Of a stretch of DNA of 64,000 nt, positions 1 to 64,000 are shown piece by piece (positions within the stretch are counted from its first letter, which is position 1; every line of letters begins with the position of its first letter). Source of the stretch: Paraburkholderia sp. Tr-20389 (GTDB lineage: Bacteria > Pseudomonadota > Gammaproteobacteria > Burkholderiales > Burkholderiaceae). A model generated the notes under the pieces. The model searched no databases and had not been told where the DNA came from. It saw only the letters and a program-made list of their open reading frames with translations. Where the stretch lies: positions 79,788 to 143,787 of the forward strand of contig NZ_JAAGPD010000027.1 in assembly GCF_017104565.1 (NCBI RefSeq), given 5' to 3'. The translations under genes were made by a program, and so were the position numbers.

Positions 1-1609
1 GGCGCACGGGTTTGTCGTTGCCTGCGAAGTCCTGCTCCCACTCGGCATCGACGAAGCTGAAGTTCACCGTTTCCGCATAGTCGCGTGCGGCGAGTGCATG
101 ACGCAACGAGTGAATCGAACGTTGCGTTTCGTTCGTACGGCGCATTTCGCTGCGGGCAACAGGCGGACGCGCAGGGATCTTTTCGAAGCCATAAATGCGC
201 GCGACTTCTTCGATCAGATCTTCTTCGATTTCGATATCGAAGCGATACGGCGGCGGCGTCACGAGGAAGTCGTCGCCTGCACGCTCGAACGGCAAGCCGA
301 GACGCGTGAAGATCTGCGCGATCTCGTCGCCGCCGATCGCCACGCCGATGATGCGGTTCGCGCGCGCGACACGCATCTTCACCGGCTCGCGCTTCGGTAC
401 GTTGACGATCTGGTCATCGACGGGACCGGCCTCGCCGCCGCAAATGTCGAGGATCAACTGCGTGATGCGCTCGATGTGTTCGACCGTCGTCGAGTAGTCG
501 ACGCCGCGTTCGAAGCGATGACCCGCATCCGTCGAAAAGTTGTAGCGGCGCGAGCGGCCGCGGATGCTATCGGGCCACCAGAATGCCGCTTCGAGATAGA
601 TGTTGGTCGTGTCGAGCGTGACGGCCGTGCTGTCGCCGCCCATGATGCCCGCGAGGCTTTCGATGTGCCGATCGTCGGCGATCACACCGACCGTCTCGTC
701 CACCTCGACCGTGTTGCCGTTCAGCAGCTTCAGCGATTCGCCGCGCTTGCCCCAGCGCACGTCCATGCTGCCGTGGATCTTGTCGAGATCGAACACGTGC
801 GACGGACGGCCGAGTTCGAGCATCACGTAGTTCGAGATGTCGACCAGCGCCGAAATGCTTCGTTGACCGGAACGTTCGAGCCGCTCGACCATCCACGCCG
901 GCGACTTCGCGCGCGCGTTGACGCCGCGAATCACGCGGCCCGAGAAACGGCCGCACAGATCGGGGGCCGAGATCTTCACGGGCAGCGTTTCGTTGAGCTT
1001 GACTTCGACGCGCTTGATCTCGAGCGGGCGCAGCGGCGCGCCTGTGATCGCGGCCGTCTCGCGCGCAACGCCGAACACCGACAGGCAATCTGCCTTGTTC
1101 GGCGTGAGCTTGATTTCGAAGACGGTGTCGTCGAGATTCAGTGTTTCGCGGATGTCCTGGCCAATCGGCGTATCTTCCGGCAGGATCAACAGGCCGCTAT
1201 GATCTTCCGACAGCTTCAGTTCACGCGCCGAGCACAGCATGCCTTCGCTTTGCACGCCGCGCAGCTTCGAGAGCTTGATCGCGAACGGCGCACCGCCTTC
1301 TTCGGCGGGCGGCAGTTGCGCGCCCACCAGCGCGACGGGCACCTTGATACCGGGCGCCACGTTCGGCGCACCGCACACGATGTTCAGCGTCGCGCCCGTG
1401 CCGGCGTCGACCTGACACACGTTGAGCTTGTCCGCGTCCGGGTGCTTGACGACTTCGAGCACGCGGCCCACGACGATCTTCGACGTCGGCGGCGCGGCGG
1501 GGCGCAGGTCTTCCACTTCGAGACCGGCCATCGTGAGTGCGTGCGACAGTTCGGCCGTCGTCAGTTGCGGATCGACAAAGGTTCTGAGCCAGGATTCCGG
1601 GAATTGCAT
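1..1609 (-). CDS. pheT: Phenylalanine--tRNA ligase beta subunit, partial (3' end outside window)
   Basis: This is the beta subunit of the cytoplasmic alpha2-beta2 PheRS, which charges tRNA-Phe. The reading frame is open from an ATG at 1609 to the window edge, giving 536 codons, so about the last third of a protein of roughly 800 residues is missing. The start reads [11 protein letters not shown]. An EMAP/OB-type tRNA-binding domain follows (about residues 40-150, with [10 protein letters not shown] and NIVCGAPN), then the B3/B4 editing region (about 210-370, with [13 protein letters not shown] and [10 protein letters not shown]) and B5 (with [18 protein letters not shown]). It lies 137 bp downstream of pheS on the same strand. 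The ribosome-binding site is weak, so translation may depend on the pheS message. The identity is secure; only the C-terminal catalytic-like core and anticodon-binding domain are not visible. Confidence 0.97.
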
Positions 1610-1746
1610 GGTTCTGTACGTTCTAAACAGGTTGTGTCCGCGTCCGGCCGATACGTCGGCACCAGGCCGGAGGCGCTGTTTGCGGCGCGCCAGTCATGCC
1701 GACTGCCGGGCCGCTCTCGTCGCGTGCTTAAAGCCTGCTCGCCCGC

Positions 1747-2760
1747 TCAGGCGAACTGGCGCAGGAAGCGCAGGTCGTTTTCAAAGAACAGACGCAGGTC
1801 CTGAACGCCATAGCGCAGCATCGTCAGACGCTCGAGGCCGCTGCCGAAAGCAAAGCCGATGTAGCGCTCGGGGTCGAGGCCCATGTTGCGGATCACCGTG
1901 GGATGAACCTGGCCCGAGCCCGAGATTTCGAGCCATTTACCGGCGTTCTTGCCTTGCTCGAACATCATGTCGATTTCGGCCGACGGCTCCGTGAACGGGA
2001 AGTACGACGGACGGAAGCGCACGAGAATGTCGTCGCGCTCGAAAAATTTCTTCAGGAAGTCGGTGTAGACGCCCTTCAGGTCGGCGAAGCTGATGTTCTC
2101 GTCGATCCACAGGCCTTCAACCTGGTTGAACATCGGCGAGTGCGTCGCGTCGCTGTCCACGCGGTACGTGCGGCCCGGCACGATCACCTTGATGGGCGGC
2201 GTGTTGGTGCGCGCGTAGCGGACCTGCATCGGGCTGGTGTGCGTGCGCAGCAGCAGCGGGCGCCCTTCAGTGTCCTTGCCGTCGACGTAGAACGTGTCCT
2301 GCATCGAACGCGCCGGATGGTTTTCCGGGCTGTTCAGCGACGTGAAGTTGTACCAGTCGGTTTCGATCTCGGGACCGTCGGCCACGTCGAAGCCGATCGT
2401 GCGGAAAATCTGCTCGACGCGCTCCCACGTGTGCATCACGGGGTGCAGACTGCCCGTGCCGGCACCGCGGCCGGGCAACGTGACGTCGATGGCTTCGGCG
2501 GCGAGACGCTGGTTCAGCAGCGCGTCGGCAAGCGCCTGGCGGCGCGCCGTCAGCGCGGCTTCGACCTGCTGCTTGGCGATGTTGATCCGCGCGCCTTCCG
2601 TCTTGCGCGCTTCGGGATCGAGCTTGCCCAGCCCCTTCAACAGTTCCGTCAGTGCGCCCGACTTGCCGAGAAAGCGTGCCTTCTCGTTTTCGAGCGTGGT
2701 GACGTCGGAGGCTTGTTCAAAGGCGCTTTGTGCGTCGGCGACAATCTGGTCCAGATCCAT
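1747..2760 (-). CDS. pheS: Phenylalanine--tRNA ligase alpha subunit
   Basis: This is the catalytic alpha subunit of PheRS, 337 residues, the usual bacterial length. An N-terminal coiled-coil arm (about residues 1-90) precedes the class II catalytic domain. Visible class II landmarks are [16 protein letters not shown] (motif 2 region) and [17 protein letters not shown] (motif 3, near the C-terminus). An in-frame ATG lies 57 nt further upstream, but the start at 2760 ([11 protein letters not shown]) matches the family length and N-terminus. The gene follows rplT and precedes pheT in the conserved translation block. A terminator hairpin with a possible competing helix lies between rplT and this gene, which suggests attenuation as known for enterobacterial pheST. 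Confidence 0.98.
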
Positions 2761-2821
2761 TGATCCCATCTTTTCAACGTCAGTATTCAATCGAAGTAAA
2801 CCTGGCTCGACCAACAAAAAA

Positions 2822-2864
2822 GGGGCTCGGTGAGGAGCCCCGTTTTTGTTGCAGCGTCACCGAG
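2822..2864 (-). terminator. Candidate pheS attenuator (terminator hairpin with competing helix)
   Basis: On the minus strand GGGGCTC and GAGCCCC (2835-2841 and 2822-2828) form a stem followed by a run of six T, about 60 nt before the pheS start. Plus-strand T residues after 2842 could make it work in both directions. The octamer at 2857-2864 (minus strand CTCGGTGA) is exactly complementary to 2826-2833, which covers the loop and the second stem arm. Forming that helix would break the terminator. No phenylalanine-rich leader peptide is evident, so the attenuator role is inference; the terminator itself is clear. Confidence 0.7.
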
Positions 2865-2918
2865 ACTACCGGATGTTCGCTGCAACGAACCACGCAGTAC
2901 TAGATGCTAACAGCGCAC

Positions 2919-3278
2919 TCAGGCTGCAACGGCGGCTTTCACCTGCTTGACGATCGCAGCAAAAGCAGCCTTGTCGAACACAGCCATGTCGGCCAGCACC
3001 TTGCGGTCGAGTTCGATCGACGCCTTCTTCAGGCCGTTGATGAACACGCTGTACGTCATGTCGTGCTGACGCACCGCCGCGTTGATACGCGTGATCCACA
3101 GTGCGCGGAACACACGCTTCTTGTTGCGGCGATCGCGGTAGGCGTATTGGCCTGCGCGCATGACCGCCTGCTTGGCGATGCGATAGACGTTATTGCGGCG
3201 GCCGCGGTAACCCTTGGCCAGGTTGATGATCTTCTTGTGGCGGGCCCGTGCGGTAACCCCACGTTTGACTCGAGGCAT
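2919..3278 (-). CDS. rplT: 50S ribosomal protein L20
   Basis: Large-subunit ribosomal protein L20, 119 residues, full length. The N-terminus ([17 protein letters not shown]) is the strongly basic tail that threads into 23S rRNA, followed by the L20 globular domain ([38 protein letters not shown]). It lies 29 bp downstream of rpmI and upstream of pheS, in the infC-rpmI-rplT arrangement. In E. coli L20 represses translation of rpmI and rplT. That feedback is family knowledge and no binding pseudoknot was established here. Confidence 0.99.
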
Positions 3279-3307
3279 GTTTCGCTCCTATGAGTGTCGG
3301 TTAAGGG

Positions 3308-3505
3308 TTAGGCGAACGGCAGCATTGCGCGTACGGAGTTCAGATCGGAATCATGAACTGCCGTGGCGCCGCGCAGGTGACGCTTGTTCTTGGTGGTCTT
3401 CTTGGTAAGAATGTGGCGCTTGAAGGCTTGACCGCGCTTGACGGTACCGCCCGGACGAACCACGAAGCGCTTCGCAGCGCTCTTCTTGGTCTTCATCTTC
3501 GGCAT
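3308..3505 (-). CDS. rpmI: 50S ribosomal protein L35
   Basis: Ribosomal protein L35, 65 residues, very basic and typical of the family ([14 protein letters not shown] at the start, then [20 protein letters not shown]). The start at 3505 is chosen over an in-frame ATG 15 nt upstream because it gives the conserved N-terminus and length. It lies between infC and rplT and is probably co-transcribed with both. The 258-bp gap to infC holds a perfect short palindrome at 3687-3705. Confidence 0.98.
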
Positions 3506-3686
3506 GACAGACAACTCCATTATTTGATGGACATGGGTGTGCGGTTGGCTCAGAAAGCCCTCTCCCGCCCTTCGAAACCCACTCCACTTGGTATGCAGAC
3601 GGCGTGAATGACTGGCCGCTGCTTTTCAGGAACGGCGCATACACGATACAAACCTGCGTGTGCCATTCCGAAACCTGCGTCGTACA

Positions 3687-3705
3687 CGTCGTCTTCAAGA
3701 CGACG
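3687..3705 (-). promoter_or_regulatory. 19-nt perfect palindrome in the infC-rpmI gap
   Basis: CGTCGTCTT and AAGACGACG flank a single base, giving a perfect inverted repeat in the untranslated gap between infC and rpmI. As RNA it would be a tight hairpin about 180 nt upstream of rpmI. In other bacteria this junction carries L20-dependent control or RNA processing. Nothing in the sequence shows which applies here. There is no T-run, so it is unlikely to be a terminator. Confidence 0.4.
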
Positions 3706-3763
3706 CGAACTCAAACTTTTCCGACAAACACGCCGCTCATCGAGATGCGCAGCGGATGTCTGC

Positions 3764-4288
3764 TTACTTCTTTTTCTTCGGCGCCAGCACCATGATCATC
3801 TGGCGGCCTTCCATCTTCGGCATTTGCTCGACCTGACCGACTTCGTCCAGATCGGTGCGCAGGCGCTCGAGCATGCGCATGCCGATTTCCTGGTGAGCCA
3901 TTTCGCGGCCACGGAAACGCAACGTGATCTTCGTCTTGTCGCCATCTTCGAGGAAGCGGACGAGATTGCGCAGCTTGACGTTGTAGTCACCGTCATCCGT
4001 ACCCGGCCGGAATTTGACTTCCTTGACCTGGATGACCTTCTGCTTGAGCTTGGCCTCGTGCTGCTTCTTCGCTTCCTGGTACTTGAACTTGCCGTAGTCC
4101 ATCAGGCGGCAGACAGGCGGAACCGCTTGCGGGGCGATTTCAACCAGATCCACGTCCTGCTGTTCCGACAGGCGGAAAGCTTCAGGGAGTTTTACGATGC
4201 CGAGCGGTTCGTTGTCGACTCCGACCAGACGCACCTCGGGTGCAGTAATTTCACCGTTGATGCGATGCGACGACTTATCAGTAGCGAT
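3764..4288 (-). CDS. infC: Translation initiation factor IF-3 (ATC start codon)
   Basis: IF-3 binds the 30S subunit, monitors start-codon and initiator-tRNA fidelity and prevents premature 70S joining. The frame gives 174 residues only if translation starts at ATC (4288-4286). The first ATG/GTG candidate is a GTG at 4234, which would delete 18 conserved residues ([19 protein letters not shown]). An AGAGGA Shine-Dalgarno sequence sits 8 nt before the ATC. A rare start codon is the known basis of IF-3 autoregulation, because the factor discriminates against non-canonical starts. The C-terminus has the usual IF-3 C domain ([20 protein letters not shown]) and a lysine tail. It is followed by rpmI and rplT and preceded closely by thrS. 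Confidence 0.96.
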
Positions 4289-4338
4289 GTTACGTTTCCT
4301 CTAAAAATTAAAAAAACGAGCCGCGCTGCCTGGGTGGC

Positions 4339-6246
4339 TTAGTTGAACGTCTGCACGTCCTGGCGCAGACGCTCGCTGAAGGCATCGAGGGACATCACGC
4401 CCAGATCGACGCCGCCACGGGCACGCACGGCTACCGTTTGTGCATCACGCTCCTTGTCGCCGACAACCAGCAAATACGGGACCTTCTCAAGCGTGTGCTC
4501 GCGTATTTTATAGCTAATCTTCTCATTGCGCAAATCGGCCTCCACTCTAACCCCTTGTTTTTGCAACGATTGGGCCAGAGATTGTGCGTATTCCGACTGA
4601 CTTTCCGCGATATTCATCACCACAACCTGCATCGGCGCCAGCCATGCAGGCATTGCACCAGCATGGTGCTCGATCAGAATGCCGAGAAAACGCTCCATTG
4701 ATCCGACGATTGCCCGATGCAGCATGATCGGGCGGCGGCGGCTATTGTCTTCCGCCACATATTCCGCGCCGAGGCGCTCCGGCAGCACCATGTCGAGCTG
4801 CAGCGTGCCGCATTGCCACGAACGGCCGAGCGCGTCCTTGATGTGATACTCGACCTTCGGGCCGTAGAACGCACCCTCGCCCGGCAACTCTTCCCACGTC
4901 ACGCCGCAGGCCGTCAACGCGTCGCGCAGACCCTGCTCGGCACGATCCCAGATTTCGTCCGTGCCGGCGCGCGCGTCCGGACGCAGCGACAGCTTGATCT
5001 CGACGTTGTCGAAGCCGAAATCCTTATAGACGCTCATCGCCAGCGTGTTGAACGCGATCGATTCACTGATGAACTGATCTTCCGTACAGAAAATATGGGC
5101 ATCGTCCTGGACGAAGCCGCGCACGCGCATCAAACCATGCAGCGCACCCGATGATTCGTTGCGGTGGCACGAGCCGAACTCGGCGTAACGCAGCGGCAGG
5201 TCGCGGTACGAACGCAGGCCGTGATTGAACACCTGCACGTGACCGGGGCAGTTCATCGGCTTGATCGCGTAATCGCGCTTTTCCGATTCCGTCGTGAACA
5301 TGTTTTCACGATAGTTCTGCCAGTGACCCGACGCCTCCCACAGCGAGCGGTCCATGATCATCGGCGTCTTGATTTCGAGGTAACCGGCGTCGTTCACGCG
5401 ACGGCGCATGTACTGTTCGACTTGCTGCCACAGCGTCCAGCCACGCGGATGCCAGAACACCATGCCCGGCGACTCGTCCTGCATGTGGAACAGGTCGAGT
5501 TGCTTGCCGAGCTTGCGGTGGTCGCGCTTTTCCGCCTCTTCGAGCATGTGCAGGTAGGCGTCCTGGTCTTCCTTCTTCGTCCAGGCCGTGCCGTAAATGC
5601 GCTGCAACTGCTCGTTCTTCGAGTCGCCGCGCCAGTACGCGCCTGCGACCTTCATCAGCTTGAAGACCTTGAGCTTGCCCGTCGACGGCACGTGCGGGCC
5701 GCGGCACAGATCGGTGAAACCGCCATGCGAGTACAGCTTGATGTCATCGCTGGTGGGAATCGACTCAATGATCTCGGCCTTGTACTTCTCGCCGATGCTC
5801 TTGAAGTAGTCGACTGCCTCGTCGCGCGACACGACGCGGCGCGACACCGGCTCGTCCTTCTTCGCGAGCTCCTGCATGCGCTTTTCGATCTTCTCGAGAT
5901 CTTCAGGCGTGAAGGGACGGCTGTACGAGAAGTCGTAGTAGAAGCCGTTGTCGATCACCGGCCCGATCGTCACCTGCGCTTCAGGGAACAGATCTTTTAC
6001 CGCATACGCGAGCAGGTGGGCCGTCGAATGGCGAATGATGTCGAGGCCGTCGGCGTCCTTATCCGTCACGATCGCAAGCGCGACGTCGTGATCGATCAGC
6101 GCGGACGTATCCACCAGCTCACCGTCGATCTTGCCGCCGAGCGCCGCCTTCGCGAGACCGGGGCCGATCGAGGCCGCCACTTCGGCGACCGTCACGGGAT
6201 GCTCGTATTGTCGAACAGAACCATCGGGCAGTCGTATCGAAACCAT
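4339..6246 (-). CDS. thrS: Threonine--tRNA ligase
   Basis: Charges tRNA-Thr and edits Ser-tRNA-Thr; 635 residues, full length. Domains in order: TGS (about 1-62, starting [18 protein letters not shown]), the zinc-dependent editing domain ([11 protein letters not shown] contains the HxxxH), the class II catalytic core ([58 protein letters not shown]) and the anticodon-binding domain at the C-terminus. The start at 6246 gives the family N-terminus and has a GGAG ribosome-binding site. A longer in-frame extension exists upstream but would read through a terminator hairpin. infC starts 50 bp downstream, so the two genes are probably co-transcribed. Confidence 0.98.
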
Positions 6247-6303
6247 TGCGTTCTCCGTAATGCCGGCCGGCGGCACAGGCAACTTAAAGACAAAAACCGG
6301 GAC

Positions 6304-6338
6304 AAAAAAAATGCGGCCCCGCTTTCGAGGGGCCGCAT
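6304..6338 (-). terminator. Intrinsic terminator between tRNA-Val and thrS
   Basis: On the minus strand a 10-bp stem (ATGCGGCCCC / GGGGCCGCAT, 6311-6338, loop of 8 nt) is followed by an uninterrupted T-run (complement of 6304-6310). It lies about 65 nt before the thrS start and about 180 nt after the tRNA 3' end. It may simply terminate the tRNA transcript. Alternatively it could act as a leader attenuator for thrS, because no other promoter-to-start space remains downstream. Confidence 0.8.
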
Positions 6339-6519
6339 TCACGTTTCTGCATACTGCAAACACAAGGGCGAAAGTGGTCCTCGACTAGCGTCGCTCCGAA
6401 ACAGTTCCGGTCAACGTTCGCGGTGTCATAACCATGTTCGCTTTGTTCGCCATTTGCGCCGAAGCGCTCATTGCAACTTGCGTTTGCGAAACCTCGGGAA
6501 ACCGAAGCTTCGGATTCGT

Positions 6520-6596
6520 TGGTAGGCTCGATTGGACTCGAACCAACGACCCCCACCATGTCAAGGTGGTGCTCTAACCAGCTGAGCTACGAGCCT
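6520..6596 (-). tRNA. tRNA-Val (anticodon GAC)
   Basis: The cloverleaf reads on the minus strand. The acceptor stem AGGCTCG/CGAGCCT pairs fully, with discriminator A and an encoded CCA at 6520-6522. The D arm is GCTC...GAGC. The anticodon stem CCACC/GGTGG encloses loop TTGACAT with GAC at 6562-6560. The T arm contains GGTTCGAGTCC. It is the only tRNA found in the window. Confidence 0.97.
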
Positions 6597-6697
6597 AGAG
6601 AAACGAGATTATATGGAGCGTATAGAAAGTTGGCAAGCGTTTTTATGCAGAGACATCAAAATTCTCTTGCCCACATCATGTCGTCCAACGACGTCCC

Positions 6698-8938
6698 TCA
6701 CTTGCGCGTCGCCCTCACGACGCCGGCCACTTCGCCCAGCATCGTGCACGCACGCTGGATCTGCGCAGCACTCGACACTTCCACCGTGAACTGCATGAAC
6801 GCCGCGTTGCGTCGCGACTGCGTCTTCACGCCGACGACGTTCATCTTCTCGCGCGCGAAGACTTCGGAGATGTCGCGCAACAGACCTTGCCTGTCAGTCG
6901 CTTCGATCGACAGGTCGACGGGATAGACCGACCTGCCCCGCCCGCTCATCACATCCGCGGACCACGCTGTTTGCAGCACGCGCTCCGGCGCATGCTCTGC
7001 CATGCGCAGGAACGTCGGACAATCGCTGCGATGAATCGACATGCCCTTGCCGCGCGTGACGAAGCCCGCGATGTCGTCGGGTGGTGCCGGCCGGCAACAA
7101 CGCGCCAGTTGCGTCAGCAATGCATCCACACCAACGACGAGCACACCCGTCGACGCGCCATGCGCGACGCTCGCGCCACTGCTGCGCTTCTCGAACTGCT
7201 CCGGTGCTTCGACGACAGGTTCGGCGGGCGGCGCATCGCTGAGCGCCTGCTCGACGAGCCTAAGACTGAACTCTTCCTTGCCGACTACCGAGAACAGATC
7301 GTCGGTAGACTTGAAACCGAGCTTCGCGGCCAGCTGATCGAGATTGACGGACGTCTTGCCTTCGCGCTGCAAGGTCTTTTCGACCATCGCCCGACCGGTT
7401 GCAATGTTCTCCTGCACGTCGACCGCGTTGAACCACGCGCGTACCTTCTGACGTGCGCGATTGCTTTGCAGATAGCCGAGCTGCGGATTGAGCCAGTCAC
7501 GCGACGGGCCACCCTCTTTCACCGCGATGACCTCGACCGTCTGTCCGTTCTGCAGCGGCGTGTTCAGCGGCACCATCGCGCCGTCGACGCGCGCGCCACG
7601 GCAACGATGCCCAAGCTCGCTGTGCAGGTGATACGCGAAGTCGAGCGGCGTCGCGCCTTGCGGCAATGGAATCACGCGAGCCTGCGGCGTGAGCGTGTAG
7701 ATGTGATCGTCGTCGAGCGTCGCCTGGCGAAGCTGCTCCCAAGGCCTGACCGCGCCCTGCTCGCCCGGCTTGCCCTCGGACACATCGTCCTTCCACGCAA
7801 GCAGCTGGCGCAGCCACGCGATCTTCTCGTCGTATTTCTCGCTGGCGCTGAACTGGCCGCCATAACCGCGCGTGCCCGCTTCCTTGTAGCGCCAATGCGC
7901 CGCCACGCCGTATTCGGCGAACTGATGCATTTCCTGCGTGCGGATCTGCACTTCGAACGCGCGGCCATCGTCGCCGATCACCACCGTGTGCAGCGACTTG
8001 TAGCCATTCGGCTTGGGCCGCGAGATGTAGTCGTCGAATTCCCTCGGCACCGGCTGCCACAGGTTGTGCACGATGCCGAGCACCGTGTAGCAATCCTTGA
8101 TGTCCGGCACGATGACGCGAAACGCGCGCACGTCGTAGAGTTCGGAAAAATCGAGCTCCTTGCCGCGCATCTTCCGCCAGATGCTGTAGATGTGCTTGGG
8201 CCGGCCGCTCACTTCGGCCTTGATATGCGCCGCGGCAAGTTCCTGTTGAAGCCGCGCGATCGCTTCGGCGACGTAGCTTTCGCGTTCGACGCGCTTCTCG
8301 TCGAGCAGCTTCGCGATGCGCTTGTAGGTTTGCGGCTCCTCGAAGCGGAACGCGAGATCTTCGAGCTCCCACTTCAGTTGCCAGATACCCAGCCGGTTCG
8401 CGAGCGGCGCGTAGATATCCAGCGTCTCGCGTGCGACATCGGGCGAAGGTGTGATCTTCGCCGCCGCGTAGTAGCGCAGCGACTGCAACCGCGAAGCCAG
8501 CCGGATCAGCACCACCCGAATGTCCTGCGCGAATGCAAGCAGCATCTTGCGCAGCGCCTCGACCTGCACTCGACGCGCAGCCTGTGCGTCACGCCCTGCT
8601 TCAGGCATCGCGTTCTGCGCGGCACGCATGCTCACCGTGCCGAGCCGCAGCAGCTTGCGCACATCGCTCACCAGTTGCGCGACTTCCTCGCCGAAGTTGT
8701 CGGCGATGGTCTGCTCCGGATTCTGCAAATGCGGCGTCAACGAGAACAGCGCCGCCGCCAGCACGGCTGGCGGATCGACGTTGAGCGTACGCATGATGGC
8801 GGCTGTGCCCGCCGCATGGTCGGCGAGCAACTCGCCCGACGACAGGCGCGCATCGCCCGCATGCTCGCGCACGAACGCGAGCGCGTCCTCGAAAGACGGC
8901 GTCGGATTGGTAGCGGTCGTGGCGATATCGGTGTTCAT
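6698..8938 (-). CDS. relA: GTP pyrophosphokinase (RelA-type (p)ppGpp synthetase)
   Basis: Long RelA/SpoT homologue of 746 residues, synthesising (p)ppGpp on stalled ribosomes. Domains in order: an N-terminal hydrolase-like region (about 20-190), the synthetase (about 230-380, with GRPKHIYSIWRKM, YDVRAFRVIV, KPNGYKSLHTVV and EVQIRTQEMHQFAEYG), TGS (about 420-490, with ARVIPLPQGATPLDFAYHLH), the helical and zinc-finger region with a conserved Cys-Cys (LARCCRPAPPDD), and a C-terminal ACT domain (DRQGLLRDISEVFAREK). The HD signature expected in SpoT hydrolases is replaced by ALFSLTPHL, so the hydrolase half looks inactive. This supports RelA rather than the bifunctional SpoT. Confidence 0.95.
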   Translation of the reverse strand: MNTDIATTATNPTPSFEDALAFVREHAGDARLSSGELLADHAAGTAAIMRTLNVDPPAVLAAALFSLTPHLQNPEQTIADNFGEEVAQLVSDVRKLLRLGTVSMRAAQNAMPEAGRDAQAARRVQVEALRKMLLAFAQDIRVVLIRLASRLQSLRYYAAAKITPSPDVARETLDIYAPLANRLGIWQLKWELEDLAFRFEEPQTYKRIAKLLDEKRVERESYVAEAIARLQQELAAAHIKAEVSGRPKHIYSIWRKMRGKELDFSELYDVRAFRVIVPDIKDCYTVLGIVHNLWQPVPREFDDYISRPKPNGYKSLHTVVIGDDGRAFEVQIRTQEMHQFAEYGVAAHWRYKEAGTRGYGGQFSASEKYDEKIAWLRQLLAWKDDVSEGKPGEQGAVRPWEQLRQATLDDDHIYTLTPQARVIPLPQGATPLDFAYHLHSELGHRCRGARVDGAMVPLNTPLQNGQTVEVIAVKEGGPSRDWLNPQLGYLQSNRARQKVRAWFNAVDVQENIATGRAMVEKTLQREGKTSVNLDQLAAKLGFKSTDDLFSVVGKEEFSLRLVEQALSDAPPAEPVVEAPEQFEKRSSGASVAHGASTGVLVVGVDALLTQLARCCRPAPPDDIAGFVTRGKGMSIHRSDCPTFLRMAEHAPERVLQTAWSADVMSGRGRSVYPVDLSIEATDRQGLLRDISEVFAREKMNVVGVKTQSRRNAAFMQFTVEVSSAAQIQRACTMLGEVAGVVRATRK

Positions 8939-8998
8939 CGTGCGGCGGCCCGCGGCATGCGCGGACGGGTCAGTCTGATACTCGAAGCAATTTTTTGA

Positions 8999-9352
8999 TT
9001 AGCTGCGCTGGGCGGCAACGACCACCACTTCGACGAGGCACTTGGGATTGGCAAGTTTCGCTTCGACGGTTGCGCGCGGCGGCGTATTGCCTTGCGCGAC
9101 CCACTCGTCCCACACGGCGTTCATGCCGGCAAAGTGCACCATGTCCGAGATATAGATCTGCACCGACAGCAGATGCGCCTTGTCGCTGTTGACCTCACCG
9201 AGCAGGCGGTCGATGTGGCCGAGCACTTCGCGCGTTTGACCGACGATGTCCTGTTCGGTGTCTTCGGCGATCTGGCCGGCCAGATACACCGTGCCGTTGT
9301 GAACGGCGGTTTCCGAAAGACGCTTGCCGACGTGATGACGAATGACTGCCAT
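8999..9352 (-). CDS. RidA/YjgF-family protein
   Basis: A 117-residue RidA-family protein. The family deaminates reactive enamine/imine intermediates from PLP enzymes or acts in specialised catabolic steps. Visible features are the N-terminal strands (VHNGTVYLAGQIAED) and the C-terminal substrate-binding arginine in PPRATVEAKLANP. The insertion around VGQTREVLGHIDRLLGEV is typical of the family. It lies 60 bp upstream of relA on the same strand. Subfamily cannot be assigned by eye, so no gene symbol is given. Confidence 0.85.
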   Translation of the reverse strand: MAVIRHHVGKRLSETAVHNGTVYLAGQIAEDTEQDIVGQTREVLGHIDRLLGEVNSDKAHLLSVQIYISDMVHFAGMNAVWDEWVAQGNTPPRATVEAKLANPKCLVEVVVVAAQRS

Positions 9353-9457
9353 GAAATGTCCTGTCCGTTGAGAATGAAAAACAGCGACGCACGCAAATGC
9401 GTGATGCGTGAAAACCGGTCAGTCGAGACCGGTCAGCGACGCCGCGCCAATCTCATA

Positions 9458-10378
9458 TTATGACGCGTCGGCGGCATCCCCGAGAAAGAACCGTTTCGCG
9501 ATATCGATCTGATCGGCGGAGAGAAACGCGGGCGCATGGCCTACAGCGGGGATTTCGACGCTCGCCACATTGCGCCCCTTCGCGATCATCTGCGCGACGG
9601 TTTCGCGCGACAGCAGATCCGATTGTTCGCCTCGCACGACGAGCACAGGACCTTCGATCGCGGCGAACGATTGCCACAGCGCCGCCTCGCCGAGTGCCGC
9701 CAGCTCCGGCGTGGTCTGCCTGAACGGCTCCGCGATGCGCGGGTCGTAGCGAAAGCGCCAGACGCCGTCCCGCTCGTGCACGAGCGGCGTATTGATCTCG
9801 CGCCATTCGTCCGGGGTCAGCGGGCCGAACGATTCCGCGAGCAACGCCGCGTGATCGATCGCCTCCTGCTGCGTGGCGAACGACACCGGCTGCCCCAGAT
9901 AGCTGCCGATGCGCTCGATCGACGCCGGCTCCACATGCGGCCCGACGTCGTTGACGATCATCTTGCGAACGGGCGAGTCCTTGAGTCCGGCGAACGCCAT
10001 GCCGATCAGCCCGCCCATCGACGTGCCGAACCAGTCGACCGATTCCACGCCGAGCCGTGCCACGAGCGTGACCATATCGCCGACATATTGCGGAATGCCG
10101 TAGTAAGCGGGGTTGACGAGCCACGACGACAAGCCGCGGCCGACCACGTCCGGACACACCACGCGATACACGGACGACAGTGCCGCCGCGAGCCGGTCGA
10201 AGTCGCGCCCCGAACGCGTGAGGCCATGCACGCACACCAGCACGCGGGGGTTGTCCGGCGCGCCCCATTCGGTGTACGCGATGCGATGCAGACCCGCAGG
10301 GCTCGCGCATTGCACATAGCGCTGACGGGGCACAGCGGAATCGATTGCAGGCGAAACGGCGACGGGCGTAGCGGTCAT
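9458..10378 (-). CDS. Alpha/beta-fold hydrolase
   Basis: A 306-residue alpha/beta hydrolase. The oxyanion region is CVHGLTRSGRDFDRLA, the nucleophile elbow is GTSMGG with Ser120, and the probable catalytic His is in IPAVGHAPAF near the C-terminus. The start at 10378 (MTATPVAVSP) is preferred over a 49-residue longer frame because the longer N-terminus is unlike hydrolases. It is separated from scoB by a strong terminator, so it is probably its own transcription unit. Substrate is unknown; an esterase or lipase role is the default reading. Confidence 0.85.
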   Translation of the reverse strand: MTATPVAVSPAIDSAVPRQRYVQCASPAGLHRIAYTEWGAPDNPRVLVCVHGLTRSGRDFDRLAAALSSVYRVVCPDVVGRGLSSWLVNPAYYGIPQYVGDMVTLVARLGVESVDWFGTSMGGLIGMAFAGLKDSPVRKMIVNDVGPHVEPASIERIGSYLGQPVSFATQQEAIDHAALLAESFGPLTPDEWREINTPLVHERDGVWRFRYDPRIAEPFRQTTPELAALGEAALWQSFAAIEGPVLVVRGEQSDLLSRETVAQMIAKGRNVASVEIPAVGHAPAFLSADQIDIAKRFFLGDAADAS

Positions 10379-10495
10379 CAGGATTTCCCTCGATCGAAAG
10401 ATGGTGGCGCAGACACGCGCATAAGACACGATCGATTCTAAACCGCTTCGCCTCGTGCGCTCATCGGTGCAACGGCATAGGACGAATGCACGAAA

Positions 10496-10536
10496 CGCAA
10501 AAAGAAAAGCGGGCGCGACCTGCATCGCACCCGCTT
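10496..10536 (-). terminator. Rho-independent terminator after scoB
   Basis: On the minus strand a 12-bp stem (AAGCGGGTGCGA / TCGCGCCCGCTT, one wobble) with a 6-nt loop at 10507-10536 is followed by a T-rich run (complement of 10496-10506). It lies just past the scoB stop and should end the scoA-scoB transcript. Confidence 0.85.
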
Positions 10537-10572
10537 CAAGGCAACCGCTTCCGGCGCACTGCCGGGCAAAAC

Positions 10573-11214
10573 TTATTTCACAGCGCTCGTGTCGAGCGGC
10601 GCGCCCGTCTTCGCCTTGATCTCGTCAACCGTCACGCCGTCAGCCAGTTCGACCAGCTTCAAGCCGCCGTCGACCACGTCGATCACGCCGAGATCGGTGA
10701 TGATGCGATCGACCACGCCCACGCCCGTCAACGGCAGCGTGCATTCTTCGAGGATCTTGTGCTGGTCGCCCTTCGCGACGTGCTCCATCAGCACGACGAC
10801 CTTCTTCACGCCGGCCACGAGATCCATTGCGCCGCCCATGCCCTTGATCATCTTGCCCGGGATCATCCAGTTCGCCAGATCGCCCTTCTTGCTGATCTGC
10901 ATGGCGCCCAGAATGGCCAGGTTGATGTGGCCGCCGCGAATCATCGCGAACGAATCGGCCGACGAGAAAATCGACGAGCCGGGCAGCGTCGTCACCGTCT
11001 GCTTGCCGGCGTTGATCAGGTCCGGGTCGACTTCGTCTTCATAGGGCGACGGGCCGATGCCGAGCAGGCCGTTCTCCGATTGCAGCCACACCTCCATGCC
11101 CGCGGGCACGTGGTTGGCGACGAGCGTCGGCAGGCCGATGCCGAGGTTCACATAGAAGCCGTCCTGCAGTTCCTGCGCCGCGCGCGCGGCCATCTGGTCA
11201 CGATTCCAAGCCAT
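10573..11214 (-). CDS. scoB: 3-oxoacid CoA-transferase subunit B
   Basis: Beta subunit of succinyl-CoA:3-ketoacid CoA-transferase, which activates acetoacetate with CoA from succinyl-CoA for ketone-body use. It has 213 residues. The [10 protein letters not shown] stretch holds the catalytic glutamate (Glu47) that forms the acyl and CoA thioester intermediates, and [15 protein letters not shown] is a typical family segment. It starts 2 bp after the scoA stop, so the subunits are translated as a pair. A different 3-oxoacid substrate (for example 3-oxoadipate) cannot be excluded, but the best visual match is the acetoacetate type. Confidence 0.93.
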
Positions 11215-11216
11215 GG

Positions 11217-11921
11217 TTACTCTCCTTTCGCGCGGACGATGCGTTGTTCAATGCGTTTTTCCGGGTGGGCATTCAGCACGAGGCGCTGCACGAAGATGCC
11301 CGGCGTGTGGATCGCGTCCGGATCCAGCTCGCCCGTCTCGACGATCTCCTCGACTTCCGCGACCGTGATCTTGCCGGCCATTGCGCACATCGGGTTGAAG
11401 TTGCGCGCCGTGCGGCGAAACACCAGGTTGCCCGACTTGTCGGCCTTCCATGCCTTGACGAGCGCAACGTCGGCCGTCAGCGAATGCTCGAGCACGTAAT
11501 GGTTCTCGCCGAACTGGCGCGTTTCCTTGCCTTCCGCGATGACCGTGCCGAAGCCGGTGTTGGTGAAGAATGCCGGGATGCCCGAGCCGCCGGCGCGCAG
11601 CTTCTCGGCCAGCGTGCCTTGCGGCGTGAATTCCAGCTCGAGTTCGCCCGCCAGATACTGGCGCTCGAATTCCTTGTTCTCGCCGACGTACGACGAGATC
11701 ATCTTCTTGATCTGGCGCGTCTCCAGCAGCAGGCCGAGGCCGAAGCCGTCGACACCGGCGTTGTTGCTGATGCAGGTGATGCCCTTGACGCCGGAATCGC
11801 GCAAAGCCGCGATCAGCGCCTCGGGGATGCCGCACAATCCAAAGCCGCCGACGGCGAACGTCTGGCCGTCCTTGACGATGCCTTCGAGCGCGGCCGCCGC
11901 GCTTGCGTAGACTTTATTCAT
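11217..11921 (-). CDS. scoA: 3-oxoacid CoA-transferase subunit A
   Basis: Alpha subunit partner of ScoB, 234 residues. The glycine-rich motif [16 protein letters not shown] near residue 25 and the CoA-transferase family I segments ([34 protein letters not shown]) are clear. It is first in a two-gene minus-strand operon with scoB. A PAS-LuxR type regulator is transcribed away from it from the same intergenic region, which makes local control plausible. Confidence 0.93.
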
Positions 11922-12161
11922 CAGTGTGTCCCTTCCTTGATTGGATACCGAAAAATCCGGATCGATGCGACGCCGTTTTTTATTCGACTGGCGCGACGGG
12001 CGTGGCCCGACATGCCATTCTAGTCATCTGCGGCGAACGGTGGCGTGACATGGACAAAGCTGCTTTCCAGCGTCCGCCAGGTCCCATCCGGCGCGTCTGC
12101 GACGCATCTTGTGATGTGCCGAAAGCGTACGACGCGGCGGCCTTGCGGCACAATACGCAAA

Positions 12162-12175
12162 AATACATAAGTATT
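12162..12175. promoter_or_regulatory. Inverted repeat in the scoA / regulator divergent region
   Basis: AATAC-ATAA-GTATT is a 5-bp inverted repeat with a 4-nt spacer, embedded in an A/T-rich patch that stands out from the GC-rich surroundings. It begins 25 nt before the proposed start of the PAS-LuxR gene and about 240 nt from scoA. It could be an operator or part of the -10 region; the sequence alone cannot decide. Confidence 0.35.
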
Positions 12176-12199
12176 CGTACCGCATCCCTCGCCGATTTC

Positions 12200-12745
12200 A
12201 TGCACGCTCTGGATTACCAAACCGCTTTTCATCTCGCCCCGATCGGCCTCGTGCTGGCGCGCGACCGGATCATCGAAGACTGCAACGAGCAGCTTGCCGC
12301 GATTTTCGGCCGTACGCGCGAGTCGTTGCTCGGGCAATCGTTCGCGGTGCTGTATCCGTCGCCCGACGAGTTCGAGCGGATCGGCGAACGCATTCCGCCC
12401 ATCATGACGGCGCAAGGCAGCTACGCCGACGACCGCATCATGAAGCGGGCGAACGGCGAACTCTTCTGGTGCCACGTGACGGGGCGCTCGCTCGATCTAT
12501 CCGTGCCGCATGCGGCGGGCGTCTGGACGTTCGAAGATCTGAGCGCGACGCGGCGCGTCGCCGTGGAGCTGACGCCGCGCGAACGCGAAATCGCCGCGCA
12601 ACTGGTGACGGGAAAAACCAGCAAGCAGATCGGACGGATTCTCGACATCAGTTCGCGGACCGTCGACGTCTACCGCGCGCGCCTGATGCGCAAATACGGC
12701 ACGGGCAACGCGACCGAACTGCTGCAGCGTCTGCTCGGGAACTGA
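12200..12745 (+). CDS. PAS domain - LuxR-type HTH transcriptional regulator
   Basis: A 181-residue regulator. Residues 1 to about 115 form a PAS domain (FHLAPIGLVLARDRIIEDCN, then WTFEDLSATRRV at its end). Residues about 118-181 are a GerE/LuxR helix-turn-helix (LTPREREIAAQLVTGKTSKQ, ISSRTVDVYRARLMRKYG). The start at 12200 is used because the longer in-frame extension lacks family similarity and overlaps scoA. It is transcribed divergently from scoAB and may control it. There is no receiver domain, so it probably senses a ligand or redox state directly through PAS. Confidence 0.85.
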   Translation: MHALDYQTAFHLAPIGLVLARDRIIEDCNEQLAAIFGRTRESLLGQSFAVLYPSPDEFERIGERIPPIMTAQGSYADDRIMKRANGELFWCHVTGRSLDLSVPHAAGVWTFEDLSATRRVAVELTPREREIAAQLVTGKTSKQIGRILDISSRTVDVYRARLMRKYGTGNATELLQRLLGN

Positions 12746-12760
12746 CTTCCGATGAATTGC

Positions 12761-12783
12761 GGCGCCCGCCGTGAACGCGGGCG
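12761..12783. terminator. Hairpin between convergent genes
   Basis: GCGCCCGC and GCGGGCGC form an 8-bp stem with a 7-nt loop between the convergent PAS-LuxR regulator and thioesterase genes. There is no clear T-run on either strand, so it is a weaker terminator candidate than the others here. Confidence 0.45.
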
Positions 12784-12805
12784 CGCGTGGACTGCGTGAA
12801 CGGAC

Positions 12806-13234
12806 TCAGGCCTTCACGAGTTGAGCGTGTTCGATCGTCGAGCGCAGCAGATCCGGGATCGGCACCGACTTGCCGGCCGCGTAGTCGATCCACACGCATT
12901 TCGCGGAGCCGCGCGCGTACAGCGTGTTCGGATCGTCAGCACGGAACAGCTCGAAGCCCGTGTCGAAACTGCTGCGCCCCGGTGCGCCGACCGTCATCCG
13001 GCCGATCACATCACCCGGATAGTGCAGCTGCTTCAGAAATTCCATCGATGCATTGACGATCACGGGCCCCTGCCCTTCGCCATTGCCGCCGGCGATGCCG
13101 AGTTGCTCGAACCAGGAAATCCGCACCTGCTCCATGTAACGGAAATAGACCGTGTTGTTCACATGGCCGAACGCGTCCATGTCGCCCCAACGGATCGGCA
13201 TGGACATCTCAAAAACGGGGTGGTAATCGCTCAT
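12806..13234 (-). CDS. Acyl-CoA thioesterase (4HBT hotdog family)
   Basis: A 142-residue single hotdog-fold thioesterase. The family signature DAFGHVNNTVYFRYMEQVR lies at residues 20-38, with Asp20 as the expected catalytic acid. The size matches YbgC/FcbC-like proteins. Substrate is unknown, probably acyl-CoA. It is followed by a regulator on the opposite strand and preceded by an SDR gene on the same strand, with a 188-bp gap in which I see no gene. Confidence 0.88.
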   Translation of the reverse strand: MSDYHPVFEMSMPIRWGDMDAFGHVNNTVYFRYMEQVRISWFEQLGIAGGNGEGQGPVIVNASMEFLKQLHYPGDVIGRMTVGAPGRSSFDTGFELFRADDPNTLYARGSAKCVWIDYAAGKSVPIPDLLRSTIEHAQLVKA

Positions 13235-13422
13235 TGCACTTCTTCTACGAGTTGAATCTGGTTTAAAGCGGAATTGCTGGCGTCGCGCCTTCGGTCGCGG
13301 CGCCGGCTGGCGTCGTACGCAACGTGCTGAGCGGGCGCAAATCGCGCCCGCCGCGCACGGCTGTCAATGATCGCGCGTTTCGCATTTTCGTGCTGCGAGG
13401 CGCGCCAGGCACCTCGCGCCCG

Positions 13423-14199
13423 TCAGGACAGGCCGAAGCCGTCGTCGGCGGCAATCACTGAGCCGTTGATGAACTGCGATTCGTCGGCGCACAGAAGCAG
13501 CAACAGCCCATCGAGATCTTCCGGCTTGCCGACGCGATGCCTCGGCAGCATCGACACCAGCTTTTGCCCCTGATCGGTCGACCAGTGATGATGGTTGATC
13601 TCGGTATCGATATAGCCGGGGCAAATCGCGTTCACGTTGATGCCGTGGCGGCCCCATTCCTGCGCCATCGCCTTCGTCATGTGCACGACAGCCGCCTTGC
13701 TCATCGAATAGAGCCCGATTTGCGGCAACACCCGCAAACCCGCCACCGATGCGATATTGATGATCCGGTACGGCGGCTTGTTCGTGCCGCCGCTGCGCAT
13801 GATCATCCGTTTGGCCACTTCCTGCGCCACGAAAAACGCGCCGCGCGTGTTCGTGTCGAACACATATTCGAAATCGGCGGGTGTCACGTCGGTCAGCTTC
13901 TGCGTCGTCGAAACGCCCGAATTGTTGACCAGAATGTCGATCGTGCCCGCCTCCGTTTCAGCGTGCGCAACTGCCGATTTGATGCTCTGATAATCGGTCA
14001 CGTCGAGCGAAACGACCGCTGCCGCGCCGCCCGACGCCTCGATCTCGGCGCGCAATTCTTTCAGGCGTTCGATACGTCGGCTTGCCAGCACGACCTTTGC
14101 GCCTGCCTGCGACAACACCATCGCAAACCGCTTGCCGAGTCCACTCGACGCGCCCGTAATCAGCGCCACCTTCCCTTCCAGATTGATCGAACGGCCCAT
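13423..14199 (-). CDS. Short-chain dehydrogenase/reductase
   Basis: A 258-residue classical SDR. The cofactor motif TGASSGLG is at 15-22, NNSG at 92-95, and the catalytic Ser151, Tyr164 and Lys168 (YSMSK) are all present. The basic residues after the second strand (SRRIERL) suggest NADP(H). The start at 14199 (MGRSINLEGKVALITG) gives the usual distance to the cofactor motif. It is divergent from the ETF-QO gene. Substrate cannot be told; 3-oxoacyl or hydroxysteroid-type alcohols are typical for this family. Confidence 0.9.
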   Translation of the reverse strand: MGRSINLEGKVALITGASSGLGKRFAMVLSQAGAKVVLASRRIERLKELRAEIEASGGAAAVVSLDVTDYQSIKSAVAHAETEAGTIDILVNNSGVSTTQKLTDVTPADFEYVFDTNTRGAFFVAQEVAKRMIMRSGGTNKPPYRIINIASVAGLRVLPQIGLYSMSKAAVVHMTKAMAQEWGRHGINVNAICPGYIDTEINHHHWSTDQGQKLVSMLPRHRVGKPEDLDGLLLLLCADESQFINGSVIAADDGFGLS

Positions 14200-14384
14200 T
14201 GTGCTTGTCCTTGGAACGTGGATGTGAAGGGGCGACGAACCGGCGCGGCACGCGCACATGGGTCAACCCCAATTCACAATAATAGAACGATCGTGCTAAT
14301 CTTGCCTCGTTGTGTTGCAGCGCAGGGATCATTCACTGACAATACGATCCCGAAAAAAGCATTCTAACGGTAAGAGGAGCATCA

Positions 14385-16058
14385 ATGACCCCCGCAAGTC
14401 TGATCGAGCAATATGGCCCGCGCGAGTCGATGGAATATGACGTGGTGATCGTCGGCGGCGGCCCGGCGGGCCTGTCCGCGGCCATTCGCCTGAAGCAGCG
14501 TGCCGCCGAAAAGGGGGTCGAAATTGGCGTCTGCGTGCTCGAAAAGGGCTCGGAAGTCGGGGCGCACATCCTCTCGGGCGCCGTGATGGACCCGCGCGCG
14601 CTGAACGAGCTGATTCCCGACTGGAAGGAAAAAGGCGCGCCGCTGGACGTCGAGGTGACGGAAGACCGCTTCCTGTTCCTGAACGAGACGGGCGCGAAGT
14701 CGGTGCCGAACTGGGCGCTGCCCGACAACTTCAAGAATCACGGCAATTACGTGATCAGCCTCGCGAACGTTACGCGCTGGCTGGGCCAGCAGGCCGAAGC
14801 GCTCGGCGTCGAGATTTTCCCGGGCTTTGCTGCCGCTGAGGTGCTCTACAACGACGACGGCTCGGTGAAGGGCGTCGCGACGGGCAACCTGGGCATCGGC
14901 AAGGACGGCGAGCCGACGGAAAACTTCCAGCTCGGCATGGAACTGCACGCGAAGTACACGCTGTTCTGCGAAGGCGCGCGCGGGCATCTGGGCCGCCAGC
15001 TGTCGGACAAGTTCCGGCTGCGCGACGGCGCCGATCCGCAGGTATACGGCATCGGCATCAAGGAACTGTGGGAAATCGATCCCGCGAAGCACAAGCCGGG
15101 TCTCGTGATCCACACGGCCGGCTGGCCGCTCGATTCGCAAACCTACGGCGGCTCGTTCCTCTATCACATCGACAACAACCAGGTGATGGTGGGCTTCGTC
15201 GTCGGCCTCGGCTATTCGAACCCTTACCTGTCGCCGTTCGAAGAATTCCAGCGCTACAAAACGCATCCGGAAATCCGCAAGTTCCTCGAAGGCGGCAAAC
15301 GCGTGTCGTACGGCGCGCGCGCGATCACGGCAGGCGGTCTGTTGTCGCTGCCGAAGCTGGTGTTCCCAGGCGGCGCCCTTGTGGGCGACGATGCTGGCTT
15401 CCTGAACGCCTCGCGGATCAAGGGCTCGCATGCCGCGATCAAGACGGGCATGCTCGCCGCCGACGCTGCGTTCGACGCCGTGCAAGCAGGACGCCAGAGC
15501 GACGAACTCGCGGCCTACCCCGAGTCGTTCAAGACCTCTTGGCTGCACACCGAGCTTTATCGCGCACGCAACTTCAAGCAGTGGATGAGCAAGGGCCTGT
15601 ACCTGGGCACGCTGATGGTCGGCATCGAGCAGAAGCTGATGGGCGGCAACGTGCCGTGGACGCTGCATCACCAGCACTGGGATCACGAGATGCTGAAGCC
15701 GGCGTCGCAGTGCAAGCCGATCGAGTATCCGAAGCCGGACGGCAAACTGACGTTCGACCGTCTCTCGTCCGTGTTCATCTCGAACACGAACCACGAAGAG
15801 AACCAGCCTGCGCACCTGACGCTCAAGGACGCGAGCGTGCCCGTCAAGGTGAACCTGCAGACCTATGCAGGCCCGGAAAGCCGCTACTGCCCTGCCGCCG
15901 TCTACGAGTTCGTGAAGAACGACGACGGCAGCGAGCGGCTCGTCATCAATGCGCAGAACTGCGTGCACTGCAAGACCTGCGACATCAAGGATCCGACGCA
16001 GAACATCGTGTGGGTTACGCCTGAAGGCGGCGGCGGTCCGAACTATCCGAACATGTGA
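14385..16058 (+). CDS. Electron transfer flavoprotein-ubiquinone oxidoreductase
   Basis: Passes electrons from ETF (from beta-oxidation and amino-acid dehydrogenases) to ubiquinone at the inner membrane. It has 557 residues, as expected. An N-terminal Rossmann FAD motif (VVIVGGGPAGLSAAIRL, about 20-36) is followed by the ubiquinone-binding region and a C-terminal 4Fe-4S domain. The cluster ligands are visible in RYCPAAVYEF and NCVHCKTCDIKDP. The gene stands alone and ends in a good bidirectional terminator. The window does not show the partner etfAB genes. Confidence 0.96.
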   Translation: MTPASLIEQYGPRESMEYDVVIVGGGPAGLSAAIRLKQRAAEKGVEIGVCVLEKGSEVGAHILSGAVMDPRALNELIPDWKEKGAPLDVEVTEDRFLFLNETGAKSVPNWALPDNFKNHGNYVISLANVTRWLGQQAEALGVEIFPGFAAAEVLYNDDGSVKGVATGNLGIGKDGEPTENFQLGMELHAKYTLFCEGARGHLGRQLSDKFRLRDGADPQVYGIGIKELWEIDPAKHKPGLVIHTAGWPLDSQTYGGSFLYHIDNNQVMVGFVVGLGYSNPYLSPFEEFQRYKTHPEIRKFLEGGKRVSYGARAITAGGLLSLPKLVFPGGALVGDDAGFLNASRIKGSHAAIKTGMLAADAAFDAVQAGRQSDELAAYPESFKTSWLHTELYRARNFKQWMSKGLYLGTLMVGIEQKLMGGNVPWTLHHQHWDHEMLKPASQCKPIEYPKPDGKLTFDRLSSVFISNTNHEENQPAHLTLKDASVPVKVNLQTYAGPESRYCPAAVYEFVKNDDGSERLVINAQNCVHCKTCDIKDPTQNIVWVTPEGGGGPNYPNM

Positions 16059-16093
16059 ATTCGGCGAGTAACGCCACCAGGTCCGCAAACGGA

Positions 16094-16116
16094 AACGCCG
16101 CTCGATGAGCGGCGTT
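16094..16116. terminator. Bidirectional terminator between ETF-QO and TPR-glycosyltransferase genes
   Basis: AACGCCGCTC and GAGCGGCGTT form a perfect 10-bp stem with a 3-nt loop, between convergent genes. The T-run is short on both strands, but the position and stem quality support termination. Confidence 0.7.
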
Positions 16117-16147
16117 CTTGCATCATGGCCCGGTTACCGCACGGCGC

Positions 16148-17611
16148 TCACGCCGCCAGCGCTTCCAGCCGCGCGCGGACCTGATCGAGCACGGGCGCCC
16201 ATGTACCGACGGACGGCTGACGGAACAGTTCGACCGACTGATACCACGGCGTGCGCTCCGTCTCTTCGCCCCAGAACCACGCGGAAACGTGGTCGAGCAT
16301 GAGCCAGGTCGGCACGCCGAGCGCGCCTGCCAGATGCGCCGGACCGCTGTCGATGGTCACCAGCGCATCGAGATTCACCAGCAGCGCGGCCACATCGTCG
16401 AAACCCGCTTCGAACTGCGGCGTCAGGTCGACGACATCCAGGCCCTGCGCCCGCCACTGCCCGACCGTCTGTTCACGCCCTGGCGAAATTGCAAAAAAGC
16501 TCACGCCCGGCACGTCGAGGATCCGTACGACCTCGCGAGTGTCGATCGAACGGCGCCTGTCGCGGATATGATCGGGATTGCCGTTCCACACGATGCCGAC
16601 CTTCCGGTTCCCCGCCGCCGTCGCCGCAGCGACGCGCTCGCGCCAGACCTCGACCCGCGCCGGGTCGGCGCTGAGATACCGTCGCCCCCAGGTGGAAGGA
16701 TCGTTGACGCCGAGCCGCAGCGGCAAGCTCATCAGACCGCAGTGATAGTCGGGCTTCGTGATGAGGCTCGTTTCGATTGCGATGCCGGCGGGCAGCATGC
16801 GCTCGAACAGGTGCTGCATCGGCCCCGCGTAACCGCACACCACGCGACCGCCTTCGCGTTGCGCACGCTCGGCCAGCATCGGCAGAAAGCGCACGGCCCA
16901 CAGACAGTCGCCATTACCCTGTTCGCCGTAGACGACGAGCGTCTTGCCCGCCAGCGACTCGCCGCGCCAGTTGGGGCTGATGGCAGCCAGCGCAGCCTTC
17001 GCGGCGTTCGCATCGTGCGCGAAGGCGACACGCGCTTCATAGTCGAGCCAGCCTTGCGCGTAGCGTCCCGCGCGCACTTCGAGTTCCGACAGATCGAACA
17101 ACGCATGCGCGTTGTTCGGCGTCATTTCCAGCACGCGATGCAGCAGTGCCTCCGCTTCGCCGAACCGGCCCTGCTCCTTGATGCACAACGCCAGCTTGTG
17201 CAACACGATGTGATTGCCGGGCGCCGAGCGAGCGGCTTCGTGAAGCAGACGCTGCGCTTCGGCGAAATCGTCACGGTCCTGAGCGGCGGCTGCACGCCAG
17301 ACGAGTGCGTTCGCGTCGTTCGGGTCGCGCGCCAGCAGCAGCGCCGTGGAGGATTCGACGAGCGCCCAGTCGCGCAGGATGAAGGCCGTCTGCGCGACGT
17401 TGTGCAACAGGCGGGGATCGCAATTCGCGTCCAGCCGGTAAGCCCGCACGAGTGCGTCGACGGCCTCGCGCAGTTGAGCCCGTTCGCCGTTCGCGTGATC
17501 GAGCAGCGCATTGCCGAGCGCGAGCCAGTCGGCCGCGACGGCGTCAGGCAAAGCCGTGCGCGCGCGCAGCGGCTCGAACGGGTCGGCCATTGTGAGATTG
17601 CTATCGTTCAT
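16148..17611 (-). CDS. TPR-repeat protein with glycosyltransferase (heptosyltransferase-like) C-terminus
   Basis: A 487-residue protein. The first 220 or so residues are helical TPR-like repeats (LVWRAAAAQDRDDFAEAQRL, HIVLHKLALCIKEQGRFGEA). The C-terminal half resembles GT9/O-GlcNAc-transferase-like folds, with VGIVWNGNPDHIRDRRRSID and TIDSGPAHLAGALGVPTWL near the end. This architecture occurs in protein or surface-glycan glycosylation systems of beta-proteobacteria. The start is uncertain (17611 or 17590). No sugar-synthesis genes are adjacent, so the acceptor is unknown. Confidence 0.75.
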   Translation of the reverse strand: MNDSNLTMADPFEPLRARTALPDAVAADWLALGNALLDHANGERAQLREAVDALVRAYRLDANCDPRLLHNVAQTAFILRDWALVESSTALLLARDPNDANALVWRAAAAQDRDDFAEAQRLLHEAARSAPGNHIVLHKLALCIKEQGRFGEAEALLHRVLEMTPNNAHALFDLSELEVRAGRYAQGWLDYEARVAFAHDANAAKAALAAISPNWRGESLAGKTLVVYGEQGNGDCLWAVRFLPMLAERAQREGGRVVCGYAGPMQHLFERMLPAGIAIETSLITKPDYHCGLMSLPLRLGVNDPSTWGRRYLSADPARVEVWRERVAAATAAGNRKVGIVWNGNPDHIRDRRRSIDTREVVRILDVPGVSFFAISPGREQTVGQWRAQGLDVVDLTPQFEAGFDDVAALLVNLDALVTIDSGPAHLAGALGVPTWLMLDHVSAWFWGEETERTPWYQSVELFRQPSVGTWAPVLDQVRARLEALAA

Positions 17612-17657
17612 GTTGACGCCCGTCAGTAGCCGTCGAGTCAGCCGGATCGCGTCGACT

Positions 17658-18758
17658 TTACGGCGCGCTGGCGGCGATCTTCGGCGTACCGACCACCACA
17701 TCGCCGCATTGCGCACGGTGCCGCAGCGCATGGTCGATCAGCACGAGCGCGAGCATGGCTTCGGCGATCGGCGTGGCGCGAATGCCGACGCAGGGGTCGT
17801 GGCGGCCGAACGTTTCGACGATGGCGGGCTGCCCGCTCTTGTCGATCGAGCGGCGCGGCGTGCGGATGCTCGACGTCGGCTTGATCGCGATCGAGACCGT
17901 GATGTCCTGCCCCGTCGAAATGCCGCCGAGCACGCCGCCCGCGTGATTGCCGACGAAGCCTTCCGGCGTCAGTTCGTCGCCGTGCACGGAGCCGCGCTGC
18001 GCCACGCTGGCGAAGCCCGCGCCGATTTCGACGCCCTTCACCGCGTTGATACCCATCATCGCGTGCGCGATGTCGGCGTCGATCCGGTCGAACAGCGGCT
18101 CACCAAGGCCGACGGGCACGCCCGACGCGACCACGTTGATGCGCGCGCCGATCGAATCGCCGTCCTTGCGCAGCGCGTCCATGTACGCTTCGAGCTGCGG
18201 CACGACGTCCGCGTTCGGCGCGAAGAACGGGTTCTCGCGGACGAATTGCCAGTCGACGAACGGCACGTCGATCTCGCCGAGCGCCGCCATGTAGCCGCGA
18301 ACTTCCGTGCCGAATTTCTCGCGCAGCCACTTCTTCGCGACGGCGCCTGCTGCCACCGTCGGCGCCGTCAGACGCGCGGACGACCGGCCGCCGCCGCGAT
18401 AGTCGCGAATGCCGTACTTCTGCCAGTAGGTGTAGTCAGCGTGACCGGGGCGGAACGTGTCGGCGATATTGCCGTAGTCCTTGCTGCGCTGGTCCGTGTT
18501 GCGGATCAGCAGCGCGATGGGCGCGCCCGTCGTCTTGCCCTCGAAGACGCCGGAGAGAATCTCGACCTTGTCTTCTTCCTGGCGCTGCGTCACGTGACGC
18601 GAGGTGCCCGGCTTGCGGCGGTCGAGTTCGAGCTGGATGTCGGCTTCGGCGAGCGACATGCCCGGCGGGCAGCCGTCGATCACACAGCCGATAGCCGGGC
18701 CATGCGATTCGCCGAAGGTCGTGACGGTGAAGAGCGTACCGAGGGTATTGCCGGACAT
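17658..18758 (-). CDS. aroC: Chorismate synthase
   Basis: Last step of the shikimate pathway: anti-1,4-elimination of phosphate from EPSP to give chorismate, using reduced FMN. It has 366 residues. Family signatures are [19 protein letters not shown] near the N-terminus, [26 protein letters not shown] and the C-terminal [16 protein letters not shown]. The start at 18758 ([10 protein letters not shown]) is the standard one. It is followed by the TPR-glycosyltransferase gene after 46 bp on the same strand, so they may share a transcript. Confidence 0.98.
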
Positions 18759-18898
18759 GAGCGTCGTCCAAAGAAATGCGGGGAGAGCGATATTATGCCA
18801 GCCCCGCCGCTCTGTCGTAGCGCGCAACGGCGCCGCCGGTGGTCATAGGACAAACGGATGACGTGTTCCAGCTGTACCGGGCGCCTGGGTCTCGCACG

Positions 18899-20836
18899 TT
18901 ACTTCCGCGCGCCGCGCAGTTCCGTCACGATCTGTTGCAGGCGCTCCGGCACCGCGTCGACCGGTTCGAGCGGCTCGCCGACAGCCAGCGTCAACCGGCT
19001 CATCACGCCTTTCTGAATCGGTCGCGGAAAGCGTGCATCCTCGTTGCGCGACCAGAAACTGCCCCACAGGCCGCGCAACGCGACCGGCACGACGGGCACG
19101 GGCTTGCGCCGCAAGATTTCCGTCACTCCACGCCGGAACGGATTCATGTCGCCGGTTTTGGTGAGCTTGCCTTCGGGAAAAATGCAGACGAGGTCGCCGT
19201 CTTCGAGCGCTTTCGCGCAGGCGTCATAGGCACGCGCGAGCAATGCGGGATCTTCGTGCGCGGGAGCAATTGGAATCGCCTTGGCGTGTCTGAACAGCCA
19301 TCCGACGAAGGGCGTGCGGAAAATCCGGTGATCCATCACGAAGCGGATCGGCCGCGGGCTTTCCGCCATGATGACGATGGCATCGACATAGCTCACGTGA
19401 TTGCACACCAGTACGGCCGCGCCTTCATCGGGGATGCGCTCCTCGTGAACGAGCCGGATCCGATAGAACGTGTGCACGAGCAGCCACGCGGCGAAGCGCA
19501 GCAGGAACTCGGGCACGAGCGAATAAATGTAGAGCGCGACGACCACGTTCAGCAGCGCCGTCACGAGGAACAGCCCCGGAATGCCGACGCCCGCCGACGT
19601 CAGCGCAACGGCCATCAGCGACGACACGATCATGAACAGCGAATTGAGGATATTGTTCGCCGCGATGATCCGCGCGCGATGGCTCGGCTGGCTGCGGCTC
19701 TGGATCAGCGCGTAGAGCGGCACGCTGTAAAAGCCGCCGAACATCGCGAGCAGGAACAGATCGGCAAGCACGCGCCAATGCGCGGGCCGTGCCATGAATT
19801 CGGCCACCGTCAGCAGATGCCCGGCGGCAGGCAACGCGTGGCTCGCAAAGAACAGATCGATCGCGAACACGCTGATGCCGATCGAGCCGAGCGGCACGAG
19901 GCCGATTTCGATGCGCTTCTTCGACAGCCGCTCGCACAGCAGCGACCCCGTACCGATGCCGATCGAAAACGTCGCGAGCAACACGGTGACGACGTCGGGA
20001 TTCGCGGACAGCACGTCCTTCGCAAAGCGGAAGAACGACGACAGAAACGTCGCGCCGACGAACCACAACCAGGAAATGCCGAGCAGACTCAAAAAGACCG
20101 CCCGGTTCTGGCGTGCGAGTTTCAGGTTGCGCCAGGTTTCGCTGATCGGGTTCCAGTTGATGCGCAGATCGGGTTGAGACGGTGTCGACGGCGGCACGAA
20201 GCCCGACGCCATCCGCCCGATGACGGCGATCGCCACGCAGCCGAAAGCCAGAATGGCCGCGCCATGCGCGTCCGAGCCCGCCGCCGCGCCGCCCATGATC
20301 GTGCCCAGCAGGATCGCGACGAAGGTGCCCATCTCGACCATGCCGTTGCCGCCGACCAGCTCCGATTGCTCCAGATGCTGCGGCAGATAGGCGTATTTGA
20401 CGGGACCGAACACCGTCGAATGAACGCCCATCAGGAAGGTGCACAGATACAGCAGCACCGCGTTGTGCAGCCAGAAGCCCGCGCCGCCCACCAGCATCAC
20501 GGCGATCTCGAAGGTCTTCACGAAGCGCGTGAGCATCGCCTTGTCGTACTTGTCGGCAATCTGACCGGAGGTGGCCGAGAACAGGACGAACGGCAAAATG
20601 AAGATCGCGGATATCAGAAAAGCTGCGGTATCCGCGTTGACGCCTGAGAAGCGCGCCGCCTGATACGTGACAAGCGACGTGAAGCCGATCTTGAACACGT
20701 TGTCGTTCATCGCGCCGAGAAACTGCGTCCAGAAGAACGGCGCGAAACGGCGCTCGCGCAACAGACGGAACTGCGAGCCGTGCTCGCGTGCGCTGCGCTT
20801 TGCGCGTTGGGCGGAGGACAACGGACGATCGCTCAT
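18899..20836 (-). CDS. LplT-like MFS transporter fused to PlsC-type acyltransferase
   Basis: A 645-residue, two-part membrane protein. Residues 1 to about 410 form an MFS transporter with the LplT-like N-terminus FAPFFWTQFLGAMNDNVFKI. Residues about 450-645 form a lysophospholipid/1-acylglycerol-phosphate acyltransferase, with catalytic NHVSYVD (His480, Asp485, the HX4D motif) and FPEG at 553-556. In enterobacteria a lysophospholipid flippase (LplT) and an acyltransferase-ligase (Aas) are separate. Here transport and reacylation are joined, suggesting recycling of lysophospholipids across the inner membrane. No acyl-ACP ligase domain is present, so the acyl donor must come from elsewhere. Confidence 0.9.
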   Translation of the reverse strand: MSDRPLSSAQRAKRSAREHGSQFRLLRERRFAPFFWTQFLGAMNDNVFKIGFTSLVTYQAARFSGVNADTAAFLISAIFILPFVLFSATSGQIADKYDKAMLTRFVKTFEIAVMLVGGAGFWLHNAVLLYLCTFLMGVHSTVFGPVKYAYLPQHLEQSELVGGNGMVEMGTFVAILLGTIMGGAAAGSDAHGAAILAFGCVAIAVIGRMASGFVPPSTPSQPDLRINWNPISETWRNLKLARQNRAVFLSLLGISWLWFVGATFLSSFFRFAKDVLSANPDVVTVLLATFSIGIGTGSLLCERLSKKRIEIGLVPLGSIGISVFAIDLFFASHALPAAGHLLTVAEFMARPAHWRVLADLFLLAMFGGFYSVPLYALIQSRSQPSHRARIIAANNILNSLFMIVSSLMAVALTSAGVGIPGLFLVTALLNVVVALYIYSLVPEFLLRFAAWLLVHTFYRIRLVHEERIPDEGAAVLVCNHVSYVDAIVIMAESPRPIRFVMDHRIFRTPFVGWLFRHAKAIPIAPAHEDPALLARAYDACAKALEDGDLVCIFPEGKLTKTGDMNPFRRGVTEILRRKPVPVVPVALRGLWGSFWSRNEDARFPRPIQKGVMSRLTLAVGEPLEPVDAVPERLQQIVTELRGARK

Positions 20837-20900
20837 GAAGTGCTTGACGGTGGGCAAGTTTCGCCCGGTTTCACGGCCGTTTTGCCGGAACGGCGGACAC

Positions 20901-20927
20901 AAAAAAGCGCGCGGGACACGCGCGCTT
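20901..20927 (-). terminator. Rho-independent terminator after the CBS-domain gene
   Basis: On the minus strand AAGCGCGCG and CGCGCGCTT form a 9-bp stem with a 5-nt loop (20905-20927), followed by a T-run (complement of 20901-20906). It separates the CBS gene from the transporter-acyltransferase gene. Confidence 0.85.
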
Positions 20928-20991
20928 CGAGGATGCTGCAGTCATGCGACAGCGGCATGTCGGCAGGCTTCGCGCCGACATCGTGCCGGGC

Positions 20992-21459
20992 TCAGCGCGA
21001 CGGCTGCTCCTGTTGCGGCTCGTCTTCGGCGGGCCAGTCGCGGATGTACGCCTTCAGCATCCGGTTTTCGAAGCCCTGCTCTTCGACGACGGCCTTCGCG
21101 ACGTCGTAGAACGAAATCACGCCCATCAGCTTGCGGCTTTCCATCACGGGCAGATAGCGCACGTGATGCTCCAGCATCATGCGCCGCACTTCGTTGACAT
21201 CCGTTTCCGGCGTGCAGGTAAGCGGGTGGTCGTCCATGATCTTGCGGATCGTGGTGCTGCCGACACTGCCGCCATTGCGGCTCAGCACCATGATGATCTC
21301 GCGGAACGTCAGCATGCCGACGAGGTCGCCGTACTCCATGACGACGAGCGAGCCGATATCGTGTTCGGCCATCGTCGTGACGGCTTCGTTGACTTCCGTA
21401 TCGGGCGTGACCGTGAAAAGCGTATTGCCCTTGACCTTGAGAATGTCGCTGACGCGCAT
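20992..21459 (-). CDS. Tandem CBS-domain protein
   Basis: A 155-residue protein made almost entirely of two CBS domains (about 7-65 and 75-135). Typical segments are EVNEAVTTMAEHDIGSLVV and HHVRYLPVMESRKLMGVISF. Such stand-alone pairs bind adenosine nucleotides and act as energy sensors or partners of other enzymes. The start at 21459 (MRVSDILKVKG) is chosen because it directly precedes the first CBS strand. The C-terminus is short and acidic/Gln-rich. No partner is evident from the neighbours. Confidence 0.88.
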   Translation of the reverse strand: MRVSDILKVKGNTLFTVTPDTEVNEAVTTMAEHDIGSLVVMEYGDLVGMLTFREIIMVLSRNGGSVGSTTIRKIMDDHPLTCTPETDVNEVRRMMLEHHVRYLPVMESRKLMGVISFYDVAKAVVEEQGFENRMLKAYIRDWPAEDEPQQEQPSR

Positions 21460-21860
21460 GATTCGTCTCCTGTCGACGGAAGTTGGCGTGACACCACGCA
21501 CTCCCGCCCCATACAAAATTGTCGACGGGAGTCAGCGCGTGGCGCCCTACCCCGGTCCCGTGCAACGTGGTTGCGGATGAAGCCTTCAGAAGCATGAAAA
21601 GGCATGACTGACTTTCGATCCTAGCGGAAAGGCCTGCAAAAAGGAAGCGGAGGCCCCCGCCGACAGCGCGCCAGCGAACGCCCGACGGGCCCCGCGCCCG
21701 GGGCTGTCAGCCGATCCGGAAAGCGTGCCGCGCACCGCATCCGCGCATGTAAGGCACCCGACTGCACTTCGGGCGATAACCGAGTGGTTCGCTTGCGGCA
21801 CGATGTTACGATGGCCTCCACGCTCACCTTTGCCGGGCTGTCGAGGCCTGGCCGCCCACG
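21460..21860. other. Divergent intergenic region, no gene seen
   Basis: About 400 bp lie between the CBS-domain gene (leftward) and the PLP sulfhydrylase gene (rightward). I see GC-rich sequence with one local hairpin (GCCCCG/CGGGGC near 21690-21710) and no convincing ORF, tRNA or known riboswitch. It must hold both promoters, but no consensus pair stands out. Confidence 0.5.
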
Positions 21861-23198
21861 ATGTCCGCCAACCGTTTCGACACGCTCGCGCTGCATGCGG
21901 GTGCCGCCCCCGATCCCGCGACGGGCGCGCGCGCGACGCCCATCTACCAGACCACCTCGTTCACGTTCCGTGATTCCGATCACGCTGCCGCGCTCTTCAA
22001 CATGGAGCGCGCGGGCCACGTCTACTCGCGCATCTCGAATCCGACCGTCGCCGTATTCGAAGAGCGCGTCGCCGCACTCGAAAACGGCGCGGGCGCGATC
22101 GGCACGGCAAGCGGCCAGGCCGCGCTGCATCTGGCCATTGCGACGCTGATGGGCGCGGGCTCGCATATCGTCGCATCGAGTGCCCTCTATGGCGGGTCGC
22201 ACAATCTGCTCAACTACACGCTGCGGCGGTTCGGTATCGAGACGACCTTCGTCAAACCCGGCGACATCGACGCATGGCACGCGGCGCTGCGCCCGAACAC
22301 GAAGCTGCTGTTCGGCGAGACGCTCGGCAATCCCGGCCTCGACGTGCTCGATATAGCGACGGTCGCGCAGATCGCACATGACCACCGCGTGCCGCTGCTC
22401 GTCGATTCGACGTTCACCACACCGTACCTGCTGAAGCCGTTCGACCACGGCGCCGACTTCGTCTATCACTCGGCGACCAAATTCCTCGGCGGCCACGGCA
22501 CGACGATAGGCGGCGTGCTCGTCGACGGCGGCACGTTCGACTTCGAAGCGTCAGGGCGCTTTCCCGAATTCACCGAGCCCTACGAGGGCTTTCACGGCAT
22601 GGTGTTCGCCGAGGAGAGCACGGTCGCGCCGTTCCTGCTGCGCGCCCGTCGCGAAGGACTGCGTGACTTTGGCGCGTGCCTGCATCCGCAAGCCGCGTGG
22701 CAGCTGCTTCAAGGCATCGAAACGCTGCCGCTGCGCATGGAGCGCCACGTCGCGAACACGCGCAAGGTGGTCGAATTCCTCGCCGCGCATGCCGCCGTCG
22801 AATCGGTCGCGTACCCCGAGCTGCCGACGCACCCCGATCACGCGCTCGCCCAACGCCTGCTGCCGCGTGGCGCGGGCGCGGTGTTCAGCTTCAACCTGCG
22901 GGGCGACCGCGCCGCCGGCCGCGCGTTCATCGAGGCGCTGTCGCTGTTCTCGCATCTCGCGAATGTCGGCGATGCACGTTCGCTCGTCATTCACCCTGCA
23001 TCGACGACGCACTTCCGCATGGATGCCGCCGCGCTTGCTGCGGCGGGCATAGCGGAAGGCACAATACGGCTGTCGATCGGACTCGAAGATCCTGACGACC
23101 TGATCGACGATCTCAAGCGCGCGCTCAAGACCGCGCAAAAATCCAGCGAGCGTTCCGCCCAATCACCCGCCGCGGCCCCGCGCAAGGAGTCGGCATGA
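21861..23198 (+). CDS. O-acetylhomoserine aminocarboxypropyltransferase / Cys-Met metabolism PLP enzyme
   Basis: PLP-dependent enzyme of the Cys/Met metabolism family, 445 residues. The long MetY-like form suggests O-acetylhomoserine sulfhydrylation to homocysteine. Visible residues are Tyr55 and Arg57 (phosphate contacts from the partner subunit, in VYSRISNPT), Asp182 in VDSTFTTPYL, and the Schiff-base Lys207 in YHSATKFLGGHG. The C-terminus continues into a low-complexity Ser/Ala/Pro tail. Its last 4 bp overlap the next ORF. The exact reaction (O-acetyl versus O-succinyl substrate, lyase versus sulfhydrylase) cannot be fixed by eye. Confidence 0.88.
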   Translation: MSANRFDTLALHAGAAPDPATGARATPIYQTTSFTFRDSDHAAALFNMERAGHVYSRISNPTVAVFEERVAALENGAGAIGTASGQAALHLAIATLMGAGSHIVASSALYGGSHNLLNYTLRRFGIETTFVKPGDIDAWHAALRPNTKLLFGETLGNPGLDVLDIATVAQIAHDHRVPLLVDSTFTTPYLLKPFDHGADFVYHSATKFLGGHGTTIGGVLVDGGTFDFEASGRFPEFTEPYEGFHGMVFAEESTVAPFLLRARREGLRDFGACLHPQAAWQLLQGIETLPLRMERHVANTRKVVEFLAAHAAVESVAYPELPTHPDHALAQRLLPRGAGAVFSFNLRGDRAAGRAFIEALSLFSHLANVGDARSLVIHPASTTHFRMDAAALAAAGIAEGTIRLSIGLEDPDDLIDDLKRALKTAQKSSERSAQSPAAAPRKESA

Positions 23199-24040
23199 TC
23201 GTCGACGTCAACGGCAAATCCGCCTATGTCTACACGGGCGGCAAGGCGTTCGACGCCGCCTTGCCCACCGCCGTCTTCGTTCACGGCGCCGAGCACGATC
23301 ACAGCGTGTGGGCATTGCAGACACGCTACTTCGCGCACCACGGCTTCGGCGTGCTGGCCGTCGATCTGCCCGGCCATCATCGCAGCGCCGGCCCCGCGCT
23401 GAAAACGATCGGCGAGATGGCCGACTGGCTGGCCGCGTTGCTCGACGCCGTGGGCGTGTCGCGCGCATTCGTCGCCGGGCACAGCATGGGCTCACTCGTT
23501 GCGCTCGACTTCGCGGCCCGTTACCCGTTGCGCGCGACGCACCTTGCGCTCGTCGCGACAGCCGTGCCGATGGCCGTCTCCGACGCGCTGCTCGACGCCG
23601 CCCGCGAACGCGAGCCGGATGCGATTGCGATGGTCAACGCGTGGTCGCATTCGACCCTCGCCGCCAAGCCGTCCTGCCCTGCACCCGGCTTCTGGCTGCG
23701 CGGCATGAACGCGCGTCTGATGGAGCGCGTCTCGGCGACAGGCGAGCCGCTGCTCTTTCACACCGATTTCACCGCCTGCAACGCCTACACGGACGGTCTC
23801 GCGCGCGCCGCGCAAGTGACGTGCCCCACGCGTTTGCTGGTCGGCCAGCGCGACATGATGACGCCGCCGCGCGCAACCAGGGCACTCGCCGACACGCTGC
23901 GCGCTGCGAATGTGCCCGTCGATACCGTCACGCTCGACGCCGGCCATGCGCTGATGTCCGAGCAGCCCGACGACACGCTCGACGCGCTCTTTACATTCGC
24001 GACGGCACGCGCTGCCGGCCGTCCACAAGCAGCACATTAA
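23195..24040 (+). CDS. Alpha/beta-fold hydrolase
   Basis: A 281-residue alpha/beta hydrolase with the nucleophile elbow GHSMGS (Ser97), oxyanion region FVHGAEHDHSVW and probable catalytic His in TLDAGHALMSEQPD. It overlaps the upstream PLP enzyme by ATGA, so the two are translationally coupled. A homoserine O-acetyltransferase is also an alpha/beta fold, but this protein is shorter and lacks its typical motifs. A hydrolase is therefore the safer call. The coupling suggests a substrate linked to sulfur amino acids, which is only inference. Confidence 0.85.
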   Translation: MIVDVNGKSAYVYTGGKAFDAALPTAVFVHGAEHDHSVWALQTRYFAHHGFGVLAVDLPGHHRSAGPALKTIGEMADWLAALLDAVGVSRAFVAGHSMGSLVALDFAARYPLRATHLALVATAVPMAVSDALLDAAREREPDAIAMVNAWSHSTLAAKPSCPAPGFWLRGMNARLMERVSATGEPLLFHTDFTACNAYTDGLARAAQVTCPTRLLVGQRDMMTPPRATRALADTLRAANVPVDTVTLDAGHALMSEQPDDTLDALFTFATARAAGRPQAAH

Positions 24041-24182
24041 CGGCCCGGAGCAACGCCCGCCATTGGCCGGATGGCCAGCTTGCACGCATCTGACGATAGC
24101 AGCAGAATGACTCCATACCTGTGCGGTTCGGGCGGCGCCACGGCGCTCCCGAACGTTCGGCAGGCGGGCAACGGAGGCGATC

Positions 24183-24506
24183 ATGAGCCATCAGACAACG
24201 CACGACGAACACTTCGCGAACTTCGCGCAGTTCTATCCGTACTATCTGACCGAGCATCGCAACACCGTGTCGCGGCGGCTGCATTTCATCGGATCGCTGG
24301 GTGTGATCGGTTTTGCCGCGATGGCGCTCGCGACGGGCGACTGGCTGTGGCTGCCGGCCGCCGTGGTGTGCGGCTACGGCTTTGCGTGGGTCGGCCATTT
24401 CTTCTTCGAGAAGAACCGGCCCGCAACCTTCCGGCATCCCATCTATAGCCTGATGGGCGACTGGGTGATGTTCAAGGACATCTGCACGGGGCGCATTTCG
24501 CTGTAG
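24183..24506 (+). CDS. DUF962 / Mpo1-like membrane protein
   Basis: A 107-residue protein of the DUF962/Mpo1 family. The features are FAQFYPYYLTEHRNTVSRRL, two hydrophobic segments (about 36-54 and 56-72) and the conserved WVGHFFFEKNRPATFRHP. Yeast Mpo1 is a dioxygenase in 2-hydroxy fatty acid alpha-oxidation. Whether the short bacterial versions do this is not known. The histidines at the N-terminus and in the GHFFFEKNRP motif fit metal binding. It ends 33 bp from the convergent YihY-type gene. Confidence 0.82.
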   Translation: MSHQTTHDEHFANFAQFYPYYLTEHRNTVSRRLHFIGSLGVIGFAAMALATGDWLWLPAAVVCGYGFAWVGHFFFEKNRPATFRHPIYSLMGDWVMFKDICTGRISL

Positions 24507-24539
24507 CGTCGCCGCCAGGCGTAAACGCTCAGGTCACGC

Positions 24540-26618
<2,079 letters not shown>

Positions 26619-26620
26619 CC

Positions 26621-27046
26621 ATGCCGCGCGACGCCGCCGCTTCGACCGGTCACCCGCAGGGCAACCGCGCCGCCGCATCGGGCGCGCTGCTTGCGCTCGT
26701 CGCACTGATCGCGCTGTGCGTCGCGTGGGAGTGGTGGCTCGCGCCGTTGCGCACGGGCGGCTCGCTGCTCGTGCTCAAGGCCGCACCGTTGCTGCTCGCG
26801 CTGCCGGGCGTGTGGCGCAAACGGCTTTACACACTGCAATGGGCGTCGATGCTGAGCCTGCTGTATCTGATGGAAGGCATCGTGCGCGGCATGTCCGATC
26901 GCGGCCTGAGTGCGCGGCTCGGCTGGTGCGAGGCACTGCTCGCCGCCGCGTTTTTCGTCTGCGCGCTCGCTTATGTCGCACCGTTCAAGCGTGCGGCCAA
27001 ACGCCGTGCAGGCGGTGAAAGCGGGCCGGCAGGCGGTCCCGTCTGA
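26621..27046 (+). CDS. DUF2069 membrane protein
   Basis: A 141-residue membrane protein with four predicted hydrophobic segments (about 22-40, 49-60, 70-88 and 105-122). The middle segment LKAAPLLLALPGVWRKRLYT and the following QWASMLSLLYLMEGIVRGMS match the DUF2069 pattern. It begins 2 bp after the wrbA stop, so the pair is an operon. This wrbA-DUF2069 linkage suggests a shared role, but none is established. The C-terminus is a short basic tail. Confidence 0.85.
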   Translation: MPRDAAASTGHPQGNRAAASGALLALVALIALCVAWEWWLAPLRTGGSLLVLKAAPLLLALPGVWRKRLYTLQWASMLSLLYLMEGIVRGMSDRGLSARLGWCEALLAAAFFVCALAYVAPFKRAAKRRAGGESGPAGGPV

Positions 27047-27157
27047 TCGTCCGGCGCGGAGGCGGCCCCAGCCAGGTCTCCCCGCGCGTCATCGCAGCTA
27101 ATGCAAGCCTCGCCTCACGCAAGAGCCGCACACGTTCCACCGCACTGACCGACCAAC

Positions 27158-28585
27158 ATGAATTCCGTTGCTCCATCGTCCTTCATCGCGGCATGCGCCA
27201 AAGCCATCGGCGCTGCGCACGTCCTCGCCGATCCGCACGACACCGCCCCTTACCTGACCGACTGGCGCCGCCGCTATACGGGTAGCGCGTGCGCGGTGCT
27301 GTGTCCGTCGACCGCCGAAGAAGTCGCCACGCTCGTGCGCCTCGCCAATGAACGCCGCATCGCACTCGTGCCTCAAGGCGGCAACACGGGCCTCGCGGGC
27401 GGCGCCACGCCGGATGCGAGCGGCGCACAAGCCGTGCTGAGTCTCAGGCGCCTGAACCGCGTGCGCGACGTCGATCCGCACAACAACACGATCACCGTCG
27501 AAGCGGGCGTCGTGCTGGCCGACGTGCAGGCACGCGCCGAAGCGGCGGAACGCCTGTTCCCGCTGAGCCTCGCGGCGGAAGGCAGTTGCACGATCGGCGG
27601 CAATCTGTCGACGAACGCGGGCGGCACGGGCGTGCTGCGCTATGGCAACACGCGCGAACTGTGTCTCGGGCTCGAAGTCGTGACGCCGCAAGGCGAGTTG
27701 TGGGACGGGCTGCGCGGACTGCGCAAGGACAATACCGGCTACGATCTGCGCGACCTCTTCATCGGCGCGGAAGGCACGCTCGGCATCATCACGGCCGCTG
27801 TCATGAAGCTGCATCCGCAGCCGGCCGCGCAGGTGACGGCGCTCGCCGCGCTGCCGTCGCCGCATGCCGCGCTGGATTTCCTGTCTCTCGCACAACGTCA
27901 CGCCGGACCACTGCTGACGGGCTTCGAACTGATGTCCGATTTCTGCCTGCGGCTCGTGAACCGCCATTTCCCGCAAATGCGCTATCCGTTCGCCGAGCCG
28001 CACGCGCAGATCGTGCTGCTCGAACTGTCGGATAGCGAAAACGAGGAACATGCGCGCGCCCTCTTCGAACGGTTGATGGAAACGGCGCTCGAAAATGGCC
28101 TCGTCGAGGATGCCGTGGTCGCGGAAAATCTCGCGCAATCGCAGGCGTTCTGGGATCTGCGCGAACACATTCCGCTCGCGCAGGCCGAGGAAGGGTTGAA
28201 CATCAAACACGATATCGCTGTGCCGATTTCGCGCATCGGCCACTTCATCGAGGAAACGGACGCGTCGATCTCGGCGGCCGTGCCGGGCGCGCGCATGGTC
28301 ACGTTCGGCCATCTCGGCGACGGCAATCTGCATTACAACGTGCAGGCACCCGAAGGCGTCGATGCGAAGCAGTTTCTCGCTCAGTACCAGAGTGCGATGA
28401 ATCAGATCGTCTACGACAGCGTCCATCGGCATCGCGGCAGCATCAGCGCGGAACACGGACTCGGTCAGTTGAAGATCGACGAAGCGGCGCACTATAAGTC
28501 GGACGTCGAAGTGCGTCTGATGAAGACGCTGAAAGCCGCGTTCGATCCGCTGAACCTGATGAATCCCGGCAAGGTGCTACGCTAA
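27158..28585 (+). CDS. FAD-linked oxidase, GlcD / D-2-hydroxyacid dehydrogenase type
   Basis: A 475-residue VAO-type flavoprotein. The N-terminal FAD-binding domain shows VPQGGNTGLAGGATPD (about 72-87) and CTIGGNLSTNAGGTGVLRYG. The C-terminal cap and FAD-oxidase domain includes MVTFGHLGDGNLHYNVQAP and ends with ISAEHGLGQLK and LMNPGKVL. These are typical of D-lactate, D-2-hydroxyglutarate and glycolate dehydrogenases. The single-gene context (no glcE or glcF) favours a soluble D-2-hydroxyacid dehydrogenase. Substrate not resolved. Confidence 0.9.
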   Translation: MNSVAPSSFIAACAKAIGAAHVLADPHDTAPYLTDWRRRYTGSACAVLCPSTAEEVATLVRLANERRIALVPQGGNTGLAGGATPDASGAQAVLSLRRLNRVRDVDPHNNTITVEAGVVLADVQARAEAAERLFPLSLAAEGSCTIGGNLSTNAGGTGVLRYGNTRELCLGLEVVTPQGELWDGLRGLRKDNTGYDLRDLFIGAEGTLGIITAAVMKLHPQPAAQVTALAALPSPHAALDFLSLAQRHAGPLLTGFELMSDFCLRLVNRHFPQMRYPFAEPHAQIVLLELSDSENEEHARALFERLMETALENGLVEDAVVAENLAQSQAFWDLREHIPLAQAEEGLNIKHDIAVPISRIGHFIEETDASISAAVPGARMVTFGHLGDGNLHYNVQAPEGVDAKQFLAQYQSAMNQIVYDSVHRHRGSISAEHGLGQLKIDEAAHYKSDVEVRLMKTLKAAFDPLNLMNPGKVLR

Positions 28586-28612
28586 GAGCATGAGAATCTG
28601 CGAGAGGCGTTC

Positions 28613-29467
28613 ATGAAAATTCGCGTGCTGTCCGATCTGCATCTGGAAAACGACGCGCCGGAAATCATCCCGCATGCGGACGCCGATCTCGTCGTGCTGG
28701 CAGGCGACATCCACAATCACGCAGAAGGATTGCGCTGGGCAGCCGAAACGTTCGACGGCGCGGTCCCCGTCGTCTATGTGCCCGGCAATCACGAGTATTA
28801 CGACGGTGAGTTCGGCGCACTGGAAGCCGCGATGCAGGATGCCGCCACGAGCATCGACAACGTGCACTACCTGAACAACGCGGCGCTCGTCGATCCACGC
28901 GGACAGTGGCGCGTGCTCGGCACGACGCTGTGGACCGACTTCGATCTGTACGGCACGGATGAGGAGACGCGGGCGACGTCGATCGCCGCTGCCGAGCGTG
29001 CGATGCTCGACTACCGCGGGCTGATTCAGGTGACGTGGACGGCGGGCAACGATGCGAACCGTGCGGGCGGGTCAGGCGGATTGCAGGACGGATTGCCGGA
29101 CAACACGCCGCGCAATCTGACTCCCGCCGATACGCTTGCGATGCATCGCCATGCGCGTGCGTGGCTCGAAGGCGAACTGGCGAAACCGTTCACGGGAAAG
29201 ACGATCGTCGTCACGCATCACGCGCCCCATCGGCGCAGTCTCGCCGAGCGTTACGCGGATGACCCTGTGTCGTCGGGCTTCGTCAATCATTTGCCGTCGC
29301 TGGTGCGCGAGCCCGTGGCACTGTGGGTGCACGGCCATACGCACACGGCATTCGATTACGTGGAAAACGGCACGCGTGTGGTATGCAACCCGCGTGGTTA
29401 CCTTGACCGGCGCACGCGCGCGCTCGAGAACGCGGTGTTCGCGTGGGACAAAGTGGTCGAAATCTGA
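28613..29467 (+). CDS. Metallophosphoesterase (calcineurin-like)
   Basis: A 284-residue calcineurin-like phosphoesterase with the dimetal-site motifs in order: LSDLHLEN (6-13), AGDIHNHAEG, VPGNHEYYDG, VTHHAPHRRS and WVHGHTHTAFDY. All metal-ligand residues expected (Asp, His, Asn, His, His) are present. It is 27 bp downstream of the FAD-linked oxidase, so co-transcription is likely. Substrate unknown. Confidence 0.88.
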   Translation: MKIRVLSDLHLENDAPEIIPHADADLVVLAGDIHNHAEGLRWAAETFDGAVPVVYVPGNHEYYDGEFGALEAAMQDAATSIDNVHYLNNAALVDPRGQWRVLGTTLWTDFDLYGTDEETRATSIAAAERAMLDYRGLIQVTWTAGNDANRAGGSGGLQDGLPDNTPRNLTPADTLAMHRHARAWLEGELAKPFTGKTIVVTHHAPHRRSLAERYADDPVSSGFVNHLPSLVREPVALWVHGHTHTAFDYVENGTRVVCNPRGYLDRRTRALENAVFAWDKVVEI

Positions 29468-29509
29468 CGCAGCTTCTGACGCAGCCGAAGCCTGCGGATC
29501 AGACCACCC

Positions 29510-29671
29510 TCACATTCCGCCGATATCGCGCGAGCGGCGCACCGGCCGCTCGATGCGCACGGGCACCAGCCGCGGCTGCGGCCGCAAACGCCGCAGCAGA
29601 TCACGCGACGCGGCAATTCCAATCAGTCCGACCATGACGGCGACGCCGATCATCAGCAGATGCGTATCCAT
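29510..29671 (-). CDS. Small single-pass membrane protein
   Basis: A 53-residue ORF starting MDTHLLMIGVAVMVGLIGIA, with one hydrophobic segment (about 4-21), then a basic Arg/Pro-rich tail (RDLLRRLRPQPRL). The ATG at 29671 has an AAGAGG ribosome-binding site 5 nt upstream. The frame extends further upstream but without membrane-protein character. I do not recognise a family. It lies between the metallophosphoesterase and LysR genes on the opposite strand to the former. Confidence 0.5.
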   Translation of the reverse strand: MDTHLLMIGVAVMVGLIGIAASRDLLRRLRPQPRLVPVRIERPVRRSRDIGGM

Positions 29672-29839
29672 GTTGTCCTCTTCGATTCCAGATGTGCTTG
29701 CGTGCCGAAATAGCCGGCCTTGATGAAACGTTAGCAAACCCGATGCCGCGAGGGAAGTAAGCAAGTGTTGCAATGCGACAGCCGGATGTAACAGTCCGTC
29801 AAGGCTGTTCCACGGACATTGCGCCGTCGGATGCGAATT

Positions 29840-30778
29840 TCAAGTGCGCGCGAACTTGCGCAGTTCGGCCTGATCGGCGGCGAGCGTGGCGGGCAGTTCG
29901 TCGCGCAGGAACTCGACCCACGTGCGGATCTTCGCGTCCAGGTACTGCCGCGACGGGTACAGCGCGTACACGTTCATCTCCTGCGAGATGTACTCCGGCA
30001 GAATCCACACGAGTTCGCCGCTGCGCAGGCCGGCAATCGCCGAATAGATGGGCAGCACCGCGACACCCATGCCTTCGCGCACCGCCACGGCCATCGCCTC
30101 GGCGACGTTGATCTGGAACGTCGCCGCGCCCAGATGCAGCGTTTCCTGTCCGTTCGGACCGTCGAAGGTCCATTCGTCGGCGGGCATCACGGGTGTGATC
30201 ATCTGCAGGCATGTGTGCCCGCGCAGATCGGACAGCGTCTGCGGCACGCCATTGCGCTCCAGGTAATCGGGCGAAGCGCACGCGATACTGAACGCGCTGC
30301 CCAGACGCTGCGACACCAGGCCGGAATCCGGCAGGGTCTGCGCGAGCACGAGTGCCACGTCATACCCTTCGTCCAGCAGGTCGGGCATGCGCTGCGCGAG
30401 TGTCAGTTCGAGATGAACGTCGGGATACTTCTGTTGATAGCGGCCCACGGCGGGCACCACGTAGTGCTGGCCGAAGCTCGTCATCGCGTGAACTTTCAGC
30501 TTGCCGGACGGGCGCGCATGCGCGTCGCTGGCCTCGGCTTCCGCCTGATCGACATACGCGAGAATCTGCTCGCACCGTTGCAGATAGCGCTCGCCTGCTT
30601 CCGTCAGCGCGATCCGGCGCGTCGTGCGGTTCAAGAGACGCGTGCGCAGATGCGCCTCCAGATCGGACACGGCGCGCGACGCGTAAGCCGTCGTCGTATT
30701 GAGATGCTGGGCCGCGCCCGTAAAGCTGCCCGCTTCGACGACGCGGACAAATACGCGCATGTTCTGAAGCGTATCCAT
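29840..30778 (-). CDS. LysR-type transcriptional regulator (AaeR-like)
   Basis: A 312-residue LysR regulator. The winged HTH is at residues 1-60 (FVRVVEAGSFTGAAQHLN, LLNRTTRRIALTEAG). The effector-binding domain from about 90 to the end resembles the subfamily regulating aromatic-acid efflux and quinone or DNA-stress genes. It is divergent from the outer-membrane/FUSC/DUF1656/HlyD efflux operon, so it is the likely regulator. The effector may be an aromatic carboxylic acid by analogy with AaeR. The C-terminal tail (ATLAADQAELRKFART) is longer than in many relatives. Confidence 0.9.
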   Translation of the reverse strand: MDTLQNMRVFVRVVEAGSFTGAAQHLNTTTAYASRAVSDLEAHLRTRLLNRTTRRIALTEAGERYLQRCEQILAYVDQAEAEASDAHARPSGKLKVHAMTSFGQHYVVPAVGRYQQKYPDVHLELTLAQRMPDLLDEGYDVALVLAQTLPDSGLVSQRLGSAFSIACASPDYLERNGVPQTLSDLRGHTCLQMITPVMPADEWTFDGPNGQETLHLGAATFQINVAEAMAVAVREGMGVAVLPIYSAIAGLRSGELVWILPEYISQEMNVYALYPSRQYLDAKIRTWVEFLRDELPATLAADQAELRKFART

Positions 30779-30901
30779 GGTCTACATCCAATCAATCTTT
30801 CAGTATGGGAAGGATTGTTGCACGATTTGGAAAGGCGATTATCTCATTTTCGGTAAGTATGCGTTACACCCTTGCTGGTTATTCGCTAATTGATCGAAAA
30901 A

Positions 30902-30907
30902 TATAAT
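30902..30907 (+). promoter_or_regulatory. Candidate -10 box of the efflux operon
   Basis: TATAAT lies 37 nt upstream of the GTG start of the efflux lipoprotein gene, in an A/T-rich part of the divergent region with the LysR gene. The -35 region (near 30879) is poor, as expected for an activator-dependent promoter. ATT-CGCT-AAT at 30881-30890 is a small inverted repeat that could be a LysR contact. Confidence 0.45.
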
Positions 30908-30944
30908 TCTCCATAAGGGTCTATCGCCATTTGGGGAGCAAATC

Positions 30945-32498
30945 GTGCAGTTTCCGGTAAAAAAAGGGATCGCCGCGCTGTCGGTTCTTACGATCTCGTT
31001 GATAATCGCCGGTTGCGCGAGCACGGGACACATTGCGCCCCAGTCGACCAGCACCGAGCCCGCCTCGCTCGACGTCGGCGCCGCGATCCGCGCAGCCAAC
31101 GCCGACGCGCAATGGCCCGCCGCCGACTGGTGGCGCGCCTATAACGATCCGCAGCTGAACGCGTGGATCGAGCAGGCACAGGCGGGCAGCCCGTCTCTCG
31201 CGGCGGCGCAGGCGCGCGTGCGCGAGGCGCAGTCAATCGCCGGCGTCGCGAAGTCGGCCGAATTGCCGCAAGTCAACGGCAGCATGCAGATCCAGCGCAA
31301 GCAGTGGCCGGACAACGTCTTCTACGGTCCGGGCGAACTGGCCGGCCAGCAGTCGTGGAACAACACGGCGGAACTCGGCCTCTCCTATCACCTCGATCTG
31401 TGGGGCAAGGACAAGAACGCCACCGAGGAAGCGCTCGACCTCGCGCACGCGCGCGCCGCCGATTACCGCGCCGCGCAGCTCGAACTCGAAGCGAACATCG
31501 TGCGCGCCTATATCCAGATGTCGCTGAACTACGCGCTGCTCGACATCGCGAAGTCGACGCTCGAACAGCAGCAACAGGTCGCCGCGCTTGCGAACCGGCG
31601 GTTGAAAGGCGGCATCGGCACGCAGCTCGAAGTCGCGCAGGCGGAAACGCCGCTGCCCGAATACGAACGCCAGATCGACGCGATCGAGGAATCGATCGCG
31701 CTCGGCCGCAATCAGCTAGCCGCGCTCGCAGGCAAAGGTCCGGGCGCGGGCGATTCGATTACGCGTCCGCAACTCGCACTGTCCGGCTTCGCCGGTCTGC
31801 CGTCGACGATGCCTGCCGAGCTGATCGGTCATCGCCCGGACATCGTCGCGGCGCGCTGGACGGTCGCCGCCCAGGCGCGCGGCATCGACGTCGCGAAGGC
31901 CGACTTCTATCCGAACATCGATCTGCTGGCGTCCGTCGGCGGCTATGCGGCGATGGGGCCGCTGTTCGGCTTCCTGAAGTCGCAGGCGGGCGGCTGGACG
32001 GCGGGCCCCGCGCTGTCGCTGCCGATCTTCACGGGCGGACGTCTGCGCTCGCAACTCGGCGCCGCATCGGCGGGCTACGACGTGGCCGTCGAGCAATACA
32101 ACCAGTCGATCGTCAATGCGCTGAAGGAAATCGCCGACGAAGTCGTGCGCATGCGTTCGCTCGATACGCAGTTGAACGACGCACAACGTTCCGTCGCGAC
32201 GGCGAACAAGACCTATCAGCTGGCGCGCGAAGGTTATCGCCGCGGCCTGACCGACTACGTGAACGTGCTGATCGCGCAGACGCAACTGCTGCGCGCACAG
32301 GAAGGTGTCGCGAAGGTCCGGGCCGGCCAGTTGCAGGCGCACGCGACGCTCGTCGCGGCACTGGGCGGCGGCGTGATCGATCCTGCCGACGGTCCTTCGC
32401 AAAAGGACGTGCTGCCCGCGCACGGCAAGGGCAAAGACAAGGGCTCGAAAGCGGACGCTGCGGCGACCGCTTCGACGGGCACGCCCGCTGCCCACTGA
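30945..32498 (+). CDS. Outer-membrane efflux lipoprotein (NodT / OprM-like)
   Basis: Outer-membrane channel of a tripartite pump, 517 residues. The start is GTG with GGGGAG upstream. A lipoprotein signal peptide ends in LIIAGC (Cys about 25). Two outer-membrane efflux domains follow (WWRAYNDPQLNAWIEQAQ and AGLPSTMPAELIGHRPDIVA are family landmarks). The C-terminus is a low-complexity Lys/Asp/Ala/Thr tail. It is first in the operon with the FUSC pump, DUF1656 and HlyD genes and would connect the inner pump to the outside. Confidence 0.92.
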   Translation: MQFPVKKGIAALSVLTISLIIAGCASTGHIAPQSTSTEPASLDVGAAIRAANADAQWPAADWWRAYNDPQLNAWIEQAQAGSPSLAAAQARVREAQSIAGVAKSAELPQVNGSMQIQRKQWPDNVFYGPGELAGQQSWNNTAELGLSYHLDLWGKDKNATEEALDLAHARAADYRAAQLELEANIVRAYIQMSLNYALLDIAKSTLEQQQQVAALANRRLKGGIGTQLEVAQAETPLPEYERQIDAIEESIALGRNQLAALAGKGPGAGDSITRPQLALSGFAGLPSTMPAELIGHRPDIVAARWTVAAQARGIDVAKADFYPNIDLLASVGGYAAMGPLFGFLKSQAGGWTAGPALSLPIFTGGRLRSQLGAASAGYDVAVEQYNQSIVNALKEIADEVVRMRSLDTQLNDAQRSVATANKTYQLAREGYRRGLTDYVNVLIAQTQLLRAQEGVAKVRAGQLQAHATLVAALGGGVIDPADGPSQKDVLPAHGKGKDKGSKADAAATASTGTPAAH

Positions 32499-32512
32499 CA
32501 GGAGCGACGTCA

Positions 32513-34741
32513 ATGTCCTCGAACTCTCCCGTCTCCCGCACGCATCGGACACCCGGCGCGTTCTACGCCGCGTTCCTCGACTGGGCGCGCACCGACGGCC
32601 GCACCTGGATCTATCTGTTCAAGGCGCTCGCCGCGTGCTTTCTCGCGCTCGGCGTCGCGATGAAGCTCGACCTGCCGCAGCCGCGCACCGCGATGACGAC
32701 CGTGTTCATCGTGATGCAGCCGCAAAGCGGCATGGTGTTCGCGAAGAGCTTCTACCGGATCTGCGGCACGCTGATCGGCCTCGTCGTGATGATGGCGCTG
32801 ATCGGACTGTTTTCGCAGCAGCCCGAACTGTTCATCATCGCGACGGCGATCTGGGTCGGTATCTGCACGGCGGGCGCCGCGCGCAACCGCAATTTCCGCT
32901 CGTATGGCTTCGTGCTCGCCGGCTACACGGCCGCGCTGATCGGTATCCCGGCGTCGCAGCATCCTGACGGCGCGTTCATGACGGCGCTCACGCGGGTCGC
33001 CGAAGTCGTGGTCGGCATTCTCTGCTCGGGCGTGGTGAGCGCGCTCGTGTTTCCGCAGCACGCGGGCGAGCAGATGCGCAGCACCGTGCGTGCGCGCTTT
33101 TCGTCGTTCGTCGACTACGTGTGTGCGGCGCTCTCGGGCAAGGTCGATCGCGCGCGCATCGAGGACACCAACGCGAAATTCGTCGCCGATGTAGTCGGCT
33201 TCGAAGCCGTGCGCAGCGTCGCCGTGTTCGAAAGCCCCGACTCGCGGATGCGCAACGGCCGCCTGTCGCGTCTGAACAGCGAGTTCATGATGGTGTCGAC
33301 GCGCTTTCACGCGCTGCATCAGTTGATGAACCGCCTGCGCGTGTCGGACACGGCGGGCACGACGGCTGCCGTCGACGCGCTCGAACCGTATTTCCGCGAG
33401 ATTTCGCCGTTGCTGAGCAAGTCGGGCGAACCGGTGCTGACGGCCGCCGACGCTGCGCACGCGGCCGCGCAGCTCGAAGCGTTCAAGGCGGACTTGCCGA
33501 AGCGCGTACGCGTGACGCGCGCCGAACTCGAACGTCACGCCGACGTGCCGCTGCTCGATTTCGACACGGGCGCTGAACTGCTCTACCGCTTCGTCGACGA
33601 TCTGCATGCGTACGCCGCGACCTACGCGTCGCTTGCCGTCGCGACGCACGAGCGCGAACGCTGGATCGCGCGCTACGAGCCTAAGACGAACGGCATCGCG
33701 GCAGGTGTCGCGGGCTTGCGCGCGGCGATCGTGATGATGATTCTCGGCGCGTTCTGGATCGCGACCGCGTGGCCGAGCGGCTCGACGCTGACGCTGAACG
33801 CGGCTGCCGTGTGCGCGCTGGCGTCGTCGTCGCCGAACCCGACGCGCACCGCGTTCCAGATGGCGGCGGGCACGATCCTGTCGTCGATGCTCGCGATGTG
33901 CCTGACCTTCGGCATCTATCCGCATATCGACGGCTTTCCGCTGCTGTGCGCCGCGCTCACGCCGTTCCTCGCGTTCGGCGTGTGGATGACGACGCGCCCG
34001 AAGCTCGCGGGTTACGGCGTCGGCTACTGCATCTTCTTCTGCTTTCTCGCCGGTCCGGACAACGTGATTCACTACGACCCGAGCAGCTTCATCAACGACG
34101 CGATGGCGCTCGTGATTTCGATGCTGGTTGCGTCGATCGCATTCGCCGTGCTGCTGCCGCCGTCGACGCCGTGGCTACGCAACCGGCTGCTGGTCGATCT
34201 GCGCGCGCAGGTCGTGCTCGCGTGCCGAGGGCGCATCGGACGGCTATGGCGGCTGCGCACGCGCTTCGAGAGCGGCGCGCGCGACCTGATGCATCAGATC
34301 AACGCGCTGGCGGCGAGCGAAGCGGAAGTCAGACGCGAGACGATGCGCTGGATGTTCGCGGTGCTGGAGATCGGCAATGCCGTGATCGACCTGCGCAGCG
34401 AAGTCGCGACGCTGCCGCGCGATGCGCGCTATGCGCCGTCGATGCCGTGGCGTGTCAGTCTGCGCGTGACCTGTTCGGCTGTGAGCCGCCTGTTCGAGCG
34501 TCCGCGCGCCGAGCGTCTCGACGGTGCGCTGGCCGCGACGGCCGACGCGATCGCCGCCGTTCAGCAGACGCTCGCGACCTTCACGCCGCCGCGCGACGAG
34601 CGTCATCAGTTGCAACGCATTTTGAGTCATCTGCATTTCATCCGGAGCGCGCTGCTCGATCCGCAATCGCCGCTGGGGCAACTCGACGGCGCTGGCGGCA
34701 CGAACGGCGACGCGCCACAAGGAGTTCGCCATGCCACGTGA
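32513..34741 (+). CDS. FUSC-family aromatic-acid efflux pump subunit (AaeB-like)
   Basis: Inner-membrane subunit of 742 residues. Two clusters of membrane segments (about 35-185 and 400-545) are each followed by a cytoplasmic helical domain, the FUSC/AaeB layout. Typical stretches are MKLDLPQPRTAMTTVFIVMQ and QMAAGTILSSMLAMCLTFGI. It lies between the outer-membrane gene and the DUF1656 gene; the DUF1656 start overlaps its end by 11 bp. By family analogy it exports p-hydroxybenzoate-like acids, with HlyD as periplasmic adaptor. Confidence 0.92.
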   Translation: MSSNSPVSRTHRTPGAFYAAFLDWARTDGRTWIYLFKALAACFLALGVAMKLDLPQPRTAMTTVFIVMQPQSGMVFAKSFYRICGTLIGLVVMMALIGLFSQQPELFIIATAIWVGICTAGAARNRNFRSYGFVLAGYTAALIGIPASQHPDGAFMTALTRVAEVVVGILCSGVVSALVFPQHAGEQMRSTVRARFSSFVDYVCAALSGKVDRARIEDTNAKFVADVVGFEAVRSVAVFESPDSRMRNGRLSRLNSEFMMVSTRFHALHQLMNRLRVSDTAGTTAAVDALEPYFREISPLLSKSGEPVLTAADAAHAAAQLEAFKADLPKRVRVTRAELERHADVPLLDFDTGAELLYRFVDDLHAYAATYASLAVATHERERWIARYEPKTNGIAAGVAGLRAAIVMMILGAFWIATAWPSGSTLTLNAAAVCALASSSPNPTRTAFQMAAGTILSSMLAMCLTFGIYPHIDGFPLLCAALTPFLAFGVWMTTRPKLAGYGVGYCIFFCFLAGPDNVIHYDPSSFINDAMALVISMLVASIAFAVLLPPSTPWLRNRLLVDLRAQVVLACRGRIGRLWRLRTRFESGARDLMHQINALAASEAEVRRETMRWMFAVLEIGNAVIDLRSEVATLPRDARYAPSMPWRVSLRVTCSAVSRLFERPRAERLDGALAATADAIAAVQQTLATFTPPRDERHQLQRILSHLHFIRSALLDPQSPLGQLDGAGGTNGDAPQGVRHAT

Positions 34742-34931
34742 GATTGCCGTTCTCGACGCGTACGTTCCCGCCATCGTGCTGCTGTTCATCGCGGGCGCCG
34801 CGATCACCTGGGTGCTCGATCGCGCAGTGGCCTGGACGGGCCTGTATCGCGTCGTGTGGCACCCATCCCTGTTCCGCGCGAGCCTGCTCGTGTGTGTGTG
34901 CGGCGTACTGGGCCTCGCCGTTTATCGTTGA
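34731..34931 (+). CDS. DUF1656 small membrane protein (AaeX-like)
   Basis: A 66-residue protein with two hydrophobic segments (about 11-30 and 46-64), matching DUF1656/AaeX (VWHPSLFRASLLVC). It overlaps the FUSC gene by 11 bp and precedes the HlyD gene by 18 bp. In the E. coli aaeXAB operon the same small protein accompanies the pump. Its role is unknown. Confidence 0.9.
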   Translation: MPREIAVLDAYVPAIVLLFIAGAAITWVLDRAVAWTGLYRVVWHPSLFRASLLVCVCGVLGLAVYR

Positions 34932-34949
34932 ACCGAGTCGAATCGAATC

Positions 34950-35810
34950 ATGACTATCAGAAACATCATTGGATTTATCGCGACGGCCATTGTGTTCGTC
35001 GTCGCGATCCTGATCGGCCGTGCGCTGTGGGTGCACTACATGGACGAGCCGTGGACGCGCGACGGCCGCGTGCGCGCCGAGGTCGTCAACATTGCGCCGG
35101 ACGTATCGGGCGCGGTGGTCGAACTGCCGGTGCGCGACAACCAGTTCGTGCACAAGGGTGACCTGCTGATGCAGATCGACCCATCGCACTACCAGATCGC
35201 CGTCGAGCAGGCGCAGGCTGCCGTTGCCGCGCGCAAGGCCGAGTTGCAGATGCGGCGCGACGATGCGCAGCGTCGCGCGGATATGGACAGTCTGGTGGTG
35301 TCGAAGGAAAACCGCGAGAACGCGACGCATACCGCCTCGGCCGCCGAAGCGCAGTATCAGCAGGCGCTGGCCGCTTTGGATGCTGCGAAGCTGAACCTCG
35401 AGCGCACGCGGGTCGTGGCGCCCGTCGACGGCTACGTGACCAACCTGAACGTGTATCGCGGCGATTATGCGATTGCCGGGGCGGCGAAGCTGGCTGTGGT
35501 CGACAGCAACTCGTTCTGGGTTTATGGGTACTTCGAAGAGACGAAGCTGCCGCATGTGAAGATCGGCGACAAGGCCGATATCCGGCTGATGAGCGGCGGC
35601 ACGCTGAAGGGGCACGTCGAGAGTATTTCTCGCGGGATTTATGATCGCGATAATCCGCAGAGCCGGGAACTGCTTGCTGATGTGAATCCGACTTTCAACT
35701 GGGTGAGGTTGGCGCAGCGCGTGCCGGTGCGGGTGAAGATTGATTCTGTGCCTGACGGCGTGTTGTTGTCGGCTGGCACCACGTGTACCGTGGTGGTAAC
35801 GCCGTCATAA
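34950..35810 (+). CDS. HlyD-family periplasmic adaptor (AaeA-like)
   Basis: Membrane-fusion protein of 286 residues. One N-terminal membrane anchor (about 4-25) is followed by the biotinyl-lipoyl-like domain (AEVVNIAPDVSGAVVELPVR), a coiled-coil hairpin (about 80-140) and a second lipoyl half (ERTRVVAPVDGYVTNLNVYR) with a beta-barrel. It couples the FUSC pump to the outer-membrane lipoprotein. It is last in the operon; a repeat element (copy A) begins about 100 bp after its stop. Confidence 0.93.
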   Translation: MTIRNIIGFIATAIVFVVAILIGRALWVHYMDEPWTRDGRVRAEVVNIAPDVSGAVVELPVRDNQFVHKGDLLMQIDPSHYQIAVEQAQAAVAARKAELQMRRDDAQRRADMDSLVVSKENRENATHTASAAEAQYQQALAALDAAKLNLERTRVVAPVDGYVTNLNVYRGDYAIAGAAKLAVVDSNSFWVYGYFEETKLPHVKIGDKADIRLMSGGTLKGHVESISRGIYDRDNPQSRELLADVNPTFNWVRLAQRVPVRVKIDSVPDGVLLSAGTTCTVVVTPS

Positions 35811-35909
35811 CGGTTTTTTTGTCTGCGACGCGGCCTTGCCGGGTTTGGTCTTGGTTTTGGTTTTTGTTTTTGCTTTCGCTGGCATCCGCGATTTCATGTC
35901 GCTATTCAG

Positions 35910-36494
35910 GCGTTGCCCCTGTGCGGGGCGGCACTTACTTTCTTTGCCGCCGCAAAGAAAGTAAGCAAAGAAAGCGGGCTCACACCGCCAGCCCGTGTTG
36001 TTGCCTGCGGGCCCCCAACGGGTCCCGCACTCCATACGGCAACACGTTGTTTTGCGCCCGTTGCCAACGCCTTGAACCGGCGCATCACCCACTCCAGTCA
36101 CCCGTAGTACAGCCAGCGGCAGCGAACGGCTTGCGCTGCCCAGGTGGCAAACTATGTGTAGGTTGTCGCACCACGTGCGTTCGCGCTTCTACGACACCGA
36201 TCCCGCTTTTCAGTCCGGAGTGATGCACTTACGTCGCGATGGCCTACACACAGTTTGCCACCTGGGTGGCCGTGGACGTCTGGTAACGCGGTCCGCGTCG
36301 CGGGAGTGTGGAGTGGGTGATGCGTGCATTAGCACGTTGGCAGCGCGCGAAAACAAGTGCGTTGCCGCGTGAAGCGTAAGAACTGATGGGGGCCCGCAGG
36401 CAATTACACGGGCTGGCGGTGTGAGCCCGCTTTCTTTGCTTACTTTCTTTGCGGCGGCAAAGAAAGTAAGTGCCGCCCCGCACAGGGGCAACGC
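35910..36494 (+). repeat. Long palindromic intergenic repeat, copy A
   Basis: A 585-bp core that is almost one imperfect palindrome. The outer about 89 bp of each end are an exact inverted repeat, beginning GCGTTGCCCCTGTGCGGGGC. Each end contains its own 14-bp hairpin (CTTACTTTCTTTGC, CGCC, then the complement). Further inward the halves repeat CCTGCGGGCCCCCA, GCATCACCCACTCCA and CCCAGGTGGCAAACT in inverted order, flanking an asymmetric centre of about 80-90 nt (CGATCCCGCTTTTCAGTCCG). The left flank (35820-35905) has GTCTGCGACGCG, a G/T-rich stretch and CGCTGGCATCCGCG. It lies between the convergent HlyD and chemoreceptor genes. ORFs inside are palindrome artefacts. Confidence 0.9.
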
Positions 36495-36556
36495 CAGCAA
36501 ACCAGAAGCAAACCGCGGATGCCAGCGACAACACAGCGCGAATGCCAGCGAAACCC

Positions 36557-38221
36557 CTACCCCCGGAGGGAAAACTTGGCGACAGCAGCCTTCAAAGCAT
36601 GAGCCTGATCATCAAGAGCCCGAGCGGCGGCAGTAGCCTGCTCAACAAGAGCAGCATTCTGCTGGGTCCCAGCATCCATCTGCGACACAGCGAGATTGAT
36701 CTCTTCGATCCCCGAACTCTGCTCGGCGGAAGCAGCCGAGATCTCCCCCATGATGTCCGTCACCCGCTTCACGGCCTTGACGACTTCGTCCATGGTCTGC
36801 CCCGCGTCCTGCGCGAGCTGCGATCCGTTGCTCGCGCGCTCCACCGACGCGCTGATCAACCCCTTGATCTCCTTCGCGGCTGACGCGCTTCGCTGCGCAA
36901 GGTTGCGCACCTCGCCCGCCACCACCGAGAAGCCTCGCCCTTCCTCGCCGGCGCGCGCCGCTTCGACGGCGGCATTCAGCGCGAGAATGTTGGTCTGGAA
37001 GGCGATCCCTTCGATCACCCCGATGATGTCGCCGATGCTCTTCGCGCTGTCGTTGATCTGGCCCATCGTCGCGACCACGCGGCCAACCACGTCGCCGCCC
37101 TTCTCCGCGATCGCCGACGCGTTGTCGGCCAGCGTGCGCGCCTGCTTCGCGTTGTCCGCGTTCTGACGCACCGTCGATGTGAGCTCTTCCATGCTGCTCG
37201 CCGTCCGTTCGAGCGCCATCGCCTGCTGTTCGGTGCGTTGCGACAAATCGAGATTGCCCATCGAGATCTGCCCCGATGCAGCCGCGATGGCCTCGGCGCT
37301 CGACGCGATGTGCGCGACCGTCGACGACAGTCCGTTCTGCATGTCCCGCAGCGCCGACAGCATGCTCGAGTTGTCGCGCTTGCCGAGCACGATGTCGTTC
37401 GACAGATCGCCCGCCGCGATGCGGCTCGCGATTTCCTTCGCATACACGGGTTCGCCGCCGAGCTGCCGCGCCAGACGTCGCACGACCCACTCGCTGATCA
37501 CGAACGCGAGCACGATCAGCGCGACCGTCATCACGGCCATCATCACGAACGACGACTGATAGATGAACGACGATGCGTCGATGGTCGCCTTGGCCGCCTT
37601 GCCGCGCTGCGCGACGAGTTCGTCGACGAGCTTCTCGAGCTTGCCCGTTTCGACGAGCAACGAGACGTCCGTCGTGCCGACCTGCCAGTTCATCTGCGAC
37701 AGGTCGAGCGGTTGCGCCTTCACGAGCGTGACGAAATCGCGCAGATGGGCACTCCACACGCCGATCGCGTCAGCGAACTTCTTCTGCTGCGCGCCCGCTT
37801 CCGCGGAATCGGCATATTGCTGGAGTGTCTTGAGTTCGGCCGACAGACCCGTCAGCCCCGTGTCGATATCGGCGCCGAGTTCGTCGCGTTCCTTCGCGGT
37901 CGTCGCCGTCAACAGCATCTTCTGGGCGCGGCTCGCGCGCAGAAGATAGCCGCGCGCTTCCTCGGCAGCCCGGCTCGCGATGTGGCCCTGCTCGTAGATC
38001 GAGCGCATCTGCCCGTTCAGGCGGCTGATCTGCGCGAGCGAAAACACGCCGACTGCCAGCGTACCCACCAGCAATACCGCAAAGGCCAACCGCAAGGTCG
38101 TCTTCACGGACCGGCCGCGCAGCTTGACGCCCCGCTTGCCCGAATTCGCCGGCCCCCCGGCCGCTTCGCCATCCGGTACGAACCCCGCGCCCGGCTGGCC
38201 ACTCAGCGTAACTGCTTTCAT
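36557..38221 (-). CDS. Methyl-accepting chemotaxis protein
   Basis: A 554-residue chemoreceptor. Membrane segment 1 is at about 42-62 and the second at about 222-244, enclosing a four-helix-type periplasmic ligand domain (about 63-220). Then come a HAMP domain (about 245-300) and the cytoplasmic signalling hairpin (GRGFSVVAGEVRNLAQRSAS at its tip, QMDAGTQQNAALVEQATAAA near the end). It is the Tar/Tsr-like class. It starts 458 bp from the divergent MFS gene and ends 62 bp from repeat copy A. Its ligand is unknown, and no CheR/CheB or flagellar genes are nearby. Confidence 0.93.
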   Translation of the reverse strand: MKAVTLSGQPGAGFVPDGEAAGGPANSGKRGVKLRGRSVKTTLRLAFAVLLVGTLAVGVFSLAQISRLNGQMRSIYEQGHIASRAAEEARGYLLRASRAQKMLLTATTAKERDELGADIDTGLTGLSAELKTLQQYADSAEAGAQQKKFADAIGVWSAHLRDFVTLVKAQPLDLSQMNWQVGTTDVSLLVETGKLEKLVDELVAQRGKAAKATIDASSFIYQSSFVMMAVMTVALIVLAFVISEWVVRRLARQLGGEPVYAKEIASRIAAGDLSNDIVLGKRDNSSMLSALRDMQNGLSSTVAHIASSAEAIAAASGQISMGNLDLSQRTEQQAMALERTASSMEELTSTVRQNADNAKQARTLADNASAIAEKGGDVVGRVVATMGQINDSAKSIGDIIGVIEGIAFQTNILALNAAVEAARAGEEGRGFSVVAGEVRNLAQRSASAAKEIKGLISASVERASNGSQLAQDAGQTMDEVVKAVKRVTDIMGEISAASAEQSSGIEEINLAVSQMDAGTQQNAALVEQATAAARALDDQAHALKAAVAKFSLRG

Positions 38222-38679
38222 ATTGTCGTCCCCACTTGTATTGCCACTGCCGGAAAGGTCGGTTCCGGCATTGCTGCTTTTCTCTCCGGGATGACGGCAT
38301 CGCCGGTGACGTTCTTGAGGCCGTCCGTCCAGCGATTTCCCGGTCCTTCGCGCGCCGCCTCATGAGCAGCGCGCCGCGTCGGATTTATACATTGGCCAAA
38401 ATTCGTTGGGCATGTTTTCCCACGTTTTGCACGCGGGAACGGCTCTAATGCCCTCTTCGCCCGGCCCGCACGCGTCGAGACGGTGCGCTCCTCGCACAGA
38501 AAACAGGCACAACCGGGCGCTGAGCCGGCCGACTGCTGTCCGAAACGCGACAAAAGTTGGCCGGACAATTGATGGGAGACAAACTACACTTCAACAAACG
38601 CTAAAAACATCCCGTCGCCGCCGCGGTTTGCCGCAACTGCCGGCGTGCGCTTCCGAGCCACTCTCTCCTGACCGACCAC
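38222..38679. other. Divergent intergenic region between chemoreceptor and MFS genes
   Basis: 458 bp hold no convincing ORF. Near the chemoreceptor start, GCCGGAA and TTCCGGC (38249-38269) form a 7-bp hairpin in its 5' leader. On the minus strand TATAAA near 38385-38391 could be a -10 element for the chemoreceptor. On the plus side the MFS gene has no obvious consensus promoter. Confidence 0.45.
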
Positions 38680-39930
38680 ATGGAAACCAGCCTCGACAAA
38701 GGCGCCCTGGCTGGCGCCGCTGCTTCAGCTTCCGCTCCGGCTGCTGCCAAGCCGCAAGCGAAGACCGTTTATTCGATTCTTGGCGCGATCAGCTTTTCGC
38801 ATCTGATGAACGACATGATCCAGTCGTTGATCCTTGCGATCTATCCGATGCTGAAGGCCAATTTTTCGCTGTCGTTCGGACAGATCGGCCTGATCACGCT
38901 GACGTACCAGATCACGGCATCGCTGCTGCAGCCGCTCGTCGGCATTTACACCGACAAGCATCCGAAGCCATATTCGCTGCCCGTCGGCATGGGCTTCACG
39001 TTGTCGGGTTTGCTGCTGATGTCGGTTGCGCCGAGTTTCGGCGTGTTGCTGATCGCGGCGGCGCTGGTCGGCTGCGGGTCGTCGGTATTTCACCCGGAGT
39101 CGTCGCGTGTCGCGCGCATGGCGTCGGGCGGCAAGCATGGGCTTGCGCAGTCGCTGTTCCAGGTGGGCGGCAACGCCGGATCGTCGCTTGGACCGCTGCT
39201 TGCCGCGCTGATCGTGATTCCGCATGGGCAACGCAGCATCGCGTGGTTCTCGGCGGCGGCGCTGGTCGGCATTCTCGTGCTGACGCACATCAGCCGCTGG
39301 TACAAGCACCATCCGGCGACGAAGAAGGCGCGCACGGCTCAGCCTGCGCACGCGACGCTGTCGCGCGGCAAGGTGGCATTCGCGATGAGTATTCTGGTGC
39401 TGCTGGTGTTCTCGAAGTACTTCTATCTGACGAGCATCAACAGCTACTTCACGTTCTATCTGATCGACAAGTTCCATCTGCCCGTGCAGGCTGCGCAGGT
39501 GCATCTGTTCGTGTTCCTTGCGGCGGTGGCGGCGGGCACGGTGATCGGCGGGCCGGTGGGCGACCGGATCGGCCGCAAGTACGTGATCTGGGTATCGATT
39601 TTGGGCGTCGCGCCTTTTACGCTGCTGTTGCCGTACGCGAACCTGTTCTGGACCGGCGTGCTGACGGTGATCATCGGGATCGTGCTGGCTTCTGCCTTTT
39701 CGGCGATTCTCGTGTATGCGCAGGAACTGATTCCTGGGAAGGTCGGGATGGTGGCCGGTCTGTTCTTCGGCTTTGCCTTCGGGCTTGGAGGTATCGGCGC
39801 TGCAGTGCTCGGGCAGCTGGCTGATGCCACCAGCATTCCTTATGTCTATAAGGTCTGCTCGTTCTTGCCGTTGCTCGGGGTTTTGACTGTTTTTCTGCCT
39901 GATATTGAAGGGAAGCGCGTTAAGGCTTGA
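38680..39930 (+). CDS. MFS transporter, Fsr (fosmidomycin resistance)-like
   Basis: A 416-residue, 12-segment major facilitator. The N-terminus after an Ala/Ser-rich tail reads SILGAISFSHLMNDMIQSLI, the signature of the Fsr subfamily, followed by GCGSSVFHPESSRVARMASG and GGNAGSSLGPLLAALI. The middle loop (about 205-225) is basic and the C-terminal half has GPVGDRIGRKYVIWVSI. Fsr exports fosmidomycin in E. coli; the natural substrate is unknown. It stands alone and is followed at once by repeat copy B. Confidence 0.9.
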   Translation: METSLDKGALAGAAASASAPAAAKPQAKTVYSILGAISFSHLMNDMIQSLILAIYPMLKANFSLSFGQIGLITLTYQITASLLQPLVGIYTDKHPKPYSLPVGMGFTLSGLLLMSVAPSFGVLLIAAALVGCGSSVFHPESSRVARMASGGKHGLAQSLFQVGGNAGSSLGPLLAALIVIPHGQRSIAWFSAAALVGILVLTHISRWYKHHPATKKARTAQPAHATLSRGKVAFAMSILVLLVFSKYFYLTSINSYFTFYLIDKFHLPVQAAQVHLFVFLAAVAAGTVIGGPVGDRIGRKYVIWVSILGVAPFTLLLPYANLFWTGVLTVIIGIVLASAFSAILVYAQELIPGKVGMVAGLFFGFAFGLGGIGAAVLGQLADATSIPYVYKVCSFLPLLGVLTVFLPDIEGKRVKA

Positions 39931-40045
39931 TGTGTTTGTCTGCGACGCAGTCGCCGGTTTGGTTTTTTTTGCTGGCGGGCGCCTTTTGTTCGCTGGCATC
40001 CGCGGTTTCCGGCGCTGGCATCCGCGTTTTGCTTCTGGTTTGCTG

Positions 40046-40629
40046 GCGTTGCCCCTGTGCGGGGCGGCACTTACTTTCTTTGCCGCCGCAAAGAAAGTAA
40101 GCAAAGAAAGCGGGCTCACACCGCCAGCCCGTGTTGTTGCCTGCGGGTCCCCAACGGGTCCCGCACTCCATACGGCAACACGTTGTTTTGCGCCCGTTGC
40201 CAACGCCTCGAACCGGCGCATCACCCACTCCAGTCACCCGCAGGCAGCCAGCGGCAGCGACCCGTCCGCGCCGCCCAGGTGGCAAACTATGTGTAGGTTG
40301 TTGCACCGTACGCGTTCGCGCTCGTACGACACCGATCCCGCTTTTCAGTCCGGAGTGGTGCATTTGCGTCGAGACGGCCTACACACCGTTTGCCACCTGG
40401 GCGGCCGTGGACGTCTGGTAACGCGGTCCGCGTCGCGGGAGTGTGGAGTGGGTGATGCGTGCCTTAGCACGTTGGCAACGCGCGAAAGCAAGCGCGTTGC
40501 CGCCTGAAGCGTAAGAACTGTTGGGGGCCCGCAGGCAACAACAAGCACTGACGGGGTTAGCCCGCTTTCTTTGCTTACTTTCTTTGCGGCGGCAAAGAAA
40601 GTAAGTGCCGCCCCGCACAGGGGCAACGC
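40046..40629 (+). repeat. Long palindromic intergenic repeat, copy B (with both outer flanks)
   Basis: A 584-bp core in the same orientation as copy A. The terminal inverted repeats match exactly for 71 bp, then diverge for about 17 bp and match again through the TGCGGG...CCCCAAC block. The inner inverted blocks and the central asymmetric loop are conserved. This copy has outer marks on both sides, GTCTGCGACGCAG at 39938-39950 and its inverted counterpart GTCGCAGAC at 40706-40714, so the full unit is about 785 bp (39935-40720). CGCTGGCATCCGCG occurs twice on the left, once inverted on the right. It lies between two genes on the same strand (MFS, prpE), so it is not confined to convergent gaps. 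Confidence 0.9.
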
Positions 40630-40837
40630 CTGAAGTACGAAGGCAAAACGCGGATGCCAGCGAACAATAGGCGCTCGCCAGCAAAAAAACCAGAATGGCG
40701 ACTACGTCGCAGACAAAAAAGACGGTCATGGTGAACCCGCGTTGCCCACCCCACAGGCGGTGCTCTATCCTGTCCATCCGCGTCAGCGAAAAAAGAACAA
40801 CAGCAAAAAAACCGGACCAGTAAAAGGACATCCCCCG

Positions 40838-42751
40838 ATGACCCCCTACCGCGAGTTCCACCGCCGCTCGATCGAATCCCCAGAAGACTTCTGGCGCGAA
40901 CAGGCCAACCGGATCCACTGGGAAACCAGATTCGACACAGTCCTCGACCGCTCGAATCCGCCGTTTGCGCGCTGGTTCGTCGGCGGCAGGACGAACCTCT
41001 GCCACAACGCCGTCGACCGCCATCTCGCGGAACGCGCACAGCAGAACGCACTCATCTACGTGTCGACGGAAACCGGCATCGAGCGGCGTTACACCTACGC
41101 CGAACTCCACGCGGAAGTGAACCGGATGGCAGCCGTGATGCGCTCGCTCGGCGTCAAGCGCAGCGACCGCGTGCTGATCTATCTCCCGATGATCCCCGAA
41201 GCCGTCTTCGCGATGCTCGCGTGCGCGCGTCTCGGCGCGATCCACTCGGTCGTGTTCGGCGGCTTTGCCGCGCCCAATCTCGCCGCACGTATCGACGACG
41301 CGAAGCCCATGCTGATCGTGACGGCCGACGCAGGCGCGCGCGCCGGCAAGGTGATCGACTACACGCCGCTCGTCGACGAAGCAATGTCGCGCGCGACGCA
41401 CAAGACGCCGCACGTGCTGCTGATCGACCGTCAGTTGACGCCCGAGCGTCTGAACGCGCCATATCTCGTCGCATACGAACCGCTGCGCGAGCAGTTCTTC
41501 GACGCGCACGTGCAATGCGAATGGCTCGAATCGACGGAACCTTCGTACGTGCTCTACACGTCGGGCACGACGGGCAAGCCGAAAGGCGTGCAGCGCGACG
41601 TCGGCGGCTATGCCGTGGCGCTCGCAGCATCGATGGAATACATCTTCCAGGGCAAACCGGGCGACACGATGTTCACCGCCTCCGACGTCGGCTGGGTCGT
41701 CGGTCACAGCTACATCGTCTACGCGCCGCTGATCGCCGGTCTCACGACGGTCATGTACGAAGGCACGCCCATCCGTCCCGACGGCGGTATCTGGTGGCGG
41801 CTCGTCGAACAATACAAGATCAATCTGATGTTTACCGCGCCGACAGCGATCCGCGTACTGAAGAAGCAGGACCCCGCACTGCTCAAACAGGCCGATCTGT
41901 CGAGCCTGCGCACGCTGTTTCTCGCAGGCGAACCGCTCGACGAACCGACGGCATCATGGATCGCCGACTCGCTCGGCAAGCCCGTCGTCGACAACTTCTG
42001 GCAGACGGAAACCGGCTGGCCGATTCTCGCGATCCAGCGCGGCGTCGAAGCGCTGCCGCAAAAGCTCGGCTCGCCCGGTGTGCCCTGCTACGGCTACGAC
42101 CTGACGCTGCGCAACGAGCACACGGGCGAGCCGTGCCCACCCGGCGAAAAAGGCGTGATCACGCTCGGCTATCCGTTGCCGCCCGGTTGCATGTCGACCG
42201 TCTGGGGCGACGATCAGCGCTTCGTGAAGACGTATTGGGAAAGCGTGCCGAACCAGCAGGTCTATTCGACGTTCGACTGGGGCATTCAGGATGAGGACGG
42301 TTACGTGACGATCCTCGGCCGCACCGACGACGTGATCAACGTCGCGGGCCATCGCCTCGGCACGCGCGAAATCGAGGAAGCGCTGTCAGGTCACAAGGCA
42401 GTGGCCGAAGTGGCCGTGGTCGGTGTGACGGATCAAGTGAAAGGTCAGGCGGCGATTGCGTTCGTCGTCGTGCGCGATGCCGCTGCGTACGATTCCGACG
42501 ACGCGCGCGCGAAGCTGTCCGCCGAACTGTGCGCGACCGTCGACCGTCAACTCGGCGCAATCGCGCGGCCCGCGCATGTGGTGCTGGTGTCGATGCTGCC
42601 GAAGACGCGCTCCGGCAAGCTGTTGCGCCGCGCGATCGCGGCGCTCGCAGAAGGACGCGACCCGGGCGATCTGCCGACTATCGAAGATCCGTCGGCGTTA
42701 CAGCAGATTCGTGAGGCCGTGGCGTCGTCCGTCGGCGTACGCGGCGGCTGA
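40838..42751 (+). CDS. prpE: Propionate--CoA ligase
   Basis: Acyl-CoA synthetase of the acetyl/propionyl-CoA class, 637 residues; activates propionate via an acyl-adenylate. The N-terminus (YREFHRRSIESPEDFWREQA) and the P-loop-like YTSGTTGKPKGVQRDVGGYA are the PrpE pattern. The C-terminal domain ends with the acetylatable lysine motif PKTRSGKLLRRAI. The start at 40838 is preferred to an in-frame ATG 96 nt upstream. That longer N-terminus would extend into the outer flank of repeat copy B. The rest of a prp operon (prpB, prpC, acnD) is not adjacent. Confidence 0.93.
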   Translation: MTPYREFHRRSIESPEDFWREQANRIHWETRFDTVLDRSNPPFARWFVGGRTNLCHNAVDRHLAERAQQNALIYVSTETGIERRYTYAELHAEVNRMAAVMRSLGVKRSDRVLIYLPMIPEAVFAMLACARLGAIHSVVFGGFAAPNLAARIDDAKPMLIVTADAGARAGKVIDYTPLVDEAMSRATHKTPHVLLIDRQLTPERLNAPYLVAYEPLREQFFDAHVQCEWLESTEPSYVLYTSGTTGKPKGVQRDVGGYAVALAASMEYIFQGKPGDTMFTASDVGWVVGHSYIVYAPLIAGLTTVMYEGTPIRPDGGIWWRLVEQYKINLMFTAPTAIRVLKKQDPALLKQADLSSLRTLFLAGEPLDEPTASWIADSLGKPVVDNFWQTETGWPILAIQRGVEALPQKLGSPGVPCYGYDLTLRNEHTGEPCPPGEKGVITLGYPLPPGCMSTVWGDDQRFVKTYWESVPNQQVYSTFDWGIQDEDGYVTILGRTDDVINVAGHRLGTREIEEALSGHKAVAEVAVVGVTDQVKGQAAIAFVVVRDAAAYDSDDARAKLSAELCATVDRQLGAIARPAHVVLVSMLPKTRSGKLLRRAIAALAEGRDPGDLPTIEDPSALQQIREAVASSVGVRGG

Positions 42752-42777
42752 GCACCACAACCACGCTCAAGCGCAAC

Positions 42778-43578
42778 TCACCCGCGCACCGACAAAAAAC
42801 GCTTGAGAATCCCGCTCGAATAGGTGCCCGCGATCTCGGTCAAAAACGTGACGAACGATGCGGGCGCATGCGCGTCCGCCGTGTCCGAAATGGTCCGCAC
42901 GATCGCGCACGGCACGTTGTACTCGTAGCAGACCTGCGCGATCGCCGCGCCTTCCATCTCGACGGCGAGCGCGTCCGGCAACGCGGCGCGCAGCAGATCG
43001 ACCGCTGTCGCGCTCGCGACGAACTGGTCGCCGCTCAGGATCAGCCCGCGATGCACGACAGGACGCGCCTCCGTCAGAAAACGCTGCGACAGCGCATCGC
43101 CTTCTTCTTCGATGAACCGCTCGCAGGCGGCCGTCAACGCGGCCGTCAACGGCGCGTCGGCGGCGAAGCGCGACATGCCGAGCAGCGGCACTTCGAAACG
43201 CGGAAACAGCGGCGACGCATCCATGTCGTGCTGCATCAGCGTTTCGGCGACGACGACATCGCCGATCCGCACAGCCGGCCCAACGCCGCCCGCGACGCCC
43301 GTGAACACCACGGCTTCGATATCGAATTCATGGATCAGCGCGCTCACCGTCGCGGCCGCCGCGACCTTGCCGACGCGCGCCAGCGTCACCACACAGGGCG
43401 CGCCGTGCACCGTGCCGATGTGATAGTCGCGCTTGCCGTGCGTGATGGTTTCGACGGCGCCTTCTGCGCGCATCGCGATGAGCAGATCGCCGAGTTCCTG
43501 CTGCAGTGCCGCCATCACGCCGAGCGGACGGCGCGGAATCGTCGCTTCCGAAGTTGCTTCGGACGGCAGTGCGCTCAT
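42778..43578 (-). CDS. 5'-methylthioadenosine/S-adenosylhomocysteine nucleosidase family protein
   Basis: A 266-residue nucleoside phosphorylase/hydrolase of the MTA/SAH nucleosidase family. Typical pieces are LGVMAALQQELGDLL at the start, FTGVAGGVGPAVRIGDVVVA, the ribose-contact MEGAAIAQVCYEYNVPC and the catalytic Asp in RTISDTADAHAP. It frees adenine from methylthioadenosine, SAH or related nucleosides. Its ATG overlaps the uvrD stop by ATGA, so the two genes are coupled. The N-terminal 20 residues are unusually Ser/Thr/Ala-rich. Confidence 0.9.
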   Translation of the reverse strand: MSALPSEATSEATIPRRPLGVMAALQQELGDLLIAMRAEGAVETITHGKRDYHIGTVHGAPCVVTLARVGKVAAAATVSALIHEFDIEAVVFTGVAGGVGPAVRIGDVVVAETLMQHDMDASPLFPRFEVPLLGMSRFAADAPLTAALTAACERFIEEEGDALSQRFLTEARPVVHRGLILSGDQFVASATAVDLLRAALPDALAVEMEGAAIAQVCYEYNVPCAIVRTISDTADAHAPASFVTFLTEIAGTYSSGILKRFLSVRG

Positions 43579-45947
43579 TCGACCGCCTGCAGTTTGGCGA
43601 CGGCCAGCGCGAGCCACTTCTCGCCGTGCCGCTTGAACTTGACCTGCGCCTTCGCATCCGCACCGCCGCCTTCGAGCGCGGTAATCGTGCCTTCGCCGAA
43701 CTTCGTATGGAACACCTGCTGGCCGACGCGGAAGCCCGTGTCCGCCGCGCGCTGCTCGTTGGCGAACGCGGGCAGCGGCGCGCCCGTCGTCGCGTAGCTC
43801 GCGCTGCCCTGATAGCCCTGCTGCTGACGATCCGGGCGCGAGAACCAGTCGCGGCCCCAGCCGGCGTTGTCCGAACGGCCGCCCCAGCGCGCGCCCGCCT
43901 CGACCTTCGGCGTGAGCCACTTGAGCGTCTCTTGCGGCAGTTCGTCGAAGAAGCGCGAGCGGATGTTGTAGCGCGTCTGGCCGTGCAGCATCCGGCTCTG
44001 CGCGAACGACAGATACAGCCGCTCTTTCGCACGCGTAATCGCGACGTACATCAGACGACGCTCTTCTTCGAGCCCGTCCGATTCCATCGCGCTATTTTCG
44101 TGCGGGAACAACCCTTCTTCGAGACCCGTGATGAACACCGCCGTGAATTCGAGGCCCTTCGCCGCGTGCACCGTCATCAGCTGCACGGCTTCCTGGCCTG
44201 CCTGCGCCTGGTTGTCGCCCGCTTCGAGCGAAGCGTGCGACAGAAAACCGGCGAGCGGCGTCATCGTATCGGGGTTCTGCGCAGGGTCCGCAGGATTCGC
44301 GGCGTCGAGCACGTCGATACCGGGATCGTCGGTCGAGACCACGAGTTCGGGGGCGGACGTCGCGCCGGGGCGCAGCGGAATCGAACGCGCGGGCGTGTCG
44401 AGGCCGTAGCCTTCTTCGCTGACAAAGGCGGTCGCGGCGTTGACGAGTTCCTGCAAGTTCTCCAGCCGCTCCTGCCCTTCGCGTTCGTTCTGATAGAACT
44501 CGGACAGGCCGCTTGCGCGCACCACGCATTCGACCGTTTCGGGCAGACTCATCTGCGCCGTTTCCGCGCGCATCTTCGCGATCAGGTTCGCGAACGTGCC
44601 GAGGCTCGTACCCGCCTTGCCCGTCACGTACGGTATCGCCGCCGCCATCGAGCAGTTGTAGAGACGTGCCGCGTCGGCAAGCTGTTCGATCGAACGCGCG
44701 CCGATGCCGCGCGTCGGGAAATTGACGACGCGTGCGAACGCGGTGTCGTCGTTCGGGTTGTCGATCAGACGCAGATACGCGAGCGCATGCTTCACTTCCT
44801 GACGTTCGAAGAAGCGCAGGCCGCCATACACGCGATACGGAATGCCCACGTTCACGAGCGTGTGTTCGATGGTCCGCGACTGCGCATTGCTCCGGTACAG
44901 CACGGCGATCTCGCTGCGCGACAGGCCCGTGTTGATCAACGCGCGAATCTCTTCGACGATCCAGCCCGCTTCCTGCGAATCCGTCGCGGCTTCATAGACG
45001 CGCACCGGCTCGCCATGACCGGCATCCGTGCGCAGGTTCTTGCCGAGACGCCGCGAGTTGTTCGCGATCAAATGATTCGCCGCATCGAGAATATGCCCGT
45101 GCGAGCGGTAGTTCTGCTCGAGCTTGATCAGGTTGCGAACCTTGAACTCGCTCTCGAAGTCGCGCATGTTGCCGACGTTCGCGCCGCGGAATGCATAGAT
45201 GGACTGGTCGTCGTCGCCCACCGCGAAGATCGCGTTGTGCTCGCCCGCCAGCATCTTGAGCCACGCATATTGCAGCTTGTTGGTGTCCTGGAACTCGTCG
45301 ACCAGAATGTGCCGGAAGCGCGCCTGATAGTGCGCGCGCAGCGGCGGGTTGTACGACAGCAGTTCGTAGCAGCGCAGCAACAGCTCGGGGAAGTCGACCA
45401 CGCCTTCGCGCTGGCATTGCTGGTCGTAGGCTTCGTACAGTTCGACGAACTTGCGGTTGAAGTTGTCGGACGCGTCGACGTCCTTCGGACGCAGCCCCTG
45501 CTCCTTCGCGTTGTTGATGAAGTACTGCAGGTTCTTCGGCGGGTATTTCTCGTCGTCGATATTCAGGCCCTTCATCAGGCGCTTGATCGCCGAGAGCTGA
45601 TCCGACGTGTCGAGAATCTGGAAAGTCTGCGGCAGGCCCGCGTCGTGGTAATGCGCGCGCAGCATCCGGTTGCACAGGCCGTGGAACGTGCCGATCCACA
45701 TGCCGCGCGTGTCGATCGGCAACAGCGCGGACAGGCGCGACATCATTTCGCGCGCGGCCTTGTTCGTGAAGGTGACGCCGAGAATGGTGGGCGGCGAAGC
45801 GAAACCTTGCTGGATCAGCCACGCGATCCGCGTGATCAGCACGCGCGTCTTGCCGCTGCCTGCGCCCGCCAGAATGAGCGCCGGTTCGTTCGGCAGCGTG
45901 ACGGCGGCGTGTTGTTCGGGGTTCAGGTTCGCGAGCAGTTCGGGCAT
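43575..45947 (-). CDS. uvrD: DNA helicase UvrD/Rep family (UvrD-like, helicase II)
   Basis: Superfamily 1A 3'-5' helicase of 790 residues acting in nucleotide excision and mismatch repair. The motifs in order are LAGAGSGKT (Walker A, about 27-35), VDEFQDTN (motif II), GDDDQSIYAFRGA (III), EQNYRS (IV), MTVHAAKGLEF (V) and YVAITRAKERLYLS (VI). The C-terminus has a Trp/Arg/Gly-rich linker and a Tudor-like end (FHTKFGEGTITALEGGG), as in UvrD/PcrA rather than Rep. It is coupled to the nucleosidase gene. Confidence 0.95.
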   Translation of the reverse strand: MPELLANLNPEQHAAVTLPNEPALILAGAGSGKTRVLITRIAWLIQQGFASPPTILGVTFTNKAAREMMSRLSALLPIDTRGMWIGTFHGLCNRMLRAHYHDAGLPQTFQILDTSDQLSAIKRLMKGLNIDDEKYPPKNLQYFINNAKEQGLRPKDVDASDNFNRKFVELYEAYDQQCQREGVVDFPELLLRCYELLSYNPPLRAHYQARFRHILVDEFQDTNKLQYAWLKMLAGEHNAIFAVGDDDQSIYAFRGANVGNMRDFESEFKVRNLIKLEQNYRSHGHILDAANHLIANNSRRLGKNLRTDAGHGEPVRVYEAATDSQEAGWIVEEIRALINTGLSRSEIAVLYRSNAQSRTIEHTLVNVGIPYRVYGGLRFFERQEVKHALAYLRLIDNPNDDTAFARVVNFPTRGIGARSIEQLADAARLYNCSMAAAIPYVTGKAGTSLGTFANLIAKMRAETAQMSLPETVECVVRASGLSEFYQNEREGQERLENLQELVNAATAFVSEEGYGLDTPARSIPLRPGATSAPELVVSTDDPGIDVLDAANPADPAQNPDTMTPLAGFLSHASLEAGDNQAQAGQEAVQLMTVHAAKGLEFTAVFITGLEEGLFPHENSAMESDGLEEERRLMYVAITRAKERLYLSFAQSRMLHGQTRYNIRSRFFDELPQETLKWLTPKVEAGARWGGRSDNAGWGRDWFSRPDRQQQGYQGSASYATTGAPLPAFANEQRAADTGFRVGQQVFHTKFGEGTITALEGGGADAKAQVKFKRHGEKWLALAVAKLQAVE

Positions 45948-45988
45948 GAGTGAGGAAGAGAAACGACGGTTGCGGCGGGTGGTCCGTC

Positions 45989-45994
45989 ATTATA
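45989..45994 (-). promoter_or_regulatory. Candidate -10 box of uvrD
   Basis: On the minus strand TATAAT lies about 42 nt upstream of the uvrD ATG. No strong -35 box is evident. Confidence 0.4.
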
Positions 45995-46152
45995 AGACCG
46001 TGAGGCATCGCCGCTTGCCGCGCGCTTTCCGCCCCCGGTTGCGTCCCGATCGCACGGCGCGTCGCGCCTGTCATGCGTGCTTCACGCGGGCTTCATGCCG
46101 ACATCTTGCGCACCTGCAAGGGCAGGCGCGGCCCGCCGCTCCCGCATCCCTT

Positions 46153-46158
46153 TATAAT
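46153..46158 (+). promoter_or_regulatory. Candidate -10 box of valS
   Basis: TATAAT stands in an A/T-rich spot 48 nt before the valS ATG. The expected -35 position is GC-rich and poor. Confidence 0.4.
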
Positions 46159-46205
46159 TCAAGGTTTCAGGCATCTTTCCACGCATTTTCCGGCAGATTT
46201 TGACG

Positions 46206-49079
46206 ATGACGACAAGCGACAACACGCTGGCCAAGAGTTTCGAGCCGCAGACGATCGAGGCCCAATGGGGCCCCGAATGGGAAAAACGCGGCTACGCCGC
46301 TCCGACGATGGAGCCGGGCCGCAAGAATTTCTCGATCCAGTTGCCGCCGCCCAACGTCACGGGCACGCTGCATATGGGCCATGCGTTCAACCAGACCATC
46401 ATGGACGGCCTGACGCGCTACCACCGCATGCTCGGCGAGAGCACGCTGTGGGTGCCGGGCACAGACCACGCGGGCATCGCGACGCAGATCGTCGTCGAGC
46501 GCCAGCTGGACGCGCAAGGCGTGTCGCGCCACGACCTCGGCCGCGAGAAGTTCGTCGAGCGCGTGTGGGAATGGAAGCAGCAGTCGGGCTCGACCATCAC
46601 CGGCCAGGTGCGGCGCCTGGGTGCGTCGATCGACTGGTCGCGCGAATACTTCACGATGGACGACAAGATGTCGGCCGCCGTGCGCGACGTGTTCGTGCGC
46701 CTCTATGAACAGGGGCTGATCTATCGCGGCAAGCGTCTCGTGAACTGGGACCCCGTGCTGCTCACGGCCGTGTCCGATCTCGAAGTGGTCAGCGAGGAAG
46801 AAAACGGCAGCCTGTGGCACATCCAGTATCCGCTCGCCGACGGATCGGGCCATCTGACCGTCGCCACGACGCGTCCGGAAACGATGCTAGGCGACGTCGC
46901 CGTGATGGTGCATCCGGAAGACGAGCGCTACGCGAAACTCATCGGCCAGAACGTGAAGCTGCCGCTGACGGACCGCGAAATCCCGATCATCGCCGACGAC
47001 TACGTGGACCGCGAATTCGGCACGGGCGTCGTGAAGGTCACGCCGGCGCACGACTTCAACGACTATCAGGTCGGCCAGCGCCACAAGCTGCCGCAGATCG
47101 AAATTCTCACGCTCGACGCGAAGATCAACGACAACGCGCCCGAAAAGTATCGCGGCATGGATCGCTTCGACGCGCGCAAGCTGGTCGTCGCGGATCTCGA
47201 AGCGATCGGGCTGCTCGAATCGGTGAAGCCGCACAAGCTGATGGTGCCGCGCGGCGACCGCACGGGCGTCGTGATCGAGCCGATGCTGACGGACCAATGG
47301 TTCGTCGCGATGAGCAAGCCGGCGCCCGAGGGCACGTTCAACCCGGGCAAGTCGATCGCCGAAACGGCGCTCGACGTGGTGCGCAACGGCCAGATCAAGT
47401 TCGTGCCGGAAAACTGGACGACCACGTACTACCAGTGGCTCGAAAACATCCAGGACTGGTGTATTTCGCGCCAGCTGTGGTGGGGCCATCAGATTCCCGC
47501 GTGGTACGGCGAAAGCGGCGAGATCTTCGTCGCGAAGACAGAAGAAGAAGCGCGCGCGAAGGCTGACGCGCAGGGCTACAAGGGCGCGCTCAAGCGCGAC
47601 GAAGACGTGCTCGACACGTGGTTCTCGTCGGCGCTGGTGCCGTTCTCGTCGCTCGGCTGGCCGAACGAAACGCCTGAACTGAGCGCGTTCCTGCCATCGT
47701 CGGTGCTCGTCACCGGCTTCGACATCATTTTCTTCTGGGTCGCGCGCATGGTCATGATGACCACGCACTTCACGGGCAAGGTGCCGTTCGACACCGTCTA
47801 CGTGCACGGCCTCGTGCGCGACGCGGAAGGCCAGAAGATGTCGAAGAGCAAGGGCAACACGCTCGATCCGATCGATATCGTCGACGGCATCGGCCTCGAC
47901 GCGCTCGTCGCGAAGCGCACCACGGGCCTGATGAATCCGAAGCAGGCTGCGACGATCGAAAAGAAAACGCGCAAGGAATTCCCCGACGGCATTCCCGCGT
48001 TCGGCACGGACGCGCTGCGTTTCACGATGGCGTCGATGGCCACGCTCGGCCGCAACGTCAACTTCGACCTTGCGCGCTGCGAAGGCTACCGCAACTTCTG
48101 CAACAAGCTGTGGAACGCGACGCGCTTCGTGCTGATGAACTGCGAAGGCCACGACTGCGGCTTCTCGAAGCCGGGCGCGTGCCAGCCGGGCGATTGCGGC
48201 CCGGGCGGCTACACGGACTTCTCGCAGGCCGACCGCTGGATCGTGTCGCTGCTTCAGCGCGTCGAAACCGAAATCGAAAAGGGCTTTGCCGACTATCGCT
48301 TCGACAATGTGGCGAACGCCCTATACAAGTTCGTATGGGACGAATACTGTGACTGGTATCTCGAACTGGCGAAGGTGCAGATCCAGACGGGCACGCCCGA
48401 GCAGCAGCGCGCGACGCGCCGCACGCTGCTGCGGGTGCTCGAAACGGTGCTGCGTCTCGCGCACCCGGTGATTCCTTTCATCACGGAAGCGTTGTGGCAG
48501 AAGGTGGCGCCGCTTGCGGCAAAGTACCCGGACGGCAAGGCGGATGGTGAAGCGTCGATCATGACGCAGCCCTACCCGATCGCCGAAGCGGGCAAGATCG
48601 ACGAATCGGCCGAACAATGGGCCGCCGATCTGAAAGCTGTGATCGACGCGTGCCGGAACCTGCGCGGCGAGATGAACCTGTCGCCGGCGACGAAGGTGCC
48701 GCTGCTGGTGACGGGCAACGCGGAGCGTCTGGCGTCGTTTGCACCTTACGCACAGGCGTTGGCGCGCCTGTCCGAGGTACAGATCATCGCGGACGAAGCG
48801 ACGCTGGATGCGCAGGCACATGGCGCACCGATTGCTATCGTAGGTACGGACAAGCTCGTGCTGAAAGTGGAAATCGATGTCGCCGCGGAACGCGAGCGGC
48901 TGTCAAAAGAAATTGCGAGATTGAACGCAGAAGTTTCGAAATGTAACGCCAAGCTCCAGAACGAGAGTTTTGTTGCAAAAGCACCGCCGGCGGTCGTTGA
49001 GCAGGAGCAAAAAAGACTGGCAGAATATCAGACCACGATTGGCAAGCTGACCGCACAACTGTCTCGCTTGCCGGCCTGA
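46206..49079 (+). CDS. valS: Valine--tRNA ligase
   Basis: Class I synthetase charging tRNA-Val, 957 residues. HIGH-type motif [17 protein letters not shown] (about 45-61), the CP1 editing domain in the middle, KMSKS motif [14 protein letters not shown] (about 540-553), an anticodon-binding domain, and a C-terminal coiled coil ([19 protein letters not shown] to the end). An in-frame TTG at 46200 would add two residues; ATG 46206 is preferred. It stands between uvrD (divergent) and galU (same strand, 69 bp downstream). Confidence 0.97.
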
Positions 49080-49148
49080 TTACGACCCATGTGCGTCGCG
49101 CCGTCCGGCGCCGGCGCGCATCCAAACCAGAGGACGCAGGGTACACAC

Positions 49149-50030
49149 ATGCTAAAAGTTACAAAGGCGGTCTTTCCGGTCGCGGGTCTCGGCACCCGCT
49201 TCCTCCCTGCCACCAAGGCCAGCCCGAAGGAAATGCTGCCTATCGTCGACAAGCCCTTGATCCAGTATGCGGTTGAGGAAGCGATGGCGGCCGGCATCAC
49301 CGAAATGATTTTCGTCACCGGCCGCAGCAAGCGTGCGATCGAAGATCACTTCGACAAGTCGTACGAAATCGAGGCCGAACTGGAAGCTCGTGGTAAGGCA
49401 AAGCTTCTGGAACTGGTTCGCAGTATCAAGCCGAGTCATGTGGACTGTTTTTACGTGCGTCAGCCGGAGGCGCTCGGCTTGGGCCATGCGGTGCTGTGTG
49501 CGGAGAAGCTGGTGGGCGACAACCCGTTCGCGGTGATCCTTGCAGATGACTTGCTGTATGGCAAGCCGCCTGTCATGCAGCAGATGATCGAGGTGTTCGA
49601 CCACTATCACAGCTCGGTGATCGGGGTCGAAGAAATCCCGCCGTCGGAGACGAAGTCGTACGGTATCGTCGACGGCAAGGAGTGGGAAGACGCGATCATC
49701 AAGATGTCGGGCATCGTGGAGAAGCCGGCGCCTGAGGTTGCGCCTTCGAACCTGGGCGTGGTTGGGCGTTATGTGCTGAAGCCGCGGATTTTCGATCACA
49801 TCCGTGCGTTGAAGCCCGGCGCGGGCGGTGAGTTGCAGCTGACGGATGCGATTCAGTCGCTGCTCGCTGATGAGCAGGTTCTCGCTTATAAGTACCACGG
49901 GACCCGGTTTGATTGCGGTAGCAAGTTGGGGTATCTGAAGGCTACCGTTGAATTTGCCTTGCGGCATCCGGAAGTGGCTGCAGATTTTGAAGAGTACCTG
50001 CGGACTCGGTCGCCGGTGCTCGAAGGTTGA
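49149..50030 (+). CDS. galU: UTP--glucose-1-phosphate uridylyltransferase
   Basis: Makes UDP-glucose from UTP and glucose-1-phosphate, the precursor of exopolysaccharide and LPS sugars. It has 293 residues. The nucleotide-binding signature [19 protein letters not shown] is at about 13-31; [28 protein letters not shown] and ADDLLYGKP follow. The catalytic region [20 protein letters not shown] is intact. The start at 49149 ([15 protein letters not shown]) is the standard one. It ends with a terminator at 50089-50120. Confidence 0.97.
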
Positions 50031-50088
50031 TTTTTTTCTTCGCCTGCAGCGGGCGTTTGTTTTTTGCCCGCCTGGTGTGAAGTTGATG

Positions 50089-50120
50089 AGCCGTCGTGTC
50101 TGCGACGGCTTTTTCTTTTT
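50089..50120 (+). terminator. Intrinsic terminator after galU
   Basis: AGCCGTCG and CGACGGCT form an 8-bp stem with a 6-nt loop (TGTCTG), followed by a T-rich run. A second small stem (GCGGGC/GCCCGC, 50049-50071) precedes it. The loop and stem contain GTCTGCGAC, the same outer mark that borders the palindromic repeats. Confidence 0.85.
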
Positions 50121-50213
50121 TGGGTTTGGTTTGGTTTTGGGTTTGGGTTTGGTTTTGGGTTTGGGTTTGGGTTTGGGTTTGGGTTTGGGTTTGGGTTTGG
50201 GTTTGTTCGCTGG
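50117..50213 (+). repeat. Telomere-like GGGTTT microsatellite
   Basis: A G/T-rich tract on the plus strand, with eight consecutive perfect GGGTTT units (50157-50204) preceded by looser GGTTTT/GGGTTT units. In total there are 11 GGG runs, enough for more than two G-quadruplexes. It lies in the outer flank of palindromic repeat copy C. The reverse complement is read as a Lys-Pro-rich frame, which is an artefact of the hexamer. Confidence 0.9.
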
Positions 50214-50240
50214 CATCCGCGTTTTGCCTTCGTACTTCAG

Positions 50241-50825
50241 GCGTTGCCCCTGTGCGGGGCGGCACTTACTTTCTTTGCCGCCGCAAAGAAAGTAAGCAAA
50301 GAAAGCGGACTAACACCGCCAGTGCTACTTGTTGCCTGCGGGCCCCCAACAGTTCTTACGCTTCAGGCGGTAACGCACTTGTTTTCGCGCGTTGCCAACG
50401 CGCTAAGGCACGCATCACCCACTCCACACTCCCGCGACGCGGACCGCGTCACCAGACGTCCACGGCCGCCCAGGTGGCAAACTGTGTGTAGGCCATCGTG
50501 ACGGAAGTGCACCACTCCGGACTGAAAAGCGGGATCGGTGTCGTAGGAGCGCGAACGCATACGGTGCGACAACCTACACACAGTTTGCCACCTGGGCGGC
50601 GCAAACCGTTCGCTGCCGCTGGCTGCGCTACGGGTGACTGGAGTGGGTGATGCGCCTGTTCGAGGCGCTGGCAACGGGCGCAAAACAAAGTGTTGCCGAG
50701 TGGAGTGCGGGACCCGTTGGGGGCCCGCAGGCAAGAACATGGGCTGGCGGTGTTAGCCCGCTTTCTTTGCTTACTTTCTTTGCGGCGGCAAAGAAAGTAA
50801 GTGCCGCCCCGCACAGGGGCAACGC
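50241..50825 (-). repeat. Long palindromic intergenic repeat, copy C (inverted orientation)
   Basis: A 585-bp core, the same family as copies A and B but reversed, judged from the asymmetric centre (here CGGACTGAAAAGCGGGATCG, the reverse complement of the others). Terminal inverted repeats match for 68 bp before the first mismatch. The right flank has the inverted outer mark (GTCGCAGAC near 50925-50933); the left flank holds the galU terminator and the GGGTTT tract. It lies between the convergent galU and TusA-like genes. Its right flank matches the left flank of copy D closely. Confidence 0.9.
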
Positions 50826-50940
50826 ATGAACTACCAACACCAAAACGCGGACGCCAGCGAACAAAAGGCAAAAGCAAAAGCAAAAAACCAAACGGCAACG
50901 CCCGCGCCACGAAGGCCCCCGTGCGTCGCAGACAAAAAAA

Positions 50941-51177
50941 TCACCTTCTCCGCATGAAAAACACAAAAACCTTATCCGGCATGGTCGCAACCTCAACAAT
51001 CTCATTCCCAGTCTGCTTGGAAAAAGCAGCAAAATCCCGCTGAGAGCCGGGATCAGTAGCCAGCACTTTAAGAATCTGACCGCTTTCCATATCAGCCAGC
51101 GCCTTCTTGGCGCGCAGAATCGGCAGGGGGCACTTCAGCCCGCGTGCATCCACTTCTTTGTGAATCTGAATTTCCAT
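50941..51177 (-). CDS. TusA-family sulfurtransferase-like protein
   Basis: A 78-residue protein of the TusA/SirA family. The conserved Cys is in the CPLP motif (LKCPLPILRAKKAL, about 14-27), and the C-terminal half is the family beta-alpha fold (LATDPGSQRDFAAFSKQTGN). TusA relays persulfide sulfur for tRNA thiolation or molybdenum cofactor. Without neighbours from those pathways the target is unknown. The gene ends where the flank of repeat copy C begins. Confidence 0.9.
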   Translation of the reverse strand: MEIQIHKEVDARGLKCPLPILRAKKALADMESGQILKVLATDPGSQRDFAAFSKQTGNEIVEVATMPDKVFVFFMRRR

Positions 51178-51287
51178 CGACGATGACCTTCCGAAGCGGC
51201 GCGTTCAGCGCCAGGCAGAAGGCAAAATTTTAGCGCAAGCGCCCCGACCGCGCCCAGGCCGCGAAAACCCGGACGCGCTCCCAATCA

Positions 51288-52313
51288 TCACAAATCGACT
51301 GCCCGCCCACTCGACAGCGACTCGCGCAGCGCATAGCCGATCCGCGTCGCCTCCATCGCGTCCGTCAACGTCGCGCCGCTTTGCTTCCCCTCCCTCACAG
51401 CCGCGACGAACGCCCGCGCTTCATGCAGAAACGCATCCTCGAACCGGTCGAAGAACGTCGGCGTGCACGCGTTGCGAATGCCCGTCGCGTCGGCGATTTC
51501 GACCCGGTTGAGACGCGGATTGCGGCCGATATACACCGAGCCCGCCGTGCCGATCACCTCGCTGCCCGTATCGTTGCCGTGCGCCAGCGTGCGCGACGCG
51601 TAAAACATCGCCATCCGCCCGCCTTCGAACTCGCAGATCGCCACGCCGTTGTCGACATCGCCGAATTCGCGCAGGCCTTCGTGCAGTGCGACCACCCCGC
51701 TCGCGTACACGCGCTTCGCCTTCGGCATGCCGAGCAGCCAGCGCGCGACGTCGATGTCGTGCACAGTGCAGTCCAGAAAGATCCCGCCCGACGTCGGCGC
51801 AAAGCGCACGAAAAAGCCTTCGGGATCATTCTGGTCGCAAGTCTGCGAACGCACCATGAACGGCCTGCCGATCGCGCCCGCCTCGATCTTCTCGAACGCG
51901 TCGCGATAGCTGGGGTCGAAACGCCGCATGAAGCCGATCGTCGCCTGCAACTGCGGATGACGCCGTGCCTCGGCAATCACGCGCTCGCACTCGGCGAGAT
52001 CGAGCGACAACGGCTTCTCGCAGAACACATGTTTACCCGCGTTCAGCGCATCGACGATCTGCTGCGCGTGCAGCGCCGACGGCGTGACGAGCCACACGGC
52101 ATCCACGTCGCGATCGTCGAGCAGCGCGCGATAGTCGTCATACAGGCGCGGCGCAGGCAACGCGTTGCGCGCCCACTCGCGCTCTTCCTCGACGGGACTG
52201 CACGCGGCCACCAGCGCCGCGCCCGACACACGGTACGCAAGATTCTCCGCATGCCGCTTGCCGAGGCGCCCGAGACCGACGATGCCAACCCGCAACGGTC
52301 CGCCGCTCATCAC
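51288..52313 (-). CDS. Gfo/Idh/MocA oxidoreductase (inositol dehydrogenase-like, second copy)
   Basis: NAD(P)-dependent sugar/cyclitol dehydrogenase-like protein of 341 residues. An N-terminal Rossmann motif (VGIVGLGRLGKRHAENL, 9-25), the catalytic-site CEKPLSLDL (about 98-106), and a C-terminal GFO/IDH beta-sheet domain (GGIFLDCTVHDIDVARWLLG). It overlaps the upstream iolG by 4 bp (ATGA), so it is in the inositol operon. It could be a scyllo-inositol or D-chiro-inositol dehydrogenase, or a dehydrogenase for a related intermediate. Confidence 0.88.
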   Translation of the reverse strand: MMSGGPLRVGIVGLGRLGKRHAENLAYRVSGAALVAACSPVEEEREWARNALPAPRLYDDYRALLDDRDVDAVWLVTPSALHAQQIVDALNAGKHVFCEKPLSLDLAECERVIAEARRHPQLQATIGFMRRFDPSYRDAFEKIEAGAIGRPFMVRSQTCDQNDPEGFFVRFAPTSGGIFLDCTVHDIDVARWLLGMPKAKRVYASGVVALHEGLREFGDVDNGVAICEFEGGRMAMFYASRTLAHGNDTGSEVIGTAGSVYIGRNPRLNRVEIADATGIRNACTPTFFDRFEDAFLHEARAFVAAVREGKQSGATLTDAMEATRIGYALRESLSSGRAVDL

Positions 52314-53329
52314 AGGGCCTCATTGAGTTTGACCGCGCGGCCTTCGCGCCACGAGCGCGTCGCGGCTTCGGCGAGTTCGAGCGCCTTCAGGCCGTCGGCG
52401 ACCGTCGTGCGCACCGGCTTGCCCTGCGTGACGGCTTCGAAGAAATGCGCGATTTCGAGCGCATACGCGGCGCGATAGCGTTCGAGAAAGAAGTGCTCCG
52501 GCACATCGCTCGACACCGCCGTCTTTGAGTACGCCGTCACTTCCGTCGGACGCACATTGCCCGCCTGCAACATGCCTTCGCTGCCGAGCACTTCGAAGCG
52601 CTGGTCATAACCATATGCGGCGCGCCGCGCGGTGTTGATCTGGCACAGACGTCCACGCTTCGTGCGGATCGTCACCGCCGTCGAATCGATATCGCCCGCC
52701 TCGGCGATCGCGGGGTCGGACAGACAGCTGCCCGTCGCGTGCACGGTCTCCGCGTCGTCGTCGAGAATCCAGCGGAAGATGTCGAAGTCGTGAATCAGCA
52801 TGTCCTTGAAAATGCCGCCCGAGTGCTTGATGTACTCGACGGGCGGCGCACCCGGATCGCGGCTCGTCACGACGAGCATTTCCGGCGTGCCGATTTCGCC
52901 CGCGTCGATGCGCGCCTTCAGCGCAGCAAAGGTCGGATCGAAGCGGCGCTGGAAGCCGATCATGCACACCACACCCGCCTTCGCGACGGCATCGGCGCAT
53001 GCGCGCGCGCGTTCCAATGTCAGATCGACGGGCTTCTCGCAGAACACATGCTTCTTCTGCGCCGCCGACTGAAGAATCAGATCGGCGTGCGTGTCGGTGC
53101 TCGAACAGATCACCGTCGCGCCCACCGACGCATCGCCCATCGCACCGTCCACATCCGCCACCTGCGCGCCGTGTTGCGCGGCGAGTGCAGCCGCCGCGTC
53201 GCGGTTCACGTCGACCACGTACTTGAGCCGCACGCCCGGCTGCCGCGCGAGGTTGGACGCATGAATCTTGCCGATGCGCCCTGCGCCGAACACGGCTACG
53301 TCGATCGTCTTGCCTGCCACTTCAGTCAT
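52310..53329 (-). CDS. iolG: Inositol 2-dehydrogenase
   Basis: Oxidises myo-inositol to 2-keto-myo-inositol (scyllo-inosose) with NAD+, the first step of inositol breakdown. It has 339 residues. Rossmann motif VFGAGRIGKIHASNLA (14-29), catalytic CEKPVDLTLERA, and the C-terminal motif GGIFKDMLIHDFDIFRWIL with the His/Asp pair typical of IolG. It overlaps the RpiR-type gene by 8 bp upstream and the second dehydrogenase by 4 bp downstream, forming a three-gene leftward operon. The symbol is assigned from sequence and cluster context. Confidence 0.93.
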   Translation of the reverse strand: MTEVAGKTIDVAVFGAGRIGKIHASNLARQPGVRLKYVVDVNRDAAAALAAQHGAQVADVDGAMGDASVGATVICSSTDTHADLILQSAAQKKHVFCEKPVDLTLERARACADAVAKAGVVCMIGFQRRFDPTFAALKARIDAGEIGTPEMLVVTSRDPGAPPVEYIKHSGGIFKDMLIHDFDIFRWILDDDAETVHATGSCLSDPAIAEAGDIDSTAVTIRTKRGRLCQINTARRAAYGYDQRFEVLGSEGMLQAGNVRPTEVTAYSKTAVSSDVPEHFFLERYRAAYALEIAHFFEAVTQGKPVRTTVADGLKALELAEAATRSWREGRAVKLNEAL

Positions 53330-54203
53330 CGTATCCTCCAGTGTCTGTCGACTCTTCTACGTTCAATTCCAGCTTGTACGCGAGCGCAATGAACAGCGCC
53401 TGGCACAGGCAGATCGTGCTGGTCAGCGAGCGGAACGCAAACGCGCTGCCCTCTTTCACATACAGCTGCGTGCTCGCGTAGCGCGCGAGCGGCGACAGCT
53501 GGCTATCCGTAATGACGAGCGTCTTCGCCTGATGGTGATGCGCGACGCGCAGGCAATACTGCGTCTCCTTGCCGTACGGCGCGAAGCTGATCGCGATGAC
53601 GACATCGCCCTTCTTCACGCTGCGAATCTGTTCCCGATACATCCCGCCGAAGCCCGACACGAGATGCACGCGCTTCGGCGTGTGCTGCAATGCATAAACG
53701 ATGTAGCTCGCGACGGGAAACGAGCGCCGCACGCCGATCACATAGATGTTGTCCGCCTGCTGGAGCATCTTCACGGCGGCGTCGAATTGCGCGTCGTCGA
53801 GCGAGCCTTCGAGTTCGTCCAGTCCGTCGCGGCACGCCGCCATGAATTCGCGCGCGACGCTGCCGCCCGACAGCCGCCCCGGCTTCTCGTCGATCAGCTT
53901 GCGAATGCGCTGCTGATAGCTCTGCGCCGAGCCGCCCTGGGTCGTGTAAGCCTGCCGGAACACCGCCTGAAGATCCGAGAAGCCCGAGAAGCCGAAACGC
54001 TGCGCGAAACGCACCACGGCGGACGGATGCACGCCGCAACTCGCCGCGATGTCGCTGGTGCGATCGACCATCACGCTCGAACGATGCTGCTCGAGATACG
54101 TCGCGACGCTCTTCAACTGACGCGGCAACGACTCGTAGTTCTCCGCGATGCGCTGCATCAATTCTTCGACGCTCGGCAACTCTTCTGTGCTGTCTTCCGG
54201 CAT
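53322..54203 (-). CDS. RpiR/MurR-family transcriptional regulator (IolR-like)
   Basis: A 293-residue regulator. The N-terminal HTH of the RpiR family is at about 1-90 (RTSDIAASCGVHPSAVVRFA, RFGFSGFSDLQAVFRQAY), and the C-terminal SIS sugar-phosphate-binding domain at about 130-270 (ADNIYVIGVRRSFPVASYIV, VKKGDVVIAISFAPYGKE). It is divergent from the inositol import and catabolic genes and cotranscribed with the dehydrogenases. It probably represses the cluster and responds to a phosphorylated inositol intermediate. The start at 54203 (MPEDSTEELPSVEEL) is preferred to a longer frame. Confidence 0.92.
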   Translation of the reverse strand: MPEDSTEELPSVEELMQRIAENYESLPRQLKSVATYLEQHRSSVMVDRTSDIAASCGVHPSAVVRFAQRFGFSGFSDLQAVFRQAYTTQGGSAQSYQQRIRKLIDEKPGRLSGGSVAREFMAACRDGLDELEGSLDDAQFDAAVKMLQQADNIYVIGVRRSFPVASYIVYALQHTPKRVHLVSGFGGMYREQIRSVKKGDVVIAISFAPYGKETQYCLRVAHHHQAKTLVITDSQLSPLARYASTQLYVKEGSAFAFRSLTSTICLCQALFIALAYKLELNVEESTDTGGYDD

Positions 54204-54326
54204 GGTCCTGACCTCTGTGTTTTTTTGCAGCGCAAAACCGCGCCCGCCAAGGCGCTCCGCGGAACGCAAGGGACGGGGCAAGCGCTGTCCCGACGTTGCC
54301 GAGTATAGGCACTACCGAAAGCAAAT

Positions 54327-54366
54327 GGAATGGATTTTCCATTTTTCTTTGACATGAAATTTTCAT
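54327..54366. promoter_or_regulatory. Candidate operator pair of the inositol regulator
   Basis: Two palindromes lie in the divergent gap, 24 bp apart. The first is GGAA-TGGATT-TTCC (54327-54340), whose core also reads ATGGA-TTT-TCCAT. The second is ATGAAA-T-TTTCAT (54354-54366). As I recall, GGAA-N6-TTCC is the kind of site reported for RpiR-type IolR regulators; this should be checked. A perfect TTGACA (54349-54354) lies between them, and TTGCAC (54366-54371) with TAATCT 17 bp later is a weak promoter match for the rightward operon. Confidence 0.6.
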
Positions 54367-54485
54367 TGCACGTCTCGAAAAACTGGCCTAATCTTGGTCC
54401 TGAGCGATGGCGCAACGGCGAACCGGCATCACCTCGCAAAGCGTCAGACGCTCCCCTCAAATACGAACAGACAAAGGTGGAGACA

Positions 54486-55541
54486 ATGAGACTTTGCAAT
54501 GGCAAGGCTTCGTTCAAAGTTCTGGCAGCAGCGCTGACACTGGCGGCGGGCATCGGCGCGATGACGGCGGCATCGACGGCACAGGCGGCGGACGCGAAGT
54601 TCGTGCTGATCAGCCACGCGCCCGATTCCGACTCGTGGTGGAACACCATCAAGAATGCGATCAAGCAGGCCGACGAGGACTTCAACGTCGAAACCGACTA
54701 CCGCAACCCGCCCAATGGCGATCTCGCCGACATGTCGCGCCTGATCGAGCAATCCGCGGCGCGCAACTACGACGGCGTGATCGTGACCATCGCCGATTTC
54801 GATGTGCTGAAGAGTTCGCTCGGCAAGGTCACCGCGAAGAAGATTCCGCTCGTCACGATCAACTCCGGCACGGAAGAACAGAGCGCGCAACTCGGCGCGA
54901 TCATGCACATCGGCCAGCCCGAATACGTGGCGGGCAAGGCGGCGGGCGAAAAGGCCAAGGCCGCGGGCGTGAAGTCGTTCCTGTGCGTGAACCACTTCGC
55001 GACCAACGTGGTGTCGTTCGAGCGTTGCCGCGGTTTCGCCGATGCACTCGGCGTGAACTACAAGACGTCGACGATCGACTCCGGCCAGGATCCGACGGAA
55101 ATCCAGTCGAAGGTCAGCGCCTATCTGCGCAACCATCCGAACACGGGTGCGATCCTCACGCTCGGACCGACGCCCGCTTCGGCGACGATCAAAGCGGTGC
55201 AGCAGATGGGCCTCGCGGGCAAGATCTACTTCGCGACGTTCGACTTCTCGGACGACATCGCGAAGGGCATCCAGGACGGCACGATCCAGTTCGCGATCGA
55301 CCAGCAACCGTATCTGCAAGGCTATATCGCCGTCGCGGTGCTCGCGATCGTGAAGAAGGAGCACACGACGGATCCGACGAAGATCCGGCAGATCCTGCAG
55401 GCCAATCCGAAGTTCAAGGAACGTCTGCAGACGTACGGCCTCGAGCCGTCGTATGGACCGAAGAACATCCGTTCCGGTCCGGGCTTCATCACGAAGGCAA
55501 ATATCGACAAGGTCATCAAGTACGCGGGCCAGTACCGCTGA
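54486..55541 (+). CDS. Sugar/inositol ABC transporter substrate-binding protein
   Basis: Periplasmic binding protein, 351 residues, of the ribose/galactose-type family (Peripla_BP_4). A signal peptide (about 1-34, ending AQA before DAKFVLISHAPDSDSWW) is followed by two alternating lobes. The start at 54486 has a GGTGGAG-type ribosome-binding site. It is the first gene of the rightward inositol operon. The binding protein, tandem repeats, permease and ATPase follow in that order, so it delivers inositol or a close cyclitol. Ligand is inferred from context. Confidence 0.92.
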   Translation: MRLCNGKASFKVLAAALTLAAGIGAMTAASTAQAADAKFVLISHAPDSDSWWNTIKNAIKQADEDFNVETDYRNPPNGDLADMSRLIEQSAARNYDGVIVTIADFDVLKSSLGKVTAKKIPLVTINSGTEEQSAQLGAIMHIGQPEYVAGKAAGEKAKAAGVKSFLCVNHFATNVVSFERCRGFADALGVNYKTSTIDSGQDPTEIQSKVSAYLRNHPNTGAILTLGPTPASATIKAVQQMGLAGKIYFATFDFSDDIAKGIQDGTIQFAIDQQPYLQGYIAVAVLAIVKKEHTTDPTKIRQILQANPKFKERLQTYGLEPSYGPKNIRSGPGFITKANIDKVIKYAGQYR

Positions 55542-55723
55542 CCGACTTAACTCTTCAGCCAGTACGCGGTACCGGGCGCGCCAGCATCGCGCGACCCCGG
55601 CGGCCCTTTGCACGCCGTTTTGTGCAGAATCAGCCGCCATCGTCGGGTGCCCCGACCGCGACATTTAAGGCTTCCTACGCGACTCTCGCCACTCTAACGA
55701 GTGAACCGCCAAAGAAGCTAACC
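55542..55723 (+). other. Spacer between binding-protein gene and tandem repeats
   Basis: About 180 bp after the stop of the binding-protein gene; no gene or clear terminator is seen. It runs into the 54-bp repeats, so the operon appears to continue as one transcript through structured RNA. Confidence 0.4.
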
Positions 55724-56046
55724 GCACTGACGTGCGCAGGACTTAGTAAGCGCTGAAGCGCAAACTCGGGTCGACCGCACTGACGTGCATGGGACCCGAG
55801 TAAGCGCTGAAGCGCAAACTCGGATCGACCGCACTGACGTGCATGGGACCCGAGTAAGCGCTGAAGCGCAAACTCGGGTCGACCGCACTGACGTGCATGG
55901 GACCCGAGTAAGCGCTGAAGCGCAAACTCGGGTCGACCGCACTGACGTGCATGGGACCCGAGTAAGCGCTGAAGCGCAAACTCGGGTCGACCGCACTGAC
56001 GTGCATGGGACCCGAGTAAGCGCTGAAGCGCAAACTCGGGTCGACA
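55724..56046 (+). repeat. 54-bp tandem hairpin repeat inside the inositol transporter operon
   Basis: A 54-bp unit starts at 55747, 55801, 55855, 55909, 55963 and 56017 (the last truncated), preceded by a degenerate partial copy. Apart from one base change the copies look identical. Each full unit folds into a nested hairpin: CTCGGGTC pairs with GACCCGAG, and inside it GCAC-TGAC-GTGC pairs. Units are joined by TAAGCGCTGAAGCGCAAA. The unit length is a multiple of three and lacks stops in the frame of the permease, but no ribosome-binding site supports translation. The array sits between the binding-protein and permease genes. Confidence 0.95.
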
Positions 56047-56057
56047 CAGGAGACATC

Positions 56058-57224
56058 ATGGGCGTAGCCGGCAAACACTATCCATCGCATGGTCACGACG
56101 CGAAGGGCAACGACGCACAACCTTCGCAGCCGGCAACGGCATCCGACGAGCGCATCCGCAAGGAGTCGTTCTTCGGGCATGTGCTGAACAGGCCGGAATT
56201 CGCCGCGATCTCCGGCACCGTGCTGGTGTTCCTCATATTCGCGATCAGCGCGGGCGGCTCCGGCATGTTCGCTCTCGACGGCGTGATGAACTGGTCGCAG
56301 GTCTCCGCCTATCTCGGCATTCTTGCCGTCGGCGCGTGTCTGCTGATGATCGCCGGCGAGTTCGATCTCTCCATCGGCTCGATGATCGGCTTCGCGGGCA
56401 TGATGGTCGCGATACCCGCCGTCTACTTTCACTGGCCGATCTGGGCATCCATCATCTTCGCGTTCGCCGGCTCGATGGCGCTCGGCGCGCTGAACGGCTA
56501 CCTCGTGATGCGCACGCGTCTGCCGTCGTTCATCGTGACGCTCGCGTTCCTCTTCATTCTGCGCGGCCTGACGCTCGCCCTCTCGATCATGGTGGCGGAC
56601 CGCACGATCATCTCCGGTGTCGGCGATCTCGCCCAGTCCGATGCGGTGACCAACTTCCTGTTCCATGGTGTCGCGTTGCACGGCCTCTTCACGAGCCTCG
56701 CGCACATGGGCGTCGGCACGCTGCTCGACAACGGCCAGCCGCTCGTGCCGGGCATTCCGAAAGTGCTGCTGTGGTGGTTCGCACTGGCCGCCGTCGCTGC
56801 GTTCGTCCTCGCGAAGACGCGCTACGGCAACTGGATGCTCGCTGTCGGCGGCGATGCGAATGCCGCGAAGAACGTCGGCGTGCCTGTGCGTCGCGTGAAG
56901 ATCTCGCTGTTCGTGCTGACGGCCTTCTGCTCGTGCCTGTTCGCCGTACTGCAAGTGTGCGACATCGGCTCCGCTGCCGCCGACCGCGGTCTGCAAAAGG
57001 AATTCGAGGCAATCATCGCCGCGGTGATCGGCGGCACGCTGCTGACGGGCGGTTATGGATCCGTGGTGGGCGCCTGCTTCGGCGCGCTGATCTTCGGCGT
57101 CGTGCAGATCGGCATCACCTATACGAATGTCAGTTCCGACTGGTTCCGCGTGTTCCTCGGCGTGATGCTGCTGATCGCGGTGCTCTTCAATCACTATGTG
57201 CGCCGCCGCGTCGCGCAATCGTAA
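56058..57224 (+). CDS. Inositol/sugar ABC transporter permease (RbsC family)
   Basis: A 388-residue membrane subunit with about ten segments. GEFDLSIGSMIGFAGMMVA (about 103-121) and the conserved cytoplasmic loop (VGGDANAAKNVGVPVRRVKI) are the RbsC pattern. A long polar N-terminus (about 1-45) precedes the first segment. The ATG at 56058 has AGGAGA 5 nt upstream. The same frame is open leftward through the tandem repeat for 91 more codons, but no ribosome-binding site supports an earlier start. It pairs with the downstream ATPase. Confidence 0.93.
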   Translation: MGVAGKHYPSHGHDAKGNDAQPSQPATASDERIRKESFFGHVLNRPEFAAISGTVLVFLIFAISAGGSGMFALDGVMNWSQVSAYLGILAVGACLLMIAGEFDLSIGSMIGFAGMMVAIPAVYFHWPIWASIIFAFAGSMALGALNGYLVMRTRLPSFIVTLAFLFILRGLTLALSIMVADRTIISGVGDLAQSDAVTNFLFHGVALHGLFTSLAHMGVGTLLDNGQPLVPGIPKVLLWWFALAAVAAFVLAKTRYGNWMLAVGGDANAAKNVGVPVRRVKISLFVLTAFCSCLFAVLQVCDIGSAAADRGLQKEFEAIIAAVIGGTLLTGGYGSVVGACFGALIFGVVQIGITYTNVSSDWFRVFLGVMLLIAVLFNHYVRRRVAQS

Positions 57225-57242
57225 TCGCCACGGGAGACGACC

Positions 57243-58046
57243 ATGTCCGACACTCTGAAGCAAGACGACACCATCCTCTCGCTCGAAAACGTCAGCAAGT
57301 ATTTCGGCAAGGTGATCGCGCTGTCCGGCGTCACGCTGCGGCTGAAGCGCGGCGAAGTGCACTGCCTGCTGGGCGACAACGGCGCGGGCAAATCGACGCT
57401 CATCAAGACGCTCGCGGGCGTGCATCAGCCCTCTTCCGGCGATTACCTGGTGGACGGCAAGAAGGTCAACTTCGAATCGCCGAGCGATGCGCTCGATATG
57501 GGCATCGCCACCGTGTATCAGGATCTCGCGCTGGTGCCGCTGCTGTCCGTTGCGCGCAACTTCTTCATGGGACGCGAGCCGCAAAAGAAGCTCTTCGGCC
57601 TCGTCAACGTGATGGATCTCGACACAAGCGCGCGCATCGCCCGCGACAAGCTCGCCGAGATGGGCATCATGGTGCGGGACCCGCATCAGCCGATCGGCAC
57701 GATGTCGGGCGGCGAGCGGCAGTGTCTTGCGATTGCGCGCGCCATTCACTTCGGCGCCCGCGTGCTGATTCTCGACGAACCGACGGCCGCACTCGGCGTG
57801 AAGCAGAGTTTCAACGTGCTGAAGCTGATTCACAAGGCGCGCGCGAAAGGCATTTCCGTGATCTTCATTACGCACAACGTGCACCACGCGTATCCGATCG
57901 GCGACTCGTTCACGCTGCTCAATCGCGGCAAGTCGATGGGCACCTACACGAAGGAAACCATCACGAAGGACGAAGTGCTCGACATGATGGCGGGCGGCGC
58001 GGAGATGCAGAAGATGATCAGCGAACTGGAAGGCGCGGAGATCTGA
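57243..58046 (+). CDS. ABC transporter ATP-binding protein (single domain)
   Basis: An ATPase of 267 residues with Walker A GDNGAGKS (44-51), signature [15 protein letters not shown] (about 155-169) and Walker [12 protein letters not shown] (about 174-184). The switch His is in [12 protein letters not shown]. It has one ATPase domain, whereas RbsA/MglA-type partners of this permease family usually have two in tandem. It would therefore act as a homodimer, as in the FrcA-like group. It lies between the permease and iolC. Confidence 0.92.
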
Positions 58047-58096
58047 GCCGCAAAGCCTCTCCTTTCGCCGACAGACAGCACACTCAGGACACACAC

Positions 58097-60109
58097 ATGG
58101 CTCTTACCAGCACACCCACGGCTCGCGGCGCGAGCCGCTTCGCGGCGGGCCGCAGCCGCGACATCGTCTGCCTCGGCCGGCTTGCCGTCGATCTGTACGC
58201 GCAGCAGGTCGGCTCGCGTCTCGAAGACGTTGCGAGCTTCGCGAAGTATCTGGGCGGCTCGTCCGCGAACATCGCGTTCGGCTGCGCGCGGCTCGGCCTG
58301 AACGCATCGATGCTCGCGCGCGTCGGCAACGATCACATGGGCCGCTTTCTCACCGAGACGCTCACGAAGGAAGGCTGCGACGTCGGCCACGTGCGCGTCG
58401 ATCAGGAGCGCCTGACTGCGCTCGTGCTGCTCGGCCTGAAAGACCGCGACACGTTCCCGCTGATCTTCTATCGCGAGAACTGCGCGGACATGGCCGTCGA
58501 TGAAAACGACTTCGATGAGGCGTACATCGCTTCGTCGAAAGCGCTGCTGATCACGGGCACGCACTTCTCGACGGCGCAGGTGAACCGCACGAGCCGCCGC
58601 GCACTGGACTACGCACGGCGCAACGACGTGCGCACCGTGCTCGACATCGACTATCGGCCCGTGCTGTGGGGCCTGACGGGCAAAGCCGACGGCGAGACGC
58701 GCTTCGTGGCCAACGACGGCGTGAGCGCGCACATCCAGAGCATCCTGCCCCTCTTCGATCTCGTGATCGGCACGGAAGAAGAGTTTCGCATCGCGGGCGG
58801 CAAGGACTCGCTGATCGACTCGCTCGCGCAGGTGCGCAAGGTCACGGCCGCGACGCTGGTCGTGAAGCGCGGCCCGCTCGGCTGCCAGATCATCGAGGGC
58901 GACGTGCCCGCTTCCATCGACGACGCGCCCGTTCATGGCGGCGTCGAAGTCGAGGTGCTGAACGTGCTCGGCGCGGGCGATGCATTCGCATCGGGCTTCC
59001 TGTCCGGCTGGCTGCGCGACGAGCCGCTCGAAGCGTGCGCGCGCGCCGCGAACGCGAGCGGTGCGCTGGTCGTATCGCGCCACGGCTGCGCGCCTGCAAT
59101 GCCGACGCCCGCCGAACTCGACTACTTCCTGCGCGAAGCAAAAGCGGACCCGGCGCGCATGCGCCGCCCCGACCGTGATGCGACGCTCGCCCGCCTGCAT
59201 CGCGTGACGCCTGCGCGCAAGACCTACGACGAAGTGCTCGGCTTCGCGTTCGATCATCGCAATCAGTTCTTCGAACTCGCGCAGCAAACGGGCGCCGACC
59301 TCGCGCGCGTTTCGACGCTGAAGAGCCTGTTCGTCGAAGCCGTTAAACAGACGGAACAGGCGCTCGGCCTGCAAGGCAAGATTGCCGTGCTGATCGACGA
59401 TCGCTACGGCCAGGATGCGCTGAACGAAGCGACGGGTCGCGGCTGGTGGATCGGCCGCCCCGTCGAGTTGCCGGGATCGGTACCGCTCGTGTTCGATCAC
59501 GGCCGCTCGGTCGGCACGACGTTGACGAGCTGGCCGCGCGAGCATGTCGTGAAGTGCCTCGTGCAGTTTCATCCCGACGAGCCGATTGAACAGCGCATCG
59601 AACAGGAAGCACAAATACGCGCCCTCTATGACGCCGTGCAGGAATCCGGCCACGAACTGCTGCTCGAAGTGATTCCGCCGAAGCATCTGCCTGCCGGACC
59701 CGACGTCGTGTGTCGTGCGTTGAAGCGTCTGTACAACATCGGCATCTATCCGGAATGGTGGAAGCTCGAACCGATGGATGCGTCGCAATGGCAAGCCGTC
59801 GATGCGCTGATCCAGGAGCGCGATCCGTATTGCCGCGGCGTGGTGCTGCTCGGGCTGTCGGCGCCCGTCGAACAGATGATGGAAGGCTTCCGCGCGGCGG
59901 CGCAATCGAAAACCTGCAAGGGCTTCACGGTCGGCCGCACGATTCACTACGAGCCGAGCCGCGCGTGGCTCAAGGGCGAAATCGGCGACGACGAAGTGAT
60001 CGCACGCGTGCGCCATACGTTCGAAACGCTGATTCATTCGTGGCGCGAGCATCGTGGCACATCGCATGCGGGTTCATCGCGTAACGTTCATCAGGAGCAG
60101 GCAGCATGA
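58097..60109 (+). CDS. iolC: 5-dehydro-2-deoxygluconokinase with C-terminal DUF2090 domain
   Basis: A 670-residue two-domain protein. Residues 1 to about 335 are a PfkB-type kinase (YLGGSSANIAFGCARLGLNA near the start, NVLGAGDAFASGFLSGWL at about 291-308 with the catalytic Asp) that phosphorylates 2-deoxy-5-keto-gluconate. Residues about 345-660 form a DUF2090 domain with a TIM-barrel/aldolase-like sequence (KIAVLIDDRYGQDALNEATG, GRTIHYEPSRAWLKGEIGDD). A plausible role is a fused aldolase-like step making malonate semialdehyde and DHAP from the kinase product. The fold role is inference. It overlaps iolD by ATGA. Confidence 0.93.
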   Translation: MALTSTPTARGASRFAAGRSRDIVCLGRLAVDLYAQQVGSRLEDVASFAKYLGGSSANIAFGCARLGLNASMLARVGNDHMGRFLTETLTKEGCDVGHVRVDQERLTALVLLGLKDRDTFPLIFYRENCADMAVDENDFDEAYIASSKALLITGTHFSTAQVNRTSRRALDYARRNDVRTVLDIDYRPVLWGLTGKADGETRFVANDGVSAHIQSILPLFDLVIGTEEEFRIAGGKDSLIDSLAQVRKVTAATLVVKRGPLGCQIIEGDVPASIDDAPVHGGVEVEVLNVLGAGDAFASGFLSGWLRDEPLEACARAANASGALVVSRHGCAPAMPTPAELDYFLREAKADPARMRRPDRDATLARLHRVTPARKTYDEVLGFAFDHRNQFFELAQQTGADLARVSTLKSLFVEAVKQTEQALGLQGKIAVLIDDRYGQDALNEATGRGWWIGRPVELPGSVPLVFDHGRSVGTTLTSWPREHVVKCLVQFHPDEPIEQRIEQEAQIRALYDAVQESGHELLLEVIPPKHLPAGPDVVCRALKRLYNIGIYPEWWKLEPMDASQWQAVDALIQERDPYCRGVVLLGLSAPVEQMMEGFRAAAQSKTCKGFTVGRTIHYEPSRAWLKGEIGDDEVIARVRHTFETLIHSWREHRGTSHAGSSRNVHQEQAA

Positions 60110-62055
60110 ATCAGCGCGCGTTGCATCATGATGTAACGACTCCATCCGACACGACCGCGCAGGTTTCCGCCGACGGCACGATCCGTCTGACGGCGGCGCA
60201 GGCCGTGGTCCGCTATCTCGCCGCGCAACGGGTCGAGACGGAAGACGGCACGGGCACGGAGCCGCTGTTCGGCGGCGTGTTCGCGATCTTCGGGCATGGC
60301 AACGTGGCGGGCCTCGGCGAAGCGCTCTATCAGTATCGTCACGCGTTGCCGACTTATCGCGCGCACAACGAACAGGCGATGGCGCACAGCGCAATCGCTT
60401 TCGCCAAGGCGCACTTCCGCAGGCGCATGATGGCCGTGACGACATCGATCGGTCCGGGCGCAACGAATCTCGTGACGGCGGCAGCGCTCGCGCATGTGAA
60501 CCGCTTGCCCGTGCTGCTGCTGCCGGGCGATATCTTCGTGTCGCGCGCGCCGGACCCGGTGTTGCAGCAGGTGGAAGATTTCCACGACGGCGGCATCTCG
60601 GCGAACGACGCGTTCAAGCCCGTGTCGCGTTACTTCGATCGCATCGTGCATCCCGCGCAGTTGCTCAACGCATTGCCGCGCGCGCTGCGTGTGCTGACGG
60701 ATGCCGCGCTGTGCGGCCCCGTCACGCTCGCACTGCCGCAAGACGTGCAAGCCACGGCTTACGACTATCCCGCCGACTTCTTCGAACCGCGCGTCGTGAG
60801 GTTCCATGCGCCCTCGCCCGTCGAACACGAACTCGATGACGCACTGCTCGTGCTGCGCAATGCGAAGCGGCCGATGATCGTCGCGGGCGGCGGCGTGCTC
60901 TATGGCCGCGCCACGGACGCGCTGAAGACGTTCGCGGCGAAGTACGGCATTCCCGTGGCGGAAACGCAGGCCGGCAAGAGCGCACTCGCATGGGACGATC
61001 CGCTGAATCTCGGCTCGCTCGGTGTCACGGGCTCGCCGGGCGCCAACGAGATCGCACACGAAGCCGATTGCGTGCTGGCTGTCGGCACGCGTCTGCAGGA
61101 CTTCACGACGGGCTCGAATACGCTCTTTGCGCAGGCGCAGGTGATCGGCATCAATGCGAATGCATTCGACGGTCTCAAGCATCGCGGCTGTATCGTGCAG
61201 GCCGATGCGAAGCTCGCTCTAGAAGCATTCGGCTCGCGACTGGAAGGCTGGCAAGCGGATGGCGCATGGACCGCGCGTGCGCAGCAACGTGCGAACGAAT
61301 GGCGCGACATCGTGCAAAGGCTCACGCACGCGCCGCAGCGCACGCAGGAGGGCCAAAGCGTGCTCCCGTACGATGCCGACGTGATCGGCGCCGTGCAGCG
61401 CTCCAGCGCACGCTCGACGACCGATGACATCGTCGTCTGCGCAGCGGGCACGCTGCCAGCCGAGTTGCACAAACTGTGGCGCGCGGGACGTCCGGGCGCG
61501 TATCACGTCGAATATGGCTATTCGTGCATGGGCTACGAGATCGCGGGCGGCCTCGGCGCCAAGCTCGCGCGGCCCGAGCGCGAAGTGATCGTGATGGTCG
61601 GCGACGGCAGCTATCTGATGATGAACAGCGAGATCGCGACGTCGGTGATGCTCGGCGCGAAGCTGATCGTCGTCGTGCTCGACAATCGCGGTTATGGCTG
61701 CATCAACCGTCTGCAGCAGGCATGCGGCGGCGCGCCGTTCAACAACATGTTCGACGACTGCGTGCAGGGCGCACCCGGCGCACCGGACATCGACTTCGCC
61801 GCGCACGCGCGCGCAATGGGCGCGCATGCCGAACATGTCGCGAACGTGCAGGAACTCGAAGCCGCGATGCAGCGCGCGCGTGCCGCCGACCGCACGTATC
61901 TGGTGTGCATCGACACCGATGCCGCGCGCACTACGGATGAAGGCGGCTGGTGGTGGGAAGTCGCCGTGCCCGAGGTATCGCCGCGCGAAGGCGTGCGTCA
62001 TGCACGCGCCGATTACGAAGCGCATCTGAATGCGCGTGGCAGGAACAACGAGTGA
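60106..62055 (+). CDS. iolD: 3D-(3,5/4)-trihydroxycyclohexane-1,2-dione hydrolase
   Basis: ThDP-dependent ring-opening hydrolase of 649 residues; converts the diketo-inositol to 5-deoxy-glucuronate. It has ThDP-enzyme layout: pyrimidine domain (about 20-200, with FGHGNVAGLGEALYQYRHAL), middle domain (about 220-370) and pyrophosphate domain (about 420-620) with GDGSYLMMNSEIATS and the downstream VVLDNRGYG (the GDG-to-N spacing fits ThDP/Mg binding). It overlaps iolC by 4 bp and ends 10 bp before iolE. The cluster order C-D-E-B is typical. Confidence 0.95.
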   Translation: MNQRALHHDVTTPSDTTAQVSADGTIRLTAAQAVVRYLAAQRVETEDGTGTEPLFGGVFAIFGHGNVAGLGEALYQYRHALPTYRAHNEQAMAHSAIAFAKAHFRRRMMAVTTSIGPGATNLVTAAALAHVNRLPVLLLPGDIFVSRAPDPVLQQVEDFHDGGISANDAFKPVSRYFDRIVHPAQLLNALPRALRVLTDAALCGPVTLALPQDVQATAYDYPADFFEPRVVRFHAPSPVEHELDDALLVLRNAKRPMIVAGGGVLYGRATDALKTFAAKYGIPVAETQAGKSALAWDDPLNLGSLGVTGSPGANEIAHEADCVLAVGTRLQDFTTGSNTLFAQAQVIGINANAFDGLKHRGCIVQADAKLALEAFGSRLEGWQADGAWTARAQQRANEWRDIVQRLTHAPQRTQEGQSVLPYDADVIGAVQRSSARSTTDDIVVCAAGTLPAELHKLWRAGRPGAYHVEYGYSCMGYEIAGGLGAKLARPEREVIVMVGDGSYLMMNSEIATSVMLGAKLIVVVLDNRGYGCINRLQQACGGAPFNNMFDDCVQGAPGAPDIDFAAHARAMGAHAEHVANVQELEAAMQRARAADRTYLVCIDTDAARTTDEGGWWWEVAVPEVSPREGVRHARADYEAHLNARGRNNE

Positions 62056-62065
62056 GGAAGCGCAC

Positions 62066-62986
62066 ATGAGTCAGTTCGAAGTACGCATCGGCATCAATCC
62101 ACTGTCGTGGATGAACGACGATCTGCCGTCGCTCGGCGGCGAGACGCCGCTCCACGTCGCGCTCACGGAAGGGCGCGAAATCGGCTATCAGGGATTCGAG
62201 CTCGGCAACAAGTTTCCGCGCGAGCCCGAAGCGTTGAAGCAGCTCTTCGCACAGTACGACCTCTCGCTCGTTTCGGGCTGGTATTCGGGGCGGGTCGCGG
62301 ATTTCAGCCGCAGCATCGAGGACGAGTGCAAGGCCGCCGATGCGCATCTGGAATTGCTCGCGAAGAACGGCGCGACCGTGATGGTGTACGGCGAAGTGCA
62401 CAACACGATTCAAGGCTCGCCCTTCCCGCTTTATCAACGGCCGCGCTTTTACACGGACGAGCAATGGAACACGTACGCACAGCGGCTAAATGAATTTGCG
62501 CGCTATACCTTGAGCAAGGGTGTGCGCGTCGCGTATCACCATCATATGGGCGCGTATGTCGAAACGCCCGCCGACGTCGACCGGCTGATGGCGCTGACGA
62601 GCGAGGACGTGGGCTTGCTGTTCGACGCGGGCCACATCACGTTCGCGGGCGGCGATGCGCTTGCCGTGTTGAACCGGCACATCGGCCGCGTGTGTCACGT
62701 GCATTGCAAGGACGTGCGCCCTGCCGTGATGAAGGTTGCGCGCAATCGCAACTGGAGTTTTCTCGATGCGGTGATCGCGGGCGCGTTCACGGTGCCGGGC
62801 GACGGCGCCGTCGATTTCCCGGCCATCATCGATACGCTCAAGCGTCACGGCTATCGCGGCTGGCTCGTGGTCGAGGCGGAGCAGGACCCGGCCGTCGCGC
62901 CGTCGTATGCTTATGCGCAGAAGGGGTATCGCACGTTGCGCACGCTCGTCGATGCGCCCCTCGATGTCGCACAGGAGGCAGCATGA
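62066..62986 (+). CDS. iolE: myo-Inosose-2 dehydratase
   Basis: Removes water from 2-keto-myo-inositol to give 3D-(3,5/4)-trihydroxycyclohexane-1,2-dione. It has 306 residues of the xylose-isomerase-like TIM-barrel family (EVRIGINPLSWMNDDLPSLG at the start, AYHHHMGAYVETPADVDRLM and LLFDAGHITFAGGDALAV for metal ligands). The start at 62066 follows the iolD stop by 10 bp and gives the family N-terminus. It ends in an ATGA overlap with iolB. Confidence 0.95.
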   Translation: MSQFEVRIGINPLSWMNDDLPSLGGETPLHVALTEGREIGYQGFELGNKFPREPEALKQLFAQYDLSLVSGWYSGRVADFSRSIEDECKAADAHLELLAKNGATVMVYGEVHNTIQGSPFPLYQRPRFYTDEQWNTYAQRLNEFARYTLSKGVRVAYHHHMGAYVETPADVDRLMALTSEDVGLLFDAGHITFAGGDALAVLNRHIGRVCHVHCKDVRPAVMKVARNRNWSFLDAVIAGAFTVPGDGAVDFPAIIDTLKRHGYRGWLVVEAEQDPAVAPSYAYAQKGYRTLRTLVDAPLDVAQEAA

Positions 62987-63789
62987 GTTTGCTTGTGAAG
63001 GCGACGCGCGAAGGCCAGACGATCGCGCGAGTCACGCCTGAGTCGGCGGCCTGGAAGTATGTCGGTTTCGCTGCGTACAGGATGGAGCCGAATGAAGTCG
63101 TGCATGTGCTGGAGGCATCGCGCGAGGTGTGCATCGTGGTGATGGCGGGTGCCGTCGATATCGAAACGGATGCGCAGACGTGGAGCGGTCTCGGCTCGCG
63201 GGACAGTGTATTCGAGGATAGCGCGCCGGTTGCCGTGTATTTGCCGCCGAATACGCGTGCTACTGTGCGCGCGAATCGTTTTGCGGAAGTGGGCGTGGCC
63301 AGTGCACCTGCGAAGGGCGAGTACCCGGCGCGATTGATCGAGCCTTCGCAGATGAAACGCTCGGTGCGCGGCAAGGGTGCGAATACGCGGTACGTGTGCG
63401 ATATTCTTCCGCAGACCGAGCCGGCCGAATCATTACTGGTGGTCGAGGTCCGCACGCCGGGCGGACATTCTTCGAGCTATCCACCGCATAAGCACGATAC
63501 GAATAATATTCCTGCGGAAAGCTTTCTCGAAGAGACGTACTATCATCGGCTGAATCCGCCGCAAGGGTTTGCGTTTCAGCGCGTGTATACCGATGAGCGC
63601 GATATCGATGAATCGCTTGCTGTTGAGGATCACGATGTCGTGATGGTGCCTCGTGGGTATCACCCTGTTGTTGTTCCTTATGGATATGACTCTTACTATT
63701 TGAATGTTATGGCGGGGCCTGCCAGGACATGGCATTTCAAGAACGATCCTAAGCATGAATGGATCATTGAGAGGGATGCTAAAGGTTAG
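62983..63789 (+). CDS. iolB: 5-deoxy-glucuronate isomerase
   Basis: Isomerises 5-deoxy-glucuronate to 2-deoxy-5-keto-gluconate, the IolC substrate. It has 268 residues. Double cupin layout: N-terminal half to about 130, C-terminal cupin with HSSSYPPHKHDTNN, FLEETYYHRLNPPQGFAFQR and VMVPRGYHPVVVPYGYD, whose His and Glu residues form the metal site. The start overlaps the iolE stop (ATGA). It is the last gene of the cluster; repeat copy D begins about 120 bp later. GC and codon use loosen slightly near its 3' end. Confidence 0.95.
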   Translation: MSLLVKATREGQTIARVTPESAAWKYVGFAAYRMEPNEVVHVLEASREVCIVVMAGAVDIETDAQTWSGLGSRDSVFEDSAPVAVYLPPNTRATVRANRFAEVGVASAPAKGEYPARLIEPSQMKRSVRGKGANTRYVCDILPQTEPAESLLVVEVRTPGGHSSSYPPHKHDTNNIPAESFLEETYYHRLNPPQGFAFQRVYTDERDIDESLAVEDHDVVMVPRGYHPVVVPYGYDSYYLNVMAGPARTWHFKNDPKHEWIIERDAKG

Positions 63790-63909
63790 TTTTTTTGTCT
63801 GCGACGCAGTCGACATGCTTGCCTTCTCGGCGCGGGCTTTGCCGGTTTGGTTTTTGGTTTTTGGTCTTTGGCTTTCGCTGGCGTCCGCGTTTTGGTGTTG
63901 GTAGTTCAT

Positions 63910-64000
63910 GCGTTGCCCCTGTGCGGGGCGGCACTTACTTTCTTTGCCGCCGCAAAGAAAGTAAGCAAAGAAAGCGGGCTAACACCGCCAGCCCATGTTC
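63910..64000 (+). repeat. Long palindromic intergenic repeat, copy D (cut by window end)
   Basis: The first 91 bp of a fourth copy, starting GCGTTGCCCCTGTGCGGGGC in plus orientation and including the 14-bp end hairpin. Its left flank carries TTTTTTTGTCTGCGACGCAG near 63789-63808, a G/T-rich stretch and CGCTGGCGTCCGCG. This flank is nearly the reverse complement of the right flank of copy C. It follows iolB. Confidence 0.9.

Follow-up and report, generated by a model that had tools for sequence, protein, structure and literature searches.

The window analysed here, a stretch of 64,000 nucleotides from Paraburkholderia sp. Tr-20389 (G000:C21:79788-143787), contains several intergenic copies of a near-palindrome of about 585 bp. 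Long palindromes are regarded as unstable in bacteria; here, scores to hundreds of them per genome persist at sites common to species. The copies of 585, 584 and 585 bp that the initial annotation placed at 35910, 40046 and 50241, and the partial one at 63910, were reproduced in coordinates, lengths and inverted repeats (89, 71 and 68 bp; Table 1), copy 4 being incomplete because the contig stops at the end of the window. Copy 1 lies between convergent genes, and copy 2 between the 3' end of one gene and the 5' end of another. Elsewhere the window holds a match to the Rfam Bcj11 Burkholderia RNA (20009-20130, minus strand, 74.4 bits) and a tandem repeat with a 54-bp period (55691-56099; six overlapping matches up to 99 % alike) that overlaps long ORFs.

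Table 1. Features at the palindromic elements of the window (toward gene, 3' end adjoining a copy; away gene, 5' end facing a copy)
Feature	Position	Strand	Remarks
Element core, copy 1	35910..36494	+	585 bp near-palindrome, exact terminal inverted repeat 89 bp
Element core, copy 2	40046..40629	+	584 bp, exact terminal inverted repeat 71 bp
Element core, copy 3	50241..50825	-	585 bp, exact terminal inverted repeat 68 bp, polarity opposite to copies 1 and 2
Element core, copy 4	63910..64000	.	cut off by contig end
Toward gene, copy 1	34950..35810	+	third-position footprint part of pooled set
Toward gene, copy 1	36557..38221	-	
Toward gene, copy 2	38680..39930	+	G005 orthologue has empty site
Away gene, copy 2	40838..42751	+	acetyl-CoA-synthetase-like
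Inward module GCTGGCATCCGCG, left of copy 1	35878..35890	+	sequence
Inward module GCTGGCATCCGCG, right of copy 1	36514..36526	-	sequence
Variable ~19-nt stretch, left of copy 1	35891..35909	+	
Variable ~19-nt stretch, right of copy 1	36495..36513	-	near-same sequence left of copy 2
Outer module GTCTGCGACGCAGTCGC, left of copy 2	39938..39954	+	
Low-complexity (GGGTTT)n-type T/G tract pointing at copy 3	50111..50212	+	

The family proved to be genome-wide, with at least 40 full-length copies of at least 87 % identity (40 of 157 candidates were scored) in the strain's own genome (9.0 Mb, 129 contigs), where the 32-bp arm palindrome gave 146 matches against 0 control matches. The related Paraburkholderia that the initial annotation had also proposed to search carry it too: 32 of 60 genomes (counting the strain's own) contained a match, including 29 of the 35 others from the genus. 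In G001, 176 left arms and 176 right arms were counted, with no mismatch to the arm pattern in 100 of 100 among the matches listed. Among the matches listed, the whole core was common to G020 (up to 86 % identity) and G001 (up to 80 %), with G005 and G021 at about 70 %, and the others listed shared mostly the end (~80–90 bp, 95–100 % identity). Carriers identified by name include Burkholderia sp. Ac-20365 and Paraburkholderia sp. C35. A stricter arm pattern was present in 71 of 398 genomes of the bacterial family (3 of 25 genera). Fifteen plasmid records also matched: seven from Paraburkholderia (P. caribensis, P. largidicola, strains PGU19 and 22B1P) cover 80 % or more of the query, and those of P. 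phymatum, P. terrae and Caballeronia contain parts of it; the plasmid matches coincide with no listed feature (the gene table is incomplete and one record is unannotated). No record of the phage collection matches the element. The initial annotation had recognised no published name, and the libraries searched returned no match to a known class; a search of the PMC open literature, with subscription papers and preprints outside its range, found no description of this family, and PMC7186790 holds nothing on palindromic, repeat or intergenic elements beyond a CRISPR reference. Regular chromosomal spacing was rejected, the coefficient for 71 positions on G001 C1 (two estimated from one arm; CV 1.02) being inside the random range. 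None of the 70 spacings was below 3 kb (random 1–9), and 11 were of 7.5–10.7 kb (random 1–9; band picked post hoc).

The sites are old. Anchored by their flanks, 11 of 11 own sites were occupied in G020 (three with a ~1.2-kb insert, one shortened) and nine of 10 in G001 (one interrupted), one further own element being not anchorable in G020 and two in G001. Flanking sequence at shared sites was 84–94 % identical, and with positions conserved across species the data do not support current mobility of the non-autonomous mobile element suggested initially. Empty sites occur in G005 and G022, plus one site each in G001 and own/G020. The sequence of the copies does not follow the sites. Identity was 90.7 % within the own genome (150 of 435 pairs from the top-scoring 30 copies, a set biased upward), 84.2 % within G001 (150 of 1378 pairs, selected by position) and 78.2 % between the two (150 of 1590 pairs); copies at three orthologous sites were 75.4, 77.2 and 76.9 % identical, not above non-orthologous pairs. 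Similarity is thus greater among the copies of one genome than between copies at orthologous sites, as in concerted evolution, and core polarity was flipped in four of five orthologous comparisons, of which two were own/G020 and three own/G001; seven G001 copies at other places proved difficult to orient. This suggests that copies overwrite one another in place, for which gene conversion appears to be the best explanation. Local conversion by neighbouring copies was discarded as a rule, since the relation of half-element similarity to distance (P 0.02 for facing pairs within 15 kb) was confined to the own genome and proximity had no effect in G001.

Exchange between copies also bears on the palindromic structure. 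Folded as RNA, the element has a minimum free energy of -443.5 kcal/mol, whereas shuffled sequences averaged -242.6 (z -30.8) and none of 100 reached so low a value. The match between the inner arms is imperfect, with an average identity of 74 % between the half-elements within a copy (29 own elements, terminal 85 bp and centre excluded), and 98.2 % of cells pair in the consensus structure of an alignment of 40 copies that spans four genomes (17 own, 19 G001, three G020 and one G005, author-chosen from 87 collected). Of the 144 pairs, 22 contained double changes; shuffling gave an expectation of 13, and slid partners gave 6–13. Seven pairs (columns 24, 55, 61, 62 and 65–67) contain 125 of the 170 double-changed cells and correspond to two arm alleles, which can be mixed within single copies (L021, L024, L030). 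Judged from the alignment, these alleles move as blocks, and gene conversion would account for the double changes as well as selection on structure; with 125 of 170 cells reduced to two block-exchanged alleles, the double changes are no proof of selection on pairing. Pairing is conserved, and for the double changes the selection on structure put forward initially has an equal rival. The lack of coding capacity held, as 0 of 7 ORFs overlapping elements had a Pfam match above cut-off (best E 0.052). No Rfam family was matched by the element at gathering threshold, and both ends of the element weakly resembled RF02421 Bp1_684 (27.9 and 25 bits; gathering score 44), which leaves the structured RNA of the initial annotation with sub-threshold support from Rfam.

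The full unit is larger than the 584–585-bp core to which the initial description, accurate for the core, was confined. Outside the core lie, on both sides, a variable stretch of ~19 nt and an inward GCTGGCATCCGCG, followed by T/G-rich low-complexity DNA and often GTCTGCGACGCAGTCGC. Over six whole contigs (815 kb of the own genome), a two-arm definition gave 29 full elements, with lone or broken arms (e.g. C47:71149) and two contig-end copies excluded; GTTGCCCCTGTGCGGGGC was unedited at 58 of their 58 ends, and the core between those ends measured 580–586 bp. In the same 815 kb this terminal hairpin (up to two mismatches) occurred 65 times, 64 of them within 350 bp of an element and one at a degenerate copy. 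The flank modules are almost as confined to element neighbourhoods: 81 of the 89 GCTGGCATCCGCG-like matches (up to one mismatch) were intergenic and eight inside called genes, and 80 of the 81 lay within 350 bp of an element, the 81st at a degenerate copy. In its first five letters and its orientation GCTGGCATCCGCG agrees with the E. coli Chi octamer GCTGGTGG, and the inward modules may steer resection. The tract pointing at copy 3 could form a G-quadruplex, and (TTTTGG)n or (GCTTTT)n tracts occur in some flanks of other elements.

In the window, the variable flank to the right of each copy resembles the flank to the left of the next in three of three intervals (scores 30, 40 and 36 of 40, equalled by 7.9, 0 and 0.4 % of random pairs). 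An excess was found for facing pairs across the own genome (24 pairs, mean 22.6 vs 17.9 random, P 0.00045); in G001 such pairs were no better than random (46 pairs, P 0.44), and facing-flank 'barcodes' were rejected as a general rule. The left and right flanks of one element were more alike than random (G001, n=53, P 0.0025; own genome, n=29, mean 24.2 vs 17.9), and same-side flanks of neighbouring elements in G001 were slightly raised (P 0.02 and 0.04).

Elements are mostly located 60–150 bp 3' of stop codons, often between convergent genes. Both neighbours were called for 48 of 51 tabulated own elements (26 convergent, 18 co-directional, four divergent), compared with 47 convergent and 99 divergent among 321 gaps of 100 bp or more overall, those with elements counted in. 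In G001, 46 of the 53 elements read were classifiable (36 convergent, 10 co-directional, 0 divergent) and the stop-to-core distance was 59–151 bp in 63 of 86, elements without a recognisable end or partner arm having been dropped. Strict classical terminators were found between stop and core at three of 32 own and five of 78 G001 gene ends, and at 39 of 108 convergent and 34 of 206 co-directional element-free ends; at sites empty in a relative, seven of eight tested genome-sites (six sites) held one. The element therefore occupies the place of a former terminator and replaces the ordinary terminator at occupied sites. An intrinsic terminator (GC-rich stem, then T tract) was present in 0 of 29 cases within the core's first 60 nt (left side, strict test). 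A permissive test was replaced by the strict one because it hardly separated shuffled T-rich flanks (27 of 32 passing) from real ones (29 of 32).

When filled and empty orthologues were placed side by side, gene ends beside elements were poorer in C, and this first hint led to a two-sided footprint: for ~1 kb on either side, the strand with its 3' end directed at the element is depleted in C and enriched in T and G. At third positions in the last 99 nt of toward genes (n=169: own 73, G001 71, G020 17, G005 8; earlier sets comprised 24 own, then three genomes), C was.166 compared with.383 in controls and T was.325 compared with.122, a bias that relaxes over ~900 nt. Away genes (n=70) show the mirror image, with fewer G and more A and C; an effect of transcription would bias their coding strand in the direction seen in toward genes. 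As a check against miscalled antisense ORFs, 35 of 36 own away ORFs (one spans two stretches) were scanned with Pfam; a domain (E <=1e-8) was present in 31, and dropping the four without a domain, one transposase and one doubtful start left 29. Their first 99 nt had A.145 (control.099), C.498 (.422), G.279 (.345) and T.077 (.133), and their A+C-G-T skew over 300 nt was.248 with a control maximum of.099 in 5000 draws (P 0.0002). In the away gene of copy 2, the first 100 codons have A3.14, C3.55, G3.27 and T3.04. This mirror indicates that the affected strand is set by the element and not by transcription. The away-gene effect is smaller than the toward-gene effect and has no clean gradient, the skew persisting at 600–900 nt (.129 vs -.026 control, P 0.0005); 16 own away genes were A-rich also when binned from their stops, and part of the skew may be a property of those genes.

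Measured without gene calls, the 3'-pointing strand was G/T-rich to ~1 kb around 92 elements in the own genome, G001, G020 and G005. The skew threshold was exceeded on both sides of 60 elements, on the left only of 14, on the right only of 14 and on neither side of four, compared with 1.7 % (both sides) and 10.6 % (one side) of 3000 random points. Convergent gene pairs with an element were skewed on both sides in 10 of 14 cases and on one side in three; for element-free convergent pairs the numbers were 0 of 60 and eight. Of nine same-genus loci with a different interior, each from another genome and showing two or more arms (those showing a single arm were not judgeable), eight exceeded 0.1 on both sides and the ninth had 0.094 and 0.109. 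Third positions in paired orthologues were pooled over 14 partly overlapping comparisons, some of which share genes, on the assumption that empty sites are ancestral and filled ones derived; C>T outnumbered T>C by 196 to 42, A>G outnumbered G>A by 47 to 17 and C>G outnumbered G>C by 110 to 69. Composition was normal in the G005 orthologues at empty sites (C3.36–.40, T3.10–.13), as it was at site 2 of G022 (T3 8, C3 41 of 100 codons). At site 1 of G022 (L127), another insert (transposase-like by eye) is present and no element was detected, yet T3 was 44 and C3 16 of 100 codons; this is possibly the ghost footprint of a lost element, and a footprint may outlive its element. The 'chromosome-organisation site' of the initial annotation is too vague for these data, and it foresaw neither the footprint nor the concerted evolution.

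The pattern is thus secure: long palindromes between genes form a family whose sites are old, whose copies evolve in concert and whose flanks bear a two-sided footprint. Its best explanation, to which an even chance is given, is that hairpins provoke recurrent two-ended breaks, which expose 3' strands and are repaired from other copies. Under this model, a long interrupted palindrome sits behind a gene end in place of an ordinary terminator; during replication one strand would fold into a long hairpin, and the site would be cut or collapse into a two-ended break. Resection of the 5' strands would leave the 3'-ended strand single for up to ~1 kb on each side, and homologous recombination would repair the break with the sister or any other copy as template. 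Repair from other copies would produce the concerted evolution and polarity flips, and the arm-end hairpins would now terminate transcription. C-to-T together with A-to-G on one strand is the mark of deamination of single-stranded DNA, and C-to-G fits abasic-site repair. The footprint would fall on the 3'-pointing strand on both sides because 5' to 3' resection of a two-ended break leaves that strand. The wider picture of resident bacterial DNA 'living by being broken', in which palindromes go through recurrent cycles of folding, cutting and rebuilding from one another that keep the family uniform and let it flip in place, exposed 3' strands leave a kilobase-scale two-sided deamination gradient, GCTGGCATCCGCG may steer resection and the footprint may outlive the element, is offered tentatively, at somewhat less than even chance.

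An experimental precedent exists in E. coli, where an interrupted palindrome forms a lagging-strand hairpin and leads to breaks repaired by homologous recombination (PMC4245961). Two RecB-type proteins above cut-off indicate that recB is present in the own genome. SbcC and SbcD were not found there above curated cut-offs (SbcD 52.4 of 77.65 bits; SbcC 26.7 of 478.5). Only eight (SbcD) and one (SbcC) of 14 control genomes pass these cut-offs, and the result therefore means no E. coli-type SbcCD, not absence of such a nuclease; a divergent Mre11/Rad50-like pair is encoded at C24:83 kb. Weak cutting may be the reason that the palindromes survive, and the absence of SbcCD could instead mean that they are tolerated uncut.

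The elements with skew on one side only (28 of 92) or on neither (4 of 92) count against breaks as the cause, as do the smaller, ungraded effect in away genes and, in G001, the failure of proximity to raise half-element similarity and the lack of facing-flank identity. The one-sided elements fit with fork arrest without a break, in which the hairpin would stall forks arriving from either side, the lagging-strand template would remain exposed until restart, and recombinational restart would homogenise the copies. Long palindromes stall replication, and the strand predicted to be exposed is the 3'-pointing strand observed. However, each site is replicated mostly in one direction, so a one-sided footprint would be expected at elements that are two-sided in 60 of 92 cases, and fork arrest is considered unlikely. 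A two-way transcription terminator, whose end hairpins would stop converging transcripts while stalled polymerases and R-loops make the footprint, would explain the location after stop codons, the convergent context, the scarcity of strict terminators at element-side ends compared with element-free convergent ends, and the classical terminators at empty sites. It meets difficulty in the away genes, where an R-loop would expose the coding strand too and the opposite strand is affected, and in the lack of a classical terminator in the core's first 60 nt. A terminator role alongside the break model is likely; as the cause of the footprint, termination is unlikely, and the explanation as a whole appears less probable still than fork arrest.

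The recent spread of a non-autonomous, MITE-like mobile element would account for dispersed copies with sharp bounds and for the empty sites, and the element carries the terminal inverted repeats expected of MITEs. This is improbable given how many anchored sites are common to species with similar flanks, and no target duplication was noticed by eye at empty sites, where the flanks round the core are also replaced; an ancient spread is possible. Least credible is a family of structured small or regulatory RNAs: an extreme fold, conserved pairing and the resemblance of both ends to Bp1_684 speak for it, but no match reaches the gathering score and a two-sided footprint in DNA is not predicted, making it very improbable.

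REP/BIME sequences and RAYT-mobilised REPs are intergenic, palindromic, often located after stop codons and present in many copies per genome, with a length of ~20–40 bp. The element resembles them in position and copy number; unlike REPs, it is a single 585-bp near-palindrome with an end motif constant at all 58 ends read, and its short terminal hairpin unit was not found free-standing, as REP-like singlets or pairs, in the 815 kb. One weak Y1_Tnp match (26.6 bits) was the outcome of a check for RAYT proteins in the genome. MITE-like bacterial repeats (Correia/NEMIS, RUP, ERIC and the enterobacterial RU-1 to RU-3) share terminal inverted repeats, intergenic location and lack of coding, whereas the element has a much longer palindrome, cross-species sites, concerted evolution and the two-sided footprint. 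Engineered interrupted palindromes in the E. coli chromosome (85–480 bp; PMC4245961, PMC3315005) are alike in size class and hairpin potential, and their breaks are repaired by recombination, the process proposed here. Those palindromes, as described there, sit in an SbcCD host, whereas the element is natural, occurs in scores per genome and resides in a genome with no E. coli-type SbcCD above cut-offs.

If the break reading is true, the elements would document, naturally and in many replicates, the places and distances at which single strands become exposed in repair, in a form readable from sequence alone; both concerted evolution by recombination and the cost of break repair in mutations could be tested at many matched sites with empty orthologues as controls. 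Codon-usage and gene-calling methods may mislead near gene ends in the Paraburkholderia-related group.

Some single loci have further features. At G000:C128:140223-140469, beside the element at C128:140511, the core's terminal 31 bp are matched four times in tandem at a spacing of 72 bp. Own element L339 has a DDE_Tnp_1 transposase gene 50 bp off. The ~1.2-kb inserts of G020, transposase-like by eye, are in the C1 elements near 1358600, 2026800 and 2063100 (L110, L297, L299); the junctions read place them within the arm palindrome, at its CTTA/GTAAG end or next to it, and an insertion sequence may use the arms as landing sites.
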